Below are positions 1 to 64,000 of a DNA stretch of 64,000 bases, in pieces. Each line of letters begins with the position of its first letter. Within the stretch, counting starts at the first letter, position 1. Source of the stretch: Algoriphagus algorifonticola (GTDB lineage: Bacteria; Bacteroidota; Bacteroidia; Cytophagales; Cyclobacteriaceae); assembly GCF_007655305.1 (NCBI RefSeq), contig NZ_VLOG01000039.1, positions 62,001 to 126,000 on the forward strand, read 5' to 3'. The position numbers were made by a program, and so were the translations under genes. A model generated the notes under the pieces. It saw only the letters and a list, made by a program, of their open reading frames with translations, had not been told where the DNA came from and ran no database searches.

Positions 1-29
1 TGGAAAAGGAGCTTTAATGATTTGATTTA

Positions 30-43
30 CTGATTTTTATCAG
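30..43. promoter_or_regulatory. FNR-like inverted repeat upstream of the universal stress gene
   Basis: The sequence CTGAT-TTTT-ATCAG is a perfect 5+5 inverted repeat with a 4-nt spacer. It differs from the FNR consensus TTGAT-N4-ATCAA by one symmetric base at each end. It ends 76 nt before the ATG at 120. A Crp/Fnr regulator gene lies elsewhere in the window (40944). The operator role is inferred from geometry only. Confidence 0.35.
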
Positions 44-119
44 GTTTTTTATTGACCTTTTTCAAAGGATTTGGCCAGGCTTTTCGTGAACTTGTGGATA
101 CATCATAAATCTAGAAGTC

Positions 120-944
120 ATGAAAACTATAGCTGTTCCATTTGATTTTTCCTCTTATTCTCTTGCAGCCCTCAAGACTGCCCAGAAAATAAGTGCGAAA
201 ACCAATGCCAATATTTTAGTGATTACGGTCATTCCTTCTGAAGTAGACTTTGAAAAACTTTCTGAAGAAGCGAAGAAGAAATACTCCGAGCTAACTGAAC
301 AAAAGCAAGAAGCTGAATTAGTTTTGCCTGAATACGTTCGTGAAATAGCTCCAGCAAAATCCCAGATTGATTATCAAGTAAAAGTGGGTGTTCCTTGGGA
401 AATGATATTAAGGAGTATTAAAGAGGAAAATGTGGAGCTTCTGGTAATGGGAGCTTATGGGAAAGGTTACTCAGAGGGGAAATTTATAGGCTCAACCTTG
501 CAAAAAGTATTGAGAAATTCTCCTTGTCCTGTTTTGGCTGTGAAGGAAGCCTTGGATGGAAATGATCTAAGGAAAATTGCTTTTTGTTCCAATTTCCATC
601 TTAAATCAAGAGAAAGCTTTTCAATCATTAAAACCCTCCTTAAAGCATTCAAGTGTAGTGTTCATTTGCTTTATGTAAATACTCCCGATCACTTTACTTC
701 TTCCGAGGAAGTAAAAAAAGGAATGGATATGTTTCAAAAAGGAAATGAGGAAATCGTATTCCATCAGCATATTCACAATGCAAAAGAAGTGGAAAATGGA
801 ATTATCAACTTCACTTCTGAAAATGGTATCAAATGGATAGCAATTGAAACAGGCCACCATGAGAAAAGCCTTTCTTATCAAGTAGGAACTACAGAAACGG
901 TCTTATTTAAAGGCAATTTGGGCGTTTTGAGTATCAAGCAGTAG
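120..944 (+). CDS. Universal stress protein, tandem UspA domains
   Basis: A cytoplasmic stress-response protein of 274 residues with two Usp folds in tandem (about 1-142 and 150-274). The first repeat keeps the ATP-binding signature G-x2-G-x9-G-S at G111, G114, G124 and S125, and begins with the typical strand followed by a FSS motif (FDFSS). The second repeat has no clear nucleotide motif and is probably structural or dimerising. The gene stands alone, with an FNR-like palindrome about 80 nt upstream, which fits the oxygen- or energy-limitation control known for many Usp genes. Its 3' end overlaps the convergent Na/Pi cotransporter gene by 11 nt. Family assignment is solid; the physiological trigger is unknown. 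Confidence 0.9.
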   Translation: MKTIAVPFDFSSYSLAALKTAQKISAKTNANILVITVIPSEVDFEKLSEEAKKKYSELTEQKQEAELVLPEYVREIAPAKSQIDYQVKVGVPWEMILRSIKEENVELLVMGAYGKGYSEGKFIGSTLQKVLRNSPCPVLAVKEALDGNDLRKIAFCSNFHLKSRESFSIIKTLLKAFKCSVHLLYVNTPDHFTSSEEVKKGMDMFQKGNEEIVFHQHIHNAKEVENGIINFTSENGIKWIAIETGHHEKSLSYQVGTTETVLFKGNLGVLSIKQ

Positions 945-2595
945 CCTGTTTTGGTTGATCTAGATTAAATGATTCAGTTTTTGGGTGTTGCCAATGGAAG
1001 ACGGCAACACCCAAACTGTAAAGACTTCTACAATATTCATTTCCAACATTGCTTAAGGTAGAAAATGGAATATCTGTCTGATGGCTTTTTGCTTCTTTGT
1101 ATAAGTCTTCCATAAAAATTTGATCTTGATATTGAAGTTGCTGTAGCCATTGAGGTACTTCTCTGTTTTCTTTTTCTTCCAGCCTCAGTTGTTCTATTTG
1201 CTCAAATGACACTTTTGCATGATCCTGGATTCTAAGCAGGAATTTTTTCGGTAGGTTTCTTTCAGCTGAATCTAACTCTTTAATGTTTTGGGTGATGCCC
1301 TTTATAGCTTTAGCTGAATAAACCATGGACCTAAGTGATTCCATGAGCGAACTTAGATGTCTTGCCTCAACTTCAGAGATTGGTTCGCTTTGAATCTTTA
1401 TATGATACTCTGTAATCTCGTCTTCGATTTCTTTGATTTCGTTGTAGACATGGATTAATTCAAATGAGCGGCCCAATACTTTTTGCCAAATACTTTCATG
1501 TTCTCCTGTTTTTGCCTCGATTCCCAGAGTCTCCTTGATAAAGAATTTGGTACGATCGAAAACCGAGTCTAGCTCTTTCTCTACAGCTTTAATGGCTGCT
1601 TCCGGAACAGAAGTGTCCACATTGTGAATAAATGAGGTTAAGCTGATTTTTTTGGTTTTAAAACGTTGATTAATCCAAGATCTCAAAAAACCCAAAAAAG
1701 GAAAGAAAATGATAATCCCCGCAAGGTTCATCAACGTGTTGAATACAACCAATAAGATCAAATGATCTCCTCCTATTCTACTGTTTTCTAAGACGGCGAT
1801 GAAATAGGGGATAAATGGAAAAATCAGTATCCCAGTACAGAAATTAAATATGAAATGGACTGAAGCCAACCTTTTTTTATCGGGAGTTCCACCAATTGCT
1901 CCCAGAATAACAGTGATGGTTGTTCCAATATTGGCTCCCACTGTTGAAGCTGCCGCTTGATCTATAGTGATTACATCCGAATTTAATGCACTGAGTAAAA
2001 TCACCAGTGTAGCTGAGCTGGATTGAATCAAAGCAGTGAGAATAATTCCCAGCCCTAAAAAGAATATCAGTCTCACTTCTGCAAAATGACTCAACTCCAT
2101 TTTTTGAGCCAACAATTCAATGGAGGTTTTCATTAAATCAATCCCAAAAAATAAAAACCCAAAACCTAATAGGAGGAGACCAAAATTTTTAAGGTAAATT
2201 CTTTTGCCAAAGAATTGAAAGAATAAGGCTCCTATTCCTATAAAAGGGAGTGAAAAAGAGGAAATGCTGATTTTAAATCCTAAAGTGGCAACAATCCATG
2301 CGGTAACTGTAGTGCCCAGATTGGCCCCTAGTATTACTCCAATGGAATTTTGAAGGCTGATGAGACCTGCTCCTAAAAATGCTAAAACCATCAAAGTAAC
2401 CAAAGAGCTACTCTGCAAAATTGAAGTAATAAAGGTCCCTGTAAGAATGCCTTTCCAGCTTTTGTTGGTAAATTTTTGGAGTAGGGCCCTAAAGGATTTA
2501 CCAGCAAGCTCTTTGAGCCCACTTTCCATTTGGTGCATTCCTAAAAGGAAAATCCCCAATCCTGCTATAAATTCCCAATAGTTTAGATTTTCCAT
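934..2595 (-). CDS. Na/Pi cotransporter family protein (NptA-like, with PhoU-like tail)
   Basis: A predicted inner-membrane phosphate:sodium symporter of 553 residues. Two inverted Na/Pi-cotransporter repeats are visible, each with a QSSS motif (residues 61-64 and 191-194) followed by GANxGTT (about 90-96 and 219-225), the family hallmark. Eight or so hydrophobic segments occupy residues 1-310. The remaining 240 residues are soluble and helical, as in the PhoU-like tail of bacterial NptA proteins. It is the last gene of a leftward trio after the MscS channel and the outer-membrane barrel (82 bp gap), and its stop overlaps the convergent usp gene. Transport of phosphate is inferred from family; a signalling role of the tail is possible. 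Confidence 0.9.
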   Translation of the reverse strand: MENLNYWEFIAGLGIFLLGMHQMESGLKELAGKSFRALLQKFTNKSWKGILTGTFITSILQSSSLVTLMVLAFLGAGLISLQNSIGVILGANLGTTVTAWIVATLGFKISISSFSLPFIGIGALFFQFFGKRIYLKNFGLLLLGFGFLFFGIDLMKTSIELLAQKMELSHFAEVRLIFFLGLGIILTALIQSSSATLVILLSALNSDVITIDQAAASTVGANIGTTITVILGAIGGTPDKKRLASVHFIFNFCTGILIFPFIPYFIAVLENSRIGGDHLILLVVFNTLMNLAGIIIFFPFLGFLRSWINQRFKTKKISLTSFIHNVDTSVPEAAIKAVEKELDSVFDRTKFFIKETLGIEAKTGEHESIWQKVLGRSFELIHVYNEIKEIEDEITEYHIKIQSEPISEVEARHLSSLMESLRSMVYSAKAIKGITQNIKELDSAERNLPKKFLLRIQDHAKVSFEQIEQLRLEEKENREVPQWLQQLQYQDQIFMEDLYKEAKSHQTDIPFSTLSNVGNEYCRSLYSLGVAVFHWQHPKTESFNLDQPKQATA

Positions 2596-2677
2596 AGAAA
2601 GATATCACCTCGTTTAGAGGAAATCATTTACGGAAATTAATGGAAATATGAAGAATGAAAAATGATAAAAAGCAGGT

Positions 2678-3601
2678 TTACCAGAATCGGAAAGCCTTTT
2701 CGTATACTCTATTTCTGAATATCCAGTTTTTAAAGATATCTCTAGAGAAATGAATTTCCAGCCCAACATTGACAGTCATATAACCGTCAAAGCGATGAGT
2801 AAGGCCTGAGCCTCTGCGGATTCTTCCTCCATTGCGAAGGATTTTATCTACATCCGGCATACCATTGTCATCCAAAAAACCTGGGTTTCTAATAGCCAGC
2901 CTCAATCTATCGGGATTTCTTCCCGTTACATAATCATCAACTAAGTCTAGGTAAAACTCACTGACATTATAGGCCGAAATATCATCCATGTAATCAGTCA
3001 AAGTGAATCTGTAATTCCCTTCAAATGTCAAATCCATGTAGACATTAAGTTTGTACTTGAATCCCAATCCCATAGGAAAAACTACAATATACCTTTCATA
3101 AGGATTGTTTTCTAATTGAAGAGGTCTCAGATCTACCCATTCTCCATCAAGTTGGGCTTCTGGGTTATTGGTAGACATTCCTATCCCTACAAATATGTAA
3201 GGGTTCCAAAGTGGTCTATGAATATTTGGAACTTTCACAGGATCCCAATAGTATTCGATAATTCCTGTTACTTCCCAATTCTTAGCTCGGAAATGAAGAT
3301 TTCTGGGAGTTCTGAAGGCTCTTGGATCCGAAGGAGGATCTTGACCCGACATTTTATAATATGAAAAATCTCCTCTTGCCCGTAAATGAGTTCCTATTGT
3401 ATAATGGAATGCAATATTAGCATTCCAATCTGGCTGAACTCCCTCATTATATTTCCAAAAAGAATACAATTCTCCAAAATATTGAGTAGGTCCGATACTG
3501 GCAGAAAAGGACCATGGCTCCTCAAAACGATAGCGATAGAAGCTTTGGGAGATAGACTCAAAGCTGATAAATAAAAATAATATTAGAAGTAACTTTCTCA
3601 T
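2678..3601 (-). CDS. Outer-membrane beta-barrel protein (DUF6089/PorG-like)
   Basis: A 307-residue protein with a clear N-terminal signal peptide (MRKLLLILFLFISFESISQS) followed by a beta-rich body with alternating aromatic residues and a terminal strand, as in small outer-membrane barrels. The opening segment (SASIGPTQYFGEL), the arginine-rich strand and the overall length resemble the DUF6089 family, which includes PorG of the type IX secretion system. I cannot confirm that specific relationship. It follows the MscS gene by 50 bp on the same strand. No catalytic motif is seen. Confidence 0.6.
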   Translation of the reverse strand: MRKLLLILFLFISFESISQSFYRYRFEEPWSFSASIGPTQYFGELYSFWKYNEGVQPDWNANIAFHYTIGTHLRARGDFSYYKMSGQDPPSDPRAFRTPRNLHFRAKNWEVTGIIEYYWDPVKVPNIHRPLWNPYIFVGIGMSTNNPEAQLDGEWVDLRPLQLENNPYERYIVVFPMGLGFKYKLNVYMDLTFEGNYRFTLTDYMDDISAYNVSEFYLDLVDDYVTGRNPDRLRLAIRNPGFLDDNGMPDVDKILRNGGRIRRGSGLTHRFDGYMTVNVGLEIHFSRDIFKNWIFRNRVYEKAFRFW

Positions 3602-3651
3602 CTTTAGGCCAGTTGTAAGCCTACTCCACAGGTAATTTATCGAAAAATAGC

Positions 3652-4554
3652 CTAATTTTTTAAATTTTCAAATCCTGATTTTAGATGTAAGTCTCTTTGA
3701 GGGAATGGAATTTCAATTCCTTCTTCACCAAACCTTTTAAATACTTCATAATAAAGTTGGCTTTTGAGCACATTGGGTCTGTTGATATATTCTGAAGTCC
3801 AAACCCTTAAAGTAAAATTAATGGAGTTATCGCCATAATCCGAAAAGAGCACATCGGTTTCAGGGGTATTTAGTACTCCGGGATTTTTCTTGGCTACATC
3901 TAATAAAATCTCTTTTACTCTTTGTGGGTTTTCTTTGTAAGAAACACCCACAGGAAAATTAAACCTTACCATCCTGTCTGAATGAGACCAATTAATTACC
4001 TGACTATCAATGAACTGGCTGTTTGGGACAATGATAGTGATATTATCATTGGTGACGATCATGGTGGAGCGAGCAGAAATTTTAATTACGTCTCCCGTTA
4101 CGTCACCAACTTCGATTCTATCCCCAACTTTGATGGGTTGCTCGAATAGAATAATCAAACCACTGATAAAGTTGTTGGTCACATTTTGCAAACCAAAACC
4201 AATACCAACACCTATAGCACCTGCAAGGACTCCAAATGCGCTGAGGTCAATTCCGTTCGTTTGCAAAATTGAAAATATACCTGCTAAAATCAGGATATAT
4301 TTGACCATGGTTCCAATAGATTGCCTGGTTCCAGTGGTGATATCGTAGCGCTTTAATATTTTATTGACTAAGAGTCTTCGAATCCATTCTGAAATCACAA
4401 AAAGTGCGATAAATGAAAAAATCAGCGTAAGAAGTAGGCCTATTGTTAGTTTAGATTCCCCCAAATTAACCAAACTAACATTTAAAATTTCCTCCAGCCA
4501 ATCTATAAAATTAGAGACAGGAGCTGCTTTTGTATTATTTGCTTCACTTTGCAT
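3652..4554 (-). CDS. Small-conductance mechanosensitive channel (MscS family)
   Basis: A 300-residue inner-membrane channel that opens on membrane tension to release solutes in hypo-osmotic shock. Three hydrophobic helices are seen near residues 38-60, 85-105 and 108-150. The pore-lining third helix has the glycine-rich pattern GVLAGAIGVGIGFGLQ followed by the conserved PIKVGDRIEV segment that opens the cytoplasmic beta domain. The length is typical of the short MscS type. It is the first gene of a leftward set with the outer-membrane protein and Na/Pi cotransporter. It is divergent from the GNAT-nitrilase gene, with 163 bp between the starts. Confidence 0.92.
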   Translation of the reverse strand: MQSEANNTKAAPVSNFIDWLEEILNVSLVNLGESKLTIGLLLTLIFSFIALFVISEWIRRLLVNKILKRYDITTGTRQSIGTMVKYILILAGIFSILQTNGIDLSAFGVLAGAIGVGIGFGLQNVTNNFISGLIILFEQPIKVGDRIEVGDVTGDVIKISARSTMIVTNDNITIIVPNSQFIDSQVINWSHSDRMVRFNFPVGVSYKENPQRVKEILLDVAKKNPGVLNTPETDVLFSDYGDNSINFTLRVWTSEYINRPNVLKSQLYYEVFKRFGEEGIEIPFPQRDLHLKSGFENLKN

Positions 4555-4705
4555 AGAAAATCGCTGTATTTTTCGAAATTCGTCGATTAATCATCAGAAT
4601 TGAATACCCAATCTAAAGTAATTTTAGCTGGATTAAAAAATCCATATTTTATTTTGTTTATAGGTTGGAAATTTTCCCCATCTGAAATTATCGATTGATT
4701 TTAGT

Positions 4706-4713
4706 TAATTTTG
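4706..4713 (+). promoter_or_regulatory. Candidate Bacteroidota -7 box, almost touching the start codon
   Basis: TAATTTTG matches the Bacteroidota -7 consensus TAnnTTTG. A one-mismatch -33 element (TCTG, 4681-4684) lies 21 nt upstream. The box ends only 4 nt before the ATG at 4718, so transcription would begin at or next to the start codon. Confidence 0.45.
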
Positions 4714-4717
4714 TAAC

Positions 4718-6259
4718 ATGAGTAAACACAGAGAAGAACTCGAGCACCGATTAAAACTCCGAAATATTAAGCTTTCCGATTTCGATGATATCCGTGATAT
4801 CATGGTATCGATATACAAAGACAAAGGCATGGCCTGGACCCGTCAGGAATTGAAGAACCAGCTGAAGGTTTTTCCTGAAGGTCAGATTTGTATTGAAGAT
4901 AATGGAAAGGTAGTCGCTGCTGCTCTCAGTATAATTGTTGATTATTCTCAATTTGGGGATAACCATACTTACGATCAAATCACCGGTTACGGTAAATTTG
5001 ATACTCATGATGATGAGGGAGATACGCTATATGGTACAGATGTATTCGTTCATCAAGAATATCGTGGTATGAGATTGGGGCGTAGACTTTATGATGCCCG
5101 TAAAGAGCTTTGCGAAAACCTGAATCTCCGCTCTATCATTGCTGGTGGAAGGATTCCCGGTTATACTAATTATGCCGATGAAATGACTCCTCGAAAGTAC
5201 ATTGATTTGGTAAAAAATAAGGAGATTTTCGATTCAGTACTTTCCTTTCAATTGGCCAATGAATTTCACGTGAGGAAGGTGATTACGAAATATCTTCCAG
5301 AAGATATAGATTCCAGAGCTTATGCTACTTTATTGGAATGGATCAATATTTATTACGAAAAAGACGAAAAGCTCATCGGAAATAAAAAGTCCATAGTTCG
5401 TCTAGGCTTGGTTCAGTGGAAAATGAGAAGATTTTCCAATGTGGATGATCTGATGCAGCAGGTTGAATTTTTCGTGGATACTGTTTCCGGATATAAATCG
5501 GATTTTTGCCTGCTTCCTGAATTCTTCAATGCTCCGCTATTGGCTGAGTTCAACGATATGGATGCCTCAGAAGCAATCCGAAATTTGGCAGACTACACGG
5601 AAGAGATTGTAAGTAGAATGAGTGATTTGGCGGTTTCTTACAACGTGAACATCATTGCTGGATCCATGCCGGAATATGATGGCAAGAGACTTCGAAATGT
5701 AAGTTACCTGTGTAGGAGAGATGGAACGCATGCCAAGCAATACAAACTTCACATTACACCAGATGAAGCAGCTTACTGGGGACTTCAGGGAGGAAATGGA
5801 ATCAATGTGTTTGATACAGATGCAGGAAGGGTTGGAATTCTAATTTGTTATGATGTGGAATTTCCTGAACTAGGGAGAATTCTTGCAGAGCAAAACATGG
5901 ATATTTTATTTGTCCCTTTCTGGACGGATACAAAAAATGCCTTCCTTAGAGTAAATACCTGCGCAAGATCAAGAGCAATCGAAAACGAATGCTATGTAGC
6001 GATCACAGGGTCGGTGGGTAACCTTCCAAAAGTAGAAAACATGGATATCCAATACTCACAGGCTGCTATATATTCCCCTTCAGATTTCTCTTTTCCACAT
6101 GATTCTATCGTAGCCCAGGCATCTGAAAATGCAGAAACTACAATTGTCGCGGATGTGGACTTAGATCTTTTGACCAAGCAAAGAAAAGCTGGAAGCGTAA
6201 GAAACTTAGAACAACGAAGACTAGACCTATACTCTATACAATGGAAACAGAAGAAATAA
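4718..6259 (+). CDS. Bifunctional GNAT acetyltransferase / carbon-nitrogen hydrolase
   Basis: A 513-residue fusion. Residues about 14-190 form a GNAT fold with the acetyl-CoA loop YRGMRLGRRLYD (115-126). Residues about 226-505 form a nitrilase-superfamily amidase with the catalytic Glu-Lys-Cys triad at E268 (LLPEFF), K343 (QYKLH) and C377 (ICYDVEFPE). The fusion is a known but functionally uncharacterised architecture in Bacteroidota and other phyla; substrates are unknown. Acyl transfer and amide hydrolysis are inferred from the intact motifs. Its stop overlaps the kdsC start by 19 nt, so it should be co-transcribed with the Kdo genes, although no direct role in Kdo synthesis is known. Confidence 0.9.
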   Translation: MSKHREELEHRLKLRNIKLSDFDDIRDIMVSIYKDKGMAWTRQELKNQLKVFPEGQICIEDNGKVVAAALSIIVDYSQFGDNHTYDQITGYGKFDTHDDEGDTLYGTDVFVHQEYRGMRLGRRLYDARKELCENLNLRSIIAGGRIPGYTNYADEMTPRKYIDLVKNKEIFDSVLSFQLANEFHVRKVITKYLPEDIDSRAYATLLEWINIYYEKDEKLIGNKKSIVRLGLVQWKMRRFSNVDDLMQQVEFFVDTVSGYKSDFCLLPEFFNAPLLAEFNDMDASEAIRNLADYTEEIVSRMSDLAVSYNVNIIAGSMPEYDGKRLRNVSYLCRRDGTHAKQYKLHITPDEAAYWGLQGGNGINVFDTDAGRVGILICYDVEFPELGRILAEQNMDILFVPFWTDTKNAFLRVNTCARSRAIENECYVAITGSVGNLPKVENMDIQYSQAAIYSPSDFSFPHDSIVAQASENAETTIVADVDLDLLTKQRKAGSVRNLEQRRLDLYSIQWKQKK

Positions 6260-6825
6260 TCAATCAACTCTTTTCCGGGATTTCAGAGGAGGTTTTGCAA
6301 AAAGCATCGGCTATCAAATTACTGATTACTGATGTAGATGGTGTGCTGACCGACGGTGGGATCATCTATGATGACTTAGGTACAGAGTATAAGAAATACA
6401 ATGTCAAAGATGGCTTGATTGTACAGCATTTGAGAAAAAACCGCATTATGGTGGGTGCAATTACAGGTCGCTCATCCAAGGTAGTGGAGAATAGATGCGA
6501 GGAATTGCGTTTTGATTTTCATTATCATGGTGTAAAAGATAAATGGAAAAAACTGAGCGAAATCCTGGAAACGCTGGAAATAGAACTGCATGAGGTCGCC
6601 TATATTGGAGATGACCTGATTGACCTGCCTATTTTAAGTAAAATTGGATTTTCAGTGGCTCCAGCAGATGCACTGGCATATGTCAAACCTCAAGTGAATT
6701 ATGTCACCCTTGCTGCTGGAGGCAAAGGTGTTTTCAGAGAAGTAGCAGACTTAATATTACATTCCAAAGGCAAATTGATTCCTTTGATTGAAAATCATAT
6801 CGTAAAAGCAAAAGAAGATGAATAG
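6241..6825 (+). CDS. kdsC: 3-deoxy-D-manno-octulosonate 8-phosphate phosphatase
   Basis: A HAD-superfamily (C0 type, no cap) phosphatase that removes phosphate from Kdo-8-phosphate to give Kdo for the lipopolysaccharide core. At 194 residues it has the usual length. The catalytic DVDGVLTDGG motif carries nucleophile D31 and acid/base D33. Further conserved segments are the ITGRSS motif and the C-terminal GDDLIDLP metal site. It overlaps the upstream GNAT-nitrilase gene by 19 nt and the downstream kdsA by 8 nt, making a tight operon. The neighbour kdsA makes its substrate, which strengthens the specific assignment over a generic HAD phosphatase. Confidence 0.93.
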   Translation: METEEIINQLFSGISEEVLQKASAIKLLITDVDGVLTDGGIIYDDLGTEYKKYNVKDGLIVQHLRKNRIMVGAITGRSSKVVENRCEELRFDFHYHGVKDKWKKLSEILETLEIELHEVAYIGDDLIDLPILSKIGFSVAPADALAYVKPQVNYVTLAAGGKGVFREVADLILHSKGKLIPLIENHIVKAKEDE

Positions 6826-7669
6826 AACCACAAGCACCATGAAAATCAGAGAGGGAATTGTTTTAGGTTCCGATAAACCTGTCCTTTTCTCTGGCCCTTG
6901 TGCCGTGGAAAGCTATGATATTTGTTTGGAAATTGGCACGAAGGTGAAGGCCTGGGCTGAGGAAAATGGCTTTCACTATGTTTTCAAAGCCTCATTTGAC
7001 AAAGCAAATAGAACCTCTTCCAATTCTTTCCGAAGCATAGGAATGGATAAATCTTTGGAGGTTTTGCAGCGGGTAGGTAAAGCTTTGGATGTGCCCTTGG
7101 TAACGGATATTCATGAAAGTTATCAGGCAGCTGAAGTGGCCGAAGTAGTAGACGTGCTTCAGATTCCGGCTTTCTTATGTAGGCAAACAGATTTACTTCT
7201 GGCTGCAGCAGAGACCGGAAAGGCTGTAAAAATTAAGAGAGGTCAGTTTATGGCTCCTGAAGACATGCAGTATGCAGTCAAGAAAGTAAGATCTGTCGGA
7301 AATGAAAATGTCTGTTTGACCGAGCGTGGGTTCTCATTGGGATATCATAATCTGGTTGTAGATATGAGAGGTCTTCCGATCATGCGGCAATTTGCTCCTG
7401 TGGTATTTGATATTACCCACTCAGTTCAACAACCTGGAGGCCAAGGCGGAAGCAGCGGAGGTCAAAGAGAGTTTGCTCCGGTTTTAGCGAGAGCAGCGGC
7501 CGCAACTGGAATAGATGGCTTCTTTATTGAAACCCACCCAGAACCAGCAAAGGCATTGAGTGACGGACCAAATTTGATTCCTTTAGCCAAAATGGGGAAT
7601 TTTTTGACTATGTTGAAAGAGTCTTGGGCTTTGGGAAGAAAATACCAGGATTTTAAGGTCGAAGAATAA
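6818..7669 (+). CDS. kdsA: 3-deoxy-8-phosphooctulonate synthase
   Basis: A cytoplasmic enzyme that condenses phosphoenolpyruvate with arabinose-5-phosphate to make Kdo-8-phosphate. The 283-residue protein has the DAHP-synthase-like barrel signatures: SGPCAVES near the N-terminus, FKASFDKANRTS, the KIKRGQFMAPEDM segment, and a C-terminal FFIETHPEP. These fit KdsA rather than the DAHP synthases of aromatic synthesis. The start at 6818 overlaps kdsC by 8 nt; an in-frame ATG at 6839 is an alternative that removes seven residues. With kdsC it supplies Kdo for the outer-membrane lipid A core. Confidence 0.95.
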   Translation: MNRTTSTMKIREGIVLGSDKPVLFSGPCAVESYDICLEIGTKVKAWAEENGFHYVFKASFDKANRTSSNSFRSIGMDKSLEVLQRVGKALDVPLVTDIHESYQAAEVAEVVDVLQIPAFLCRQTDLLLAAAETGKAVKIKRGQFMAPEDMQYAVKKVRSVGNENVCLTERGFSLGYHNLVVDMRGLPIMRQFAPVVFDITHSVQQPGGQGGSSGGQREFAPVLARAAAATGIDGFFIETHPEPAKALSDGPNLIPLAKMGNFLTMLKESWALGRKYQDFKVEE

Positions 7670-7679
7670 CTCAAAATTT

Positions 7680-9347
7680 ATGAAAGCTAATAGCCACTAT
7701 ATAAACCGCTTCTTTTTGATTGCGGTTTTTTTATTCTCAGGAGTTTGCTCGGCTTTCGCCAGTCAAAAGGAGGTTGCTGATAAGATCAGATTTATCCTGG
7801 AGACCGATCAACCCCAAAGAAAATTGGAAGTGAGGGGCTTGCCATTATTGACATCCAGTGAAATTCATACTTTTTACGGAGCAAGAGAGTTTAACCCAGT
7901 TTGGTCTTTCAATGGGGAATTGACAGAGTTTGCTTATGAGATGCGCTACGAGATCATCCAGTCAAAATATGATGGGCTAAACCCTGAAGAGTATAATTTG
8001 AAATTAATTCAGACCTTCTTCGAAGCTTTTGAAAGTAATAAAAAGAAGAAAAATGCGAATGATTTCAGTGATTTGGCAGATTTTGATTTGCTTTTAACTG
8101 ATGCGTTTTTCAAGCTGGTTACTCATTTGGAAGTTGGAAAAGTAGACCCATCGTCCTTGAAAAGTAACTGGGGAATTGAGCCTATTCAAAAGCAATTAGA
8201 CTATATAGAATTACTGCATACTGCTCTTATGAGAAAGGAAATTCGGCCAGTGATCCAGTCTGTTTATCCTAAATTTGAAATCTATCGAAAGGGCAGAGAG
8301 GTAGTCAGAAATCTCGAATCCATTGCGAAAAATGATTCTTTGGATTGGAAACCAGTCAAAGAAAACAAATCAATTAAATTTGGTGAGACAAATTCTGCTA
8401 TTCCCGCTTTACGAGATAGATTGATTTTCTGGGAATATCTTGTCGGATCTACTGTTGCTGATAAATCGTCAAAACTCTATGACTCTCTTCTTTTTGAAGC
8501 GGTAAAAAGATATCAGGAAGACAATGGACTTGAAGTAGATGGAATCTTAGGTAAAATGACTTTAGAGGCTCTTAATCAATCTCCAAAAAGTTTGATCGAT
8601 AAAGCTTCAGTAAACTTGGAAAGGTTGAGGTGGCTTCCGGATACTATTCAAAATTCCACCTTTATTTTGGTCAATATTGCCAATTTTGAATTGGACTATA
8701 TTGATAATCAGGATACCCTGTTTTCTGAAAAAGTGATTGTAGGTCAGCCTTATCATCAGTCTCCAGTCTTTTCAGCTCAGATGAGTTATATTGTTTTCAG
8801 TCCATATTGGAATATTCCTTATTCCATTATGCGGAATGAAACCCTTCCTGCCATTAGAAAAAATCCTTCTTATTTAACTAGAAATAATATGGAGGTGATT
8901 ACCCGATCAGGGAAATATGTAGATCCTTCTACTGTAGATTTTAGCACCAAGTCCTTTCCATACTTGATTAGGCAAAAGCCAGGGCAAAATAATTCGCTTG
9001 GACTAGTTAAGTTTATGTTTCCGAACAAGTACAGCGTGTATATTCATGATACTCCTACGAGAAACTTATTTGAAAAGGAAGAGCGAGCGCTCTCGCATGG
9101 TTGTATCAGGTTGAAAAATCCCACCCAACTAGCACAATTGCTATTAAAAAACAATCAAGATTGGGATTTACAAAAAATTGAAAAAGCAATGAATCAGCCT
9201 AGAGAACAAATTGTAAACCTTGACAAAAAGATACCGGTTATCTTGGTTTACCTTACTTTCTGGGCGGACTCAAATGGAAAGGGGCATTTCAGATCAGATA
9301 TCTATCAGCGTGATGCTGAGATTTTAGTAGCCCTTAGATCTTTTTAA
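7680..9347 (+). CDS. L,D-transpeptidase with scaffold and peptidoglycan-binding domains (YcbB-like)
   Basis: A 555-residue exported cell-wall enzyme that cross-links or modifies peptidoglycan through a cysteine L,D-transpeptidase. It has a signal peptide (about 1-27), an N-terminal scaffold domain, a peptidoglycan-binding-1 motif near residues 275-300 (FEAVKRYQEDNGLEVDG), then a YkuD catalytic domain with SHGCIRL, giving catalytic H473 and C475. The order and length match the YcbB/LdtD family. It starts 10 nt after kdsA, so it is likely part of the same envelope-biogenesis operon. The 3' end overlaps by 4 nt a convergent gene for a different L,D-transpeptidase-like family. Confidence 0.93.
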   Translation: MKANSHYINRFFLIAVFLFSGVCSAFASQKEVADKIRFILETDQPQRKLEVRGLPLLTSSEIHTFYGAREFNPVWSFNGELTEFAYEMRYEIIQSKYDGLNPEEYNLKLIQTFFEAFESNKKKKNANDFSDLADFDLLLTDAFFKLVTHLEVGKVDPSSLKSNWGIEPIQKQLDYIELLHTALMRKEIRPVIQSVYPKFEIYRKGREVVRNLESIAKNDSLDWKPVKENKSIKFGETNSAIPALRDRLIFWEYLVGSTVADKSSKLYDSLLFEAVKRYQEDNGLEVDGILGKMTLEALNQSPKSLIDKASVNLERLRWLPDTIQNSTFILVNIANFELDYIDNQDTLFSEKVIVGQPYHQSPVFSAQMSYIVFSPYWNIPYSIMRNETLPAIRKNPSYLTRNNMEVITRSGKYVDPSTVDFSTKSFPYLIRQKPGQNNSLGLVKFMFPNKYSVYIHDTPTRNLFEKEERALSHGCIRLKNPTQLAQLLLKNNQDWDLQKIEKAMNQPREQIVNLDKKIPVILVYLTFWADSNGKGHFRSDIYQRDAEILVALRSF

Positions 9348-10027
9348 GGTTGAACTAGTTCGGAATTTTCTAAGTAGTCAGGAGCTTTGCCGAACACGAA
9401 CATTAATGATCCTTCTTTTATAAGGTCTATTGCTTGTTTACTGATATCAGGGGGGAGTGCTGGACAGCCTAAGCTTCTTCCTAATCGTCCTGTAGCTTTT
9501 GCAAATTCCTCTTTTGCATAATCTGCACCATGGATGACTATAGCTCTGTTTCGTGCTTGATCATTGATCCCCTGTTCCAGTCCATCGATTCTCAAAGAAT
9601 AGCCATGCTTCCCAAAATAAGTCTCCGCTGTTTTAAAAAATCCCAAGCTGCTCTTATAAGATTCGGGTTTATTGGAAAAAGATTCAGCCATCAATTGACC
9701 GGAATTTCTACCGTGTGATACAACTGTGTTGATTAAGATTTCTGATTTTTCCATATCGATTACCCAAAGTCTTTTCTCGGTAGATGGGAGGCTGAAATCA
9801 ATAATTGTCAAAACAGGATTTTCCAAATTATGCTCAACCTTTTCCCACCCATTCATAGCAAGGTCAAAAATTTCTTTGGATGGAACCAAAGCTGCATCAT
9901 CAACTATCAGTTGATAAATTTTTTCACTTTCAGATAGTTTAGAGAGGTTGGGTGTAGTAGGTGTGTGTATGATATTTGCTGTTAAAGTAAAGCTTATTAG
10001 CGTGTGAATTATGGTAGGTAGGGTCAT
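9344..10027 (-). CDS. Murein L,D-transpeptidase catalytic-domain protein (YkuD_2 type)
   Basis: A 227-residue exported protein of the YkuD_2 family, a compact relative of L,D-transpeptidases. An N-terminal hydrophobic segment (about 6-20) should act as a signal. The catalytic region contains H166 (VIHGADY) and C188 in GRSLGCPALPP, the family signature. It has no peptidoglycan-binding domain. It converges on the YcbB-like gene with a 4-nt overlap of stop codons. Whether it is a transpeptidase or a carboxypeptidase cannot be told from sequence. Confidence 0.88.
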   Translation of the reverse strand: MTLPTIIHTLISFTLTANIIHTPTTPNLSKLSESEKIYQLIVDDAALVPSKEIFDLAMNGWEKVEHNLENPVLTIIDFSLPSTEKRLWVIDMEKSEILINTVVSHGRNSGQLMAESFSNKPESYKSSLGFFKTAETYFGKHGYSLRIDGLEQGINDQARNRAIVIHGADYAKEEFAKATGRLGRSLGCPALPPDISKQAIDLIKEGSLMFVFGKAPDYLENSELVQP

Positions 10028-10207
10028 AGTTTTTCCTTCTTTACAAAAGCCAAGCCAAATATTTAACTAGGATATTATTTGATTATCAAGGACTTGGCTA
10101 ATCTGGGTGATGAGCGACCGTCCACGTTAAGGAACTAAAATAAAGTGGACTTTTGTTCCTTTTACGGTTAAAATTTCTATTTCTTACTTCTGAATTTGAT
10201 AAATGGT

Positions 10208-10215
10208 TAATTTTG
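10208..10215 (+). promoter_or_regulatory. Candidate -7 box for the pterin genes
   Basis: TAATTTTG fits the Bacteroidota TAnnTTTG element. Transcription from here would give a leader of about 100 nt that contains the downstream palindromes. No good -33 element was found, so this is tentative. Confidence 0.3.
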
Positions 10216-10299
10216 CCGAACGCAAAAAATAAATGATTGAACAGCAGGAGTTTGAAATTTCTGTTTAAAGAATTTAAATAAAAATTAAACAAAAATAAT

Positions 10300-10313
10300 T
10301 GAACTGCTGTTCA
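10300..10313. promoter_or_regulatory. Operator-like palindrome TGAAC-N4-GTTCA before the pterin synthase gene
   Basis: TGAAC-TGCT-GTTCA is a perfect 5+5 inverted repeat ending 8 nt before the ATG at 10322. Its right half (CTGCTGTTCA, 10304-10313) is also the exact complement of TGAACAGCAG at 10238-10247. The leader could therefore form either a local protein-binding site or a 10-bp stem with a 56-nt loop. TetR-type regulators often bind such sites; no regulator gene is adjacent. Confidence 0.35.
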
Positions 10314-10321
10314 GAGAAGTA

Positions 10322-10732
10322 ATGAAAGTAACCGTATTCCGCAAAGAGCACTTTAACGCCGCGCACAGGCTTAACAATCCTGCCTGGTCACCTGAAAAAA
10401 ACCAAGCTGTTTTTGGTAAATGCAATAATCCCAATTACCACGGACACAATTATGATTTGATAGTAAAACTCAGGGGAGAAGTTGATCCTGATACAGGATA
10501 CGTTTATGACATGAAAGTGCTTAGCGATCTTATCAAAAAGCACGTATTAAATAAATTTGACCACAAAAACCTAAACTTGGATACCGATGAATTCAAAAAT
10601 CTCAACCCTTCCGCTGAAAATATTGCAGTGGTTATTTGGAATATTTTGAGGGAAAAAATTGATCGGAAATTCGAATTAACGATTCGACTTTATGAAACAG
10701 AAAGAAACTTTGTTGAATACGATGGGAATTAA
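10322..10732 (+). CDS. 6-pyruvoyl-tetrahydropterin synthase (PTPS/QueD family)
   Basis: A 136-residue zinc enzyme that acts on 7,8-dihydroneopterin triphosphate, the product of GTP cyclohydrolase I. Zinc ligands are H15, H40 and H42 (NYHGHNY), the catalytic cysteine is C34 (FGKCNNPN), and the D80-H81 pair and E125 (LYETE) complete the active site. The KCNNPN-x-HGHNY segment resembles animal PTPS more closely than E. coli QueD, so 6-pyruvoyl-tetrahydropterin may be the product. A QueD role (6-carboxy-tetrahydropterin for queuosine) cannot be excluded. The gene overlaps folE, which makes its substrate. An operator-like palindrome lies just upstream. Confidence 0.88.
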   Translation: MKVTVFRKEHFNAAHRLNNPAWSPEKNQAVFGKCNNPNYHGHNYDLIVKLRGEVDPDTGYVYDMKVLSDLIKKHVLNKFDHKNLNLDTDEFKNLNPSAENIAVVIWNILREKIDRKFELTIRLYETERNFVEYDGN

Positions 10733-11396
10733 TCTGTCCCGGGCTTCATTTGAGGAAATCGGTGAAGAGCATGTTGGAACTTCTTTAGAAACTCCTTTGA
10801 GAGAGGATGCTTTCGAAATGGATGATGATTTAAAAGTGGAATTGATTGAAAAGCATTTCCGTGAAATCATGAACATTTTGGGGTTAGATCTCACAGATGA
10901 TAGTTTGAAAGGTACTCCTCATCGGGTGGCCAAAATGTATGTGAAGGAGGTTTTCGCAGGTTTGAATCCAAAGAATAAGCCAGCTGCAAAACTTTTTGAA
11001 AACAAATACAAATACAATGAAATGTTGGTAGAAAAAGATATCACGTTTCATTCTCATTGCGAACATCATTTCGTTCCTATCTATGGTAAGGCTCATGTGG
11101 CTTACATTTCTAATGGAAATGTGATCGGTCTTTCCAAAATTAATAGAATAGTACAGTATTTTGCTAAAAGGCCTCAGGTTCAAGAAAGACTGACCATGCA
11201 AATTGGTAACGAGCTGAAAGAAGTTTTAGGCACTGAAGATGTAGCTATTATCATGGATGCATATCATATGTGTGTTAGTTCAAGAGGTGTTAATGATACC
11301 AACAGCTCAACCGTTACTTCCTTTTATTCAGGTAAGTTTGAAAGAGACGAACAGGCTAGAAATGAATTTCTGAAGTATATCAGTTTAGAAAAGTAA
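10722..11396 (+). CDS. folE: GTP cyclohydrolase I
   Basis: The enzyme converts GTP to 7,8-dihydroneopterin triphosphate, the first step to folate and biopterins. The conserved segments are present: GTPHRVAKMY, the zinc site HSHCEHHFVP, GLSKINRIVQYFAKRPQVQERLT, and MCVSSRGV with the second zinc cysteine. I chose the ATG at 10722 (224 residues, overlapping the upstream gene by 11 nt). An upstream ATG at 10692 would add ten residues and lengthen the overlap to 41 nt. A terminator follows at about 11423. folP lies elsewhere in the window (27405), so folate synthesis is also represented. Confidence 0.95.
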   Translation: MGINLSRASFEEIGEEHVGTSLETPLREDAFEMDDDLKVELIEKHFREIMNILGLDLTDDSLKGTPHRVAKMYVKEVFAGLNPKNKPAAKLFENKYKYNEMLVEKDITFHSHCEHHFVPIYGKAHVAYISNGNVIGLSKINRIVQYFAKRPQVQERLTMQIGNELKEVLGTEDVAIIMDAYHMCVSSRGVNDTNSSTVTSFYSGKFERDEQARNEFLKYISLEK

Positions 11397-11422
11397 AATA
11401 TATCCTACTAAACCAACTTTAA

Positions 11423-11450
11423 AAACCGGGCAAAAGCTCGGTTTTTTTTG
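11423..11450 (+). terminator. Rho-independent terminator after folE
   Basis: A 7-bp stem (ACCGGGC/GCTCGGT with one G-U pair, loop AAAA) is followed by eight T. It separates folE from the SDR gene and shows that a TTG start at 11448 for the SDR cannot be right. Confidence 0.8.
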
Positions 11451-11507
11451 TTTTTCCCAAAACAAATTCCTTCATCAAATGCTTTTATACATGAAACCAA
11501 ACATGTT

Positions 11508-12188
11508 ATGCAAGGAAAAAATATTATTATCATCGGAGGAAACTCAGGAATTGGAAAAGCTATTTCAGAATCATTAAAATCAAGAGGTGCAAATCTCTAT
11601 TTGTATTCCAAAAGTGGGGATGGAACTACTGAATTGGACATCACCGAAGATTTTGACCAGTTACCAGATTCACCTGATGTTATTGATGGTTTGGTTTATT
11701 GTCCAGGCACTATAAATCTGAAGCCTTTTCATAGAATTAGCATAAGTGATTTCCAAAAAGAATTAGACATTAATTTTTTGGGAGCAGTTAAAGTTTTGCA
11801 AGCTTCTATGAAGGCTTTGAAAAAGTCTGATTCGCCTTCAGTTGTAATGTTTAGCACGGTTGCAGTTCAGACTGGTATGGGTTTTCATGCCGGTATTGCA
11901 GCAGCAAAAGGTGCTGTAGAAGGGCTGACAAGATCGTTGGCGGCCGAATGGGCTCCTTCAAAGATTCGAGTAAATGCTATAGCTCCATCTTTGACAGACA
12001 CCCCATTGGCAAATGTATTGTTGTCATCTGATGATAAAAAAGAAGCAAGTAATAAAAGACATCCTATCGGTAGATATGGTACTCCGGAAGACATTGCTAA
12101 TGCTGCAGTATTTTTGCTGTCTGAGGAAAGTTCCTGGATGACAGGTCAGATAGTACATTTGGATGGAGGAATGTCCAATCTTAAATAA
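11508..12188 (+). CDS. SDR-family oxidoreductase without the usual catalytic tyrosine
   Basis: A 226-residue short-chain dehydrogenase/reductase. The nucleotide-binding motif GGNSGIG is at residues 10-16, S116 fits the catalytic serine, and K134 the lysine, but the position four before that lysine is I130 instead of Tyr (HAGIAAAK). I recall a subfamily with this same replacement, so it is probably genuine. The start at 11508 is chosen because the upstream frame runs through the folE terminator. The position beside GTP cyclohydrolase and PTPS suggests a pterin reductase of the sepiapterin or dihydromonapterin type. The missing tyrosine argues for caution. Confidence 0.8.
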   Translation: MQGKNIIIIGGNSGIGKAISESLKSRGANLYLYSKSGDGTTELDITEDFDQLPDSPDVIDGLVYCPGTINLKPFHRISISDFQKELDINFLGAVKVLQASMKALKKSDSPSVVMFSTVAVQTGMGFHAGIAAAKGAVEGLTRSLAAEWAPSKIRVNAIAPSLTDTPLANVLLSSDDKKEASNKRHPIGRYGTPEDIANAAVFLLSEESSWMTGQIVHLDGGMSNLK

Positions 12189-12257
12189 ACTTTAAACAAT
12201 TTCAATAGAATTTTGTCATTACTTAGGGTACGGTCCCGAGAAGAACGAGCTGTGAAT

Positions 12258-12521
12258 ATGAAGACTCCACCTGAATCATTCCTATTGTTTAAGGAAGAAT
12301 TGAGGAAAGCCCAACTCGAAAAAGAAAGGCTAAAGAAAGACTATGAGAATAAGCTTGCAGAAGTTAATCAAGAGCTTGCGAGGCTGAAAGAGCAAATTAG
12401 GTCTCAGCAGGACATGATGCGGACTACTCTCGAATATGCCTCAAACCTAGAAGTTCGCTTGGAGCAATTCAAAGACGAAGTCAATCAATCTGAAACCAAG
12501 CGTAAAAATACAGTCTATTAA
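12258..12521 (+). CDS. Small coiled-coil protein
   Basis: An 87-residue, highly charged protein with a nearly continuous heptad pattern rich in Glu, Lys, Arg and Leu (about residues 10-80). It has no signal peptide and no membrane segment, so it is probably a cytoplasmic coiled-coil dimer. I place the start at the ATG at 12258; the frame extends upstream to a TTG at 12213 but those residues look unrelated. It lies 70 bp after the SDR gene and 17 bp before the next gene. I do not recognise the family. Confidence 0.6.
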   Translation: MKTPPESFLLFKEELRKAQLEKERLKKDYENKLAEVNQELARLKEQIRSQQDMMRTTLEYASNLEVRLEQFKDEVNQSETKRKNTVY

Positions 12522-12538
12522 TCCCTCACCATCTTGCC

Positions 12539-12982
12539 ATGAACGACACCTTATATCCATCAGAAACGCGAGATTTTGAATTGGCTTTTGAAGAAAAGTA
12601 TGCACGCGTTTTAATTAATCCTGACAAAGGAATTGTGATTTGTGAATTACTTGCGGACTATATACCCATTGAAGATTTCAAGGAAACTTTCAATCAAATA
12701 GGGGAGATAGTTAAAGCAGGTAAGTACGAAAAATTCATTTTCGACAAGAGATCACTGAGAGCCTTTCATCAACCTACAATGGAATGGTATTTCATTCATT
12801 GGAAGAAAGATATGTTAGCATATGGTGTGAAAACCCATCGTAAAATCCTTCCAGATGAAAAGTGGTTTGAAAAAATGGTTCAAATAGCTAAAAATCAGAT
12901 TTTGGAAACCTATCCGGATAATATTATTGATCAATTGGATATCAAATATTGTGATACCATTGAAGAGGCAATTAAAAAATGA
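12539..12982 (+). CDS. SpoIIAA/STAS-like hypothetical protein
   Basis: A 147-residue soluble protein. Its alternating strand and helix pattern (ARVLINPDKGIVICELLADYIPIEDFKETFNQI split by short loops) recalls the SpoIIAA-like or SEC14/STAS fold proteins common in Bacteroidota. No catalytic motif is visible. It overlaps the following flavin reductase gene by 4 nt, which indicates translational coupling. Function is unknown. Confidence 0.65.
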   Translation: MNDTLYPSETRDFELAFEEKYARVLINPDKGIVICELLADYIPIEDFKETFNQIGEIVKAGKYEKFIFDKRSLRAFHQPTMEWYFIHWKKDMLAYGVKTHRKILPDEKWFEKMVQIAKNQILETYPDNIIDQLDIKYCDTIEEAIKK

Positions 12983-13608
12983 TCAAGCATTTCAGCAAAG
13001 AGGATATTCTGGAATCAGATTCGTTTTTCAGAAGAAACCTTATCAATTGCCTTTCAGGATATAAAAGCCTAAACCTAATTGGTACAAAGAGTAAATCAGG
13101 AATCAATAATTTGGCTCCTTTTTCTCAGGTTTTTCATATAGGTGCATCTCCTCCATTGGTGGGGATTCTCTTTAGGCCTCATACTGTTCAAAGAGATACG
13201 CTGGAAAATATTCTGGATACAGAGGTGTTTACTCTCAATCATGTTACCCCAGAATTTTACAAAGAAGCTCACTGGACCTCGGCTAGATGGGCGGGTTCTG
13301 AATTTGAAAAAACTGGGCTTGAAGAGGAATATTTGGAGCAATTCTATGCCCCTTTTGTTAAAAAGAGTCCTCTTAAATTGGGCTGTTCATTAGTTGAGAC
13401 ACAAACGTTAAAAATTAATGAAACTGTTTTACTGATAGCTTCTATAGATCACATTTACGTGGAAGAAAAAGGGCTAAGGCAAGATGGATCTCTTGATCTA
13501 AATATATTGGAATCTGTGACGGTTACAGGCCTTGATGAGTATTATGTTGGTGAAAAGCTGAGTAGACTTAGTTACGCCAAACCTGACAAACTTCCACAAG
13601 AAATTTAA
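12979..13608 (+). CDS. Flavin reductase family protein
   Basis: A 209-residue protein of the FMN-binding split-barrel flavin reductase family. The pattern SGYKSLNLIGTKSKSG followed by LAPFSQVFHIGASPPLVG and then FTLNHV matches the FMN-binding core. Such enzymes reduce FMN with NAD(P)H or bind FMN as oxidoreductases. It is translationally coupled to the preceding STAS-like gene, and a stem-loop terminator begins at its stop codon. The physiological partner is not identified. Confidence 0.85.
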   Translation: MIKHFSKEDILESDSFFRRNLINCLSGYKSLNLIGTKSKSGINNLAPFSQVFHIGASPPLVGILFRPHTVQRDTLENILDTEVFTLNHVTPEFYKEAHWTSARWAGSEFEKTGLEEEYLEQFYAPFVKKSPLKLGCSLVETQTLKINETVLLIASIDHIYVEEKGLRQDGSLDLNILESVTVTGLDEYYVGEKLSRLSYAKPDKLPQEI

Positions 13609-13636
13609 ATCCTCGAAAGAGGATTTTCCTTTTTAA
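13607..13636 (+). terminator. Rho-independent terminator after the flavin reductase gene
   Basis: A perfect 8-bp stem, AAATCCTC/GAGGATTT, is closed by a GAAA tetraloop and followed by TTCCTTTTT. The stem overlaps the stop codon. Confidence 0.75.
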
Positions 13637-13669
13637 AAGTATTTGATAGTTTTAGGAAAAAGTATTTTT

Positions 13670-14803
13670 ATGAAATATTCCTTTTTCGTATTTATCTCAG
13701 TATTAGTTCTAATCTCCTGCAGTCAAAAACAATCCGACAAAAATTCGAAACAGTATGTGCCCAAATTGGTGCTGGTGGACAGTATGCGCATAGATCGCTT
13801 GGTCGTTCCAACTTTACTGGATTATTCTGATGATGCTCAGAAATTTTTGTTATTCGATTTTAAAAGCAATGAATTTATCCTAACAGACAATTCAGGTAAT
13901 ATTCTCAAGGTTGCTAATCGAGCTCAGGACGGGCCTGATAGTTATAAATCCAAGTATTTTACAGCGGCTCAATTTATGAGTGAAAACCAAATTCTAATTG
14001 AAACCTATGCGGGCACCTATATTTATGACCTAGATTTTAATTTACTTGAGGCAAGAGTTCCAAACGTGACAGTATATACTAGATTTTTGGGTAACACACC
14101 AAGTTTATTGATTAGTGATGCTTATCAATATAAGTTTGGTTACATTCAAGATGATTCTGATAAAATATTTTCCAAAGACGGTCCTCTGGTGGGTCAATAT
14201 GATTTTTTGAAGACATTAGATCTAAAAGGAAATGTTCTTTTCGAGGCACCCATCCCATCATCCGTCAATTTTCTTCAATTTCCCGGAGGTTATTTTTCTT
14301 ATGAGGCTAATTCCCTTATTAAAGATGACCTGCTTTATCTTCAATTTTTAATGACGCCAAAAGTTTACATTTATCAATTTCCTGAGTTAATCTTAGTAGA
14401 TTCTTTGGAATTAAAACCAGGAAAGGATTTTAAAGTAATCAAACCCAGTCCAGGAGATAATTTTGGGGCTATATTTGAAGAACTCCGAGGTTCAACGTTC
14501 AGTGATTTTACTATTTCTAATGAATACTTAATTACATGGTACTTAAAAGGGACTCCGGATGAAGAAGTTGATGCTTTAGATAGGAGAGTAGTTGGGGATG
14601 AAAAGTATATGAGCGTAGAAGAAAAATATAAAACGCCTATATACCAGATTTTTAAGGATGATAAAAAGCTTTGGGAAGGAGAGTGGCCGATTAAGTTGCA
14701 AGCAAAAAAAGAGTTACTCTATTCAGTTAATGCCAAATTTGGTGAAGACCCGAATGCTGAAGAAAGAGATTTTCAGACTTTTTACTTTTATGAGTTGAAA
14801 TAA
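13670..14803 (+). CDS. Predicted lipoprotein, DUF4221/beta-propeller-like
   Basis: A 377-residue protein with a type II signal peptide ending in the lipobox LISC (lipidated C17). The mature part is rich in short beta strands (repeating FLLFDF, EFILTD, TYIYDLD segments), suggesting a beta-propeller. It resembles the DUF4221 lipoproteins abundant in Cytophagales, but I am not certain of the match. The start at 13670 is preferred over an upstream TTG at 13643 because it gives a proper signal sequence. No role can be inferred from the neighbours. Confidence 0.7.
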   Translation: MKYSFFVFISVLVLISCSQKQSDKNSKQYVPKLVLVDSMRIDRLVVPTLLDYSDDAQKFLLFDFKSNEFILTDNSGNILKVANRAQDGPDSYKSKYFTAAQFMSENQILIETYAGTYIYDLDFNLLEARVPNVTVYTRFLGNTPSLLISDAYQYKFGYIQDDSDKIFSKDGPLVGQYDFLKTLDLKGNVLFEAPIPSSVNFLQFPGGYFSYEANSLIKDDLLYLQFLMTPKVYIYQFPELILVDSLELKPGKDFKVIKPSPGDNFGAIFEELRGSTFSDFTISNEYLITWYLKGTPDEEVDALDRRVVGDEKYMSVEEKYKTPIYQIFKDDKKLWEGEWPIKLQAKKELLYSVNAKFGEDPNAEERDFQTFYFYELK

Positions 14804-14851
14804 ACAATATTGGGGTTTTATGGCTTAAATTAATCAAAGATCCCTTTCCCA

Positions 14852-15847
14852 TTGAATTTGCTAGAGCTTACAGAATCCGGTTTATATTGTCCTCCCGCCC
14901 AAGTATTTATTGATCCTTGGAGGCCTGTTGATAAAGCGCTCATTACTCATGCGCATTCAGACCATTCTCGTTGGGGTATGAGGGCTTACTTAGCTCATCA
15001 TCACTCTGCAGAGGTTATGAAATTGAGGCTGGGTGAAGACATCAATCTTCAAACTCTCGAATACGGAGATGAACTTTTAATCAATGGGGTAAAAGTTTCT
15101 TTTCATCCTGCTGGACATATTCCCGGATCAGCTCAAATTAGGCTGGAACACAAAGGACGCATAGCAGTAGTCAGCGGTGATTACAAAGTGGAAGATGATG
15201 GACTATCAGCTGCATTTGAGCCTGTTAAGTGCCATGAATTTGTATCAGAGTGCACGTTCGGGCTCCCGATTTATAAATGGGAAAGTCAAAAAGAGATTTT
15301 CAATCAAATCAATTCTTGGTGGAAAGAAAATGCAGCCGAAGGCCGAAATTCCGTTCTATTTGCTTATTCTTTAGGAAAGGCTCAAAGAATATTGCAAAAC
15401 CTGAATCCTGACATTGGTGAAGTTTTCGTTCATGGAGCAGTCTGGAACACCAACCAAGCTTTATTGGCAAATGGCATTTCCCTTTGGGATGTCCCAAAAG
15501 TCACTCAAGAAATTCCAAAAAGTAAATACAAAGGGGCTTTGATTATAGCTCCACCATCGGCCATGGGAACTCCCTGGATGCGAAAATTTTCGCCCTATAG
15601 GACAGGGATTTGTTCAGGCTGGATGGCTATTAGAGGCACAAGAAGAAGGAGAGCAGCCGATAGGGGATTTGTTTTATCAGATCATGCTGACTGGGAGGGA
15701 TTGATACAGGCAATTACTTCTACTGAAGCTGAAAAAGTCTATTTAACTCATGGTTCCACAGCTGTATTTGGGAAATATCTTCAGGAAGAAAAGGGAATAA
15801 ACGCAGTTGAGTTAAAAACCTTATTTGGGGAAGAAGAGGATTCTTGA
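14852..15847 (+). CDS. Ligase-associated DNA exonuclease (metallo-beta-lactamase fold)
   Basis: A 331-residue nuclease of the MBL/beta-CASP superfamily. The metal-binding motif HAHSDH is near residue 34, a downstream histidine lies in HPAGHIPGSAQ, an aspartate in SGDYKVE, and the C-terminal LSDHADWEGL and LTHGS motifs are typical. The family is usually encoded beside an ATP-dependent DNA ligase, a Lhr-like helicase and a phosphoesterase as a DNA repair module. None of these partners is adjacent here. The start is a TTG at 14852; no in-frame ATG gives the conserved LELTESGLYC opening, so the TTG seems real. Confidence 0.88.
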   Translation: MNLLELTESGLYCPPAQVFIDPWRPVDKALITHAHSDHSRWGMRAYLAHHHSAEVMKLRLGEDINLQTLEYGDELLINGVKVSFHPAGHIPGSAQIRLEHKGRIAVVSGDYKVEDDGLSAAFEPVKCHEFVSECTFGLPIYKWESQKEIFNQINSWWKENAAEGRNSVLFAYSLGKAQRILQNLNPDIGEVFVHGAVWNTNQALLANGISLWDVPKVTQEIPKSKYKGALIIAPPSAMGTPWMRKFSPYRTGICSGWMAIRGTRRRRAADRGFVLSDHADWEGLIQAITSTEAEKVYLTHGSTAVFGKYLQEEKGINAVELKTLFGEEEDS

Positions 15848-15963
15848 TAAAAGAAAGGGCTTAAATGTCTGATAATTAAGGGTTTTAAATAATTGGTTGT
15901 AAGATTCTTTAAAACTGTTACCAAATTTTCTTTGCCGTATTTCAGCAAACCGTTCAACCTGCT

Positions 15964-15971
15964 TACCTTTG
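15964..15971 (+). promoter_or_regulatory. Candidate -7 box for guaA, 3 nt before the start codon
   Basis: TACCTTTG matches TAnnTTTG exactly. A one-mismatch -33 element (TTTC, 15940-15943) lies 20 nt upstream. The box ends 3 nt before the guaA ATG at 15975, so the mRNA is probably leaderless. Confidence 0.5.
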
Positions 15972-15974
15972 CGC

Positions 15975-17504
15975 ATGGCAGAACAAATTTTGATCCTCGA
16001 TTTCGGTTCTCAGTACACCCAACTCATCGCCCGAAGAGTTCGAGAACTGAATGTTTATTGTGAAATTCATCCTTTTAATAATGTTCCTGAGATCAATGAT
16101 GATATCAAGGGAATTATTCTATCCGGCTCTCCTTGTAGCGTAAGAGATGAAGGAGCTCCTGATTTGGATTTGGATAGCTTGAGAGGTAAGCTTCCAATTT
16201 TGGGAGTTTGTTATGGTTCACAGCTTTTAGCGCATAAATATGGGGGAGAAGTGCTTCCTTCCACGATTCGTGAGTACGGAAGAGCCAATCTGGATCATAT
16301 TGATCTACACCATGATCTTCTGAAAGAAATGACTCACGGTTCTACTGTTTGGATGTCTCATGGAGATACCATCAAAAAATTACCTGAAGGTTTTAAAGTT
16401 ATTGCCAGTACTTCTTCTGTGGAAGTTGCAGCATTTAAGATTGAAGGAGAAAAAACCTACGGGATACAGTTCCACCCTGAAGTAACACACTCTACAGAAG
16501 GAAAAAATCTTCTAAGAAACTTCGTTGTTTCTATTTGCGGATGTGCTCAGGATTGGACCTCTGATGTGTTTATTGATGCTACTATTGAAGATTTGAAATC
16601 CAAAATCGGATCAGATAAGGTAGTGATGGGCTTATCTGGTGGTGTGGATTCATCAGTTGCTGCCACTTTGATTCACAGGGCAATTGGTGACCAGCTTACC
16701 TGCGTATTTGTGGATAATGGATTGCTTCGAAAGAATGAGTTCGAAGAAGTACTAGAGTCCTACAAAGACATGGGGCTGAATGTGATAGGTGTTGATTCCA
16801 AGCAAAGATTTTATGATGCCTTGGCTGGATTGACCGATCCTGAAGCCAAAAGAAAAGCAATCGGAAGAGTCTTCATTGAAGTATTTGACGATGAGGCTCA
16901 CAAAATTGACGGAGTAAAATGGCTGGGGCAAGGTACGATCTATCCCGATGTCATTGAGTCAGTGTCCGTCAAAGGTCCGTCTGCTACCATTAAATCTCAC
17001 CACAATGTAGGAGGGCTTCCAGACTTCATGAAGCTATCCGTTGTTGAGCCTTTGAATACCTTATTCAAAGATGAAGTTAGAGAAGTGGGAAGAGCTTTGG
17101 AGATTCCAGAGAAAATAATTGGAAGACATCCTTTCCCAGGTCCGGGTTTAGCTATTCGAATCTTGGGAGATATTACTGCCGAAAAGGTAAAAACCTTGCA
17201 AGAGGTTGATCATATTTTTATTCAAGGCTTGAAAAATCATGGCTTATATGATCAGGTTTGGCAGGCTGGTGCAATACTTCTTCCTATTCAGTCTGTAGGA
17301 GTGATGGGGGATGAGCGTACCTATGAAAGAGTGGTAGCTTTGAGAGCAGTAGGTTCTGTAGATGGCATGACTGCGGATTGGATTCATTTACCTTATGAGT
17401 TTTTGGGAAAAATGTCCAACGAAATCATCAACCGTGTAAAAGGTGTGAATAGAGTAGTCTATGATATTTCTTCCAAACCACCAGCAACAATCGAGTGGGA
17501 ATAA
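15975..17504 (+). CDS. guaA: GMP synthase (glutamine-hydrolysing)
   Basis: The enzyme aminates XMP to GMP using glutamine and ATP, the last step of guanine nucleotide synthesis. At about 509 residues it carries the class I glutaminase domain (catalytic Cys in GVCYGSQ, His/Glu in HPEVTHS), the PP-loop ATP pyrophosphatase motif GLSGGVDSS, and the C-terminal dimerisation domain ending in PPATIEWE. The ATG at 15975 is the natural start; a TTG two codons upstream overlaps the -7 promoter box. A terminator follows. Confidence 0.97.
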
Positions 17505-17526
17505 TTTTAAAAAATCAATAAATGTT

Positions 17527-17555
17527 AAAACCCGAGGCTTTGTCTTCGGGTTTTG
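17527..17555 (+). terminator. Rho-independent terminator after guaA
   Basis: An inverted repeat AAAACCCGA / TTCGGGTTTT with loop GGCTTTGTC lies 22 nt after the guaA stop, ending in a T-rich tract. Confidence 0.75.
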
Positions 17556-17607
17556 CTTTTATAATCTATTATGGTCCAAACTTTGGGTTTGGAAATAATG
17601 GCTTAAA

Positions 17608-17637
17608 TTTGTCTATTCAGTTTGATTCATACCCTTG
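17608..17637 (+). promoter_or_regulatory. Bacteroidota -33/-7 promoter for the binding-protein gene
   Basis: TTTG (17608-17611) and TACCCTTG (17630-17637) are separated by 18 nt, close to the consensus TTTG-N19-TAnnTTTG with one mismatch. The -7 box ends 4 nt before the ATG at 17642, again implying a leaderless transcript. Confidence 0.5.
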
Positions 17638-17641
17638 ATTC

Positions 17642-19294
17642 ATGAGAAAATCCTTCCTTTTCCTAGCAGTTTTTTTCATTAGTATTTTGGCTTGGTCTCA
17701 GAATTTACCTGAGAATTATAGACGAGCCCAAGTTCAATTAAATTCCGGGTCCTATTGGGAGGCCATGAATTCTTTTAAGGAATTTGTTTCTGTTGAAAAA
17801 TATGGGAATCTGGCCAATTACGCAGCATTTCACGGAGCTCAGGCTGCTTTGGGTGCTAATCAGCCTAATCAGGCCATAGATTTTCTTGAGCCTGTTGCAT
17901 CCCGAAATTGGAATAAAGCCGAGGAGGCTAAATACCTTTTAGCAACAGCATACTTTCAAAATAGTCAGGCTCAGCAGGGGCTGAAGGAAGTTAGCCAGCT
18001 TCAAAATGATGAGATCAAAAGAAAAGCTCAGAATTTAATTTATGAATTTCTAATCAAGCAAAGCCCTGATTTCTTGATTAGAAATTTGAGAGAGTTTCAG
18101 GAATTATCCGGCTACACAGCAGCTTTAAGTACCGTTTTAAATAACAAATCGGTACTTTCTTCAGAAGAAAGAGCACTGTATTATGAGCTTCAGGGAATAG
18201 GAGAATTAAGTGGTTCATCTAAAATCAAAGATGAGGTTTTGGATATTGTGGTAATTCTTCCTTTTACTGATGGCAGGACTGGAGAAATTTCTCCATCATC
18301 ATTTACCTATGAATTATTTGAAGGGATTCGGTTTGGTGTGAATCAACTTAAAAGAGAAGGTAAAAGAGTGAATTTGATTTCCTTTGATTCTAAGCGAGAT
18401 TTAAATCACTTGCAGAATATACTGAAAGAACCTGCAGTAAAACGTGCCGACGTAATAGTTGGACCTATTTACTTGGAGGAATCTGATTTAGTGAGCGCCT
18501 TTGCAGAAAATGCCAGGATTCCTTTCATCCATCCTCTTTCCAATCTGGGGGAAAGATTTCAGGATAAGCAGTATAGCTATTTATTCAGGCCCTCTGCTGA
18601 GAATATAGTAGATGGAATTGTTCAAAATCTGAAATTTCAAAGGTGGGGTAAAAGAGTGGCCATTGGGTACAGCAATAGCTCAAGGGATGAAAAAATGAAT
18701 GCCTTTCTGAAGGAAAAACTAACAAAAGAAGGGTTTAGAATAGTGGATTCCCAACCTTTGAATTCCAGAAATGCAGCTAGTTTTCTTGCTGATTTAGGAG
18801 TAAGGCCTGGAAGAGATAGTGCCAATTTGAAGGTAGATCAGGTTATAATGCTGACCGATGATCCTGCCATAGCCCAGTCTACACTTTCCTTGATAGAATC
18901 AGTAACAACCTCTTTACCTATTTTGGTAATGGATTCCTGGCTTGGTTTCAATTTTGCGAATTTTGAGATGTTGGAGGATCCGAATTTCTACTTTATCTCC
19001 AATAATTCTCCAGCTTTGGATAAAGAGGCAATGATTGCGTTTAAAACGGATTTTTATAATAAAAATTTGGTCTTCCCTTCTATGAACGCTGTTTTGGGGA
19101 AGGAGCTTATATTTTGGCTTTCCTCCAACTTAAGCCCAAGCTTTGGGTTTGATCTTAGAAGGAGCTTGAATCAACAGCAGTTTCAACAAGGAAACATAAC
19201 CTGGGGATTTAATTTTCTGAACAGCAATTCAAATAATTATGTACCTGTATTCGGTTTTGAATACGGTGAATTGAAACCTTTAACAAATCAATGA
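17642..19294 (+). CDS. Periplasmic-binding-protein-fold protein with N-terminal TPR-like region
   Basis: A 550-residue exported protein: signal peptide about 1-19, a helical TPR-like segment (about 25-170), then a type I periplasmic binding fold (about 200-520) like branched-chain amino acid receptors. The order, helical repeats followed by a LivK-like domain, is that of LpoA-type penicillin-binding-protein activators, so a cell-wall role is possible as well as a ligand receptor. No ABC permease genes are near, which favours a non-transport role. It overlaps hemL by 4 nt and is presumably co-transcribed with it. Confidence 0.75.
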
Positions 19295-20583
19295 ATATTT
19301 CTGAAAGCAAGCGGCTTTTTGCCCATGCCCAAAATTTTATTCCAGGTGGAGTAAACTCACCTGTCCGTGCATTTCGTGCAGTGGGAGGTGATCCTATTTT
19401 CATCAAAAGAGCCGATGGAGCTTTTATCTTTGATGAAGATGACAATAAATATATAGAGTTGATTAATAGCTGGGGGCCAATGATCATTGGGCATAACCAT
19501 GCCTTGATCAGAGAAGCAGTAATCAAGGCTATGGAAAATGGAACCTCATTCGGGGCTCCTACCGCTAGAGAAATTGAAATTGCCGAACTGATTATCAGCA
19601 TGGTTCCTTCGGTAGAGAAAGTGAGGATGGTTAATTCTGGAACTGAAGCAACCATGTCTGCAATTCGTCTGGCTAGGGGGTATACAGGTCGTGATAAGTT
19701 TATCAAAATGGAAGGGCATTATCATGGACATGGAGATTCATTTTTGATTTCTGCCGGTTCTGGCGCAATTACTATGGGAAATCCGGATTCACCGGGCGTT
19801 ACCAAAGGAACTGCAAAAGATACCCTACTTGCCCCTTATAATTCTTTGGATGCAATTGAGAAATTGGTGGCTGCTAATAAAGGAGAAATTGCGGCCTTGA
19901 TATTAGAACCCGTTCCAGGTAATATGGGCTTGGCTACTCCTATGCCTGGCTATTTGGAAGGCTTGAGAGAGATTTGTACTCGTGAGGGAATCGTTTTGAT
20001 TTTTGATGAGGTCATGACAGGGTTTAGATTAGCTCCCGGTGGTGCGCAAGAACTATTTGGAGTAACTCCTGATATGACTACTCTGGGAAAAATTATCGGC
20101 GGTGGCATGCCGGTAGGTGCTTATGGTGGCAAGAAAGAAATCATGGAGCATGTTTCTCCAGCAGGACCGGTTTATCAAGCAGGTACATTATCAGGAAACC
20201 CCATAGCTATGGCCGCAGGCTTGGCAATGCTGAGGCATTTAAATGCACATCATGGGATTTACGGAGCTCTAAATGAAATCGGAAGAAAAATTTCTGAGGG
20301 AATAAAGAAGATTAATATTGAATTAGGCTACTCTTACACGGTTAATCATTTAGGCAGTATGTATTCCTTATTCTTTTCTGATGAGCCTGTGATTGATTTT
20401 GAATCTGCAAAGAAGTCAAATACAGCGCTTTTTGGTAAGTACTTCCAAGCTATGCTGAAAAGAGGAGTTTACTTAGCTCCTTCTCAGTTTGAGAGCTTAT
20501 TTCTATCCACTGCATTGACAGATGATTTGATTCAAAAAATTCTGGATGCTCATAGAGAAAGTATGTTGGAAATCCATGCATAA
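19291..20583 (+). CDS. hemL: Glutamate-1-semialdehyde 2,1-aminomutase
   Basis: A PLP enzyme that converts glutamate-1-semialdehyde to 5-aminolevulinate, the second step of the C5 tetrapyrrole pathway. The 430-residue protein has the expected signatures: [13 protein letters not shown] at the N-terminus, the [16 protein letters not shown] cofactor segment, FDEVMTGFR, and the PLP-binding lysine K267 in [17 protein letters not shown]. The matching first-step enzyme, glutamyl-tRNA reductase (hemA), is in this window at 38249. It overlaps the preceding gene by 4 nt and is followed by a strong terminator. Confidence 0.97.
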
Positions 20584-20584
20584 G

Positions 20585-20613
20585 TAAAAGGCCGTTAATT
20601 CGGCCTTTTTTTA
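20585..20613 (+). terminator. Rho-independent terminator after hemL
   Basis: The stem AAAAGGCCG / CGGCCTTTTT with loop TTAATT is followed by a T run. An ATG at 20613 downstream lies at its very end and is not a plausible start for the next gene. Confidence 0.85.
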
Positions 20614-20723
20614 TGCCCACTCATAAATTGGCTGACCTGTTTGTGAAAATTTCAGGAAAGCTTTCCCGTAAATCCCTTAACTTCTTCCCCAAGAAATTTT
20701 ATTTACCACCAACCCAAAAATCC

Positions 20724-23486
20724 ATGAAGCTAAAATCATTTCTTCTGGCATGCATATTCATTTCACCTTTTTTGTCTGGCTATGGACAAAAGGTAGATGA
20801 ATCTTACAATGCTAAAATCAGGGAGTATACAACTGACACAAGATTTTTGCCTACCTCTGTTTTAGATGTAATAGATCACCCCAGTATTCCATCTCCTTCC
20901 AAGCATTTTGGAGAAATAATAGGAGCTCCCGGTGTCATGCATAGAACATCTGACATTTACCAGTATTATCAATTATTGGCAGAAAAATCAGAGCATTTAT
21001 CCATACAGCAGGTAGAAACTACTGAAGAAGGAAGACCGATCTATCTAGTGGTGATCGGGAATAACGAAAGTATGGATGGTCTGGATACTTATAAAGAATA
21101 CCTAGATCAATTAGCGGACCCTAGAAAAATCTCTACCGACCAAGCGGAAGATATTTTTCAAAAAGCAAAGCCTGTCTATTATTTGAATGGTGGAATGCAT
21201 TCTACCGAAATGGGTTCACCGGAAATGCTGATGGAGCTTGCTTATCGTTTGATTACAAGTGAAGACAGGACTGTCAAGCAAATTCGGGATAATGTGATTG
21301 TTTTAATTAATCCAGTCTCTGAGCCAGACGGTAGAGACAAGTTGGTGGATTGGTATTATAGATATACCAAAGCCAGAACCGAGTGGGATGACGGGTTTCC
21401 AAGATCAGCTCCTTATTGGGGTAAATATGTATTCCACGATAATAATAGAGATGGGCTACAGGTTTCCCAGGCTATCACAAAGGGTATATTTTCCATCTTT
21501 TACGAGTGGCATCCTACGGTCATGCTGGATCTTCATGAGTCAGTGCCTTTACTTTATATTTCAACCGGTACAGGGCCTTATAATGAACAAGTTGATCCTG
21601 TGACTATAGGAGAGTGGCAAGTTATGGCTAACCATGATATCACCACTTTGGCTGCTCAAGGTATGCCTGGAGCGTTTACTTGGGCATTTTATGATGGTTG
21701 GTGGCCCGGATATGGAATTTGGGTAGCGAATAACCATAATTCCAATGGGCGCTTTTATGAAACTTTTGGTAATGCAGGAGCAAACACCTATCTGAGGGAT
21801 TTATCTAAATCAAGATACGCAGGAGACCCTGCCACCACTAGAGAATGGTACAGGCCTGATCCTCCAACAGAAAAAGTGTATTGGTCTGCCAGAAACAATA
21901 TCAATTATATGCAGGCGGGAGTTTTAGCTTCTCTAACCTACGCTGCCCAAAACGGAGAGCAGTTACTGCGGAATTTTTATCAAAAAGGGATAAATTCTAT
22001 CCGTAAAGGGAAGACCGAAGGTCCAAGAGCTTATGTGATCCCAAGGGAACAGCGAGATCCAGCCATGGCAGCTTATTTGGTCAATCAATTGAGAGCTCAG
22101 GCTATAGAAGTTCATCAGGCAGAAAATGAAGACTATGTCATTCTTTTGGATCAGCCTTATAGAAATTTAGCAGTGACGCTTCTTTCAGAACAGAATTATC
22201 CAAAAGATGCAAAGTTTCCTCCCTACGACGACATTGCTTGGACATTGAGTTATTTATACGGAGTAGAAGTTGATGCAAAAGATTCAATCGATTTTGATGT
22301 GTCTTATTTAAAAAAGCTAGAAAATAATGTTGCATACAAAGGAGAAGTTAAAGGTTCCGGCTCCACGTACTACATTTCCTATAAGGCCCAAAATAATGTC
22401 TTACCGGCACTTTACTGGATCGAGCAGAAAAAGAGTGGCGCGGATATTCAAGTATTGAAATCTGAGTTTGCCCTCGAATCAGACACTTTAAAATCTGGGT
22501 CTATTATGATCAAGGGAATAAGTTCTTCCGATTCTGAAGAGTTAACCAAAAAATTTGCTTTGGATTTAATAAGAAGCAATTCAGCCCCGAAGCAGTCTGA
22601 TCTGCAAAAAGTAAGCTTGCCAAGAGTTGCTATTTATCATACTTGGTTTAATACGCAAGACGAAGGCTGGTCCCGGTTTACCTTTGAGCAAAGAGAAATT
22701 CCTTACACTTCTATTGATAAAGATGATCTCAAAGCAGGAAACCTAAATTCACGGTTCGATGTAATCCTAATCCCAAGAGCTAGGGGAGAAGCTGCGGATT
22801 TTATCCATGGAATAGACAGCAGGTTTGGCCCTATGCCTTATACCAAGACTGCAGATTTTCCTTCTCATGGATATCCAGATCAAACCAATGATATGACTGG
22901 AGGACCTGGATTTGTAGGAATTGATCAATTGAAAAAATTCATTGAAAATGGTGGAGTTGTAATCAGTATTGATAATTCTACCAGAATGATAGCTGAAACT
23001 GGAATCACAAGGGATTTAGAGTCTTATACTGCCTCAGGTTTATTTCATCCAGGTTCGGTGGTCACTGTGAAAGCAAAGAATACATCTAGCCCTATTTTAT
23101 ATGGGTATCCAGAAACGTTTTCGATTTTCAAGGGAAATGGCCCACTTTACCAAGTTGACTTAGCAAAAAGGGATTTGATGGTTCTACAATATGGAACCAA
23201 ACCTCTAAAAGATGAAGAACCTTACACTGGGTCAATAATGGGGATGGAAAATCCCAACAAAAACCTTGAAAAGAAAGCAGATGCAGGAAAACAGGCTCCG
23301 TATGTAAGATCTGGCATGGTACGAAATGAGCAAACTATCATTGGTCATGGAGGAATATTCAATTTGCCGGTTGGTAAAGGCAGAGTAGTGGCATTTACTT
23401 TTGACCCCTTGCATCGTTTTCTGAATCACCATGATGCTCCTTTGGTTTGGAATACCTTAATCAATTGGAATCATTTGGGGCAGTAA
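20724..23486 (+). CDS. M14-family zinc carboxypeptidase, exported
   Basis: A 920-residue exported metallopeptidase. From the ATG at 20724 there is a good signal peptide (MKLKSFLLACIFISPFLSGYG); the longer frame from 20613 starts in the hemL terminator. The peptidase domain (about 90-430) shows the zinc motif HSTE (GGMHSTEMGSPEM) and the third ligand in DLHES, with LINPVSEPDGRD between. The C-terminal half holds a glutamine-amidotransferase-like Rossmann region (VILIPRARGEAADF) of the type seen in large Bacteroidota M14 proteins. It probably degrades peptides in the periplasm or outside the cell. Confidence 0.9.
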   Translation: MKLKSFLLACIFISPFLSGYGQKVDESYNAKIREYTTDTRFLPTSVLDVIDHPSIPSPSKHFGEIIGAPGVMHRTSDIYQYYQLLAEKSEHLSIQQVETTEEGRPIYLVVIGNNESMDGLDTYKEYLDQLADPRKISTDQAEDIFQKAKPVYYLNGGMHSTEMGSPEMLMELAYRLITSEDRTVKQIRDNVIVLINPVSEPDGRDKLVDWYYRYTKARTEWDDGFPRSAPYWGKYVFHDNNRDGLQVSQAITKGIFSIFYEWHPTVMLDLHESVPLLYISTGTGPYNEQVDPVTIGEWQVMANHDITTLAAQGMPGAFTWAFYDGWWPGYGIWVANNHNSNGRFYETFGNAGANTYLRDLSKSRYAGDPATTREWYRPDPPTEKVYWSARNNINYMQAGVLASLTYAAQNGEQLLRNFYQKGINSIRKGKTEGPRAYVIPREQRDPAMAAYLVNQLRAQAIEVHQAENEDYVILLDQPYRNLAVTLLSEQNYPKDAKFPPYDDIAWTLSYLYGVEVDAKDSIDFDVSYLKKLENNVAYKGEVKGSGSTYYISYKAQNNVLPALYWIEQKKSGADIQVLKSEFALESDTLKSGSIMIKGISSSDSEELTKKFALDLIRSNSAPKQSDLQKVSLPRVAIYHTWFNTQDEGWSRFTFEQREIPYTSIDKDDLKAGNLNSRFDVILIPRARGEAADFIHGIDSRFGPMPYTKTADFPSHGYPDQTNDMTGGPGFVGIDQLKKFIENGGVVISIDNSTRMIAETGITRDLESYTASGLFHPGSVVTVKAKNTSSPILYGYPETFSIFKGNGPLYQVDLAKRDLMVLQYGTKPLKDEEPYTGSIMGMENPNKNLEKKADAGKQAPYVRSGMVRNEQTIIGHGGIFNLPVGKGRVVAFTFDPLHRFLNHHDAPLVWNTLINWNHLGQ

Positions 23487-23636
23487 GGAACAATTTGTCC
23501 TTTTATTAGATTTTAAAAGGAAGTCAGGGATCGACGAATTTTAGCAAATTAGAGGCTTGTTTTAGCTTTTGATTTGGGGTTTTGAATGACTCTTGGCTTT
23601 AATATTAATTAAAAAACAAAACTCAATATATTAATT

Positions 23637-23987
23637 ATGTCAGTGAAAGTTTACGGAATCAAGAATTGTAATACGATGAAAAAAACCTTTGACTACCTGG
23701 ATTCAAAGGGAGTTGACTATGAGTTTATCGATTACAAAAAGCAAAAACCCTCTTCTGATCTCTTAAACAAATTTTTAGAAAAGACTGAATTGGACCAATT
23801 GGTCAATAAGAAAGGAATGACTTACCGTAAAATGGACGAGCAGCAAAGGAAAGACTTAGAACAAAAAGAAACAGCCGTTCCTATTTTGGCTGAAAATTCC
23901 AGTATGATTAAAAGACCGATAATTCTGTATCCTGATACAAGTCTAACTTTGGGTTTTGATGAGAAGTTGATTTCAGAGAAACTATAA
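23637..23987 (+). CDS. ArsC/Spx-family protein, YffB type
   Basis: A 116-residue thioredoxin-fold protein. The N-terminal motif GIKNCNTMKKT keeps one cysteine (C11), and the IKRPIILYPD segment holds the conserved arginine. The single-cysteine CNTM motif and length match E. coli YffB better than ArsC proper or Spx, so arsenate reduction should not be assumed. A glutathione- or thiol-dependent reductase has been suggested for the family. The gene stands alone and is followed by a terminator shared with the convergent tdh gene. Confidence 0.85.
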   Translation: MSVKVYGIKNCNTMKKTFDYLDSKGVDYEFIDYKKQKPSSDLLNKFLEKTELDQLVNKKGMTYRKMDEQQRKDLEQKETAVPILAENSSMIKRPIILYPDTSLTLGFDEKLISEKL

Positions 23988-23989
23988 AA

Positions 23990-24024
23990 AAAATGCCTGG
24001 TAGAATGGACTACCAGGCTTTTTT
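23990..24024. terminator. Bidirectional terminator between yffB-like gene and tdh
   Basis: A perfect 8-bp stem, GCCTGGTA / TACCAGGC (23995-24002 and 24011-24018), is flanked by A and T runs on both sides, so it can serve both convergent genes. Confidence 0.85.
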
Positions 24025-24036
24025 CTTATATCCAGA

Positions 24037-24993
24037 TTATTTTTCCACTGGAAAATAATCCGGTAAATTTTCAAGTATGTCTTTAGTCATCGCATCTAAG
24101 GTGAAATCTGGTTGCCAGCCCCAATCCTCCCTAGCTTTGCTGTCATCTATACTGTCGGGCCATGAATCTGCAATCTGCTGCCTAAAGTCAGGTTGGTACT
24201 CTATTTCAAATTCAGGGAGGTGTTTTTTGATACTTTCGAAGATTTCCTTTGGAGTGAAACTCATTCCAGCCAAATTGTAACTGGATCTAACTTTTATAGC
24301 CTCTTTTGGTGCATCCATCAAATCCAAGGTCGCCTTAATAGCATCAGGCATATACATCATTGGAAGGTTGGAATCCTCTCTAAGAAAACAATTGAATTTT
24401 TCCCCTGCCAAAGCCTTATGATAAATATCTACTGCATAATCAGTAGTTCCACCTCCTGGAAGAGATTTGTAACCGATCAATCCTGGATATCTTAAGCTTC
24501 TGACATCTACTCCATATTTTTGGAAGTAGTATTCACACCATCTCTCTCCGGCTTGCTTACTGATTCCATAAACCGTGTTGGGCTCTTTGACACAATATTG
24601 TGGCGTATTGAGTTTCGGGGTATTTGGACCAAATACAGCAATGGAGGAAGGCCAATAGATTTTATCCAATTTGGTTTCTTTTCCTAGTTCTAAAACAGAA
24701 AGTAAGCTTTCCATATTTAGATGCCAAGCGAAATGAGGATTCTTCTCTCCAGTCGCAGAAAGTACAGCTGCTAAATGGTAAATCTGACTTACATTTTCTT
24801 CTTTTACCAAATCAGAAAGAGCTTCTTTGTTCAAAACATCCAGCACTTCAAATCTGCAGTAATCAAAAGAATCTCTTGCAGAATCCCTCAAATCTGTTGC
24901 GATTACATGCTCTCCTCCAACTCTATCCGCTAATGCTTTGGTAAGTTCTGAACCCAGTTGTCCAGCAGCACCAATGATTAAGATTTTTTCCAT
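24037..24993 (-). CDS. L-threonine 3-dehydrogenase, short-chain (epimerase-like) type
   Basis: A 318-residue extended SDR protein. The Rossmann motif GAAGQLG is at residues 8-14 and the catalytic Y142-x3-K146 in VYGISKQAG. The segments YHLAAVLSATGEKNP and SLRYPGLIGYK fit the UDP-galactose-epimerase-like threonine dehydrogenases. It should oxidise threonine to 2-amino-3-ketobutyrate with NAD. The divergent neighbour kbl cleaves that product, which strongly supports the assignment. A terminator-like hairpin sits in its leader (25006-25035). Confidence 0.88.
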   Translation of the reverse strand: MEKILIIGAAGQLGSELTKALADRVGGEHVIATDLRDSARDSFDYCRFEVLDVLNKEALSDLVKEENVSQIYHLAAVLSATGEKNPHFAWHLNMESLLSVLELGKETKLDKIYWPSSIAVFGPNTPKLNTPQYCVKEPNTVYGISKQAGERWCEYYFQKYGVDVRSLRYPGLIGYKSLPGGGTTDYAVDIYHKALAGEKFNCFLREDSNLPMMYMPDAIKATLDLMDAPKEAIKVRSSYNLAGMSFTPKEIFESIKKHLPEFEIEYQPDFRQQIADSWPDSIDDSKAREDWGWQPDFTLDAMTKDILENLPDYFPVEK

Positions 24994-25005
24994 TTTCAGG
25001 TGTTT

Positions 25006-25035
25006 AAAAAAGCCCTCATCCTTCCGAGGCTTTTT
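25006..25035 (-). promoter_or_regulatory. Terminator-like hairpin in the tdh leader
   Basis: Read on the minus strand, AAAAAGCCTC pairs with GAGGGCTTTTT (one bulged base), followed by a T run that ends about 10 nt before the tdh ATG. It could attenuate tdh transcription or stop incoming transcription. No anti-terminator or leader peptide was identified. Confidence 0.45.
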
Positions 25036-25138
25036 GTTTATATTTGGGTTTGCTTGCGCAAAAGTAAGAAAAATCAGAGGGTCAAACAGAATTTTTGACC
25101 AATGGGAATCGAAAATTATCAGTAAATAAAATTTTAAA

Positions 25139-26332
25139 ATGTACGATCAATTTAAACCCAAATTACAAGAGGAATTAAAATCCATAGAAGAAGCAGGATT
25201 GTTTAAGAGAGAAAGGGTAATTACTTCTCCTCAAGCTGCTGAGATTACAATATTCGGAGGAAAAAAGGTATTAAACTTTTGTGCGAATAATTACCTGGGA
25301 CTGTCCTCACACCCTAAGGTGGTTGAGGCTGCCAAAAAAGCAATTGATACACACGGTTTTGGTATGTCTTCTGTTCGTTTTATTTGCGGTACTCAGGATA
25401 TTCATAAAGAACTTGAGAGAAAAATCTCTGAATTTCTGGGCACTGAAGATACAATCCTTTACGCTGCTGCCTTTGACGCAAACGGCGGGGTGTTTGAGCC
25501 ATTATTAGGCCCTGAGGACGCTATCATATCCGATGCCTTGAATCATGCTTCAATCATTGATGGCGTTCGTCTGTGTAAAGCTATGCGCTATAGATATGAG
25601 CATAACAATATGGAGGATTTGGAAGCACAGCTGAAAGATGCTGTTGCTAAAGGAGCCAAACAAAAAATCATTGTGACTGATGGAGTGTTCTCCATGGATG
25701 GAACCATTGCTCAACTCGATAAAATTGTAGCATTGGCAGAAAAATATGAGGCTTTGGTGATGTCAGATGAATGTCATTCAACAGGCTTCATGGGTAAAAC
25801 TGGTAGGGGAGTTCACGAGCTTTGCAATGTAATGGGTAAGATGGATATAATTACCGGCACATTGGGTAAAGCACTTGGTGGTGCTTCAGGTGGTTTTACA
25901 TCTGGAAGAAAAGAAATCATTGAATTGTTGAGACAGCGCTCAAGACCGTATTTGTTTTCTAACACTTTAGCTCCTTCTATTACAGGTGCCTCAATTGCTG
26001 TCTTGGACTTGCTATCAGAGACAACTGAATTACGGGATAAACTAGAAGAAAATACCCAGTATTTCAGAGCAAAGATGACCGAGGCTGGATTCGATATCAA
26101 GGCGGGTACTCATCCTATTGTACCCGTGATGCTGTATGATGCGGTGCTATCCCAAAAAATGGCAGAAAAGCTATTGGAAAAGGGAATTTATGTGATAGGA
26201 TTTTATTATCCTGTAGTCCCTAAAGGGCAAGCTAGAATTCGTGTTCAAATCTCAGCCGGACATGATCGCGAACATTTAGATCAGGCAATCAATGCTTTCA
26301 TTGAAGTAGGAAAAGAATTGAAAGTTATTTAA
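25139..26332 (+). CDS. kbl: Glycine C-acetyltransferase (2-amino-3-ketobutyrate CoA ligase)
   Basis: A PLP enzyme that splits 2-amino-3-ketobutyrate with CoA into glycine and acetyl-CoA. The 397-residue protein has the alpha-oxoamine synthase signatures: [12 protein letters not shown], the [12 protein letters not shown] segment, [10 protein letters not shown], and the PLP lysine K244 in [14 protein letters not shown]. It is divergent from the threonine dehydrogenase gene, giving a complete two-step threonine-to-glycine route. Paralogues such as BioF or serine palmitoyltransferase are alternatives, but context and the RERVI-SPQ opening favour Kbl. Confidence 0.95.
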
Positions 26333-26339
26333 AAATAAT

Positions 26340-26493
26340 CTGATTATCGGCAATCTTGCCACTAACCATATTTTCTTTGCTTTACCGGTTGGAAGACCGA
26401 TGACCGATGACCGAAGACCGAAGAATCGGGATTCTGATTATTTGGCCTAATTCTAAGCCATATTCTTCTTCTTACTGATAAGAAAGCAGATAT
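26340..26493 (+). repeat. Dispersed intergenic repeat, copy 1 (GACCGAW heptamers)
   Basis: This stretch after kbl matches the reverse complement of 51895-52060 over nearly its whole length. Shared blocks include CCATATTTTCTTTG, GGTTGGAAGACCGAT (one change), GGATTCTGAT and AAGAAAGCRGATAT. It contains four tandem GACCGAW units at 26395-26422. It lies between a gene end and a terminator. Confidence 0.8.
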
Positions 26494-26499
26494 TGATAT

Positions 26500-26534
26500 A
26501 AAAAAAGCCGAACTGAATGTTCGGCTTTTTTTTT
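26500..26534. terminator. Bidirectional terminator between kbl and cdaA
   Basis: A 10-bp stem AAAGCCGAAC / GTTCGGCTTT with loop TGAAT, flanked by A7 and T9 runs. It can terminate both convergent genes. Confidence 0.9.
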
Positions 26535-27408
26535 ATGATTTACTGGTCATAGCCAGTTTTCTTTTCTTTTTCATTTCGTAGTCTTCCAGGTTTTCAAATC
26601 TTGAGTCTACATCCAAGCTGTTAAGGTAATCGTTCAGGGTTTCCCTTACCTCTTGGAAAGACATATTATGCAAAACTTTCCCATTTTTTGCCATTGAAAT
26701 CTGGCCCGTTTCTTCTGAGACAATGAGAATCACTGCGTCAGTTGCCTCCGACATCCCTATACCTGCGCGGTGTCTTAAACCAAATTGGGCAGGTACTTCA
26801 CGCTCTGTTACAGGTAAAATACAACGAGCCGCTTTTATTTTCCCGTTATGAATAATCACAGCTCCATCATGGAGTGGGCTGTATTTATTGAAAATCGAAA
26901 CCAATAATCTTTTAGAAAGCTCTGCATCCAGAATATCTCCACTTTCAGCGTAAAATTTCAGTTCTGTGCTTTTTGAAATAACCATTAATGCGCCGGTATT
27001 GGAACCCGCCAAAGTTTTGGACGCATCAATTATAGGACTGATATTGAAGGAGGAATTGTCCTTTTTTCTCCAAAAGAACAGAATGTCTTTCCAGACATTA
27101 TCGTCTGACAATAAGGAAGATCTTCCAATCAAAAGGAGGAACTTTCTGATTTCGGGGGCAAAAATGATAATTGCAGCGATAACACCTACTCCCATAAATT
27201 GGCCAAGAATAGAGGAAAGCAATTCCATTCTAAGGGCACGCACTAATAGGTAAACAAGGTAAATTGAGAGGAAGCCCAAGAAAATCTTGATCGCAACACT
27301 CCCTTTCAGCAATTTGTAGACTTGATACAATAGAAAAGATACCAGCGCAATATCGATCATATTGACGATGGATATTTCTAAGAATCCTATTTTAAAAAGT
27401 AAGGTCAA
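26533..27408 (-). CDS. cdaA: Diadenylate cyclase CdaA (DacA)
   Basis: A membrane enzyme that makes the second messenger cyclic di-AMP from two ATP. Residues 1-95 contain three membrane helices. The DAC domain (about 105-270) has the DGA motif (181-183) in SPLHDGAVII and the RHR motif (212-214) in GLRHRAGIG, both essential in the family. At 291 residues it has the usual CdaA length. It overlaps the upstream folP by 4 nt, so the two are translated from one mRNA. The folP-cdaA linkage recurs in Bacteroidota as I recall it. Confidence 0.96.
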   Translation of the reverse strand: MTLLFKIGFLEISIVNMIDIALVSFLLYQVYKLLKGSVAIKIFLGFLSIYLVYLLVRALRMELLSSILGQFMGVGVIAAIIIFAPEIRKFLLLIGRSSLLSDDNVWKDILFFWRKKDNSSFNISPIIDASKTLAGSNTGALMVISKSTELKFYAESGDILDAELSKRLLVSIFNKYSPLHDGAVIIHNGKIKAARCILPVTEREVPAQFGLRHRAGIGMSEATDAVILIVSEETGQISMAKNGKVLHNMSFQEVRETLNDYLNSLDVDSRFENLEDYEMKKKRKLAMTSKS

Positions 27409-28289
27409 GGGTATAATTGTTTATATAATTTTAGGGTTTCATTTGCTTCTTTAACGTCATGAACTCTCAGGATGTTAGCACCTTTTAATAGCGCTACCAT
27501 ATTTAAGGCAGTTGTTCCATTCAAGGCTTCGGAAGAATCACAATCCAAGATTTTGTAAATCATGGATTTCCTAGAAAGTCCTGCCAAAATAGGGAGTCCC
27601 AAGGCCTTTAAATAATCTAAGTTTCTTAAAAGAAAATAATTTTGTTCCAAGTTTTTTGCAAAGCCGAAACCCGGGTCAATAATTACATCTTTGATGCCAA
27701 ACTTTCTTATAACATCCAGTTTTTCCGCGAAATAGTTCAATATTTCAACAAGAATGTCAGAATAATTCGTTTTTGTTTGCATTGTCGCCGGATTCCCTCT
27801 CATGTGCATCATGATATAGGGTACATTAAGTTGGGCGACTGTTCCAAACATATCCTTATCTAACTCTCCTCCGCTGATATCATTGACAAGGTGAGCGCCT
27901 GCCTCAACTGCTTCTTTGGCAACTCTTGACCTAAAGGAGTCAATAGATATCAATACTTCCGGAAACTCTTTATTAATCCATATTACAGGTTGGATCACTC
28001 TATTCAACTCTTCTTCAACACTTACTTCTGATGCGCCCGGTCGGCTGCTGTATCCACCGATATCTAAAATGCTCGCCCCTTGCTGAATCATTTCTTCAGC
28101 CTTCTTCAAAATAATGTTCTTTTCCGCCTTTACTCGACTTTTATCAAAAAAAGAATCAGGAGTACTGTTTAAAATACCCATAATTTGTGGCTTTTCCCAA
28201 TGAAAAAGCCTTCCCTTAATTTGAAGTGTATATTTTTGAGGAAATAATTTATCTTCGATCGAAGAAGTCACGCCGTTGGCAGGTAACAT
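27405..28289 (-). CDS. folP: Dihydropteroate synthase
   Basis: The enzyme joins para-aminobenzoate to 6-hydroxymethyl-dihydropterin diphosphate, making dihydropteroate for folate. The 294-residue TIM barrel shows MGILNSTPDSFFD, then DIGGYSSRPGA, ISIDSFRSRVA, HLVNDISGG and DPGFGFAKN, the full family set. The start gives about 20 residues more than typical, and only 14 bp separate it from the divergent gene, so a later start is possible. It is upstream of and overlapping cdaA. Confidence 0.95.
   Translation of the reverse strand: MLPANGVTSSIEDKLFPQKYTLQIKGRLFHWEKPQIMGILNSTPDSFFDKSRVKAEKNIILKKAEEMIQQGASILDIGGYSSRPGASEVSVEEELNRVIQPVIWINKEFPEVLISIDSFRSRVAKEAVEAGAHLVNDISGGELDKDMFGTVAQLNVPYIMMHMRGNPATMQTKTNYSDILVEILNYFAEKLDVIRKFGIKDVIIDPGFGFAKNLEQNYFLLRNLDYLKALGLPILAGLSRKSMIYKILDCDSSEALNGTTALNMVALLKGANILRVHDVKEANETLKLYKQLYP
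28231..28238 (+). promoter_or_regulatory. Possible -7 box for the DUF1599 operon inside folP
   Basis: TATTTTTG matches TAnnTTTG and lies about 65 nt before the TTG start at 28304, within the 5' coding part of folP on the other strand. No -33 box is clear. It is listed because the 14-bp gap between the divergent genes leaves no room for promoters. Confidence 0.25.
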
Positions 28290-28303
28290 TAAATTAGAAT
28301 AAA

Positions 28304-28849
28304 TTGGAAAACAAAACGAGTAACGAATATACGCAAGTAATTGCCCGTTGTAAAGAACTATTCCGCAAGAAAACCATCGATTATGGAACAGCTTGGAGGA
28401 TATTAAGGCTTTCTTCTATTACAGATCAAATTTTTATCAAAGCCCAGCGGATTCGCTCTATTCAGGAAAAAGGAAATCAGAAAGTAGAGGACCCCATTGT
28501 AGACGAATTTGTCGGAATCATCAATTATTGTCTGATCGCTTTATTGCAAATTAGTTTTGAAAAAGATGAAAGGATGGAAATTCCATTTGATGACATAGAG
28601 CCTGTGTACGATAAATGGGTCAGTCAAACCAAAGGACTTTTGGAAAACAAGAACCATGACTATGGAGAAGCATGGAGAGATATGCGGGTGAGCTCAATGA
28701 CAGATATTATTTTGATGAAACTTTACAGAGTAAAGCAAATAGAGGACAATGAAGGCCAAACCTTAGTGTCTGAAGGGATAGAGGCCAATTATCAGGACAT
28801 GATCAATTATTCAGTGTTTTGTTTAATAAAATTGAATTACCATGCTTAA
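28304..28849 (+). CDS. DUF1599 protein with an internal duplication
   Basis: A 181-residue cytoplasmic protein made of two similar halves. Each contains a DYGxAWRxxRxSSxTDxIxxKxxRxxxIxxxG block (about 25-60 and 120-152) and a following IINYC/MINYS segment (about 70 and 168). This is the DUF1599 family, whose function is unknown; the all-helical pattern with conserved Asp, Tyr and Trp hints at a nucleotide- or phosphate-binding role but that is inference. The start is a TTG with no upstream alternative. It overlaps the next gene by 8 nt. Confidence 0.85.
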   Translation: MENKTSNEYTQVIARCKELFRKKTIDYGTAWRILRLSSITDQIFIKAQRIRSIQEKGNQKVEDPIVDEFVGIINYCLIALLQISFEKDERMEIPFDDIEPVYDKWVSQTKGLLENKNHDYGEAWRDMRVSSMTDIILMKLYRVKQIEDNEGQTLVSEGIEANYQDMINYSVFCLIKLNYHA

Positions 28850-29942
28850 TAAAGGAATATTGTGGGTTTTGAGACTTTTGGTAGGAGGTCTATTTATTTT
28901 CTCAGGCCTGATCAAAGTGAATGATCCAGTAGGAACAGCTATTAAGCTGGAAGAGTATTTTGATGTTTTCTCAAATGACATTGCTGGATTTTTCATCTAT
29001 TTCAAACCGTTTGCATTATACATTGGAGTGGTATTGGTTGTGCTTGAGGTGGTTTTGGGAGTGATGCTCATTTTGGGTGTAAAGAGTAAATTGACTGCTT
29101 GGGCATTAGCGGCCATGATTCTCTTTTTCACATTTTTAACTTTTTTCTCAGCCTATTTCAACAAAGTAACTGATTGTGGATGTTTTGGTGATGCAATAAA
29201 GTTGACTCCATGGGAGTCTTTCTATAAGGATGTGATCCTAATGGTTTTGATCGGCGGTATTTTATTATTGAGAAATCACCTTCCAACTCATTCCCCGGGA
29301 TGGGCAAAAAAATCTGTGATAGCAGTGGCAGTTTTATCTTTGATTTTATCAATCACAGCGATTAGAAATCTGCCTTTTCTTGATTTTAGAGCATATAAAA
29401 TTGGGGTCAATATCCCCAAAAGTATGCAGCCATCCTCTCCATTACAATATTCATATATCATGAAGAAAGATGGGCAAACAGTGTCTTTAGACCAATATCC
29501 AACAGAGGTAGGGTATGAGTTTGTGGAAATGGTATTAAAAAATCCCGAAGCCCTTCCGAAAATTTCTGATTTCGCGGTTTGGAATGAGGACGGAGATTAT
29601 TCTGAAGAGATTTTTTCAGGAAATAAATTGTTGATTTTAATTAGCAATCGAGCTAAGATGAGTTCTTCAAATTTGGATGAAATTGATGCTTTGGTGAAGG
29701 ACTTAAAGAGCTCTCCTATCCAAGTGGTTTTGGTTGCAGCGGCATCTCAAGAAGAGATTGACCAGTTGTTAATAGACCAAGGTTGGGATATCCTTGCTTT
29801 GCAGGCAGATGCTACCGTAGTGAAGACAATAGTCAGGTCAAACCCAGGCATCATGTTGCTGAAAGAAGGAACCGTTATCGGTAAGTTTCATCATAACAAT
29901 ACTCCTGATGCTTCAGAGGTTTTAGATTTGTATATTCAATGA
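28842..29942 (+). CDS. DoxX/MauE-like membrane protein of the BT_3928 family
   Basis: A 366-residue inner-membrane protein. The N-terminal half has four to five helices in a DoxX/MauE pattern (LVGGLFIFSGLIKVNDPVG, then a TDCGCFGD cysteine motif near residue 108, which recalls disulfide or quinone-linked DoxX proteins). The C-terminal part (about 190-366) is soluble with a thioredoxin-like fold (LLILISNRAKMSSSNL, then VIGKFHHNNTPD) but no CxxC. The family is conserved in Bacteroidota; function is unknown. It is coupled to DUF1599 and aroK by overlaps of 8 and 4 nt. Confidence 0.82.
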   Translation: MLNKGILWVLRLLVGGLFIFSGLIKVNDPVGTAIKLEEYFDVFSNDIAGFFIYFKPFALYIGVVLVVLEVVLGVMLILGVKSKLTAWALAAMILFFTFLTFFSAYFNKVTDCGCFGDAIKLTPWESFYKDVILMVLIGGILLLRNHLPTHSPGWAKKSVIAVAVLSLILSITAIRNLPFLDFRAYKIGVNIPKSMQPSSPLQYSYIMKKDGQTVSLDQYPTEVGYEFVEMVLKNPEALPKISDFAVWNEDGDYSEEIFSGNKLLILISNRAKMSSSNLDEIDALVKDLKSSPIQVVLVAAASQEEIDQLLIDQGWDILALQADATVVKTIVRSNPGIMLLKEGTVIGKFHHNNTPDASEVLDLYIQ

Positions 29943-30469
29943 GCGAGCATTTAAAAGTAGTTTTGGTAGGGCTTCCAGGTTCAGGCAAAAGTACTTTTGG
30001 AAGACAATTAGCTCAGTCCTTAAACTTCCCTTTTTATGATTTGGATGCTATGATCGAGCAAAAAAATAAAATGAAAATCCCAGACATTTTTTCCAGAATG
30101 GGAGAGGGGAAGTTTAGAGAAATGGAATCTGAAATGTTGGCTCAGGCATTGAGTTATGATAGGTCATTTGTCTTAGCGTCAGGAGGAGGTTGTCCCTGCT
30201 TTAATGACAACATGGATTTGATTAACTCTATGGCCATTTCGGTTTATTTGGATGTACCTCTAAATGATATTTCTGATCGCTTGGAGGGAGCTAGAATTCA
30301 AAATAGACCCATGTTCCAAGGCATGGAGGGAGGTGAGATTATCCTCAAATTAAAAAACCTTCTGGCAGAAAGAGAAGAGTATTACAATATGGCAAAAATA
30401 AAGCTCAGTGGATCTGATTTCTCCACTGAGCTTTTAATATCTGAGCTAATTCACCAGCTTAGAAAGTAA
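29939..30469 (+). CDS. aroK: Shikimate kinase
   Basis: The enzyme phosphorylates shikimate in the aromatic amino acid pathway. The 176-residue P-loop kinase has the Walker A motif GLPGSGKST (11-19), the shikimate-binding DLDAMIEQK and GEGKFREMES segments, the glycine motif ASGGGCP, and the lid arginine near NRPMF. It is the third gene of a tightly coupled set with DUF1599 and the DoxX protein. A perfect 12-bp hairpin lies inside its last 25 codons, and the stop overlaps the convergent porin gene by 11 nt. Confidence 0.93.
   Translation: MSEHLKVVLVGLPGSGKSTFGRQLAQSLNFPFYDLDAMIEQKNKMKIPDIFSRMGEGKFREMESEMLAQALSYDRSFVLASGGGCPCFNDNMDLINSMAISVYLDVPLNDISDRLEGARIQNRPMFQGMEGGEIILKLKNLLAEREEYYNMAKIKLSGSDFSTELLISELIHQLRK
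30396..30436 (-). terminator. Terminator hairpin embedded in the aroK coding sequence
   Basis: A perfect stem AAGCTCAGTGGA / TCCACTGAGCTT (30401-30412 and 30423-30434). On the minus strand it is followed by TTATTTTTG and lies 23 nt beyond the stop of the FadL-like gene, so it looks like that gene's terminator, placed within aroK. Confidence 0.75.
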
Positions 30470-31973
30470 TTCCTAAAGTCAAAACCCCTGAGAAAATACT
30501 ATTATTCAACTCAGTGAATGGTCCAATATTATTTCCCTGCTGATCCAGCACTTGGTAAGAGTTATATAAAGCGTTCGATCTTCTGTTTACCACAGCAAAA
30601 TCAATAGTGAAATTATTTAATCTGGCTCCAAACCCTCCACTATATTGCTGCATACTTCTATCGAAGTTAGAGTTGCTGTAAGGATCTCCAAAGTGTGCAA
30701 AGCCCGCTCTTATTCTAAAAATATCCAATCTTGCTTCTCCACCAAGTCGGAAATTCAATGTGCTGGTGTAGAAATCTCTGATAGCTTGGTTATCCGGACC
30801 TTCGTTAAAATCATTGGAATTTAATCTTGCAGCGCTAAAGTCTACATAATCCACATCTGCTGAAATAAATCCATTTTTCCCTAAGAAGAAAGTCGCTCCG
30901 GCCCCTAACTTCAGAGGAGAATTGAGTCCATATCGGCTTAGGATAAAATCTGTGGCAGCTTCCACTCTGTTCAATAATTCGTTTTCAGGCTCGAAGAAAA
31001 AATTATCGTAATCAGCTATAATTCTGGCGTCATACTCCTCATTTAGAGAGTACCAGGTTGGGCTTTGGAAGTTAAACCCAAGGTTTACATAATCGATTGG
31101 TTTATAGATTAAGCCAAGATTTAAATTAACCCCTGTACCATTGATAAATAGATTTTCCCTCAGTGAAGAGGAAATCAATGGTCCATCTGGAAATTCTTCA
31201 TTATATATTTTTCTGGAAGCAAAATTTAAGGATCTAATTCCTAAAGAGCCTCCCACAAATACTTTATGATTAAAGTTTGCTCCATAGGAAAAAGTTATTT
31301 GACTTGCATTTCCCTCTTGAGTAATATTTTCGTCTTGAAATGGGAATCCAGTGACAAAAGAGTCGTACCTATCAGGATTTGAAATAGGGTTTCCATTATC
31401 ATCTTCAAAAATTGGATTGATTTGATAAGTTAAGTAAGCAAGTCCAGTTAATCCAAAATTTTCTATCTGACTTTCTGGAATACCAAAGGCATCCTGGATG
31501 TAAAAATCTAGAATTGATGTTTCTCCTAACTGGTCTGAAAAGTATCCATATTCCGTATTAAAATTCGCTATTCTTTGGATGCTGATACCAAAGGAACCTC
31601 CCTTGAATGCGCCTCTATTTAAGGGGCCTTTAGGGTTAGCGAAAACGACCGAAAGGTTGGGGATTGAAAAATTACTGGTATTATATTGTCTAGGCTGCCC
31701 CAAATATTGGGTGTCAACTCTCCAGTCTGAATATCCAAATGTGATGCTGGCTTCAGATTTTCTAAAGAAACCAAGTCCGGCTGGATTTCCAGCAATGTTT
31801 GAAACGTCACCTCCTAAGGACCATTGAGTTCCCCCTATACCAATCATTCTTGCTGAACCTGCTGGTACATTTTGGCTAAATCTTAATGCATCTTCAAAAT
31901 ATCCACTTTGACCAAAAGATTGAGTGGACCAAAAGAGCATGACTGCTATGAAAATAGAAGATTGAACTTTCAT
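30459..31973 (-). CDS. OmpP1/FadL-type outer-membrane transporter
   Basis: A 504-residue outer-membrane barrel with a signal peptide (about 1-21). The N-terminal motif AGSARMIGIGGTQWSLGGDVSNIAGNPAGLG, split around residues 35-67, is the FadL/TodX signature (alternating Gly, NPAGL). The rest is a 14-strand barrel ending in FSGVLTLGITF with a terminal aromatic. Such proteins admit fatty acids and other hydrophobic compounds. It is the only gene of its transcription unit, convergent with aroK. Confidence 0.85.
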   Translation of the reverse strand: MKVQSSIFIAVMLFWSTQSFGQSGYFEDALRFSQNVPAGSARMIGIGGTQWSLGGDVSNIAGNPAGLGFFRKSEASITFGYSDWRVDTQYLGQPRQYNTSNFSIPNLSVVFANPKGPLNRGAFKGGSFGISIQRIANFNTEYGYFSDQLGETSILDFYIQDAFGIPESQIENFGLTGLAYLTYQINPIFEDDNGNPISNPDRYDSFVTGFPFQDENITQEGNASQITFSYGANFNHKVFVGGSLGIRSLNFASRKIYNEEFPDGPLISSSLRENLFINGTGVNLNLGLIYKPIDYVNLGFNFQSPTWYSLNEEYDARIIADYDNFFFEPENELLNRVEAATDFILSRYGLNSPLKLGAGATFFLGKNGFISADVDYVDFSAARLNSNDFNEGPDNQAIRDFYTSTLNFRLGGEARLDIFRIRAGFAHFGDPYSNSNFDRSMQQYSGGFGARLNNFTIDFAVVNRRSNALYNSYQVLDQQGNNIGPFTELNNSIFSGVLTLGITF

Positions 31974-32035
31974 TAAATAAATTGTTGATTTCCTAGATAT
32001 AACGGTAAAAATGTACTTTTTGGTTAGATTTTGGC

Positions 32036-32066
32036 AAAAAAAAGGGGGGAATTAATTCCCCCTTCC
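32036..32066 (-). terminator. Terminator overlapping the stop of the Gly/Ser-rich lipoprotein gene
   Basis: On the minus strand GGGGGAATTAATTCCCCC folds into a stem followed by eight T (complement of the A run at 32036-32043). The stem includes the last codon and the stop codon at 32052. Confidence 0.8.
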
Positions 32067-33425
32067 TCCTCTGGATCCTGATGAGGAGCTACTTCCGCCG
32101 CCCCCTCCTCGGGATCCACCAGAACTCATTCCTCCTCCACCGGAAGAACTTCTACTTGGTACGCTTACGCTACCTCCGGAAGAACCTCTGCTAGGAGTAT
32201 AAACACTTCTTGAATTTGAACCGCTTGAACCTCTATTGTATGAAGGGCTAGCACTTCTGCTTGGTACCGCGCTTCTATTATAAGAAGGACTTGATGATCT
32301 ACCATAGGATGGACTAGAAGATGGTCTTCTATAATTGTTCATGCTACTTCTGGAATTTGTGTTTCCATAAGATCTCATTGTTGGTCTTGCTGAAGGCATT
32401 GCACTTCTTGTTCTAATTGAAGACGATCTGTCTAAAGCAGGTGAACTTGCAGACCGGGCCCCAGCTCTTGAAGTTGAAACTCTAGATCTACCAGAGTTAT
32501 AATAGTCATTTTGACTTGAGCTGAAGTCACGAGAAGTAGATCTTGCTCTATCTGACCCTACTAGACCTCTGTTTTGATTCAATACGTTTCTTCTGGCTTC
32601 CGCTCTGGCTGTACTAGGCAAAGCAGCTGAACTGGCTCTATCAAAACCTGCCCCTGCTAATCCTGCTCCACGAGTTGGTCTTGCACCTCTCACTACTCTT
32701 CGGTCTCCAAATTCACTTCCTGGAAGCACATAGATTGGATTACCAGCATAAACAGGGAATCCCCATCCGCCACCCCAGGCAGGAAATCCTCCGAATGCAT
32801 AATTAGGAAAACCCCATCCACCAAATCTCGGACCAAATGCTGGACCCCAGAAAGGATCATAGAAGCCCATGCCGAAGGGACGTCCAAAAGAACCAAAGAA
32901 TGGATTACCCCAACCAAATCCAAGGCTAAGATTGAATCCTGGTCTGAATCCCCATCCAGGTCCCCAGAAAGGGTCATAGAATCCAAAGCCCCACGGACTA
33001 AATCCATTCATGATTCCCATGTTGAAATTAATAGAGGGGTTGTTAAATGCACCGTTATTTGCTCCTCCGACGCGGTAGTTATTATATGCGTCTATGTTTC
33101 CTGAATTTTGTTGCCCTTCAAATTCATCAAAATAAACTACCTCATCACCAGTTTCTACTGATTCTGATTGGTATCTTGAAAGGTAATCAGGATTTACATT
33201 TCTGCTTGAAAAGCTTTCATCAGGTACATTGTTTAGGGCATCAAACTCCTGAAAGGTCTCAGGGTTGTTGTTTTGAACAGCATACTGATTGACAAGTTTT
33301 GCGTCAGAAGCCATAAAATATAAATTATCCGACTCGCCTCTAGATGCCATCTGAGATGTACTGCAAGAAGCAAGGATAAATGTCCCTATGACTGCTGGAG
33401 TTAATATTTTTGAAAATTTCTTCAT
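32052..33425 (-). CDS. Low-complexity Gly/Phe and Ser/Arg-rich lipoprotein
   Basis: A 457-residue predicted lipoprotein with lipobox LASC (lipidated C21). Three zones follow: an acidic/polar part (about 25-120); a Gly-Phe-Trp-Pro-rich part (about 135-235) with repeating GFYDPFWGPGWG-like units; and a Ser/Arg-rich tail ending in glycine and serine runs (about 250-457). No enzyme domain is visible. Composition suggests an extended or aggregation-prone surface protein. Similar proteins occur in Cytophagales as unnamed hypotheticals. The gene stands alone and ends in a strong terminator. Confidence 0.75.
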   Translation of the reverse strand: MKKFSKILTPAVIGTFILASCSTSQMASRGESDNLYFMASDAKLVNQYAVQNNNPETFQEFDALNNVPDESFSSRNVNPDYLSRYQSESVETGDEVVYFDEFEGQQNSGNIDAYNNYRVGGANNGAFNNPSINFNMGIMNGFSPWGFGFYDPFWGPGWGFRPGFNLSLGFGWGNPFFGSFGRPFGMGFYDPFWGPAFGPRFGGWGFPNYAFGGFPAWGGGWGFPVYAGNPIYVLPGSEFGDRRVVRGARPTRGAGLAGAGFDRASSAALPSTARAEARRNVLNQNRGLVGSDRARSTSRDFSSSQNDYYNSGRSRVSTSRAGARSASSPALDRSSSIRTRSAMPSARPTMRSYGNTNSRSSMNNYRRPSSSPSYGRSSSPSYNRSAVPSRSASPSYNRGSSGSNSRSVYTPSRGSSGGSVSVPSRSSSGGGGMSSGGSRGGGGGSSSSSGSRGGRGN

Positions 33426-33488
33426 ACTAGAAGTTGGATTGTTACTATGTTATACGGCGTACCGAGTGAAGGGTTATACTTTTTAAGT

Positions 33489-33496
33489 TATATTTG
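33489..33496 (+). promoter_or_regulatory. Candidate -7 box for proS
   Basis: TATATTTG matches TAnnTTTG and lies 51 nt before the proS start, giving a leader of about 45 nt. No good -33 element was found. Confidence 0.35.
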
Positions 33497-33547
33497 CCCC
33501 GCTCAATTTAGCAAAAATATAGACATTTCATATCCAAATCAACAAGT

Positions 33548-35029
33548 ATGAGTAAAGGATTACCAAAGCGTAGCGAGGATTATTCCCAATGGTACAACGA
33601 GTTAGTGAAGCGTGCCGACCTAGCCGAAAATTCAGCAGTCAGAGGTTGCATGGTTATCAAACCCTATGGATACTCTATTTGGGAAAAAATGCAGGCCGAG
33701 CTCGATCGAATGTTTAAAGAAACTGGCCATACCAATGCATACTTCCCTTTATTTATTCCTAAATCATTTTTGAGCAAAGAAGCTTCACACGTGGAAGGCT
33801 TTGCCAAAGAATGCGCGGTAGTCACTCATTACAGATTGAAAAATGCAGAAGATGGTTCTGGGGTTATTGTTGATCCTGATGCAAAATTGGAGGAAGAACT
33901 GATTGTAAGACCCACTTCTGAAACAGTTATTTGGAGCACCTATAAAAATTGGATTCAATCCTATCGTGATTTACCGCTTTTAGTTAATCAATGGGCAAAT
34001 GTGGTAAGATGGGAGATGAGAACTAGGCTTTTCCTCCGTACCGCTGAGTTTTTATGGCAAGAAGGGCATACAGCCCATGCTACCAAAGAAGAGGCGATGG
34101 ATGAAACCGTTCAGATGATGAATATTTACGCTCAGTTTGCTGAAGAATTCATGGCTTTACCAGTTGTAAAAGGTAGAAAAACTGAGAATGAAAGATTTGC
34201 CGGAGCAGATGAGACCTTCTGTATTGAAGCTATGATGCAGGATGGTAAGGCGCTGCAAGCTGGAACTTCCCATTTTCTTGGACAGAATTTTGCAAAGGCA
34301 TTTGATGTAAAATTTGCGACTAAAGAAGGTGGTCTTGATTTCGTATGGGGAACCTCATGGGGAGTCAGTACACGTTTAATGGGTGCCCTAATCATGGCTC
34401 ATTCAGATGATAATGGATTGGTTTTGCCTCCAAAATTGGCCCCAATTCAGGTTGTTATTGTTCCTATTTATAGAGCTGAAGAAGAGTTGAAGGCTATTTC
34501 TGAAAAGGCGAATGAAATCATGGCTGCTTTAAGAAAAGTTGGGGTATCTGTTAAGTTTGATAATAGGGATACGCACAAACCGGGATGGAAATTTGCTGAA
34601 TATGAATTGAAGGGTGTGCCATTAAGAATAGCGATAGGCCCAAGAGATCTCGAAAATGGAACCATAGAATTGGCCAGAAGAGATACTTTAACGAAGTCAA
34701 CCTTTGATCTTTCTTCAGAACCTATAGAGATTATGATTCCAAAATTATTGGAGGAGATTCAGGATAGTATATATCAAAAGGCTTTAAGCTTTAGAAAAGA
34801 AAAAACTACTGAGGTCAACTCTTGGGATGAATTTCAGGAAGTATTAAATGATAAAGCAGGATTTGTATCTGCTCATTGGGATGGGACTTCTGAAACCGAG
34901 GATAAAATTAAGGAATTGACAAAGGCGACAATACGTTGTATTCCTTTGGATCAGAAAGAGGAAGAAGGTAAATGTATTCTCACAGGTAAGCCATCTCAAG
35001 GCAGAGTCTTGTTTGCTAAAGCCTATTAA
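33548..35029 (+). CDS. proS: Prolyl-tRNA synthetase, archaeal/eukaryotic-like type
   Basis: A class II aminoacyl-tRNA synthetase that charges tRNA-Pro. At 493 residues it lacks the YbaK-like editing insertion of the long bacterial form and matches the short archaeal/eukaryotic-like form common in Bacteroidota. The class II motifs are visible: motif 2 in [22 protein letters not shown] (split), and the GAGTSHFLG-equivalent [15 protein letters not shown]. The C-terminal part has the anticodon-binding domain and the zinc-binding-type tail ending in [10 protein letters not shown] terminator follows. Confidence 0.97.
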
Positions 35030-35033
35030 ACTT

Positions 35034-35062
35034 CACCCGGATTTAATTCCGGGTTTTTTTTT
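35034..35062 (+). terminator. Rho-independent terminator after proS
   Basis: The stem ACCCGG / CCGGGT with loop ATTTAATT is followed by nine T. Confidence 0.85.
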
Positions 35063-35119
35063 GCAAAATGTTACGGGTTCAATTGTTTCTAGTATTTTAG
35101 GAATCTAATCTCTTTACTT

Positions 35120-35578
35120 ATGAGTATAGTCATTTTAGCTAGTCTTTTGGGAATAGGATTAATATTATTGCTCGCAGAAGTATTATTCATTCCAGGAACC
35201 ACGGTAGTGGGGATATTGGGATTAGTGATCAGTTTGGCAGGAGTCATTTATGCATTTAGTATTTACTCTGCAGAAACTGCCTGGTGGATCACCGGCATTG
35301 CTGCTATTTTGAATTTAGCGGCAGTGATTTATGGGTTTCGCTCAGGGGTTTGGGACAAGTTTTCCCTTAAGTCCGCAATAAAAGGGGGGACTTTTGACGG
35401 AAGGACTTTAGGATTGGAAGCGGGCATGAAGGGGAAGGCTATTTCAGATATCAAACCGATCGGAAAAGCGTCCTTTAAGGACTCTATATATGAAGTAAAG
35501 TCCGAAACAGGATTTATTCCCGTAGAGTCAGATATTACCATTATCAAGGTTGAAAACAATAAAATAATAGTCAAATAA
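35120..35578 (+). CDS. NfeD-family membrane protein (short form)
   Basis: A 152-residue protein with two to three membrane helices (about 1-72) and a C-terminal OB-fold NfeD domain (about 90-150, [18 protein letters not shown] ... [17 protein letters not shown]-like pattern). Short NfeD proteins are usually encoded next to flotillin-like proteins and are thought to help organise membrane microdomains. That linkage holds here: the floA gene begins 1 nt after its stop codon. Confidence 0.88.
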
Positions 35579-35579
35579 T

Positions 35580-36590
35580 ATGGATCCATCTAGTTCAATT
35601 TTCATTTTGATAGCCGCATTTGCCGGCATCATTTTACTTTTCATCTTTTTATACTTTGTGCCGGTTAATCTTTGGATTACCGCTCAATTTGCCAATGTAA
35701 GAGTAGGCATTGGGGAGCTTATCGGAATGAGAATAAGAAAGGTGCCACCAAGCATTATTGTGAATTCAATGATTACGGCCACAAAGGCTGGTTTGGATTT
35801 AACTACTAATGATCTGGAAACCCATTATCTGGCGGGAGGTAATGTGCCTAATGTTATAAGGGCATTGATCTCTGCTGATAAGGCGAATATCAACTTGACC
35901 TTCAAGCAGGCAACAGCCATTGATTTGGCTGGTAGAGATGTGTTTGAAGCTGTTCAGATTTCTGTAAATCCAAAAGTAATCAATACGCCTAATGTAGCCG
36001 CCGTGGCCGCTGATGGGATTCAATTGATCGCAAAGGCTAGAGTTACTGTAAGGGCAAACATCGCTCAACTGGTAGGTGGAGCAGGAGAGGACACTATTTT
36101 GGCAAGAGTAGGAGAAGGAATTGTGACCTCAATCGGTTCTGCTGATACGCATAAAAGCGTATTGGAAAACCCTGATAAAATTTCCAAACTGGTATTACAA
36201 AGAGGTTTGGATGCGGGGACAGCATTTGAAATTCTATCCATTGATATTGCTGATATCGATGTGGGAACAAACATTGGAGCAAAATTGCAAATTGATCAGG
36301 CCTCTGCAGATTTGAAAGTGGCTGAAGCCAAAGCTGAAGAAAGAAGAGCCATGGCCGTTGCTTTGGAACAAGAAATGAAAGCTCGTAATGTAGAAATGAG
36401 AGCAAAAGTAATTGAAGCGGAAGCAGAAGTCCCTAAGGCTCTGGCTGAGGCCTTCCGATCAGGAAAACTGGGAGTGATGGACTACTATAGAATGGAGAAT
36501 ATTAAGTCTGATACTTCCATGAGAGAATCAATCGCAAAATCGGATGATGATTCTAAAGATTCTGGAAAATCCAGAGGAGATAAAAAATAA
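35580..36590 (+). CDS. floA: Flotillin-like protein FloA
   Basis: A 336-residue membrane-anchored scaffold protein of the FloA (YqfA, formerly UPF0365) family, which forms functional membrane microdomains. One N-terminal membrane hairpin (about 8-30) is followed by the conserved [19 protein letters not shown] segment, the SPFH-like region and a helical tail with Glu-Ala repeats (about 235-300). Length and order match B. subtilis FloA. It is in an operon with the NfeD gene, as in many genomes, and is followed by a terminator that overlaps the convergent WG-repeat gene. Confidence 0.95.
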
Positions 36591-36591
36591 G

Positions 36592-36616
36592 AAAGGGGCT
36601 TAATTGCCCCTTTTTC
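36592..36616 (+). terminator. Terminator after floA
   Basis: The stem AAGGGGC / GCCCCTT with loop TTAATT is followed by TTTCTTTTT. The stop codon of the convergent WG-repeat gene lies in the loop. Confidence 0.8.
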
Positions 36617-38168
36617 TTTTTCTTCCCTGCGTTTCAGGTTCTACGACCACAATAGGCTGATAACTTCCTCTTACCAAAATTTGCCTGTTTGCATTATCAA
36701 TAAGGATTTCCTCATAATCAAAGGGTAAGAGCGTTTCTCCTTTTTCATCTATTAGTCCGCTCTTATTATTTTTCCTGGCTATGACCCAATTTCCTCTTTC
36801 CCTTTTTAAATATTCATACTCAGTGGATAGGACCTGCTTTCCATTTGGGTCCAGCAGACCAACCTTTTGATCATTTTCTACCAAGAAATAACCATTATCG
36901 ATTCTGCAAATTTTGTTGAACCCTCCAGGAGTTAATTGATTGCCATCTTTCGAAAAGAGGTAGAATCGATTTTCTTTTTTACCTACACCAAAACCACCTT
37001 GAAAGGCTTTTATTTCTTCCCATTCTGGGTTAAGAATAACTTTTCCATAATTGTCAATGGCACCCCAATAAAGTCCGGACTTAATAGCAGCTATTTGCTC
37101 GGAATAATTAAGCGAAAGATCGTATGTCGGTTTGATCAGCCATTTTCCTTCTCTATTTACAAAGCCATATTGCCCCTTTTTTCTGGCAGGAAAATAACCT
37201 TCAGATCCATTTTCTATTTTCTCCAAGCTATCTGTCGGATTAACCAACCACCCTTTTATTCCAAGTAAGCCAAGCTTTCCGTCTCTGAATCTGACATTAT
37301 ACAGATCTTGATCGATTCTTATTACCTCTGTCATTCCTACAGCATCCAGAAGAATTCCATCCCCCTCCATCACTCTTCGGAGTTTTCCGTGAATATATTC
37401 TAGCATCAACCCATCTTGATAGGTGATTTTGTGGTAAGAATTGTACCTGATATTTGCTTGTACCAAATCGCCTTCAATAAGTACATATTGCCCCTCATCA
37501 AAGCCATAATAGAAATTACCTTTGGTATGTTGTAATTCATCAATTACCGGATCTAAGACTAGATTTCCCTCAACATTCACTAAGCCATAGCCATCCTTAG
37601 TCTTTGCCAAAATATATTCGCCATCGTTGTCCTCTAACTTCTCAAATGGCCGATCTGGATTGGAAGAAAGCGGAAGAAAGTACGAGTTTCCTTTTCGGGA
37701 AATGATTTGTCCAACTTTTGAAATTTTCGCTTCATCAAGTTCTCCCAAGTAATTTGTCGTCCCTTTCCCTCTTTGATATACCCAATACTCGTTTCCTTTT
37801 CGAGCTAACAAAAAGTTGTAATAAGTTTGAATTTCATCAAACTCCAAATTGAGAACTTTTTGACCGTACTCATGATAAGCACCAATGCCCTTTTCTCCTT
37901 TCATAAGAATCCAGGGTTCCAAAAATTGATAAACCTCTTTTCCTTCTAATTGGACTGCTGGTTTATAATCACTGGACAGTAAGAATAGTCCATTCTCATT
38001 TTTACCAATCTTCACCGCATCGCTCAATAAGGCGATGGACTGATAGACCAATCTGCTTTTCAGCTGGAGATCATAATCGTAAACTTCCCATGTTTGAGCT
38101 TTTGTAGAGAAATGAATCAATACAGTGCATAATAAAAGTAGGAGAGTAGAGCGTAAAGTTTGAGTCAT
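36600..38168 (-). CDS. WG-repeat protein, exported
   Basis: A 522-residue protein with a signal peptide (about 1-24) and at least nine degenerate WG-repeat units (patterns such as KGYGAYHEYGQKVL, DGYGLVNVEGNLVLDP, GQYGFVNREGKWLIKP, SGLIDEKGETLLP). These beta-rich repeats form a long scaffold, perhaps for binding proteins or glycans; no catalytic motif is seen. The last residues are strongly basic (RKRKRGN). WG-repeat proteins are frequent in Bacteroidota and their roles are mostly unknown. Confidence 0.85.
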   Translation of the reverse strand: MTQTLRSTLLLLLCTVLIHFSTKAQTWEVYDYDLQLKSRLVYQSIALLSDAVKIGKNENGLFLLSSDYKPAVQLEGKEVYQFLEPWILMKGEKGIGAYHEYGQKVLNLEFDEIQTYYNFLLARKGNEYWVYQRGKGTTNYLGELDEAKISKVGQIISRKGNSYFLPLSSNPDRPFEKLEDNDGEYILAKTKDGYGLVNVEGNLVLDPVIDELQHTKGNFYYGFDEGQYVLIEGDLVQANIRYNSYHKITYQDGLMLEYIHGKLRRVMEGDGILLDAVGMTEVIRIDQDLYNVRFRDGKLGLLGIKGWLVNPTDSLEKIENGSEGYFPARKKGQYGFVNREGKWLIKPTYDLSLNYSEQIAAIKSGLYWGAIDNYGKVILNPEWEEIKAFQGGFGVGKKENRFYLFSKDGNQLTPGGFNKICRIDNGYFLVENDQKVGLLDPNGKQVLSTEYEYLKRERGNWVIARKNNKSGLIDEKGETLLPFDYEEILIDNANRQILVRGSYQPIVVVEPETQGRKRKRGN

Positions 38169-38194
38169 AGGACGACTTGCAATGGAGTGGATAC

Positions 38195-38227
38195 AAAAAG
38201 ACCAAAAGAGGAAAGTCCCTTTTGGTC
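38195..38227 (-). terminator. Rho-independent terminator after hemA
   Basis: On the minus strand a 9-bp stem GACCAAAAG / CTTTTGGTC is followed by TTTTTG. It lies 22 nt beyond the hemA stop. Confidence 0.8.
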
Positions 38228-38248
38228 GTTTAATGGTATGAGTTATTT

Positions 38249-39517
38249 TTAATTTTCAGTCTTTTCCTGATTCAAATCGAAAAGATCTGAAATGAATTCT
38301 ATCATTTCCTCAGCCTCATCTCTTTTACAGGCTGCTCTCAATTGTACTACCGGAACCTTGAGGACTTTTTGCATCATGCTCTTGGTAATCTTGTCGATTA
38401 CTGCAAATTCCTCCTCGGAAGCATTTTTCATAAATCTAGCCAGTTCTTCTTGCCTGATTTGCTCGAGAGACTGCTTTAATTTATTGATGGTAGGGGATAC
38501 AAGCATCTCTTTTTTCCAGCCGGAGAATTCCTCAATAGTTTCTTCGATGATTTCTTCAACTCTTGGAATGGCAGCAAGACGTTTATCCAATGCCTCTGTA
38601 GCTTTACTTCGAATGTTGTCTACATTATATAGTATAACTCCAGGGATATCTTCTACAGTAGTTTCAATAGACCTAGGAACCGAAAGGTCAACCAGTAATT
38701 TGTAAGATTGAATTTCAAAATCACTGATCAATTTCTTGGTGATGAAGGGTTCTGAGCGCTGAATGGAGCTAACAATAACATCAGCTTCTTTCATTGCGTC
38801 CAAACAATCATCAAAAGGAACCACTTCAAAACCTAATTCAGCAGCAATTGCTTCTGCTTTAGATTGAGTTCTATTGGTGATTTTGACTTTTGCGTCAGGG
38901 AGGTAGACCATGTTTTTAGCCACATCCTCTCCAATTTCACCTACACCAATCAATAAAACCCTAGGCTGATAAGTATTTGATGTTAAACTCTCAATCAGTT
39001 CGATAGCAGCGTAAGACAAAGAAGCAGCACCGTCTCGGAAGGAAGTTTCCTGTACAATCCTTTTATTGGTAAAAAATACTGTGTGCATCAAGCGATGAAG
39101 AAACGGACCTGCCATGTCTAAATCGGCTGCTGCCTGATAAGCTCTTTTTACCTGATTTGATATTTGAATATCTCCTACTACTTGGGCTTCTAGACCCATG
39201 GAGACTCTGAATAAATGATTGATGGCAGACTTGTCATCATTGAAAATCTCAAAATAATCGAAATAATCAACGACATCAGTCATTCCTTTTTCCAAACCAA
39301 TTAGCTTGATGATCTCCGTGCTAAGATCCAAATCATGGCTGTAATAGACTTCTGTCCGATTACATGTAGATAGAATCAAAGCATCTCCAAGGCTGAAAAA
39401 TTCTTTCAGCTTGATTAAAATACTGTGGATAGCTTGATCATCTAATGCTATCAGTTCCCTGATTTGAACGGGGGCGGTTTTGTGTGATAAACTTAAAGCT
39501 CTAAATTTTATCTGCAT
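38249..39517 (-). CDS. hemA: Glutamyl-tRNA reductase
   Basis: The NADPH enzyme that reduces glutamyl-tRNA to glutamate-1-semialdehyde, the first step of the C5 tetrapyrrole pathway. From the ATG at 39517 it has 422 residues, with the catalytic cysteine C52 in LSTCNRTEVYY, the NADPH-binding GVGEIGEDVAKN, and the C-terminal dimerisation helix. The frame extends 24 residues upstream (to 39589), but those residues are not typical and the ALSLSHKTAPV opening points to 39517. The next pathway enzyme, hemL, is at 19291 in this window. Confidence 0.95.
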   Translation of the reverse strand: MQIKFRALSLSHKTAPVQIRELIALDDQAIHSILIKLKEFFSLGDALILSTCNRTEVYYSHDLDLSTEIIKLIGLEKGMTDVVDYFDYFEIFNDDKSAINHLFRVSMGLEAQVVGDIQISNQVKRAYQAAADLDMAGPFLHRLMHTVFFTNKRIVQETSFRDGAASLSYAAIELIESLTSNTYQPRVLLIGVGEIGEDVAKNMVYLPDAKVKITNRTQSKAEAIAAELGFEVVPFDDCLDAMKEADVIVSSIQRSEPFITKKLISDFEIQSYKLLVDLSVPRSIETTVEDIPGVILYNVDNIRSKATEALDKRLAAIPRVEEIIEETIEEFSGWKKEMLVSPTINKLKQSLEQIRQEELARFMKNASEEEFAVIDKITKSMMQKVLKVPVVQLRAACKRDEAEEMIEFISDLFDLNQEKTEN

Positions 39518-39698
39518 AGCATCAGTCTTGGGTGCAAATTTAAGAGACAAATCAGCTTCAAAGGATTTTTTCTTATAATCCTTGATCAATTTAGAATTCG
39601 TCTAAATTAAATTTAACCTTTCAAAGTTCGGTAATTTTTGAATGTTAGTCCAATATTCTTAACTTATACGTTATTGAAGAAATCTATTGATATTTTTT

Positions 39699-40373
39699 AT
39701 GATCAAGAAGCTTTTTTATTTCCTTAAACTCTATCTCGGCCTTAGCAACAAAGAGTCTAAAGGTTTGGTGCTATTTATTCCGTTTTTATTCTTCATAATC
39801 TGTCTTCCTTTTTTCATACAAAAGGTTCAGGGAAGGAAATCAGAGATAAAACAGTATAGAATAGATTATTTGATTGACTCTTTATCGATAAGTGGTTTTG
39901 AGCCAGCTACTTCTCCATTACCTATTTTCAACCCTTTAGATACGGGAAAAGTTATTTTACCGGCCTCAGTTCAAAAAATATTATTCTCAGAGGCTGATTC
40001 CATCACATTGCAGATAGTTCCGGGAATAGGGCCAGCAATGGCATCAAGGGTTATTAAATTTCGTGAGAACTTAGGTGGATTGGTTCATAAAGATCAGTTA
40101 AAAGAAGTATTTGGAATGAAAGAAGAAGTGGCTGACCAAATCTGGAATTATTTTGACTTTGATCGACCAAGTCTTAGGAAAATCTCCATCAACCAGGCTG
40201 ACATTAATACGCTAGCGAAACATCCATACATAGGTTATGGGGAGGCTAAAGTAATTTTTGCTTTCCGAAATCAACATGGGCCATTTTCAAGCGCCGATGA
40301 TCTCTTAAAAATTAAAATATTCAAGGAAGATTGGGTGAAGAAATTATCTCCCTATTTGTCTTTTTCGGATTAA
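39699..40373 (+). CDS. Helix-hairpin-helix (ComEA-like) membrane-anchored protein
   Basis: A 224-residue protein with one N-terminal membrane helix (about 18-41) and two helix-hairpin-helix regions: VPGIGPAMASRVIKFRENLGG (split, about 110-132) and INQADINTLAKHPYIGYGEAKVIFAFRN (split, about 163-190). The layout resembles ComEA-type DNA-binding proteins. A role in DNA uptake is possible, but no other competence genes are near. The start at the ATG 39699 is preferred over a TTG at 39687. Confidence 0.8.
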   Translation: MIKKLFYFLKLYLGLSNKESKGLVLFIPFLFFIICLPFFIQKVQGRKSEIKQYRIDYLIDSLSISGFEPATSPLPIFNPLDTGKVILPASVQKILFSEADSITLQIVPGIGPAMASRVIKFRENLGGLVHKDQLKEVFGMKEEVADQIWNYFDFDRPSLRKISINQADINTLAKHPYIGYGEAKVIFAFRNQHGPFSSADDLLKIKIFKEDWVKKLSPYLSFSD

Positions 40374-40402
40374 TTTTTAAGAATTCCTGCCATCTTTGGA
40401 AT

Positions 40403-40876
40403 ATGAAATCCGAAGAAGGAAAACTTCAATTACCGATTTTAAATTTACCCGAAATTCAGTCGAAGATTTCAGAAAGAGAACAAAAATTCTGGATTTTCGA
40501 CAGTTTAAGAAAAAAGGAATTGGTCCTGACTCCGGAAGAATGGGTTAGACAACATTGGATTTCCTATTTGATTTCAAATTTGAATTACCCTAAGGGCTTG
40601 CTAACCTTGGAAAAAGGTCTAAAATACAATCAGCTCCAAAAGAGAACTGACTTAGTGGTTTGGAATACAGAAGGAAAGCCCTATCTGTTAATTGAGTGCA
40701 AAGCTCCTCAAGTTCCCATCAACCAAAAGACCGTAGAACAAGCCTGCCTTTATCATCATCAACTTCAGACTGAGTATCTGATTTTGAGCAATGGTTTAGT
40801 TCATATTTCCCTTCAATGGTTATATGAAGAAAAGAAATTTATACAGCTTAAAAAGTTTCCGGAAGCCCCTAAATAG
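40403..40876 (+). CDS. Stand-alone HsdR N-terminal (PD-D/ExK) nuclease domain
   Basis: A 157-residue protein equal to the N-terminal nuclease domain of type I restriction enzyme HsdR. The PD-(D/E)xK core is visible as RTDLVVW followed by LLIECKAP (D ... E-x-K), then QACLYHHQLQTEYLILSNG. No helicase, HsdM or HsdS is present, so it is not a restriction system on its own. It is common in Bacteroidota genomes as a single gene of unknown function. The start at 40403 follows the HHH gene by 29 bp. Confidence 0.78.
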   Translation: MKSEEGKLQLPILNLPEIQSKISEREQKFWIFDSLRKKELVLTPEEWVRQHWISYLISNLNYPKGLLTLEKGLKYNQLQKRTDLVVWNTEGKPYLLIECKAPQVPINQKTVEQACLYHHQLQTEYLILSNGLVHISLQWLYEEKKFIQLKKFPEAPK

Positions 40877-40913
40877 TGGTGTATTCTATGATAATAGTCA
40901 GTATTTTTTTATC

Positions 40914-40935
40914 TTGATTAAATTAAACTTATCAA
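40914..40935. promoter_or_regulatory. TTGAT-N12-ATCAA repeat before the Crp/Fnr gene
   Basis: The half-sites TTGAT (40914-40918) and ATCAA (40931-40935) are FNR half-sites but spaced by 12 nt instead of 4. The repeat ends 8 nt before the ATG at 40944. It may be chance in AT-rich DNA. Confidence 0.2.
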
Positions 40936-40943
40936 AAACCCGT

Positions 40944-41657
40944 ATGTCTAATCAACCTCGAAATACGCCGTGTGAACTCTGCGCCAGTCGGAAATATTCC
41001 TTGATGTCAGACTTATCCCATGCGCAAGTCTGCTCTATTTCAGATCATAAAAATTTGATTTCTCATCGTAAAGGTCAGATTCTGTATTATGAAAGCACCA
41101 AACCGTTAGGCATATTTTGTATCAATTCTGGAGTGGTGAAAGTGTATAAAACAGCCTCAAATGGTAAAGAACAAATTGTCCATTTGGGAAAAGAGGGAGA
41201 TTTTTTAGGTTATGCCGCTCTGCTCGGTGAAGAAAACTACACCAATTCTGCGATGATAGTTGAGGATGCTAAGATTTGCTTTATACCCAAGGAGGCGTTT
41301 TTGAATACTTTACTGGGTAATACTCAATTTTTTAAAAGAGTAACGAAGGAATTGAGTCATGAATTGGGAGTGATGGAAGAAAAACTTACTGATGCAACCC
41401 AAAAAAGTATAAGAGAAAGATTGGCATTTGTCCTAATTCATCTTGCGAGTTCATATGGTATTGAAGGGGGAGACAGCCAGAAAATTGATTTGATTTTAAC
41501 TCGAGAAGAAATTGCCGGGATCGTTGGTACTGCCACGGAATCCGTAATCCGTCTGCTTTCTGAATTTAAGAAGGATGGCCTGATAGAGTTTGAGGGTAAA
41601 AAAATTATCATTAAGGATAAAAGAGGTTTAGCGAGGCTTTCGGATTTCTATGCTTAA
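40944..41657 (+). CDS. Crp/Fnr-family transcription regulator with N-terminal cysteines
   Basis: A 237-residue regulator with an N-terminal cysteine cluster (C10-x2-C13, then C30), a cyclic-nucleotide-binding fold (about 35-150) and a winged HTH (about 165-235, LTREEIAGIVGTATESVIRLLSEF). The recognition helix keeps the E and R of FNR (E-x3-R pattern in ESVIRL) but has Ile where FNR has Ser. The cysteines may hold an iron-sulfur cluster, but the spacing differs from E. coli FNR. I chose the ATG at 40944; the upstream 40 codons overlap the previous gene. It precedes the rhodanese gene by 36 bp. Confidence 0.88.
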   Translation: MSNQPRNTPCELCASRKYSLMSDLSHAQVCSISDHKNLISHRKGQILYYESTKPLGIFCINSGVVKVYKTASNGKEQIVHLGKEGDFLGYAALLGEENYTNSAMIVEDAKICFIPKEAFLNTLLGNTQFFKRVTKELSHELGVMEEKLTDATQKSIRERLAFVLIHLASSYGIEGGDSQKIDLILTREEIAGIVGTATESVIRLLSEFKKDGLIEFEGKKIIIKDKRGLARLSDFYA

Positions 41658-41693
41658 TCAGAACCATATTGTATTTTTTGAAGTTTTGTGTGT

Positions 41694-42206
41694 ATGAAAG
41701 CACCCAAACCCGGCATTTTCTCCTTAATTATTGGTTTGATTCTATTTTCGATTATCCCTTTCAAAGAGGCACTTTCTCAGTCTTTTGCATATAAGACATT
41801 GTTGAGTACGCTCTATGAAAAAGATTTCCCTGTGCTTTACCCAGAAGAAATTGATGATCTATCTTACTATCAGGTTCTTGATACCCGTGAAAAAGAAGAG
41901 TACCAAGTCAGTCATTTAAAAGGTGCGGTTTGGGTTGGGTATGATCAATTTCCAACCTTTAGCCTAGATCGTTTAGATAAGTCAATACCGGTACTAGTGT
42001 ATTGCACAGTGGGAGCAAGATCTCAAAATATTGGAAAAAAGTTGATAGAAAATGGCTATGAAGTTTACAACCTCTATGGAGGTATAATTCATTGGGCCAA
42101 TGAAGAGTATCCATTGTACAAGGGCGAAAATAGAACAGATAAAGTTCACACCTATACACGTGCCTGGGGTATTTGGCTCAATAAGGGTGTGAAAGTATAT
42201 GAATGA
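41694..42206 (+). CDS. Exported rhodanese-domain protein
   Basis: A 170-residue protein with an N-terminal hydrophobic signal (about 9-27) and a rhodanese domain (about 45-155). The active-site loop contains C104 (LVYCTVGARS), and the strand VLDTREKEEY and helix pattern are typical. It should move sulfane sulfur or act in redox sensing in the periplasm. It lies between the Crp/Fnr gene and the DUF547 gene on the same strand. The start is at the ATG 41694; a GTG two codons upstream is the alternative. Confidence 0.88.
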   Translation: MKAPKPGIFSLIIGLILFSIIPFKEALSQSFAYKTLLSTLYEKDFPVLYPEEIDDLSYYQVLDTREKEEYQVSHLKGAVWVGYDQFPTFSLDRLDKSIPVLVYCTVGARSQNIGKKLIENGYEVYNLYGGIIHWANEEYPLYKGENRTDKVHTYTRAWGIWLNKGVKVYE

Positions 42207-42245
42207 AATGTCAGACTCAGGACAATAAGTTATTTTGCTCAATCT

Positions 42246-42253
42246 TACTTTTG
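42246..42253 (+). promoter_or_regulatory. Candidate -7 box before the DUF547 gene
   Basis: TACTTTTG matches TAnnTTTG and lies 13 nt before the ATG at 42267. No clear -33 element is visible. It could open a separate transcript for the operon downstream. Confidence 0.3.
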
Positions 42254-42266
42254 CTTAACCTCGTAA

Positions 42267-43052
42267 ATGATTCCAAACAGACACATTATGAACATTATCA
42301 AAACAGTGATCATGGTATTTTTAACCATGACTATTTTAAGCTGTAAAAACTCCAGCATAGGAATGGCAGGTACGACTCCTCCAAGTCATGAACTTTGGGA
42401 TCAGTTGCTTAAGAAACATGTAAAGCCAAACGGCTTGGTAGATTACAAAGGTTTTATCAAAGACAAACCTCAATTGGAAAAGTATTTAAATTCGCTTTCA
42501 AGCAATGCTCCTGACAGAAAGACTTGGAGTAAAAATGAGCAGCTTGCTTATTGGATTAATGCATATAATGCTTTTACAGTAAAATTAATCGTAGATAATT
42601 ATCCTGTTGAGAGTATCCGTGATTTAGGACCTAAGTTGAAAATTCCTTTGATTAAGGATGTGTGGCACTATAAGTTTTTCAGCATTGGAGGTCAGGAATC
42701 CAGTTTGGATGAAATTGAACACGGAATTCTTCGAAAAGAATTTAATGAACCAAGAATACATTTTGCTATCAATTGTGCATCTATTTCTTGTCCTCCTTTG
42801 AAAAATGAGGCTTATGTTGCATCAAAAATTGATCAGCAATTAGATCAGTCTGCCAGGGAATTTATCAATAATCCTAAGTACAATAAAATCTCAAAAGATG
42901 AGGTTCAGATTTCTTCAATTTTCTCTTGGTTCAAAGGTGATTTTACCAAGAAAGGTAGTTTGGTTGATTTCCTTAACAAATACAGTAAAGTGAAAATCTC
43001 TTCCAACGCTAAAGTCAATCATCTAGATTATAACTGGAGTTTGAACGAGTAG
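42267..43052 (+). CDS. DUF547 lipoprotein
   Basis: A 261-residue protein with a lipobox (ILSC, lipidated C26 by this start, C19 if the ATG at 42288 is used). The DUF547 domain (about 60-240) has the conserved segments LAYWINAYNAFTVKLI, DVWHYKFFSIGG and FAINCASISCPPL. DUF547 has unknown function, possibly a thiol-dependent enzyme because of the paired cysteines (CASISC). It sits 60 bp after the rhodanese gene and 34 bp before the FAD oxidoreductase gene. I have seen similar neighbours in Bacteroidota clusters. Confidence 0.88.
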   Translation: MIPNRHIMNIIKTVIMVFLTMTILSCKNSSIGMAGTTPPSHELWDQLLKKHVKPNGLVDYKGFIKDKPQLEKYLNSLSSNAPDRKTWSKNEQLAYWINAYNAFTVKLIVDNYPVESIRDLGPKLKIPLIKDVWHYKFFSIGGQESSLDEIEHGILRKEFNEPRIHFAINCASISCPPLKNEAYVASKIDQQLDQSAREFINNPKYNKISKDEVQISSIFSWFKGDFTKKGSLVDFLNKYSKVKISSNAKVNHLDYNWSLNE

Positions 43053-43086
43053 AATTTACAACCAATCATCAACCTTTCACCCAGTA

Positions 43087-44442
43087 ATGTCTCAAGCCCG
43101 GCACATAGTTATCATTGGAAATGGAATATCAGGAATAACCTGTGCCCGACACTTAAGGAAGCTAGATAGTGATGTCAAAATCACTGTCATCTCAGGTGAA
43201 AGCAAGTATTTCTTTTCCCGAACTGCTCTGATGTATGTGTACATGGGGCACATGAAATTCAAGCAAACACAGCCTTATGAGAATTGGTTTTGGGAGAAAA
43301 ACCGGATCGATTTGATAGAGGGGTGGGTTAAGCAAATTGACTTTAAATCGAAGGCTCTTCTGTTTACCAATGGCGATTCTCTATCCTACGATCAATTGGT
43401 GATAGCGACGGGCTCTAAGCCAAATAAGTTTGGCTGGCCTGGGCAGGATCTAGCTAATGTTCAAGGCCTTTATTCCAAGCAAGATTTGGAGTTAATGGAA
43501 AAGACCACTGAGAAGGGTGTATCTCATGCAGTTATTGTAGGAGGCGGATTGATAGGAATTGAAATGGCTGAAATGCTTGCCTATAAGAAAATCAGTGTCA
43601 CTTTTCTAGTTAGAGAAGCCGGTTTCTGGAATAATGTACTTCCTAAAGAGGAATCCGAACTGGTAGGTAGACATATAAGAGAACACCATTTTGACTTAAG
43701 ATTAAACGCTGAGCTAGCGGAAATAATTGGTGATCAAAATGGAAAAGTAAAAGCAGTTAAAACCAAAGAAGGTGAGCTGATTGATTGTCAGTTTGTTGGA
43801 TTAACCGCTGGAGTTTCTCCGAATATTGATTTTCTAAAAAATTCTGAATTAGAGTTAAAAAGAGGTGTTTTGGTTGATCAATATTTCAGAACCAATATGC
43901 CTGATGTTTTTGCAATCGGTGATTGTGCAGAGTTTAGGGAAGTGCCCGGGAAAGACCGAAAAAATATTGAACAGGTTTGGTATACAGGAAGGATGCATGG
44001 AGAGACGCTAGCTCATAATTTGATTATAAAACCTGTGCCTTATACCCCAGGTGTCTGGTTTAACTCTGCAAAATTTTTAGATATAGAATACCAGACATAT
44101 GGAACTGTTCCTGCTAATTGTGAAAATGATGATGTGATCAATTTTTATTGGGAACACCGTTCTGGTAAAGTGGCATTTAGAATGTTGATGGATCAGGAAA
44201 AGAAAATTCTGGGAGTCAATAATTTTGGATTTAGACTTAAGCATGAGTTTTTTGATAAAGCAATTAGTCAGGGTTGGACTGGGGAAAAGGTAATGGCTCA
44301 TTTATCAAAAGCTAATTTTGATCCGGAATTTTATGCTCCCTACATCAACGAAATCCAAAAGGTCTACAAAGACCAATTTGGTGGAGAATTTACTCCTTCC
44401 AAAAAATCATTTATTCAAAAACTACTAGGAGCAAGAATATGA
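43087..44442 (+). CDS. FAD/NAD(P)-dependent oxidoreductase
   Basis: A 451-residue pyridine nucleotide-disulfide-type flavoprotein. FAD-binding motif GNGISGITCARHL at the N-terminus, NAD(P) motif GGGLIGIEMAEML around residue 155, and a second FAD motif VFAIGDCAEF near residue 277. The redox-active CxxxxC of true disulfide reductases is absent, so it resembles NirB-N/rubredoxin-reductase-like proteins that pass electrons to an iron-sulfur partner. It overlaps the polyferredoxin gene by 4 nt, which points to that protein as partner. Confidence 0.9.
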   Translation: MSQARHIVIIGNGISGITCARHLRKLDSDVKITVISGESKYFFSRTALMYVYMGHMKFKQTQPYENWFWEKNRIDLIEGWVKQIDFKSKALLFTNGDSLSYDQLVIATGSKPNKFGWPGQDLANVQGLYSKQDLELMEKTTEKGVSHAVIVGGGLIGIEMAEMLAYKKISVTFLVREAGFWNNVLPKEESELVGRHIREHHFDLRLNAELAEIIGDQNGKVKAVKTKEGELIDCQFVGLTAGVSPNIDFLKNSELELKRGVLVDQYFRTNMPDVFAIGDCAEFREVPGKDRKNIEQVWYTGRMHGETLAHNLIIKPVPYTPGVWFNSAKFLDIEYQTYGTVPANCENDDVINFYWEHRSGKVAFRMLMDQEKKILGVNNFGFRLKHEFFDKAISQGWTGEKVMAHLSKANFDPEFYAPYINEIQKVYKDQFGGEFTPSKKSFIQKLLGARI

Positions 44443-45983
44443 AATTAATTCAAAAATTAGGCTTGGTTTTGTTTCTAGGAGGATTGTTAGCTTTTACTAT
44501 CATCCCTTTTTTGGGCAGTTATCAACTTTCTGAGGAGATAGTTTTATCTCAAACCAAAGAGATCCATCAGGAGTCAATGAATGAAATATTGAATCCCCTC
44601 TATGGAAAAACCTATCAGACGAATTTCACATTTATAGCTGAGCTTAAAGGAAAAATTGAGGCTTATAATCAAGAACTTAAAGATAAACAGGAATGGGATC
44701 AGGTAATATGGGATGATTATACATTTCCTTTGACAAAAGCATCTGTGCAGAGTCCAGTCAAATCTCAACCTTTGCTTTTTTTGTTTCTGTCAATTGGCTT
44801 GGTGGTCTTGGGAGGCTTATTATATAATATCCCCAAACATCAAGGAGAACCTGAAGGAATAAAGAACAATGGGATTTTTCACTCTAAAATGAAAAATCGA
44901 GGTTGGTTGGGGATGATTACCGGAACCTATCTCATCTTATTCTACATCATTCTATACTGGTTTCCAGCCTATATGGTAAATGCTGTCTGGATGGTCAATC
45001 CCCTAAGCCTTTTACTATCCGGAAATCCTGCTAGCCAATGGTTTTTGTATGGATTTATTTACACACTTGCCATTTTGGTGATGGGTATCCGAATGTTTAG
45101 AAAATACAGGGGTAATAAATACCAGCAGCTTAGAACAGCATCAGTTATGTTTTTTCAGACTGCATTTGCTTTTCTAATCCCCGAGATATTGGTATTGCTT
45201 AACCAACCCTACTATGATTTCAAGAATATTTGGCCATTAGATTATGATTTTTTCTATGATTATCAGATAAGCACATTCCTTTCCAATGGAGGGGTAGGTA
45301 TGTTTATGTTGATATGGGGTATTCTGTTAATAATCATCGCCGTTCCTCTTTTTACCTATTTCTATGGGAAAAGATGGTATTGCTCTTGGGTTTGTGGATG
45401 CGGTGGTTTGGCAGAAACTGTTGGAGACCCCTATAGACAGCTTTCCGACAAAAGCATAAAAGCCTGGAATATTGAAAGATACCTGATTCATGGGGTTTTG
45501 GTTTTGGCGGTGGTGATGACTTTGGTCACAATTGCTAACTATTTTTCATCTTTCAGCTTTTTGGGAAATGTCACCAACCAGCTACATTCGTTTTATGGAT
45601 TTGCAATTGGTTCCGCATTTGCGGGAGTGGTTGGAACAGGCTTTTACCCCTTTATGGGAAATAGAGTCTGGTGCAGGTTTGGATGTCCTTTGGCTGCCTA
45701 TTTAGGTATGGTTCAAAGATTCAAGTCTAGATTTAGAATTACGACCAATGGTGGTCAGTGTATATCATGTGGCAACTGTTCAACCTATTGCGAAATGGGA
45801 ATTGATGTCAGATGGTATGCTCAAAGAGGACAGAATATTGTGCGCTCTTCTTGTGTAGGTTGTGGGGTTTGTTCTGCGGTTTGTCCAAGAGGAGTATTAA
45901 AACTAGAAAATGGTCCTGAAGAGGGACGAATTAACGAAAATCCGATTTTGATCGGTAACGATTCCATTAAAGTCAATGCCTGA
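44439..45983 (+). CDS. Membrane polyferredoxin (NapH/CcoG-like 4Fe-4S protein)
   Basis: A 514-residue integral membrane iron-sulfur protein. At least six membrane helices are spread over residues 8-410. A cysteine cluster YCSWVCGCGG (about 313-322) and RFGCP (about 410) follow the NapH pattern. Two 4Fe-4S motifs are near the C-terminus: CISCGNCSTYC (about 440-450) and CVGCGVCSAVCPRG (about 470-483). It should carry electrons across or along the inner membrane, perhaps between the coupled FAD oxidoreductase and quinones or a periplasmic acceptor. It overlaps the next gene by 8 nt. Confidence 0.9.
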   Translation: MKLIQKLGLVLFLGGLLAFTIIPFLGSYQLSEEIVLSQTKEIHQESMNEILNPLYGKTYQTNFTFIAELKGKIEAYNQELKDKQEWDQVIWDDYTFPLTKASVQSPVKSQPLLFLFLSIGLVVLGGLLYNIPKHQGEPEGIKNNGIFHSKMKNRGWLGMITGTYLILFYIILYWFPAYMVNAVWMVNPLSLLLSGNPASQWFLYGFIYTLAILVMGIRMFRKYRGNKYQQLRTASVMFFQTAFAFLIPEILVLLNQPYYDFKNIWPLDYDFFYDYQISTFLSNGGVGMFMLIWGILLIIIAVPLFTYFYGKRWYCSWVCGCGGLAETVGDPYRQLSDKSIKAWNIERYLIHGVLVLAVVMTLVTIANYFSSFSFLGNVTNQLHSFYGFAIGSAFAGVVGTGFYPFMGNRVWCRFGCPLAAYLGMVQRFKSRFRITTNGGQCISCGNCSTYCEMGIDVRWYAQRGQNIVRSSCVGCGVCSAVCPRGVLKLENGPEEGRINENPILIGNDSIKVNA

Positions 45984-47448
45984 GATCTTAGCATTCATTC
46001 TTCTGGGGATATATCTCTTGGGAATGGTATTCATATTTACTTATAGTTTGGCCCAAGGGCATCTATTGCTTTTTTTCTTTAAGGAAAAAAGAAATCCTCA
46101 GCCCATACCCTCCATTCCTTCCGAATTGCCACAAATCACCGTTCAGCTTCCTCTTTTCAATGAAATGTACGTGGCTGAAAGGTTAATCGAAGCTGTTTCA
46201 AAACTGAATTATCCCTTGGATAAATTAGAAATTCAGATCCTTGATGACAGTACTGACCAGACAAAAGAACTGATTCAGGAGAAATTGAAGGAGTATCCCA
46301 CAATTAACTTTCAATACATTCACCGAACTGATAGAAAAGGTTTTAAAGCTGGAGCTTTAAAAGAGGGGCTGGAAGTAGCTAAAGGTGAATTTATTGCCAT
46401 TTTCGATTCGGATTTCATTCCTGATCCTAATTTTCTGCTACAAACCCTTCCTTGGTTTTCAGATTCAAAAGTAGGAATGGTTCAGAGCCGTTGGACTCAT
46501 TTAAACCAGCATTATTCATTGTTAACCCGCCTACAGGCCTTTGCACTGGATGCTCATTTTTTAATTGAGCAAATGGGTAGAAACCGTCAGGGTGCTTTTA
46601 TTAATTTTAATGGTACGGGAGGTATTTGGAGAAAGGAAACTATACTTGATGCGGGGAATTGGCATGACGATACCCTTACTGAGGACCTGGACCTGAGTTA
46701 TAGAGCTCAAAGAAAAGGTTGGAAATTTATCTACAGGCCTGAAGTGGAATCACCTGCAGAACTTCCTCCTATCATGTCAGCTATTAAATCCCAGCAGTTC
46801 CGATGGACCAAGGGTGGGGCAGAATGTGCGGCTAAACACGGGGCTGCAGTGCTAAAGACAAATTTGCCAGCACATGTGAAAATTCATGCAATGGCTCATT
46901 TATTTAACAGTACCATATTTTTGGCTATACTGATTGTCAGCCTGAGCAGTATTGGGGTTTGGTGGTTAGTAGATCAGCAAATTTTAGGTCCAGGTTGGAT
47001 TCAATTAGCAAGCTTTTCTTTGGTGGGCTTTGCCATTATATCCCTGATCTATTTGGTTTCCTATTTCTATAGGAAGCAACATTTTTTCAAAAGTTTATTC
47101 GAAGCTATTTTTCTATTACCCTTATTCCTTTCTGTTTCTATGGGTATGGCATTGCATAATACCCAAGCGGTCATGGAAGGCTTAACTGGAAAGAAATCAC
47201 CCTTTATCCGGACACCAAAATTCAATTTGGAAGGAGGGAAATTCAGTCTTCGCAGTAATCAATACATCAATTTACGGATGCCGATTACGACTTGGTTAGA
47301 AGGCGCCTTGGCTCTCGTTTTCATTGGAATGGTTGTACTTGGAGTATTTCAACAAAACTACCTCTTCCTGCCTTTCCATCTGATGCTAGCGGTGGGTTAT
47401 TCCCTAGTTTTCATCAGTTCCTTTAAATCTTATGCCCTAGGGCGATAA
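45976..47448 (+). CDS. Processive family 2 glycosyltransferase (cellulose synthase-like)
   Basis: A 490-residue membrane glycosyltransferase. One N-terminal helix and about four C-terminal helices surround a GT2 domain with the D,D,D,QxxRW pattern: LDDSTD, DSDFIPD, TEDLDL and QQFRWTKGG. Such enzymes extrude polysaccharides or glycosylate lipids (cellulose synthase, CsbB or ceramide glucosyltransferase types). No PilZ or BcsB partner is present, so cellulose is unlikely. It is tightly coupled to the polyferredoxin gene upstream (8 nt overlap) and to another GT2 gene 3 nt downstream. Confidence 0.9.
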   Translation: MPEILAFILLGIYLLGMVFIFTYSLAQGHLLLFFFKEKRNPQPIPSIPSELPQITVQLPLFNEMYVAERLIEAVSKLNYPLDKLEIQILDDSTDQTKELIQEKLKEYPTINFQYIHRTDRKGFKAGALKEGLEVAKGEFIAIFDSDFIPDPNFLLQTLPWFSDSKVGMVQSRWTHLNQHYSLLTRLQAFALDAHFLIEQMGRNRQGAFINFNGTGGIWRKETILDAGNWHDDTLTEDLDLSYRAQRKGWKFIYRPEVESPAELPPIMSAIKSQQFRWTKGGAECAAKHGAAVLKTNLPAHVKIHAMAHLFNSTIFLAILIVSLSSIGVWWLVDQQILGPGWIQLASFSLVGFAIISLIYLVSYFYRKQHFFKSLFEAIFLLPLFLSVSMGMALHNTQAVMEGLTGKKSPFIRTPKFNLEGGKFSLRSNQYINLRMPITTWLEGALALVFIGMVVLGVFQQNYLFLPFHLMLAVGYSLVFISSFKSYALGR

Positions 47449-47451
47449 TTC

Positions 47452-48144
47452 ATGTTTCCAAATCACCTAATTGACGTCATCATTCCTGCATTTAATGAGG
47501 AAAAATCTATTGCCAAGGTTATACAAGATATTCCCAGATGGGTTAGAAATATTGTTGTTGCCAATAATAACTCAACAGATCAGACTGGGTATGTAGCGGA
47601 GCAGGCGGGAGCAGTAGTCGTCTTTGAAGGACAAAAGGGCTACGGGAAAGCTTGTTTAACAGCCATGGATTGGATTCGATCTCAGGAAGTTCAGCCCGAT
47701 ATTGTGGTCTTTTTGGACGGAGACTATTCAGATTATCCGGAAGAAATGACAGGTTTAATCCAGCCTATTATCAATCAACAAGCAGATATGGTAATTGGCT
47801 CTAGAGCGCAAGGGGAGCGGGAATCCGGGTCCATGACTTTCCCTCAGGTCTTTGGCAATTGGCTAGCTACAACCATGATGAAATACATTCAAGGAGCTAA
47901 ATTTTCTGATTTAGGCCCTTTTAGAGCTATTGTATGGCAAAAGCTGATGGACATCAATATGGTAGACCAAGATTATGGTTGGACCATAGAGATGCAGATC
48001 AAAGCCCATAAAGCAGGTCTGAGATATACTGAAGTTCCGGTAAGGTATAGGAAAAGAATAGGAGTGTCCAAAGTCAGCGGTACTGTTAAAGGAGTTTTTG
48101 GTGCTGGTTATAAGATTATCTATACGATTTTTAAGTATTGGTAA
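47452..48144 (+). CDS. Family 2 glycosyltransferase, dolichol-phosphate mannosyltransferase-like
   Basis: A 230-residue soluble GT2 with the VIIPAFNEEKSIAKVI opening, a NNNSTDQTG segment and the FLDGDYSDYPEE metal motif. Lacking membrane helices, it resembles polyprenyl-phosphate hexose synthases that make lipid-linked sugar donors. The GT-C transferase two genes downstream is the kind of enzyme that uses such donors. The specific sugar cannot be told. Confidence 0.88.
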   Translation: MFPNHLIDVIIPAFNEEKSIAKVIQDIPRWVRNIVVANNNSTDQTGYVAEQAGAVVVFEGQKGYGKACLTAMDWIRSQEVQPDIVVFLDGDYSDYPEEMTGLIQPIINQQADMVIGSRAQGERESGSMTFPQVFGNWLATTMMKYIQGAKFSDLGPFRAIVWQKLMDINMVDQDYGWTIEMQIKAHKAGLRYTEVPVRYRKRIGVSKVSGTVKGVFGAGYKIIYTIFKYW

Positions 48145-48183
48145 TTTTGGCAATCTTAGAGAAGTTTTTAAATCTTCATACTT

Positions 48184-49077
48184 ATGAGAAATTCCCGAAA
48201 CATATTACTAATATTTTTGCTGGCATTTTCGATTTACGCCTGCGGCCCCAAAGGTAGGGAGGGAGTAGAAGAAGAGCAGTTTGCAGGCTATTGGTATCAG
48301 GGTCAAGCCGAAATCAATGTTTTTGATTTGGAGCAGGTTAGGTACGGAGAATCCAGAAATGGTACTGCTGTTTTAATTTTTGTGACGGAAGATTTTTCCA
48401 AAAGGAAACAGGTGAAGCTAGATGATCCCTCCGGAGCAGGAAGGGATGCCAAAAAGGTTATGAAACTCAACATGACGAGAGAGTTTGTCACTGGAGTTTA
48501 CCCTTATAATACTATGCTGTCAGTTTTTACACCGATCTATGAAGAGCTCAATTCCTATAAAATCGTCTCCTCGGTCACGGAATGGTGTGGTCAGGCCTTT
48601 ACTCAAATGAATTGGAAAAATAGTGCCTACAAGGTGCAATTGTTTTCATATTTTGAATCGGAAGGAGATCAGGAGCTGAAAATCGATGCCAAGGCAGAGG
48701 ATGAGTTATTTAATTTGATTCGCTTGAATCCTGATTTGATTGCTGAAGGAGATGCCAGATTAATTCCGGGATTGACTTTTCAAAGGTTTTCTCATGTAGA
48801 ACTAAAAGACTATCGAGCTGATATCAGCAAAAATGACCTGGGTGAAAACAGTTCTGAATTGATCGTGGACTATCCGCAACTCAGAAGAACCCTAAAAATA
48901 CAATACAAGAAATTTTTTCCATACGAAATCTTAGCCTGGGAGGAAATTCAAACCAAAAGTAATGGTGATCAGGAAGTGACTAAAGCTATTCGAAGAAGTC
49001 TCAATATGCTGGATTATTGGAATAAGAATGAAGAATTATTTGAGCCTCTGAGAAACGATTTAGGAATTGAAATATAA
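48184..49077 (+). CDS. Conserved lipoprotein of unknown function
   Basis: A 297-residue predicted lipoprotein with lipobox IYAC (lipidated C20). The body is soluble and beta-rich, with conserved-looking segments WYQGQAEINVFDLEQVRYGE, split, and SVTEWCGQAFTQMNW around residues 133-147. I recall similar Bacteroidota proteins carrying the name septum formation inhibitor Maf, but no Maf nucleotide pyrophosphatase motif is visible and it is exported, so that name looks wrong. It is embedded between glycosyltransferase genes and overlaps the next by 11 nt. Confidence 0.75.
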   Translation: MRNSRNILLIFLLAFSIYACGPKGREGVEEEQFAGYWYQGQAEINVFDLEQVRYGESRNGTAVLIFVTEDFSKRKQVKLDDPSGAGRDAKKVMKLNMTREFVTGVYPYNTMLSVFTPIYEELNSYKIVSSVTEWCGQAFTQMNWKNSAYKVQLFSYFESEGDQELKIDAKAEDELFNLIRLNPDLIAEGDARLIPGLTFQRFSHVELKDYRADISKNDLGENSSELIVDYPQLRRTLKIQYKKFFPYEILAWEEIQTKSNGDQEVTKAIRRSLNMLDYWNKNEELFEPLRNDLGIEI

Positions 49078-50416
49078 TAAGCATAAGGCGTTATTATTAA
49101 TTTTTGGCGCTTTTCTAGTCATTGGTGTTTATGCCTTAGGGTACTCTATTTCCAGAGAGAATTTCCCATATCTCTTTGCAGCATTTTCCCTGTCTTTTTT
49201 GGGGATGTATGGAATATATAAGCTTCAAAAATATCAGGAAATATGGTTGGGCATATTTCTTTTCGGATTTTTGCTAAGGTTTATATTATCTCACTCAATA
49301 CCTTTATTATCAGATGATTATGCTAGATTTCTTTGGGATGGTGAAATAGTCAGATTAGAGGGGAATCCCTATGACAAAACTCCTCAGAAATTGGTAGAAG
49401 ATTCAGCTAACGAGCTCGAATTTTTTGAGCGCCTTTATCCTTATTTGAATTCTCCGAATTATTATTCAGTTTATCCGCCTTCCAATCAATTGTTGTTTGG
49501 ATTGGCTGCAGAAGCCAGTGGGGAAAACACGCTTTTCGGAATAATTTCACTCAGATCTTTCTTATTACTTGGTGAGCTTTTGGTCTTTTTCGGCTTACTC
49601 AAGCTATTCCGAAGGTTTGATGTGCCATTGAGAAACCTGGTTTTATATTGGCTCAATCCTTTAGTGATTCTAGAAGTCATAGGCAACCTTCATTTTGAAG
49701 GGATAGTTCTGATGTTCCTTTTAGGTTCATTGATCGCATATTCAAAAAATAAGAAATTTCTAGCTGGTACATCTTGGGGATTGGCTATAGGAGTGAAGCT
49801 TCTGCCTTTTGTCTTTCTACCTTCCTGGTTGTTTTTTAGAAAAATTAAATTCAGCCCGTTTTTTTGGATTGGAACTCTATTGGCCTTTTGTATTTCATTT
49901 ATTGGATTAGTTTGGGATGATGCCTGGATTAATTTTTTACAAAGTATCAGATTATACCAGGGAAAGTTTGAATTCAATGCTTCAATTTATTACCTGCTCA
50001 GGGAGGTAGGCTTCTGGATCAAAGGCTATAATACAATCGAGACTTTAGGCAAAGTTTTAAGCTTGACTTTTGTGATTTGGGTTTGGTTTATTTCTTGGAA
50101 AAAAGGGCCCAAGTCACTTTTTAAGCTGGCAGATTTATGGGTCTTGATCTATCTGAGTTACCTATTGCTTCAACCAGTTATACATCCTTGGTACTTAATT
50201 CCAGGATTAGGATTGAGTTTGATGACTGGAAAAAAGTCTTTTTTGGTATGGAGCTTTGCAGTGATTTTTTCCTATCAGGCATATGGAAACCCTAATTTTG
50301 AAGAAAGTAGCTTTTACTTGGTGCTAGAATATGCTTTATTGCTGATCGCTTTGGTTTGGGATTATCGCCCTCAAATCTTCTCTACTCTCAATAAACTTTC
50401 AAAAAATGAATCTTAA
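49067..50416 (+). CDS. GT-C-type polytopic glycosyltransferase
   Basis: A 449-residue membrane protein with about ten to eleven helices. The first loop contains the acidic motif LLSDDYARFLWDGEIV (about 81-96) followed by GNPYDKTP, typical of GT-C mannosyltransferases (DUF2029/GT87-like) that use polyprenyl-phosphate sugars on the outer face of the inner membrane. The GT2 enzyme at 47452 could supply the donor. The start is a TTG that overlaps the previous gene by 11 nt; no better ATG is available. It overlaps the following lipoprotein gene by 11 nt. Confidence 0.83.
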   Translation: MKYNKHKALLLIFGAFLVIGVYALGYSISRENFPYLFAAFSLSFLGMYGIYKLQKYQEIWLGIFLFGFLLRFILSHSIPLLSDDYARFLWDGEIVRLEGNPYDKTPQKLVEDSANELEFFERLYPYLNSPNYYSVYPPSNQLLFGLAAEASGENTLFGIISLRSFLLLGELLVFFGLLKLFRRFDVPLRNLVLYWLNPLVILEVIGNLHFEGIVLMFLLGSLIAYSKNKKFLAGTSWGLAIGVKLLPFVFLPSWLFFRKIKFSPFFWIGTLLAFCISFIGLVWDDAWINFLQSIRLYQGKFEFNASIYYLLREVGFWIKGYNTIETLGKVLSLTFVIWVWFISWKKGPKSLFKLADLWVLIYLSYLLLQPVIHPWYLIPGLGLSLMTGKKSFLVWSFAVIFSYQAYGNPNFEESSFYLVLEYALLLIALVWDYRPQIFSTLNKLSKNES

Positions 50417-51143
50417 TGTAAGATATGTCCTCATTTTAATTGTATCGTCCGCATTAGTCTCTTGTACTCCCTCGGAGGAACAGCAGGCAAAAGATATTCT
50501 TGAAAAGTCGATTGAAGCACATGGGGGATGGAATGCTTGGGATAAAGTAGAAACTATCAGTTTCAGAAAGTGGACCAGATTATTACTAGAAGATGGAGCT
50601 GTTGAGAGTGAAACTGATCAGCTTTTAAGCTTTAGGTTACAACCTTCTTTTGAAGGAACCATTCGCTGGGAGAAAGATTCTGTGGAGCATTTAGCCCATT
50701 TTGACGGAGAGTTCATGCATTATACTATTGGCGGAAACCCTGTACAAAACCCGGATTTTTTAGCTTCTAAGAAGAAGGATTTTGATGCTGCTTTTTATGT
50801 CATAGCCCAGCCTTGGAAATTATTGGAGGATGAAGGGGCTAAACTTACCTATGTTGGTAAAAGAGAAATCTTTTTCCAATCAGTAGAAGTAGTTAAAGTT
50901 GATTATGGACCCGGGAAAGATATTTGGTGGTATTTTTTTGATGCTGATAGCTATATGATGGTAGGAAATGAAGTTCAGCTTTCCGATCACAGAAGCCGGA
51001 TCGAAAACTTGAATTATTCTTATGCTGATCCGTTTATATTCTACGGAGAAAGAAAAAGCTTTAGAGTGAACAAATCAGGCGATAACACCTTTTTAAGGGC
51101 CGAGTATAGCTATAGTGATTTTGAAATTGAAAATGTTAAATAA
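50406..51143 (+). CDS. Lipoprotein, paralogue 1 of a tandem pair
   Basis: A 245-residue predicted lipoprotein with lipobox LVSC (lipidated C20). The mature start AKDILEKSIEAHGGWNAW and the later TYVGKR and YADPF segments match the following gene product. The fold looks like a LolA/LppX-type half-barrel for hydrophobic ligands, judged only from strand pattern and the IEAHGG opening that I associate with such proteins. It is coupled to the GT-C gene by an 11-nt overlap, so it may act with the glycosyltransferases in the envelope. Confidence 0.72.
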   Translation: MNLNVRYVLILIVSSALVSCTPSEEQQAKDILEKSIEAHGGWNAWDKVETISFRKWTRLLLEDGAVESETDQLLSFRLQPSFEGTIRWEKDSVEHLAHFDGEFMHYTIGGNPVQNPDFLASKKKDFDAAFYVIAQPWKLLEDEGAKLTYVGKREIFFQSVEVVKVDYGPGKDIWWYFFDADSYMMVGNEVQLSDHRSRIENLNYSYADPFIFYGERKSFRVNKSGDNTFLRAEYSYSDFEIENVK

Positions 51144-51149
51144 CAGAAA

Positions 51150-51890
51150 ATGAAATATTTAATAATATTTGTTTTAAGTATTACATTAATTTCATGTAAC
51201 TCAAAAACGGAAGCTGAAAAAATTGTGGATTTGGCAATTGAGGCACATGGAGGGAATAACTATCCCAACTCTTTGATTGAGTTTGACTTTAGAAACATTC
51301 ATTATACGATCTATAAATCAGAGAACTCATTTGAGTATATCAGGGAGTTTGAGGATTCCACCGGAATGGTGAAAGATTTACTCAATAATGAGGGTTTTAC
51401 ACGAACTGTCAATTCTGTAAAGATCGATACTTTAACAGAAGAAAGAATAGGAGCATTTTCAAGATCTGTGAATTCTGTGGCATATTTTGCTTTTCTACCT
51501 TACGGCTTAAATGATCCTGCGGTAATTAAGACATATGTTGGAAAAACAGAGTTGAACGGAGAGTCTTATCATTTAATCAAAGTCACATTTCAAAAGGTAG
51601 GAGGAGGAGAGGACTTCGATGATCAGTTTTTATATTGGATAGGGGAAGAGGACTACTTGATGGATTATTTGGCATACAGTTATCATACTGATGGAGGTGG
51701 AGTTCGTATGAGAGAAGTGAGCAATGCTGCTGAGAAAGGTGGAATAAGGTTTCAGAATTATTTAAATCTTAAACCTCAGGATAAAAATACTCCTGTCGAC
51801 AGCATGCAAGTCCTTTATGAAAAAGGTAAATTAGAATTACTTTCTGAAATCAACCTGGAAAACATTCAGGTTGCGGAGCTAAAAAAATAA
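51150..51890 (+). CDS. Lipoprotein, paralogue 2 of a tandem pair
   Basis: A 246-residue predicted lipoprotein with lipobox LISC (lipidated C16). It shares with the upstream gene the mature opening (AEKIVDLAIEAHGG), a central TYVGKTELNGESYHLIKV motif and a similar length, so the two arose by tandem duplication and have diverged strongly. It is the last gene of the long rightward operon, separated by 6 bp from its paralogue, and is followed at once by the dispersed repeat. Function is unknown; a LolA/LppX-like ligand-binding role is a guess. Confidence 0.72.
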   Translation: MKYLIIFVLSITLISCNSKTEAEKIVDLAIEAHGGNNYPNSLIEFDFRNIHYTIYKSENSFEYIREFEDSTGMVKDLLNNEGFTRTVNSVKIDTLTEERIGAFSRSVNSVAYFAFLPYGLNDPAVIKTYVGKTELNGESYHLIKVTFQKVGGGEDFDDQFLYWIGEEDYLMDYLAYSYHTDGGGVRMREVSNAAEKGGIRFQNYLNLKPQDKNTPVDSMQVLYEKGKLELLSEINLENIQVAELKK

Positions 51891-51894
51891 AAAA

Positions 51895-52060
51895 GGATAT
51901 CCGCTTTCTTACCAGTAATAACAAGATACGGATTATTGTCTGATAAAAGGATCAGAATCCGGAAACTTCGCCTGCCTGCCGTGGCTGGGTCTTCGGTAAT
52001 CGGTCTTCCAATCGGTCAAACAAAGAAAATATGGCAACTGGCATGATTGCGGATAATTAG
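51895..52060 (-). repeat. Dispersed intergenic repeat, copy 2 (inverted relative to copy 1)
   Basis: Read on the minus strand this segment matches 26340-26493 throughout, except for an extra block (complement of about 51971-51990, GCCTGCCTGCCGTGGCTGGG) and fewer GACCGAW units. It fills the gap between the operon end and the hydrolase-OsmC gene. The frame of that gene runs into the repeat, which rules out a TTG start at 52047. Confidence 0.8.
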
Positions 52061-52073
52061 AAAAATAAATTTT

Positions 52074-53291
52074 ATGAATCCCAAATCCCTTACTTTTTCA
52101 AATAGCGATGGCATCAATCTTTCGGCTCACTTATATATGCCTTTAGATAGAGAGCCTAAATTTTATGCAATTTTTGCCCACTGTTTTACCTGTTCCAAAA
52201 ACTTCTCTGCCGTCAGTAGAATTTCCAAATCACTTTCTCAAGAAGGAGTAGCGGTTTTTAGCTTTGATTTTACCGGATTGGGAAGGAGTGAGGGAGATTT
52301 TGAAGACAGCACCTTCAGTTCCAATATCTCAGATTTGCTGGATGCTGCTGCTTTTTTAAAGGAGAATTATGAGGCTCCAAAAATGCTTATTGGTCATTCC
52401 TTAGGTGGTGCAGCAGTATTATATGCCTCTCCTCATTTGGAAGAGGTAAGTGCCGTGGTGACCTTGGGAGCTCCAGCTGATCCACTACATGTAAAGCATC
52501 TTTTTCAAAATAGTATTGAGGAAATAGAAGAGTCTGGAAAAGCCAAAGTTTTCATAGGAGGTCGTCCTTTTCAAATTAGCAGTCAGTTTGTCAAAGACCT
52601 CGAGAAGAAACCTATAGACAGCTTTCTGAAAAAATTAAAGAAGTCATTATTGATCCTTCACTCACCACAAGATGAGATTGTTGAAATCAAAAATGCTCAG
52701 ATGATTTATGAAGCTGCTTTTCATCCTAAATCATTTGTCTCTTTGGACGGGGCAGACCATTTGGTGTCCAAAACTGAAGACGCTGCCTACATCGGTCAGG
52801 TGATTGCTTCCTGGAGTAATCGTTATATTGAATCCAAGCAAGCAGTAGAGAATGACACCAAAGGTAATCCTGTGATGGTTCGCCTGAGTAAAAATCAAGG
52901 CTATACTACGGATGTTAAAACACCTTTTCATCATTTGATCGCAGATGAGCCAAAGGATGTGGGTGGCAATAATCTAGGACCTACCCCCTATGATTTATTG
53001 ATGGCTTCATTAGGGACATGCACTGCTATGACCTTGAAAATGTATGCAGAACGCAAAAAGTGGAACTTGGATGAGGTGAGAGTTTACTTAGATCATCAAA
53101 AAGTCCACAAAGAGGATAGTGAAAATCCCGATGAACCATCAGCCAAGGTGTCTCAATTTACCCGGGTGATAGAATTGGAAGGGGATTTGAATCAGAAGGA
53201 ACGGCAAAGATTGCTTGAAATAGCGAATCGATGCCCTGTTCACAGAACTTTAGAAGAAGATATTGTAATCCATACCGTACTCAGCAAGTGA
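52074..53291 (+). CDS. Alpha/beta hydrolase - OsmC fusion protein
   Basis: A 405-residue protein. Residues 1-250 are an alpha/beta hydrolase with the nucleophile elbow GHSLGG (S109) and the late GADH histidine. Residues about 265-405 form an OsmC-like peroxidase domain with the two redox cysteines in SLGTCTAMTLKM and NRCPVHRTLEED. The fusion is a known Bacteroidota and Proteobacteria arrangement; it may hydrolyse and detoxify lipid or organic peroxides. The ATG at 52074 is the start, since upstream sequence belongs to the dispersed repeat. The GH113-like gene begins 11 bp after its stop. Confidence 0.9.
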   Translation: MNPKSLTFSNSDGINLSAHLYMPLDREPKFYAIFAHCFTCSKNFSAVSRISKSLSQEGVAVFSFDFTGLGRSEGDFEDSTFSSNISDLLDAAAFLKENYEAPKMLIGHSLGGAAVLYASPHLEEVSAVVTLGAPADPLHVKHLFQNSIEEIEESGKAKVFIGGRPFQISSQFVKDLEKKPIDSFLKKLKKSLLILHSPQDEIVEIKNAQMIYEAAFHPKSFVSLDGADHLVSKTEDAAYIGQVIASWSNRYIESKQAVENDTKGNPVMVRLSKNQGYTTDVKTPFHHLIADEPKDVGGNNLGPTPYDLLMASLGTCTAMTLKMYAERKKWNLDEVRVYLDHQKVHKEDSENPDEPSAKVSQFTRVIELEGDLNQKERQRLLEIANRCPVHRTLEEDIVIHTVLSK

Positions 53292-53302
53292 AAAATATCC
53301 CT

Positions 53303-54325
53303 ATGAAATACCTCTTAAGTTCTGTTGCATTAGTCTTCATATCTTCCTTTTTCTGGTTTTTTTCTTTTGATTCTAACCTTCCCGTATGGAAAGAAAAGTA
53401 CAACGGCGTCTGCTGGGTAGGTAGTAGAAATCCACTACAAGGGGGAGAGTTTCAGGAATTGACTGCTAATGGTATTAATGCAATTTCTCAAACTCCATTT
53501 GGTTGGCAGTCAGAAATCAATAATCCCGAAATCAGGTGGCAGGTTGAAAATGATAGGCAATGGTGGGGAGAATCTGGTAGAGGAATCTCAGCTACGCTGG
53601 ACTCTTCACAGAAGTTTAATATTCACAATATGCTCAAGCCGCATCTTTGGGCTCGTGGAAGTTGGCCGGGTGAGATTGAAATGACGAATGAAGCTGATTG
53701 GAAAATTTGGTTTGAAAATTATGAAAACTTCATAGTCGACTATGCCCGCCTAGCTGAAAAAGAGGGGATTCCAATGCTTTGTATAGGAACTGAATTGGAA
53801 AAAACCTCTCAAAGGGAAGCAGAATGGAGAAAAGTTATTCAAGCAGTGAAAAATGTCTATTCCGGTCAATTGACTTATGCTGCCAATTTCACGGAATATC
53901 AGCAAGTGAATTTTTGGGATGAATTGGATTTTATTGGAATCCAAGCTTACTTTCCTTTGTCTGATAAAAAGACTCCCAATCTTAAAGATTTGAAAAGATC
54001 TTGGGAAAATCACATTCAAGAAATTGAAAAGCTGGTTAGAAAAACCGGAAAACCTGTTTTATTCACGGAGATAGGATATTGTAATACAGTAGATGCGGCA
54101 AAAGAGCCTTGGGTTTGGCCGAATGAACGAAAAGAGATTGCCTTATCAGAAGATATTCAGGCCATGTGTTATCAGTCGTTTTTTGAAACTGCCTATCAAA
54201 AAGACTGGTTAGCAGGAGTTTATTTTTGGAAATGGTATCCTGAAGGAAAAAGGAGGGATCCTGACTTTACTCCTCAAGGACTTCAAGCCGAGAAGGTGAT
54301 GCAACAATATTTTCTTGTTGACTGA
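53303..54325 (+). CDS. Glycoside hydrolase family 113-like (beta-mannanase-like)
   Basis: A 340-residue protein with an N-terminal signal or anchor (about 4-22) and a TIM-barrel. Candidate catalytic residues are E164 in IGTELE (acid/base) and E256 in FTEIGY (nucleophile), the pattern of GH113 and clan A enzymes. The segment FIGIQAYFPLS precedes the nucleophile, as in that family. It should act on beta-mannose or related glycans outside the cytoplasm; substrate is unproven. The start at 53303 is chosen over a longer frame overlapping the previous gene. Confidence 0.8.
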   Translation: MKYLLSSVALVFISSFFWFFSFDSNLPVWKEKYNGVCWVGSRNPLQGGEFQELTANGINAISQTPFGWQSEINNPEIRWQVENDRQWWGESGRGISATLDSSQKFNIHNMLKPHLWARGSWPGEIEMTNEADWKIWFENYENFIVDYARLAEKEGIPMLCIGTELEKTSQREAEWRKVIQAVKNVYSGQLTYAANFTEYQQVNFWDELDFIGIQAYFPLSDKKTPNLKDLKRSWENHIQEIEKLVRKTGKPVLFTEIGYCNTVDAAKEPWVWPNERKEIALSEDIQAMCYQSFFETAYQKDWLAGVYFWKWYPEGKRRDPDFTPQGLQAEKVMQQYFLVD

Positions 54326-54340
54326 ATTCATTTCCTACTG

Positions 54341-54352
54341 TGACTTTTGTCA
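54341..54352. promoter_or_regulatory. TGAC-N4-GTCA palindrome upstream of the DUF2892 gene
   Basis: TGAC-TTTT-GTCA has the Crp/Fnr-type geometry with a 4-nt spacer, 16 nt after the GH113-like stop codon and 75 nt before the DUF2892 ATG. Only symmetry supports it. Confidence 0.3.
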
Positions 54353-54379
54353 TTTTTTTCATGTAATGGATAGGCTAGC

Positions 54380-54397
54380 TTTAATAAGCTTATTAAA
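54380..54397. promoter_or_regulatory. 18-bp perfect palindrome upstream of the DUF2892 gene
   Basis: TTTAATAAGCTTATTAAA is a perfect 18-bp palindrome with no spacer, 30 nt before the ATG at 54428. It lies where an operator would be expected. It is too symmetric and AT-rich to be a terminator, because no T run follows. Confidence 0.4.
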
Positions 54398-54427
54398 CAG
54401 TCCATTTCTAACCAAACTTCAAGAGTC

Positions 54428-54640
54428 ATGAAAAAGAACATGGGTACCACAGATAGAGCAATCCGATTGACGATCGCCGCCATTCTTGTCGCTCTCTACT
54501 TCTCAAATTTTATATCCGGAATCATTGGAATTGTGGCAATTGTGATTGCTGCTATTTTCACTTTAACGACCCTAGTTGGTTTTTGCCCACTATATACATT
54601 GGTGGGAATCAATACCTGCCCAAGAGCAGAAAGTAAATGA
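54428..54640 (+). CDS. DUF2892 (YgaP-like) small membrane protein
   Basis: A 70-residue inner-membrane protein with two helices (about 13-30 and 32-52) and the family signatures NMGTTDRAIRL at the N-terminus and FCPLYTLVGINTCP at the C-terminus, including two conserved cysteines. It matches the membrane part of YgaP, which in E. coli is fused to a rhodanese domain. Here a separate exported rhodanese is encoded at 41694. The gene is alone, with two palindromes upstream and a strong terminator downstream. Confidence 0.88.
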   Translation: MKKNMGTTDRAIRLTIAAILVALYFSNFISGIIGIVAIVIAAIFTLTTLVGFCPLYTLVGINTCPRAESK

Positions 54641-54658
54641 TAATGCGTAATAGTTGGG

Positions 54659-54692
54659 CGAAAAGCTAGAAGCCATGCTTCTAGCTTTTTTC
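54659..54692. terminator. Rho-independent terminator after the DUF2892 gene
   Basis: A 12-13 bp stem AAAAGCTAGAAGC / GCTTCTAGCTTTT with loop CAT is followed by a T run (54661-54692). Confidence 0.9.
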
Positions 54693-54765
54693 TTTTGGGA
54701 ATTTTTAGATGAACTTTTTTGAAAATTTTAGTAAATAGTATTTTCAAAATCAATAAAATCAAAAA

Positions 54766-56178
54766 ATGAAGAATAATCCCAGAAGAGAGTTTTTGAAATC
54801 CACAGGTCTTTTTGGATTAGGCTTGGTTGGTGCAGGGTCAGCTTTGGCACAGGAGTCTAAAATTTTACCTTTTGAGGCTCAATATGGAAAGCAAAGAAAC
54901 CAGGCTTTCAATATGTCTGGTTACGCTGCTCCCAAAATTGACACTGTGAGGGTGGGTATCGTGGGCTTAGGCATGCGTGGCCCTGGAGCTGTGGATAGGC
55001 TTAGTAAAATTCAGGGAGTTGAGATAAAAGCCCTTTGCGATCTTTTACCTGATCTTGTTGAAAAAGCGAAGGAAATGCTGAAGGGAACACCGCATCAGCC
55101 TATTTCCTACTCTGGAAATGTATATTCCTGGAAAGAAATGTGCGATCGGGAAGATTTAGATTTGATTTACATTGCTACACCATGGGAGTGGCATACACCT
55201 ATGGCAGTTTATGCCATGGAAGCTGGAAAACATGCGGCAGTTGAAGTCCCAGCTGCCAGAACTTTGGATGAATGTTGGCAGTTGGTAGAAACTTCTGAGA
55301 GAACAAAGAAGCATTGCATGCAATTGGAAAACTGCTGTTATGATTTCTTTGAACTGATGACTTTAAAAATGGCTCGTGAGGGATTTTTTGGAGAGGTTGT
55401 TCATGTGGAAGGCGCCTATATTCATGATTTGCTTTGGTTGAACTTTGACAAAGACAAAGGCTACCAGAATATGTGGAGACTACGGGAAAATTACAGAGAT
55501 GGAAATCTTTATCCTACCCATGGTCTAGGTCCAGTTTGCCAGATTCTTAATATCAACCGTGGAGATCAAATGGATTATTTAACTTCATTGAGTTCTAATG
55601 ATTTCCAGATGAAAAAGAAAGCTGAAGAGTTGGCTCAAGAGGATCTTTTCTGGGCTGAATTTGCATCTAAAAATTACCGAGGGAATATGAACACAACCAT
55701 GGTAAAGACGAAGCATGGTAAATCAATCATGATTCAGCACGATGTAACCTCACCAAGACCATACAGTAGATTACATGTGGTAAGCGGAACAGAGGGATAT
55801 GCACAAAAGTACCCTCAACCTAGAGTTTCCAAAGGTCATGCATGGATGAAGGAGGAAGAGATGAAAGAATTGGAGAAAAAATACACTCCTGAGATTGTTC
55901 AGAAAGTGGGTGAATTAGCGAAAAAAGTAGGGGGCCACGGAGGAATGGACTTTATGATGGATTGGAGACTAATTGATTGTTTGAGAAATGGATTGCCATT
56001 GGATCAAGATGTATATGACGCGGCACTTTGGAGCTGTATCAGTCCATTAAGTGAGTGGTCTGTGGCCAATAGATCCAATTCCATTGATGTTCCAGATTTT
56101 ACGGGTGGAAGTTGGAAAACCAATGAGCCAGTTAAAATAACTTTAGAAGGAGGGGGAAATACCCAAGTGCGGGTTTAA
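54766..56178 (+). CDS. Gfo/Idh/MocA-family oxidoreductase, GH109-like, Tat-exported
   Basis: A 470-residue protein with a twin-arginine signal (NPRREFLKSTG, arginines 6-7; cleavage after ALA near 28). The Rossmann motif VGIVGLGMRGPGA follows near residue 63, then YIATPWEWHTPMA and the ENCCYDFFELMTLKM segment. These match the GH109 alpha-N-acetylgalactosaminidase group, which uses tightly bound NAD in hydrolysis. The substrate is inferred from family only. It is convergent with the giant kinase/cyclase gene, overlapping by 4 nt at the stops. Confidence 0.88.
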   Translation: MKNNPRREFLKSTGLFGLGLVGAGSALAQESKILPFEAQYGKQRNQAFNMSGYAAPKIDTVRVGIVGLGMRGPGAVDRLSKIQGVEIKALCDLLPDLVEKAKEMLKGTPHQPISYSGNVYSWKEMCDREDLDLIYIATPWEWHTPMAVYAMEAGKHAAVEVPAARTLDECWQLVETSERTKKHCMQLENCCYDFFELMTLKMAREGFFGEVVHVEGAYIHDLLWLNFDKDKGYQNMWRLRENYRDGNLYPTHGLGPVCQILNINRGDQMDYLTSLSSNDFQMKKKAEELAQEDLFWAEFASKNYRGNMNTTMVKTKHGKSIMIQHDVTSPRPYSRLHVVSGTEGYAQKYPQPRVSKGHAWMKEEEMKELEKKYTPEIVQKVGELAKKVGGHGGMDFMMDWRLIDCLRNGLPLDQDVYDAALWSCISPLSEWSVANRSNSIDVPDFTGGSWKTNEPVKITLEGGGNTQVRV

Positions 56179-59100
56179 GTTTCCACATGACCTTGAGTAC
56201 GGGGATGGTTGACAAAATACATGTTCATCATCCCCTTATTTTTTACATCTATTTCACCTCTAAATTCACATGCGTAGGTATTTTTGATCTCATTGAAAAA
56301 GTCCTCGGAGACATTGATTTTGCCAGTTTCAGAGTTACTCTCCATTCTCGAGGCGATATTGACAGTATCTCCCCATATGTCATAGGCAAACTTTTTGTGC
56401 CCAACTACACCTGCTACAACAGGACCCAAGTGAATACCTATGCGGATCTGAAATACAGGTTTGTTATGCAATCTACTTTTTTCATTGTATTGATCAGTGA
56501 ATTTTAAAATATCCCTTGCAGCTTCTAATATGCGCAGCGCATGGTCCTCGCTTGGGATAGGAATACCTCCTGCTGCCATGTATGCATCTCCTATGGTTTT
56601 GATTTTTTCCAATCCGTATTCATCCATAATCTCATCAAAACGAGTGAAGAACACTTGGAGATTTTGAACCAATTCATCCGGACTCAACCTTTGAGCTATT
56701 CTTGTGAAGTCTTTGATATCCACGAACATGACTGAGACTTTTTCATACAGTCTTGCAGAGGCTTTGCCTGTTTTAATCAGTTCTGTTGCTATTTCTTTTG
56801 GAAGAATATTGAGCAAAAGGGCATCACTTTTTTGTTTCTCTTCTTCTAATTCCCTTGTTCTCTCCTGAACCAACTTTTCCATATTCTCATAGAGCAAAGC
56901 ATTCTCAATGATTCCTCCGATTTGAGCAGCCATCAATCTCATCAAAGAGATTTGATTTTTTGAGAAAGCATTTTTTGTCAGAGAGTGAGTTAGGTAAATG
57001 ATACCTGAAATCTTAGACTGATTGATAAAAGGAATACACAGAATTGATTTTAGCCTTTTGGACTTTACAATTTCATCGGAATCAAAAGGTTTGGTTGTAA
57101 ATGCATCTTCAATCAATAGAGGCTCTTTACTCGCTTTAGCATAATTGATTATTGCGGGACTGACTGCTTCAGTTTCATCCAGATCCTCTTTAGGAAAATG
57201 GGTGTGAAGTTGGTGGTTTGCCATGGTTGACACCTCCAAAATCCACTTTCCATCCCGATTGATAAGAAAATGTCCTTCCTGTGCGCCGGTATTTTCCATG
57301 GCATAGGTAATTAGCTTTTCCAGGAGAGCTTCTAATTTGATTTCACTCACCAGTGCTTCCATGGTCTTCACCAGGGTTTGAGTGTCAATTTGTCCAATTT
57401 CTGTGGATGAGCTTGAAAATTCGTAGCGACTGGCTTTAGAGGAAGTGGAATCGTCCTCTTCATGAAGAAGGAAAATGGACTTTGACACACACCCAATTCT
57501 TTTCGCCTCTGCAGCTGCCTGATTACTCCAATATTCAGACTTAGGATTCTTTTCTTTTTTGAAAAATTGACTGATCAACTCAGCAAACAGGATGTAATAT
57601 CGAGTATGCTTTAATTCCTTTAAATTTTCTGCACTTACCTCCAGCTTTTCATAATCCAACTGCTTGGTTTCATAATACTCTAAACTTGCCTCAAAAATAT
57701 TCAAGTAAGGAGTGTAGCAGACTGGGTTAAGTTTGGAAAGTGATTTTAGGTCATCAATGGTTTCCTTAATCATTGCCTTTAAATCAGAATCCCGGAAAGT
57801 GGAACTTCCAATCTGAAACATCAGAAATACCGCATTGAGGCCACTGTTTATATTGTAATAATGGATAAAAAATGAAGTGGGTTGGTCTTTGCTATGTCTT
57901 GGCAATTTGTCAAAGTAATCGAATGCTTCGCTATACTTGCCAAAAAACATCAGGGTAGAACCTATATAACCATAATAAGACATCAGAAAAATATGATTGG
58001 TCTCTTTTAAGGCGATTTTATAGTTGTCCTCCAGCTTTCTTGGTAATTCTTTCAGTGCCTCGTTGATATTTTTACTTTCTTCCAAATAAACTGCCAGGCA
58101 TTTTTCGATTATTTGGGTGATTGCCGCCTGATTGGCAAAGTTATATTGGATGGCAAACTTTTCTGTTTCCATTGCCTCCTTATGCTGGGCTTCGTAATCA
58201 TCACCGACATGAAACTTCAGTGCTGTTCCGAAAAATAAATTCCAGCAGGCATACTCCATATTTCCATATTCCAGCCCCTTCAAATATCCCTCATAGGTTA
58301 AAGGAACACTGTCTACGATGTTCTTTTTGATATGGGAGGTAAATGAGACATACATCATATTGATGGTTGCCGCGTACTTCATTCTTTCCGGACGGGTAAG
58401 GAGTTCCATGGAGTTTTTTACCACCTCATATCCGTCTGATGGCTTTTTAAGGGCAGTTGTCAAGATCAATCCGTAGGAAGCTATTCCAATTACCGATTCA
58501 GGCCCCATTCCTTTTTTCAGAGTAAGTTGAATCATTTGGAAAATTAGAAGCGGATAAGTTGATATGTTGACGAAAAAGTAGGAAGACAGGGATGCCAATA
58601 AGAGCTTGAATGTAGCAAGCGCCAAAGGATCTGTGGCCTCAGGAATGTCTTTAATTTTACTCAGTTTCTTCCTTGGGAGTAATAATTGGATTTTGATAGC
58701 ATGGAAAATAACCTGGATTTTGGATGCTTTATCCGGGATGTGGATTCCAACTTCTTTCAGTGCAACTTGGGCAACTTCAACAGCTTTTTTGGGTAAATTA
58801 GCGAAACCCAAGCATCTTACAATCACTTCATTGACCAATACTCGCTTGACTTGGTCATCCGCTATCTGAAATGCTAATTTTTCAAATTTTGCCTGCTTCA
58901 CTGGGTCCCTTAGAAGATATGAGTACTCCAGTGCGCCTAAGTAGAGTTCAAATTTCTCCTCATTACCCAGCTTATCATCCAATAACTCAATTCCTTTCTC
59001 GGTAAAGCTTAAAGCTCCTTCAAATGAGGCTGATTGAGCAGATTTTCTTCCCGAATCCAATAAGAGCCAGCCGATTTGTTCCTTGTTTTTGGCTTTCAAT

Positions 59101-61301
59101 ACCTCCTTGTACCCAATGGAAAAATGAAGCCCGATTTCAATAGGTTTCTGGGCAATTTCTGATTGAGAAAGTTTATTTAAATAAATCTGACCAACTTCAA
59201 AATGAAATTTACTTTCTTCAGTTTCCTCTAATAATGCATAGACAGCTTGCTGAATTCTTGCATGTGCAAAGCGAAAACGTATGTCTTTATTGGTTTCTCC
59301 ATAGTATTCTGGAATATACTTATAATCATTCCCAACAGGAATCAATGAGCCTTCCTGAATTAATGGCCATAAATATTGGTGAATCTGGGTCATATGCTGC
59401 CCGGTGATCAGGGATAACTGAAAAAGAGAAAACTCCATCCCAAAAACAGAGGCAACTTTTATAACTTGAAGTGCTTCCTCTGGTAATTCCCGAATTCTTA
59501 AAAGCAATAAATCGACAATATCTTCACTAAGGTTTTGGGCATTGATTGTTCTTATATCCCAAGTCCATTTATTACTGTCATAGTCAAATTCTAAGAGCTT
59601 TTTGATATAAAGCGATTCTAAAAATTTATTCAATGAAAAGGGATTTCCCTTGGTTTTAGAATAGATCAGTTCCGCAAGACTGGCTACTTCCAGTGACTCC
59701 AATTTTAGGGTGTCGGATATGAGCGCTCCCACATGATTCAAGCTCAATGGGGCCAAATGCAGCTCTTTGATAATCAGATAGTCCTCATCCAGATTATTGG
59801 ACTTGATGGATTTGATGGCTTGGGTGAATGGATGGAATTCATTGGTTTCATTATCCCGATAAGCCACTAAAATCATCACATGAGAGAGACTATAATTATT
59901 GAATAAACTTTTCAATAATTCTATAGAAGCATCATTGGCCCATTGGTAATCATCTAAGAATAATACCAGGGGAGTATCTTCTGATGCTAAACTTTGCAAA
60001 AAAGCATTAATCGTAAATTGTATCCTTTGTTGGTTTTCATAACCAGTCAAGTTTACCAATTGAGGTTGAGGGGGAAGAATATGCTTCAGATTGGGAGCCA
60101 TTTCCAAAATGATTTGTCCCAAACCCTTCAAATCTTTATTGAGCTTTTTTGCCCAATGAGCCTGCACCTCTGTAGTTTCTACCAAAAGCCACTCAGCAAA
60201 TTGCCGAAAGGCTTTAACAAAGGCTAAATAGGGGGTTTGCCTATCCAAAACATCAAATGCTCCGGATAAGAAAAGTCCATTTTTCACCGAACTCTCTTTG
60301 TATAATTCCTGTGAAAGAACGCTTTTTCCTACTCCGCTAAAGCCACCAATTGTCATTAAGACTTTCTTTCCCTCACAAGCAAGTTTAAAATGCTTTGATA
60401 GCTCTTTGATTTCTTTTTCTCTCCCGTATAGCTTCTGAGAAATATGAAGTTTAGAGGCAATATCAGTGAGACCCGGCTCGAATTCAGGTATTTTTCCTGA
60501 AGCCTTCCAATTTTCTAAAGCGAAATTTAGATCTGCCAATAAACCAGGTATGGACTGATACCGTTCTTCTGCATTTTTTTCCAAAAGCTTGAGTACTATT
60601 TTGTCCAAAGCCTCTGGTATGTCCTTATTTATTTGACTAGGCGGTACAGGATTGATTGCAAGGTGACAATGAATCATAGCCAAAAGGTCCGAGCCCACGA
60701 AAGGAGGCTGGGAGGTAAGCATTTCATAAAAAGTAGCCCCCAAAGCATAGTAATCACTCCTTTGGTCCAATTTCCTATTCATTCTCCCCGTTTGCTCTGG
60801 AGATATGTATTCTATCGTTCCGGAAATTGTAGATAATGGCTCGTATTGTAATTCTATATTTTCAATAGAGGACCCAAATTCATAATCGATTAACTGACAG
60901 GCAGAAAGGTCTTCAGCTACAATGATATTTTTTGGATTAAGATCATTGTGAAGTGCTCCTTTGGAATGTAAATCCTGAACTTCATGACATAGTTTGATTG
61001 CCAATTCCAGAAAGCTTTTTGTGTCAAGTGATCCTTTTTCGAGTGCTTCTTTTAAGGTACTTCCTGGGATGAATTCTCGAACCATTACCACTCGGCCATT
61101 ATAAAGAATTACCTGAGAATTGACTTCATTATGACTGGATCTACCGGAAATCATAGCCTCATTATGAAGTCTGCCCAAATCGCCGGTTAGATCTTCTTTT
61201 AGCAAGATGGTGTCACCAGATTCACTTTGACCTGTAAAAAGTTTACTCCTATGGCTTTCATAGTGCAGTTTTAACTGTTGTATTTGAGGGATTTCTTTCA
61301 C
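56175..61301 (-). CDS. Multidomain signalling protein: kinase, AAA ATPase, GAF, adenylate cyclase
   Basis: A 1708-residue cytoplasmic protein. Residues 1-265 are a Ser/Thr-kinase-like domain (HND at 118-120, N125, D139 in DYEFG; the glycine loop is poor). Residues 290-500 are an AAA ATPase (Walker A GGFSGVGKS 319-327; Walker B LVLFLDD 445-451). A long helical TPR-like region follows to about 1290, then a GAF domain (about 1320-1465), a coiled coil, and a class III cyclase (1522-1700). The cyclase keeps metal Asp 1528 and 1572, adenine-selecting K1568 and D1641, and N1648/R1652, so it should make cAMP. It starts 3 bp after the carotenoid oxygenase gene. Confidence 0.9.
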   Translation of the reverse strand: MKEIPQIQQLKLHYESHRSKLFTGQSESGDTILLKEDLTGDLGRLHNEAMISGRSSHNEVNSQVILYNGRVVMVREFIPGSTLKEALEKGSLDTKSFLELAIKLCHEVQDLHSKGALHNDLNPKNIIVAEDLSACQLIDYEFGSSIENIELQYEPLSTISGTIEYISPEQTGRMNRKLDQRSDYYALGATFYEMLTSQPPFVGSDLLAMIHCHLAINPVPPSQINKDIPEALDKIVLKLLEKNAEERYQSIPGLLADLNFALENWKASGKIPEFEPGLTDIASKLHISQKLYGREKEIKELSKHFKLACEGKKVLMTIGGFSGVGKSVLSQELYKESSVKNGLFLSGAFDVLDRQTPYLAFVKAFRQFAEWLLVETTEVQAHWAKKLNKDLKGLGQIILEMAPNLKHILPPQPQLVNLTGYENQQRIQFTINAFLQSLASEDTPLVLFLDDYQWANDASIELLKSLFNNYSLSHVMILVAYRDNETNEFHPFTQAIKSIKSNNLDEDYLIIKELHLAPLSLNHVGALISDTLKLESLEVASLAELIYSKTKGNPFSLNKFLESLYIKKLLEFDYDSNKWTWDIRTINAQNLSEDIVDLLLLRIRELPEEALQVIKVASVFGMEFSLFQLSLITGQHMTQIHQYLWPLIQEGSLIPVGNDYKYIPEYYGETNKDIRFRFAHARIQQAVYALLEETEESKFHFEVGQIYLNKLSQSEIAQKPIEIGLHFSIGYKEVLKAKNKEQIGWLLLDSGRKSAQSASFEGALSFTEKGIELLDDKLGNEEKFELYLGALEYSYLLRDPVKQAKFEKLAFQIADDQVKRVLVNEVIVRCLGFANLPKKAVEVAQVALKEVGIHIPDKASKIQVIFHAIKIQLLLPRKKLSKIKDIPEATDPLALATFKLLLASLSSYFFVNISTYPLLIFQMIQLTLKKGMGPESVIGIASYGLILTTALKKPSDGYEVVKNSMELLTRPERMKYAATINMMYVSFTSHIKKNIVDSVPLTYEGYLKGLEYGNMEYACWNLFFGTALKFHVGDDYEAQHKEAMETEKFAIQYNFANQAAITQIIEKCLAVYLEESKNINEALKELPRKLEDNYKIALKETNHIFLMSYYGYIGSTLMFFGKYSEAFDYFDKLPRHSKDQPTSFFIHYYNINSGLNAVFLMFQIGSSTFRDSDLKAMIKETIDDLKSLSKLNPVCYTPYLNIFEASLEYYETKQLDYEKLEVSAENLKELKHTRYYILFAELISQFFKKEKNPKSEYWSNQAAAEAKRIGCVSKSIFLLHEEDDSTSSKASRYEFSSSSTEIGQIDTQTLVKTMEALVSEIKLEALLEKLITYAMENTGAQEGHFLINRDGKWILEVSTMANHQLHTHFPKEDLDETEAVSPAIINYAKASKEPLLIEDAFTTKPFDSDEIVKSKRLKSILCIPFINQSKISGIIYLTHSLTKNAFSKNQISLMRLMAAQIGGIIENALLYENMEKLVQERTRELEEEKQKSDALLLNILPKEIATELIKTGKASARLYEKVSVMFVDIKDFTRIAQRLSPDELVQNLQVFFTRFDEIMDEYGLEKIKTIGDAYMAAGGIPIPSEDHALRILEAARDILKFTDQYNEKSRLHNKPVFQIRIGIHLGPVVAGVVGHKKFAYDIWGDTVNIASRMESNSETGKINVSEDFFNEIKNTYACEFRGEIDVKNKGMMNMYFVNHPRTQGHVET

Positions 61302-61304
61302 TTT

Positions 61305-63497
61305 TTATTCAAAATGTGGATAGATATTTTTTTCGAAAAAGTCTTCCAGAAATTTAGTATCGGCTTTGATTTTTATGCCTTGGATTACTTCTCCATAATC
61401 CTCCCTAACCGGGATTTTATAGCTTTGATCTGTGGTAGATGCCTCAGGCATCCAAGAAGTATGAAGCGTAAAACTAAATTTCACTTCTTCGTTTTTCATT
61501 TTGCAAATTGGACCCTTTGAGATCGAAGTGGCATCAAAGACCCAAAATTCACTGCTATAAGTCCAGCCACCTTCGGGAATTTCAGTTCCTACCTGAACCG
61601 GGCAAAATAAATAGCCATCTAATTCTTCTGGAATACTTGGGTCAGGAGTTTTGCGGGGAATAAAATGAACCCCTCTTATATAAGTTTTTTTGGCACATTG
61701 ATAATAATCTTCAGTCTCCATGGTCTCGAGATTTACTCGAGTAATACTGAATGGCAATTCTCTCTTAGTTGCCTCTTTGATGTCATCCAGAGAAAGATCC
61801 CGATGCGGATAATCCTTGTAAAGATTATAAACAAATTTGGTGAGCAAGTTTGAGTCAGTACCATCACTGACATACCAAAATTGTTTAATGGTCGGTACTA
61901 CCTTGTCTGCAGAAAGAATATCTCTATAGGTATAAAGCACGATAGTCCAGGTATTTGGGCCTATCACATCTTCTTTCCACTTTCCAGGTTCTTCTAATAC
62001 TTTGCTTTTTTCCTCTAACACCTCCAGTGAATTGCTATCAATTCTCCACTTTCCCAGTCTACTAATATCCATACTGCCTACTGCGAATAGTGAGTAGTAA
62101 TTAGGATCGACAGGCTTGTTGTCCAAAGCTCTTTTATCGAAAGTTCTAACCCATTCAGCGATACAAGTTGCAGCATTATGAACTCCGTAAAGAGTGATAA
62201 CTCCATCTGGATTTGCATAATCGCAGCTGTAATGGATAGTTTCCAAAGGAATCGGCTCTTTCAGTCTATAAGCAGTCAGTTTTTCTTTGGAAGGATCCAT
62301 ATCTTTCCTTTTGACAAGGTAGACAGTGGTAAAGGCTTCCATTTTTACAGTGCTTAAACGTCTTATCAACCTTTCTATCACCTTGCTTTCCGGGAATGGA
62401 TTATCAAAAAGTAGGTCCATCGCAAACTTAAAAGAGCAATCTGTTAGAATGATAAAATCCTCGGTGATTCCCAATTGATGCATGCATTCATAAATGGCCA
62501 GTTTATCCCCAGTCTGGTCTTCAAGTTCCCAGCGCTTCATAGGACCGTTGCCATCCCATGCAAGTAAAAACATGAATACATCTCCTTTTGGCTCATCATT
62601 GTCATGAGGTTTTCCATCGACGTGATGATTTAGGTTGGTGAAAAAACCTTTCACTTCTTCATTCACATGATCGTGGTCGGGATGATCAACCAGTTTATGC
62701 GCCAGAGCTTCTAACTTATCTTTAAAAGACTCTTTATTATGCCTTAAATGATGAATAGTTTGCTCCATGTGAGTAAAGGAACCTTTATCTCTGGAGTAAT
62801 TGACGGTGTAAACCTCCTTGGTAAGCGGATCAAATACGGGGTGCGCTGAGGTTTGGGCAATTCCAAAAGGCCAAGGAACCATGGGGGGCTCCGCGGTCAT
62901 CCATTCAGTGCTTTTGCCCATTGGGGTAATAATTTCCAGACTTTTGGGATCCAGTAAATAGGGCCTTCCAACATCATAGGTGGCCATCAAACTTCCCTGT
63001 TTCTGCCCATTGAATTTGACAGGCTGAGTAGCTGTGTTCAGTTCGTTTCTAGAGCCGAAAACCATACTCATTCTAGTGATTCCCATATTATGGAAACCCA
63101 TCAATCCATGATGTTTAGTCCCTTGTTTTGTTGCTTCATCTGCATAAAAACAAGGTGTTTTCATCAATTTGGTCTTAACCTCTGGGCTTGATTGGTTCAG
63201 ATTGACCTGAATAACCATACCGTCTCCATTCATTATAGGTGAACCAAATTCGGGATTATTCTTTCCTTCTTCTGTTTTTTCCGGGAAAGGAAGGCCTTCG
63301 GAGTTAACTGTTCCTACAGGAAGTGAAACATGAAAAACCCCAAAAATATTCGCTGGAAGTTTCCCTTCAATTATCTTTAATTCACCAGTGATTTCTTTCC
63401 TTGAAGCTTTCAATAAGGGTTCACCTTGAATCGCCTTTATTTCAGAATTTTTCTTAAAAAAATTCAAAATGGCATTCCATGTCTTTTTCAAAATCAT
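61305..63497 (-). CDS. Carotenoid oxygenase family protein (large form)
   Basis: A 730-residue protein of the carotenoid cleavage dioxygenase/RPE65 family, longer than the usual 470-550 residues. Candidate iron-ligand histidines are H219 (TSAHPVFDP), one in TIHHLRH or nearby, one in ETIHYSCDYANPDG and the final H679 (FTLHTSWMP); the second is uncertain. Acidic residues and a propeller-like strand pattern fit the fold. It should cleave a carotenoid or a related alkene such as a stilbene. The order is oxygenase first, then the kinase/cyclase gene 3 bp later, so they form an operon. Confidence 0.85.
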   Translation of the reverse strand: MILKKTWNAILNFFKKNSEIKAIQGEPLLKASRKEITGELKIIEGKLPANIFGVFHVSLPVGTVNSEGLPFPEKTEEGKNNPEFGSPIMNGDGMVIQVNLNQSSPEVKTKLMKTPCFYADEATKQGTKHHGLMGFHNMGITRMSMVFGSRNELNTATQPVKFNGQKQGSLMATYDVGRPYLLDPKSLEIITPMGKSTEWMTAEPPMVPWPFGIAQTSAHPVFDPLTKEVYTVNYSRDKGSFTHMEQTIHHLRHNKESFKDKLEALAHKLVDHPDHDHVNEEVKGFFTNLNHHVDGKPHDNDEPKGDVFMFLLAWDGNGPMKRWELEDQTGDKLAIYECMHQLGITEDFIILTDCSFKFAMDLLFDNPFPESKVIERLIRRLSTVKMEAFTTVYLVKRKDMDPSKEKLTAYRLKEPIPLETIHYSCDYANPDGVITLYGVHNAATCIAEWVRTFDKRALDNKPVDPNYYSLFAVGSMDISRLGKWRIDSNSLEVLEEKSKVLEEPGKWKEDVIGPNTWTIVLYTYRDILSADKVVPTIKQFWYVSDGTDSNLLTKFVYNLYKDYPHRDLSLDDIKEATKRELPFSITRVNLETMETEDYYQCAKKTYIRGVHFIPRKTPDPSIPEELDGYLFCPVQVGTEIPEGGWTYSSEFWVFDATSISKGPICKMKNEEVKFSFTLHTSWMPEASTTDQSYKIPVREDYGEVIQGIKIKADTKFLEDFFEKNIYPHFE

Positions 63498-63672
63498 TAA
63501 ATAATCAGGCTAGGTAAAAGTAAATTAATCATTATAATCTACTTTTTTTTAGCTTCTTAGCGAAAAATTAAATGAAAATAGTTTGATTTTCTTGACAGAA
63601 TAGGTAGTTCGTCCAAGTTGAAAATCTCAAAAAATTACAATAACTGTCAATTCTGAATCGATTTGATTGATT
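63498..63672. other. Intergenic region upstream of the carotenoid oxygenase operon
   Basis: This 175-bp AT-rich gap should hold the oxygenase promoter on the minus strand. It contains a 7-bp inverted repeat TTGACAG (63592-63598) / CTGTCAA (63644-63650) with 45 nt between. No gene, terminator or clear -7 box was found. Confidence 0.4.
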
Positions 63673-64000
63673 TTAGCGTAAGGCCTTAGTTACCAGCTCT
63701 TTGATTTTAGTACGGTCATTTTGATAATCAGCTAGGTCAATTAGCTCAATTTTTCGAAAATCAATGGGATGGCTCTCACTTTGAAGAGCTATATAACCAG
63801 CTTTTAGAGGGGTTCCATCGAGTTTAATCAAACTATCTAAGGGACTAACAATCCCTCCTCCAATCTGAGGTTTGTAGTAGGAAATAACGGTGTCTTTTTC
63901 CACCAAATGATGAATTTCTTCATCTCCCAAAACTATCAAATAGGCCTGAACCCATTGATCTCCATGATATGTTTTGGAAGTGGAATTGATACAATGAGGA
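63673..64000 (-). CDS. DUF1080 (3-keto-disaccharide hydrolase) protein, C-terminal part
   Basis: The reading frame continues past the window edge, so only the last 109 codons are present and the start is missing. The visible part reads HCINSTSKTYHGDQWVQAYL (split) then IGGGIVSPL and GYIALQSESHPIDFRKIELIDL, the concanavalin-like DUF1080 fold ending. DUF1080 proteins are usually exported and hydrolyse or bind glycosides, including 3-keto-sugars. A start at 63939 is only an internal TTG and should not be used. Confidence 0.85.
   Translation of the reverse strand, partial: PHCINSTSKTYHGDQWVQAYLIVLGDEEIHHLVEKDTVISYYKPQIGGGIVSPLDSLIKLDGTPLKAGYIALQSESHPIDFRKIELIDLADYQNDRTKIKELVTKALR

Follow-up and report, generated by a model that had tools for sequence, protein, structure and literature searches.

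Closest described systems

Retinoid signaling in animals relies on an enzyme of the RPE65/BCO type, which supplies the ligand of a receptor coupled to cyclic nucleotides. Outside photosynthesis and rhodopsins, it is to our knowledge unclear what most bacterial carotenoid-type oxygenases and lipoxygenases do. A single chain with both kinase and cyclase is described, by its name, in the TOMM system kinase/cyclase fusion protein (TIGR03903). In Pseudomonas aeruginosa, oxylipin-dependent quorum sensing (ODS) uses lipid-oxidizing enzymes whose genes adjoin that of their product's receptor: the diol synthase operon lies directly next to the gene for the oxylipin receptor, a LysR-type transcription regulator (PMC6377657). 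No description of an oxygenase-receptor link like the one reported here was found in literature titles and abstract openings, a body of text that mostly excludes subscription journals.

The window (the whole 64,000-nucleotide stretch of Algoriphagus algorifonticola DNA that was analyzed) contains two adjacent reading frames, both open. The oxygenase gene is the first of the pair, and the partner gene, which starts with GTG, is the second:

61305..63497, minus strand: long, divergent member of the carotenoid cleavage oxygenase superfamily, 730 aa (PF03055)
61302..61304, minus strand: 3-bp gap from the oxygenase to the partner gene (ORF coordinates)
56175..61301, minus strand: giant receptor-like protein with kinase, STAND-type ATPase, GAF, and cyclase domains, 1708 aa (Pfam)

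In place of the LysR-type receptor of ODS, the window partner is built from kinase, ATPase, GAF, and cyclase domains, and no DNA-binding domain was found in it with Pfam. Three of its stretches matched TIGR03903, the ATPase region most strongly, with a score of 148.2 (cut-off, 705.75); like that protein, it carries kinase and cyclase in one chain, but it also has a GAF domain and lies beside a carotenoid-type oxygenase gene. Compared with animal retinoid signaling, the candidate receptor is a STAND protein here and another membrane protein elsewhere in the family.

The gene pair and its two proteins

Both genes were kept in 13/13 close relatives returned by the search (two of these loci are truncated by contig ends), with identities of 65–99% for the oxygenase and 47–99% for the partner. 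The intergenic gap in relatives, with starts chosen mechanically, lay between a 4-bp overlap and 9 bp. At the Aquiflexum locus the pair was intact, although the flanking ORFs differ in size and strand. Because the pair is conserved in relatives, chance pairing is excluded. The earlier note on this DNA had described an oxygenase followed 3 bp later by a 1708-residue kinase/ATPase/GAF/cyclase protein, which the ORFs and Pfam bear out; it had also asked whether orthologues usually lack the neighbor, and among close orthologues they do not, with the partner kept in all 13. The gene spacing suggests that the two genes are co-transcribed. When eight upstream regions were aligned in search of a shared promoter, only two columns were invariant.

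The oxygenase matched the RPE65 family (PF03055) with 102.3 bits (cut-off, 27), which places it in the superfamily and makes it a bacterial relative of the vitamin A-forming enzymes, and it spans approximately 190 residues beyond the Pfam model length over this match. Most long-oxygenase relatives were approximately 710–790 aa long, compared with 473–511 aa for the ordinary-length RPE65 genes of the order. With the known carotenoid cleavage oxygenases (RPE65, ACO, NinaB, and lignostilbene dioxygenases) the window family shares the Pfam family and four histidines, which are predicted to bind iron and are all present in the window oxygenase:

62841..62843, minus strand: His219, predicted iron ligand, AHP motif, in 41/43 sequences including that of the window
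62478..62480, minus strand: His340, predicted iron ligand, MHQ.G.T motif, in 42/43 sequences
62232..62234, minus strand: His422, predicted iron ligand, in 42/43 sequences, outside the alignments to solved relatives
61461..61463, minus strand: His679, predicted iron ligand, in 42/43 sequences

Three of the four align with solved relatives (His219 with the TAHP motif, His340 with the MH motif, and His679 with the LH..W motif). The AF2 model of the oxygenase (mean pLDDT 66, pTM 0.74) matched LSD4, ACO, NOV1, and NinaB; by title, all 50 Foldseek matches listed for this model belonged to the superfamily (best E 1e-16, TMt approximately 0.6). At this pLDDT the shared seven-bladed propeller fold is a tentative prediction. 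The family differs from the known enzymes in its length. A single-sequence search of the PDB gave no match at E 0.01, and the scores for lignostilbene dioxygenases fell far short of the NCBIfam cut-offs (NF053778, 37.8 bits compared with 800; NF053780, 40.2 compared with 650). The solved relatives found by profile were stilbene/aromatic dioxygenases. A carotenoid is a putative substrate.

The partner combines the following parts, of which all named domains scored at or above the Pfam cut-offs:

60558..61169, minus strand: protein kinase domain, residues 45–248 (PF00069, 82.6 bits)
59871..60434, minus strand: AAA_16 (STAND-like) ATPase, residues 290–477 (PF13191, 94.6 bits)
57402..59870, minus strand: region with no Pfam match, residues 478–1300, the least conserved part of the partner
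56913..57335, minus strand: GAF domain, residues 1323–1463 (PF01590, 36.8 bits; cut-off, 22.4)
56208..56753, minus strand: class III cyclase domain (Guanylate_cyc), residues 1517–1698 (PF00211, 186.7 bits)

The kinase motifs HNDLNPKN and IDYE are present, as are the Walker A (GFSGVGKS) and Walker B (LFLDDYQW) motifs of the ATPase. An HNOBA-like linker (residues 1471–1508) scored exactly at its Pfam cut-off. Residues 478–1300, without a Pfam match up to E 0.01, may by analogy be a STAND/TPR-like helical region; 17% of their columns were invariant in 12 sequences, compared with 29–64% in the other parts, and we infer that they are the candidate sensor. The cyclase motifs LEKIKTIGD and YDIWGDTVN contain the Lys/Asp pair of adenylate cyclases, which we take to be the residues of adenylate-type specificity, and the C-terminal domain is accordingly a predicted class III adenylate cyclase. 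No second match over the kinase-ATPase part was found in the genome, in which the two other matches covered the cyclase only.

Candidate receptors and outputs at related loci

A receptor-type neighbor was found at 18/36 long-oxygenase loci sampled from the order (13 kinase-ATPase-GAF proteins and 5 membrane proteins); at the other 18/36, other genes adjoined the oxygenase and no receptor-type neighbor was seen. The 13 kinase-type neighbors compare with approximately 0.35 expected by chance, a rough estimate. Outside the order, signaling neighbors were present at 3/3 long-oxygenase loci found. The count of 18/36 includes three loci at which frameshifts or assembly errors are possible (L064, L067, and L075), and a genome with an oxygenase fragment at a contig end (G157) was left out of the locus set. 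Five unpaired oxygenases had only a small downstream protein, tentatively read as SpoIIAA/STAS-like; three such proteins were scanned, and one of them gave a hit to PF11964 (E 0.009) that fell short of the cut-off. They were excluded from the receptor count.

Pairing with receptor architectures recurred in separate parts of the tree. The oxygenase tree excluded L075 (oxygenase split over three ORFs, partner over two) and used only the longer piece of L067 (two ORFs); the partner tree excluded L064 (split partner) and L075. The latter tree came from a quick search (LG+G4) with a warning of long branches meeting (L073 and L151), and only its shallow groups were used.

Three outputs were observed beside this oxygenase family: cyclase, SpoIIE phosphatase, and histidine kinase. 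The partner designs in relatives were kinase-ATPase-GAF proteins with a SpoIIE-type phosphatase or histidine kinase end, proteins with a membrane domain and a SpoIIE or cyclase end, and a histidine kinase of the 7TMR-DISM type. The 6TM domain of such partners had no PDB match at E up to 1, and 14/21 of its places were outside oxygenase loci. We also considered an opsin-like chromophore Lys in this domain: in six sequences, with segments counted by eye, the only invariant Lys follows the last hydrophobic segment, so there is no sign of one.

None of the 11 ordinary-length RPE65 loci fetched from this order had such a signaling neighbor; at two of them (L158 and L163), which start near a contig start, one side was hardly visible. 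Two genomes (G047 and G102) hold both long and ordinary-length genes, and only the long one was paired. Relatives of the giant protein also adjoined DyP peroxidases, catalase-like proteins, FAD oxidoreductases, and unrelated genes; the giant protein is therefore not a receptor of oxygenases only. Kinase-ATPase proteins of this kind abound in the order; a first look gave up to 54 candidates per genome.

The earlier note had proposed an apocarotenoid-to-cAMP unit, in which an apocarotenoid could bind the GAF domain or the cyclase could report its synthesis, and had remarked that such Bacteroidota are often carotenoid-pigmented. The pair and the adenylate-type Lys/Asp residues behind the cAMP claim stood, but cAMP is one of three outputs in the family and the GAF site found no support. 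The two membrane-type partners scanned with Pfam (L056 and L071) lack a GAF domain, and the other three have the same size and layout. The window GAF was 25–29% identical to distant oxygenase-linked GAFs, compared with 25–34% to GAFs beside other enzymes; kinship among oxygenase-linked partners was 61–74% inside the pair's clade and fell to the former range outside it. A specific apocarotenoid site in the GAF is thus unsupported, with the domain missing from the scanned membrane-type partners and no closer kinship among the oxygenase-linked GAFs beyond that clade. The GAF-cyclase structure model (pTM 0.45) was too poor for pocket analysis. Two CrtI-family genes of this genome score over the cut-off, which makes carotenoid synthesis plausible. 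In 66 genomes, however, CrtI was nearly universal (36/37 oxygenase-bearing compared with 28/29 other genomes), so carotenoid synthesis does not discriminate as a co-occurrence marker.

Proposed mechanism and alternatives

Our tentative preference, rated at just short of an even chance, is that the pair is an enzyme-receptor unit in which the oxygenase product would be sensed by the co-encoded receptor, with cAMP as output. A cytoplasmic non-heme-iron oxygenase would cleave its substrate, whether a carotenoid, a different isoprenoid, or a similar conjugated alkene; the cleavage product would bind the STAND-type multidomain protein as its ligand, at a site that may lie in the candidate sensor; and the ATPase with its adjoining region would switch the C-terminal adenylate cyclase, changing cAMP. 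Other receptors and outputs would be wired to this oxygenase family in relatives. A conserved synthase gene beside a receptor-type gene, as in enzyme-receptor autoinducer pairs, is what we observed (13/13 close relatives; 18/36 wider loci). This reading is favored by retention of the pair down to identities of 65% and 47% for the two proteins, the excess of kinase-type neighbors over chance, the signaling neighbors at 3/3 loci outside the order, output swaps beside a constant enzyme, the lack of pairing at all 11 control loci, iron ligands in 41–42/43 sequences, similar receptors near lipoxygenases in 5/6 genomes, and the ODS precedent of P. aeruginosa. Against it stand the 18/36 unpaired loci, the abundance of kinase-ATPase proteins, receptors beside other enzymes, 14/21 6TM places elsewhere, the uninformative CrtI distribution, and solved relatives that are stilbene/aromatic dioxygenases.

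The reverse direction is unlikely: the giant protein would sense stress (oxidants, light, or membrane state), and the oxygenase, switched by phosphorylation or cAMP-dependent regulation, would be one of its effectors and would consume or remodel carotenoids or oxidized lipids. An oxidative-stress module fits the giant-protein relatives, which lie next to oxygenases but also next to peroxidase- and catalase-like genes, and the window partner has its kinase motifs. However, the kinase catalytic Asp is replaced in the oxygenase-linked cyclase partners L073 and L151 while the cyclase residues are kept, so phosphorylation is not a constant function, and the scanned membrane-type partners (L056 and L071) lack a kinase altogether. 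Quite improbable is a housekeeping role, in which a carotenoid- or aromatic-degrading enzyme would share its regulation with a general cyclase receptor but have no direct molecular link to it; the half of the wider loci with other neighbors agrees with it, but the repeated pairing in separate tree parts and the 11 unpaired ordinary-length loci do not. Tight pairing and divergence from known enzymes could also mean that the oxygenase-like protein does no catalysis and serves a complex as its sensor subunit, which is very improbable given the iron-ligand histidines kept in nearly all sequences; all four are gone from a single sequence, L076, and at its locus there is no receptor-type neighbor. 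Least credible is a defense or conflict system with the STAND ATPase, kinase, and cyclase as sensor and the oxygenase as effector: the STAND-like ATPase, the PADLOC matches of the kinase and cyclase segments (PD-T4-6 and PycC; 25 of 40 listed), and the patchy distribution (34/291 genomes) would suit it, but those matches were domain-level, the oxygenase had none among the matches listed, and no known anti-phage system among them matched both proteins.

To return to the enzyme-receptor unit, the repeated pairing of distant cousins with signaling proteins of other designs suggests a putative hormone-like signaling system in bacteria, which, if true, would be a bacterial counterpart of retinoid and oxylipin hormone signaling. 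Such a role is directly testable, since the genes are tightly linked to those of receptors with a cyclase or phosphatase as output. More doubtfully, Bacteroidota may possess a putative "oxidized-lipid hormone" class, in which polyene-cutting or peroxidizing dioxygenases would each have a dedicated receptor, with inputs and outputs exchanged in evolution. Its members would be long carotenoid-type oxygenases and lipoxygenases, its inputs the STAND protein, the 6TM domain, and 7TMR-DISM, and its outputs cAMP, SpoIIE partner-switching, and histidine kinase. Lipoxygenases were present in 6/291 genomes, and in 5/6 of these a similar receptor lay beside the gene or one gene off.

The oxygenase and its partner in the window

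Two genes lie close together on the minus strand of the window:

61305-63497, minus strand: oxygenase of the RPE65/carotenoid oxygenase family, 730 aa (ORF and domain match)
56175-61301, minus strand: giant protein, 1708 aa; domains: kinase, AAA_16, GAF, class III cyclase (ORF and domain matches)

Both ORFs, their domains and the 3-bp spacing between them were found, which bears out the gene pair described in the earlier note. The neighbouring ORF 5′ of the oxygenase ended 175 bp before its start, and the ORF 3′ of the giant gene was convergent, with a 4-bp overlap at the giant gene's end. At 52047-53291, the ORF sequence reads as a putative fusion of an alpha/beta hydrolase with an OsmC-like domain.

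The oxygenase, 99% identical to that of A. ornithinivorans, is by its sequence a divergent superfamily member, exceeding the Pfam model by approximately 190 residues across the matched stretch. Four predicted iron-ligand histidines were kept in 41–42 of 43 sequences, the window's included. Searched against the PDB as a single sequence, the oxygenase gave no match at E 0.01; a profile of 33 oxygenase sequences matched four distinct chains, which by molecule names and titles are probably LSD4, NOV1 and other stilbene or aromatic dioxygenases, one of the four being deposited as "carotenoid oxygenase." An AF2 model built with 13 sequences (mean pLDDT 66, pTM 0.74) matched the structures of LSD4, ACO, NOV1 and NinaB.

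The partner's kinase domain had the motifs HNDLNPKN and IDYE, and its two Walker motifs were likewise present. Its cyclase domain carried the Lys and Asp typical of adenylate cyclases. Among 12 close sequences, conservation was lowest in region 478–1300 (17% invariant columns) and highest in the GAF, linker and cyclase (45–64%). The kinase catalytic Asp was lost in two oxygenase-linked cyclase-type partners from other fetched loci (L073 and L151) that keep the cyclase residues; thus, the constant activity among cyclase-type partners is the cyclase, not the kinase. No second protein in the window genome matched the partner's kinase-ATPase part, and two others matched its cyclase only.

Conservation of the association

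The divergent oxygenase family and receptor proteins form a conserved, modular association. The pair was kept in 13/13 loci of the related-locus search, which reaches close relatives only; two of these relatives, A. ornithinivorans and A. kandeliae, were taken as genomes G218 and G050 of the order sample. The long oxygenase was present in 34 of 291 genomes of the order (4 of 12 in the window's genus). Of these 34 genomes, 33 contributed the 36 loci examined (the window, G218, G050 and 33 fetched regions; a fragment in G157 was left out). Of the 36 loci, 13 had a kinase-ATPase-GAF neighbour, five had one carrying a membrane domain common to these five (six segments by reading), and 18 had neither receptor type. 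The output was a cyclase at five loci (the window's genome G000, G218, G050, L073 of G156, and L071 of G229) and SpoIIE at the other 13 receptor-paired loci; most outputs were called with profiles derived from segments that Pfam had identified, and some of the called proteins were themselves profile sources.

Approximately 0.35 kinase-type neighbours would be expected by chance over the 36 loci, against the 13 seen, with first-look counts standing in for kinase-type genes per genome (20 assumed for G070, which was unlisted). Five pairings alone have a probability of approximately 3e-5 on that expectation, the 36 loci being nonindependent. The ordinary-length RPE65 genes (473–511 aa) of 157 genomes from the order served as a control; there were 12, and 11 of their loci were fetched, same-genus loci included (G047 with G102; G103 with G142 and G154). 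None of the 11 had a giant-protein, SpoIIE, cyclase or membrane-domain match nearby (histidine kinases lay outside the search, and two loci were near a contig start). The twelfth gene (G091, L109) shared a cluster with a giant-protein paralogue, from which it was separated by an FAD oxidoreductase and a gene on the opposite strand. Receptor pairing was more frequent at long-oxygenase loci whether the twelfth gene was left out (18/36 vs. 0/11; Fisher test, P = 0.003) or included (18/36 vs. 1/12; P = 0.016), kinship being uncorrected in both tests. Both RPE65 kinds were present in G047 and G102, where the long one alone was paired, and in G141, where neither was.

Partner classes clustered on the 43-row oxygenase tree, where they required 16 changes against a shuffled mean of 26.3; the count takes in all classes, including "none" and SpoIIAA-like. 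The cyclase-type kinase partner required three label changes and the SpoIIE type five (gains and losses not separable). Shallow groups of oxygenase-linked partners mirrored the oxygenase tree (e.g., L062/L063 and L069/L070). When 395 Bacteroidota genomes were searched with a profile at E 1e-40, the long oxygenase turned up in three further genomes, all outside the order. A kinase-like/ATPase/GAF/cyclase/HD protein lay 3 bp downstream of it in L151, and a kinase-ATPase-GAF-histidine kinase 106 bp downstream in L152; in L153 the upstream neighbour was a response-regulator histidine kinase, and a 7TMR-DISM histidine kinase followed on the downstream side.

The membrane domain adjoined the long oxygenase in L056, L066, L067, L068 and L071, fused to SpoIIE or cyclase. 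It had no PDB match, and no Pfam match in the two partners scanned, in which kinase and GAF were both absent. Its profile gave matches at 21 places, spread over 18 of the 291 genomes; the top seven (five genomes) were oxygenase loci and the other 14 lay elsewhere, a ranking biased by the making of the profile from six of those seven.

Several loci departed from the simple pair. Two tandem oxygenases in G014 had the partner upstream of both, and L064, L067 and L075 had a partner or oxygenase broken up into multiple ORFs. In L107 (G178), the kinase-ATPase-GAF partner was intact but the oxygenase next to it was reduced to a remnant of 151 aa; the remnant looks like the outcome of an internal deletion, possibly a recent loss or an assembly error. 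Small proteins of approximately 134–151 aa that look SpoIIAA/STAS-like directly followed the oxygenase in L048, L053, L054, L055 and L057; L053 had a row of three 138-aa ORFs and one 161-aa ORF.

Proposed direction of signaling and the GAF domain

The earlier note had proposed an apocarotenoid-to-cAMP unit with the cleavage product as a possible ligand of the partner's GAF. This interpretation was borne out in part and is widened, but the GAF as apocarotenoid site was not supported: the window GAF was 25–29% identical to distant oxygenase-linked GAFs (L061, L069, L073, L151 and L152) and 25–34% identical to GAFs beside other enzymes, and the two scanned partners of the membrane type had no GAF match. 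We tentatively favor the direction from enzyme product to receptor, in which the oxygenase product would be a small molecule sensed by the co-encoded receptor. In its favor, the enzyme is constant across loci whose receptors and outputs differ, as a small molecule serving as the shared factor would predict, and the scanned membrane-type partners lack a kinase, so that phosphorylation is not a general means of controlling the oxygenase. Counted against this direction, half of the long-oxygenase loci were unpaired, and the peroxidase-like neighbors of paralogues (below) suggest another theme. The biochemical meaning of the association is directly testable.

Among the titles and abstract openings searched, no description of an oxygenase-receptor pairing was found. 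In the parts seen of a review of microbial carotenoid cleavage oxygenases (PMC5133782), "operon" and "physiological role" were absent, and "kinase" and "gene cluster" were confined to a plant passage and the reference list. Oxylipin quorum sensing offers a precedent for such gene neighborhoods: the genes of its lipid-oxidizing enzymes adjoin that of the receptor on which their product acts (PMC6377657).

Receptor paralogues beside other enzymes

Fifteen giant-protein paralogues were taken from the top of the match list, their neighbors not viewed beforehand; 13 were of the cyclase type (L109–L121). The receptor family is not bound to the oxygenase alone, because paralogues adjoin other genes. 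A lipoxygenase lay beside the paralogue in L110, L112 and L113; in L115 a single gene separated the two, and the lipoxygenase was on the opposite strand. Lipoxygenases (PF00305) are rare in the order, with 6 of its 291 genomes having one, and these four loci account for four of them; the fifth (L168) was 15 bp upstream of a 7TMR-DISM-SpoIIE protein and the sixth (L167) had no such direct neighbor. Hence, a STAND-kinase-cyclase or 7TMR-DISM-SpoIIE receptor was beside, or in L115 one gene from, five of six lipoxygenases. The L109 paralogue was beside the ordinary-length RPE65 gene with its FAD oxidoreductase, and the neighbor in L111, on the opposite strand, was a gene resembling FAD amine oxidases. 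Two proteins (599 and 520 aa) followed the giant cyclase paralogue in L114 and L116, without a Pfam match in L114, the locus scanned; A. ornithinivorans, taken as G218, carries this second unit. No such enzyme was recognized among the neighbors in L122 and L123.

An alternative theme, oxidative stress, is suggested by peroxidase-like neighbors of giant-protein paralogues. A DyP peroxidase and a catalase-like gene lay upstream of the giant cyclase paralogues of L117–L121 (five genomes), the scan being of the L117 neighbors (DyP by Pfam, catalase-like by reading); the L117 catalase-like gene ends in a Pfam lipid-transport/polyketide-cyclase domain.

Twenty further paralogue loci were viewed with short flanks (L089–L108). 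L096 and L108 had oxygenase neighbors, being the L073 and L061 loci again. L089/L090 had a weak FAD-oxidoreductase match on one flank and, by reading, a P450-like ORF on the other, L097 a catalase-like gene nearby, L103 an amine-oxidase-like fragment (by reading), and L107 the oxygenase remnant described above. The rest had mixed genes, with response regulators, by reading, in L099–L101 and L104.
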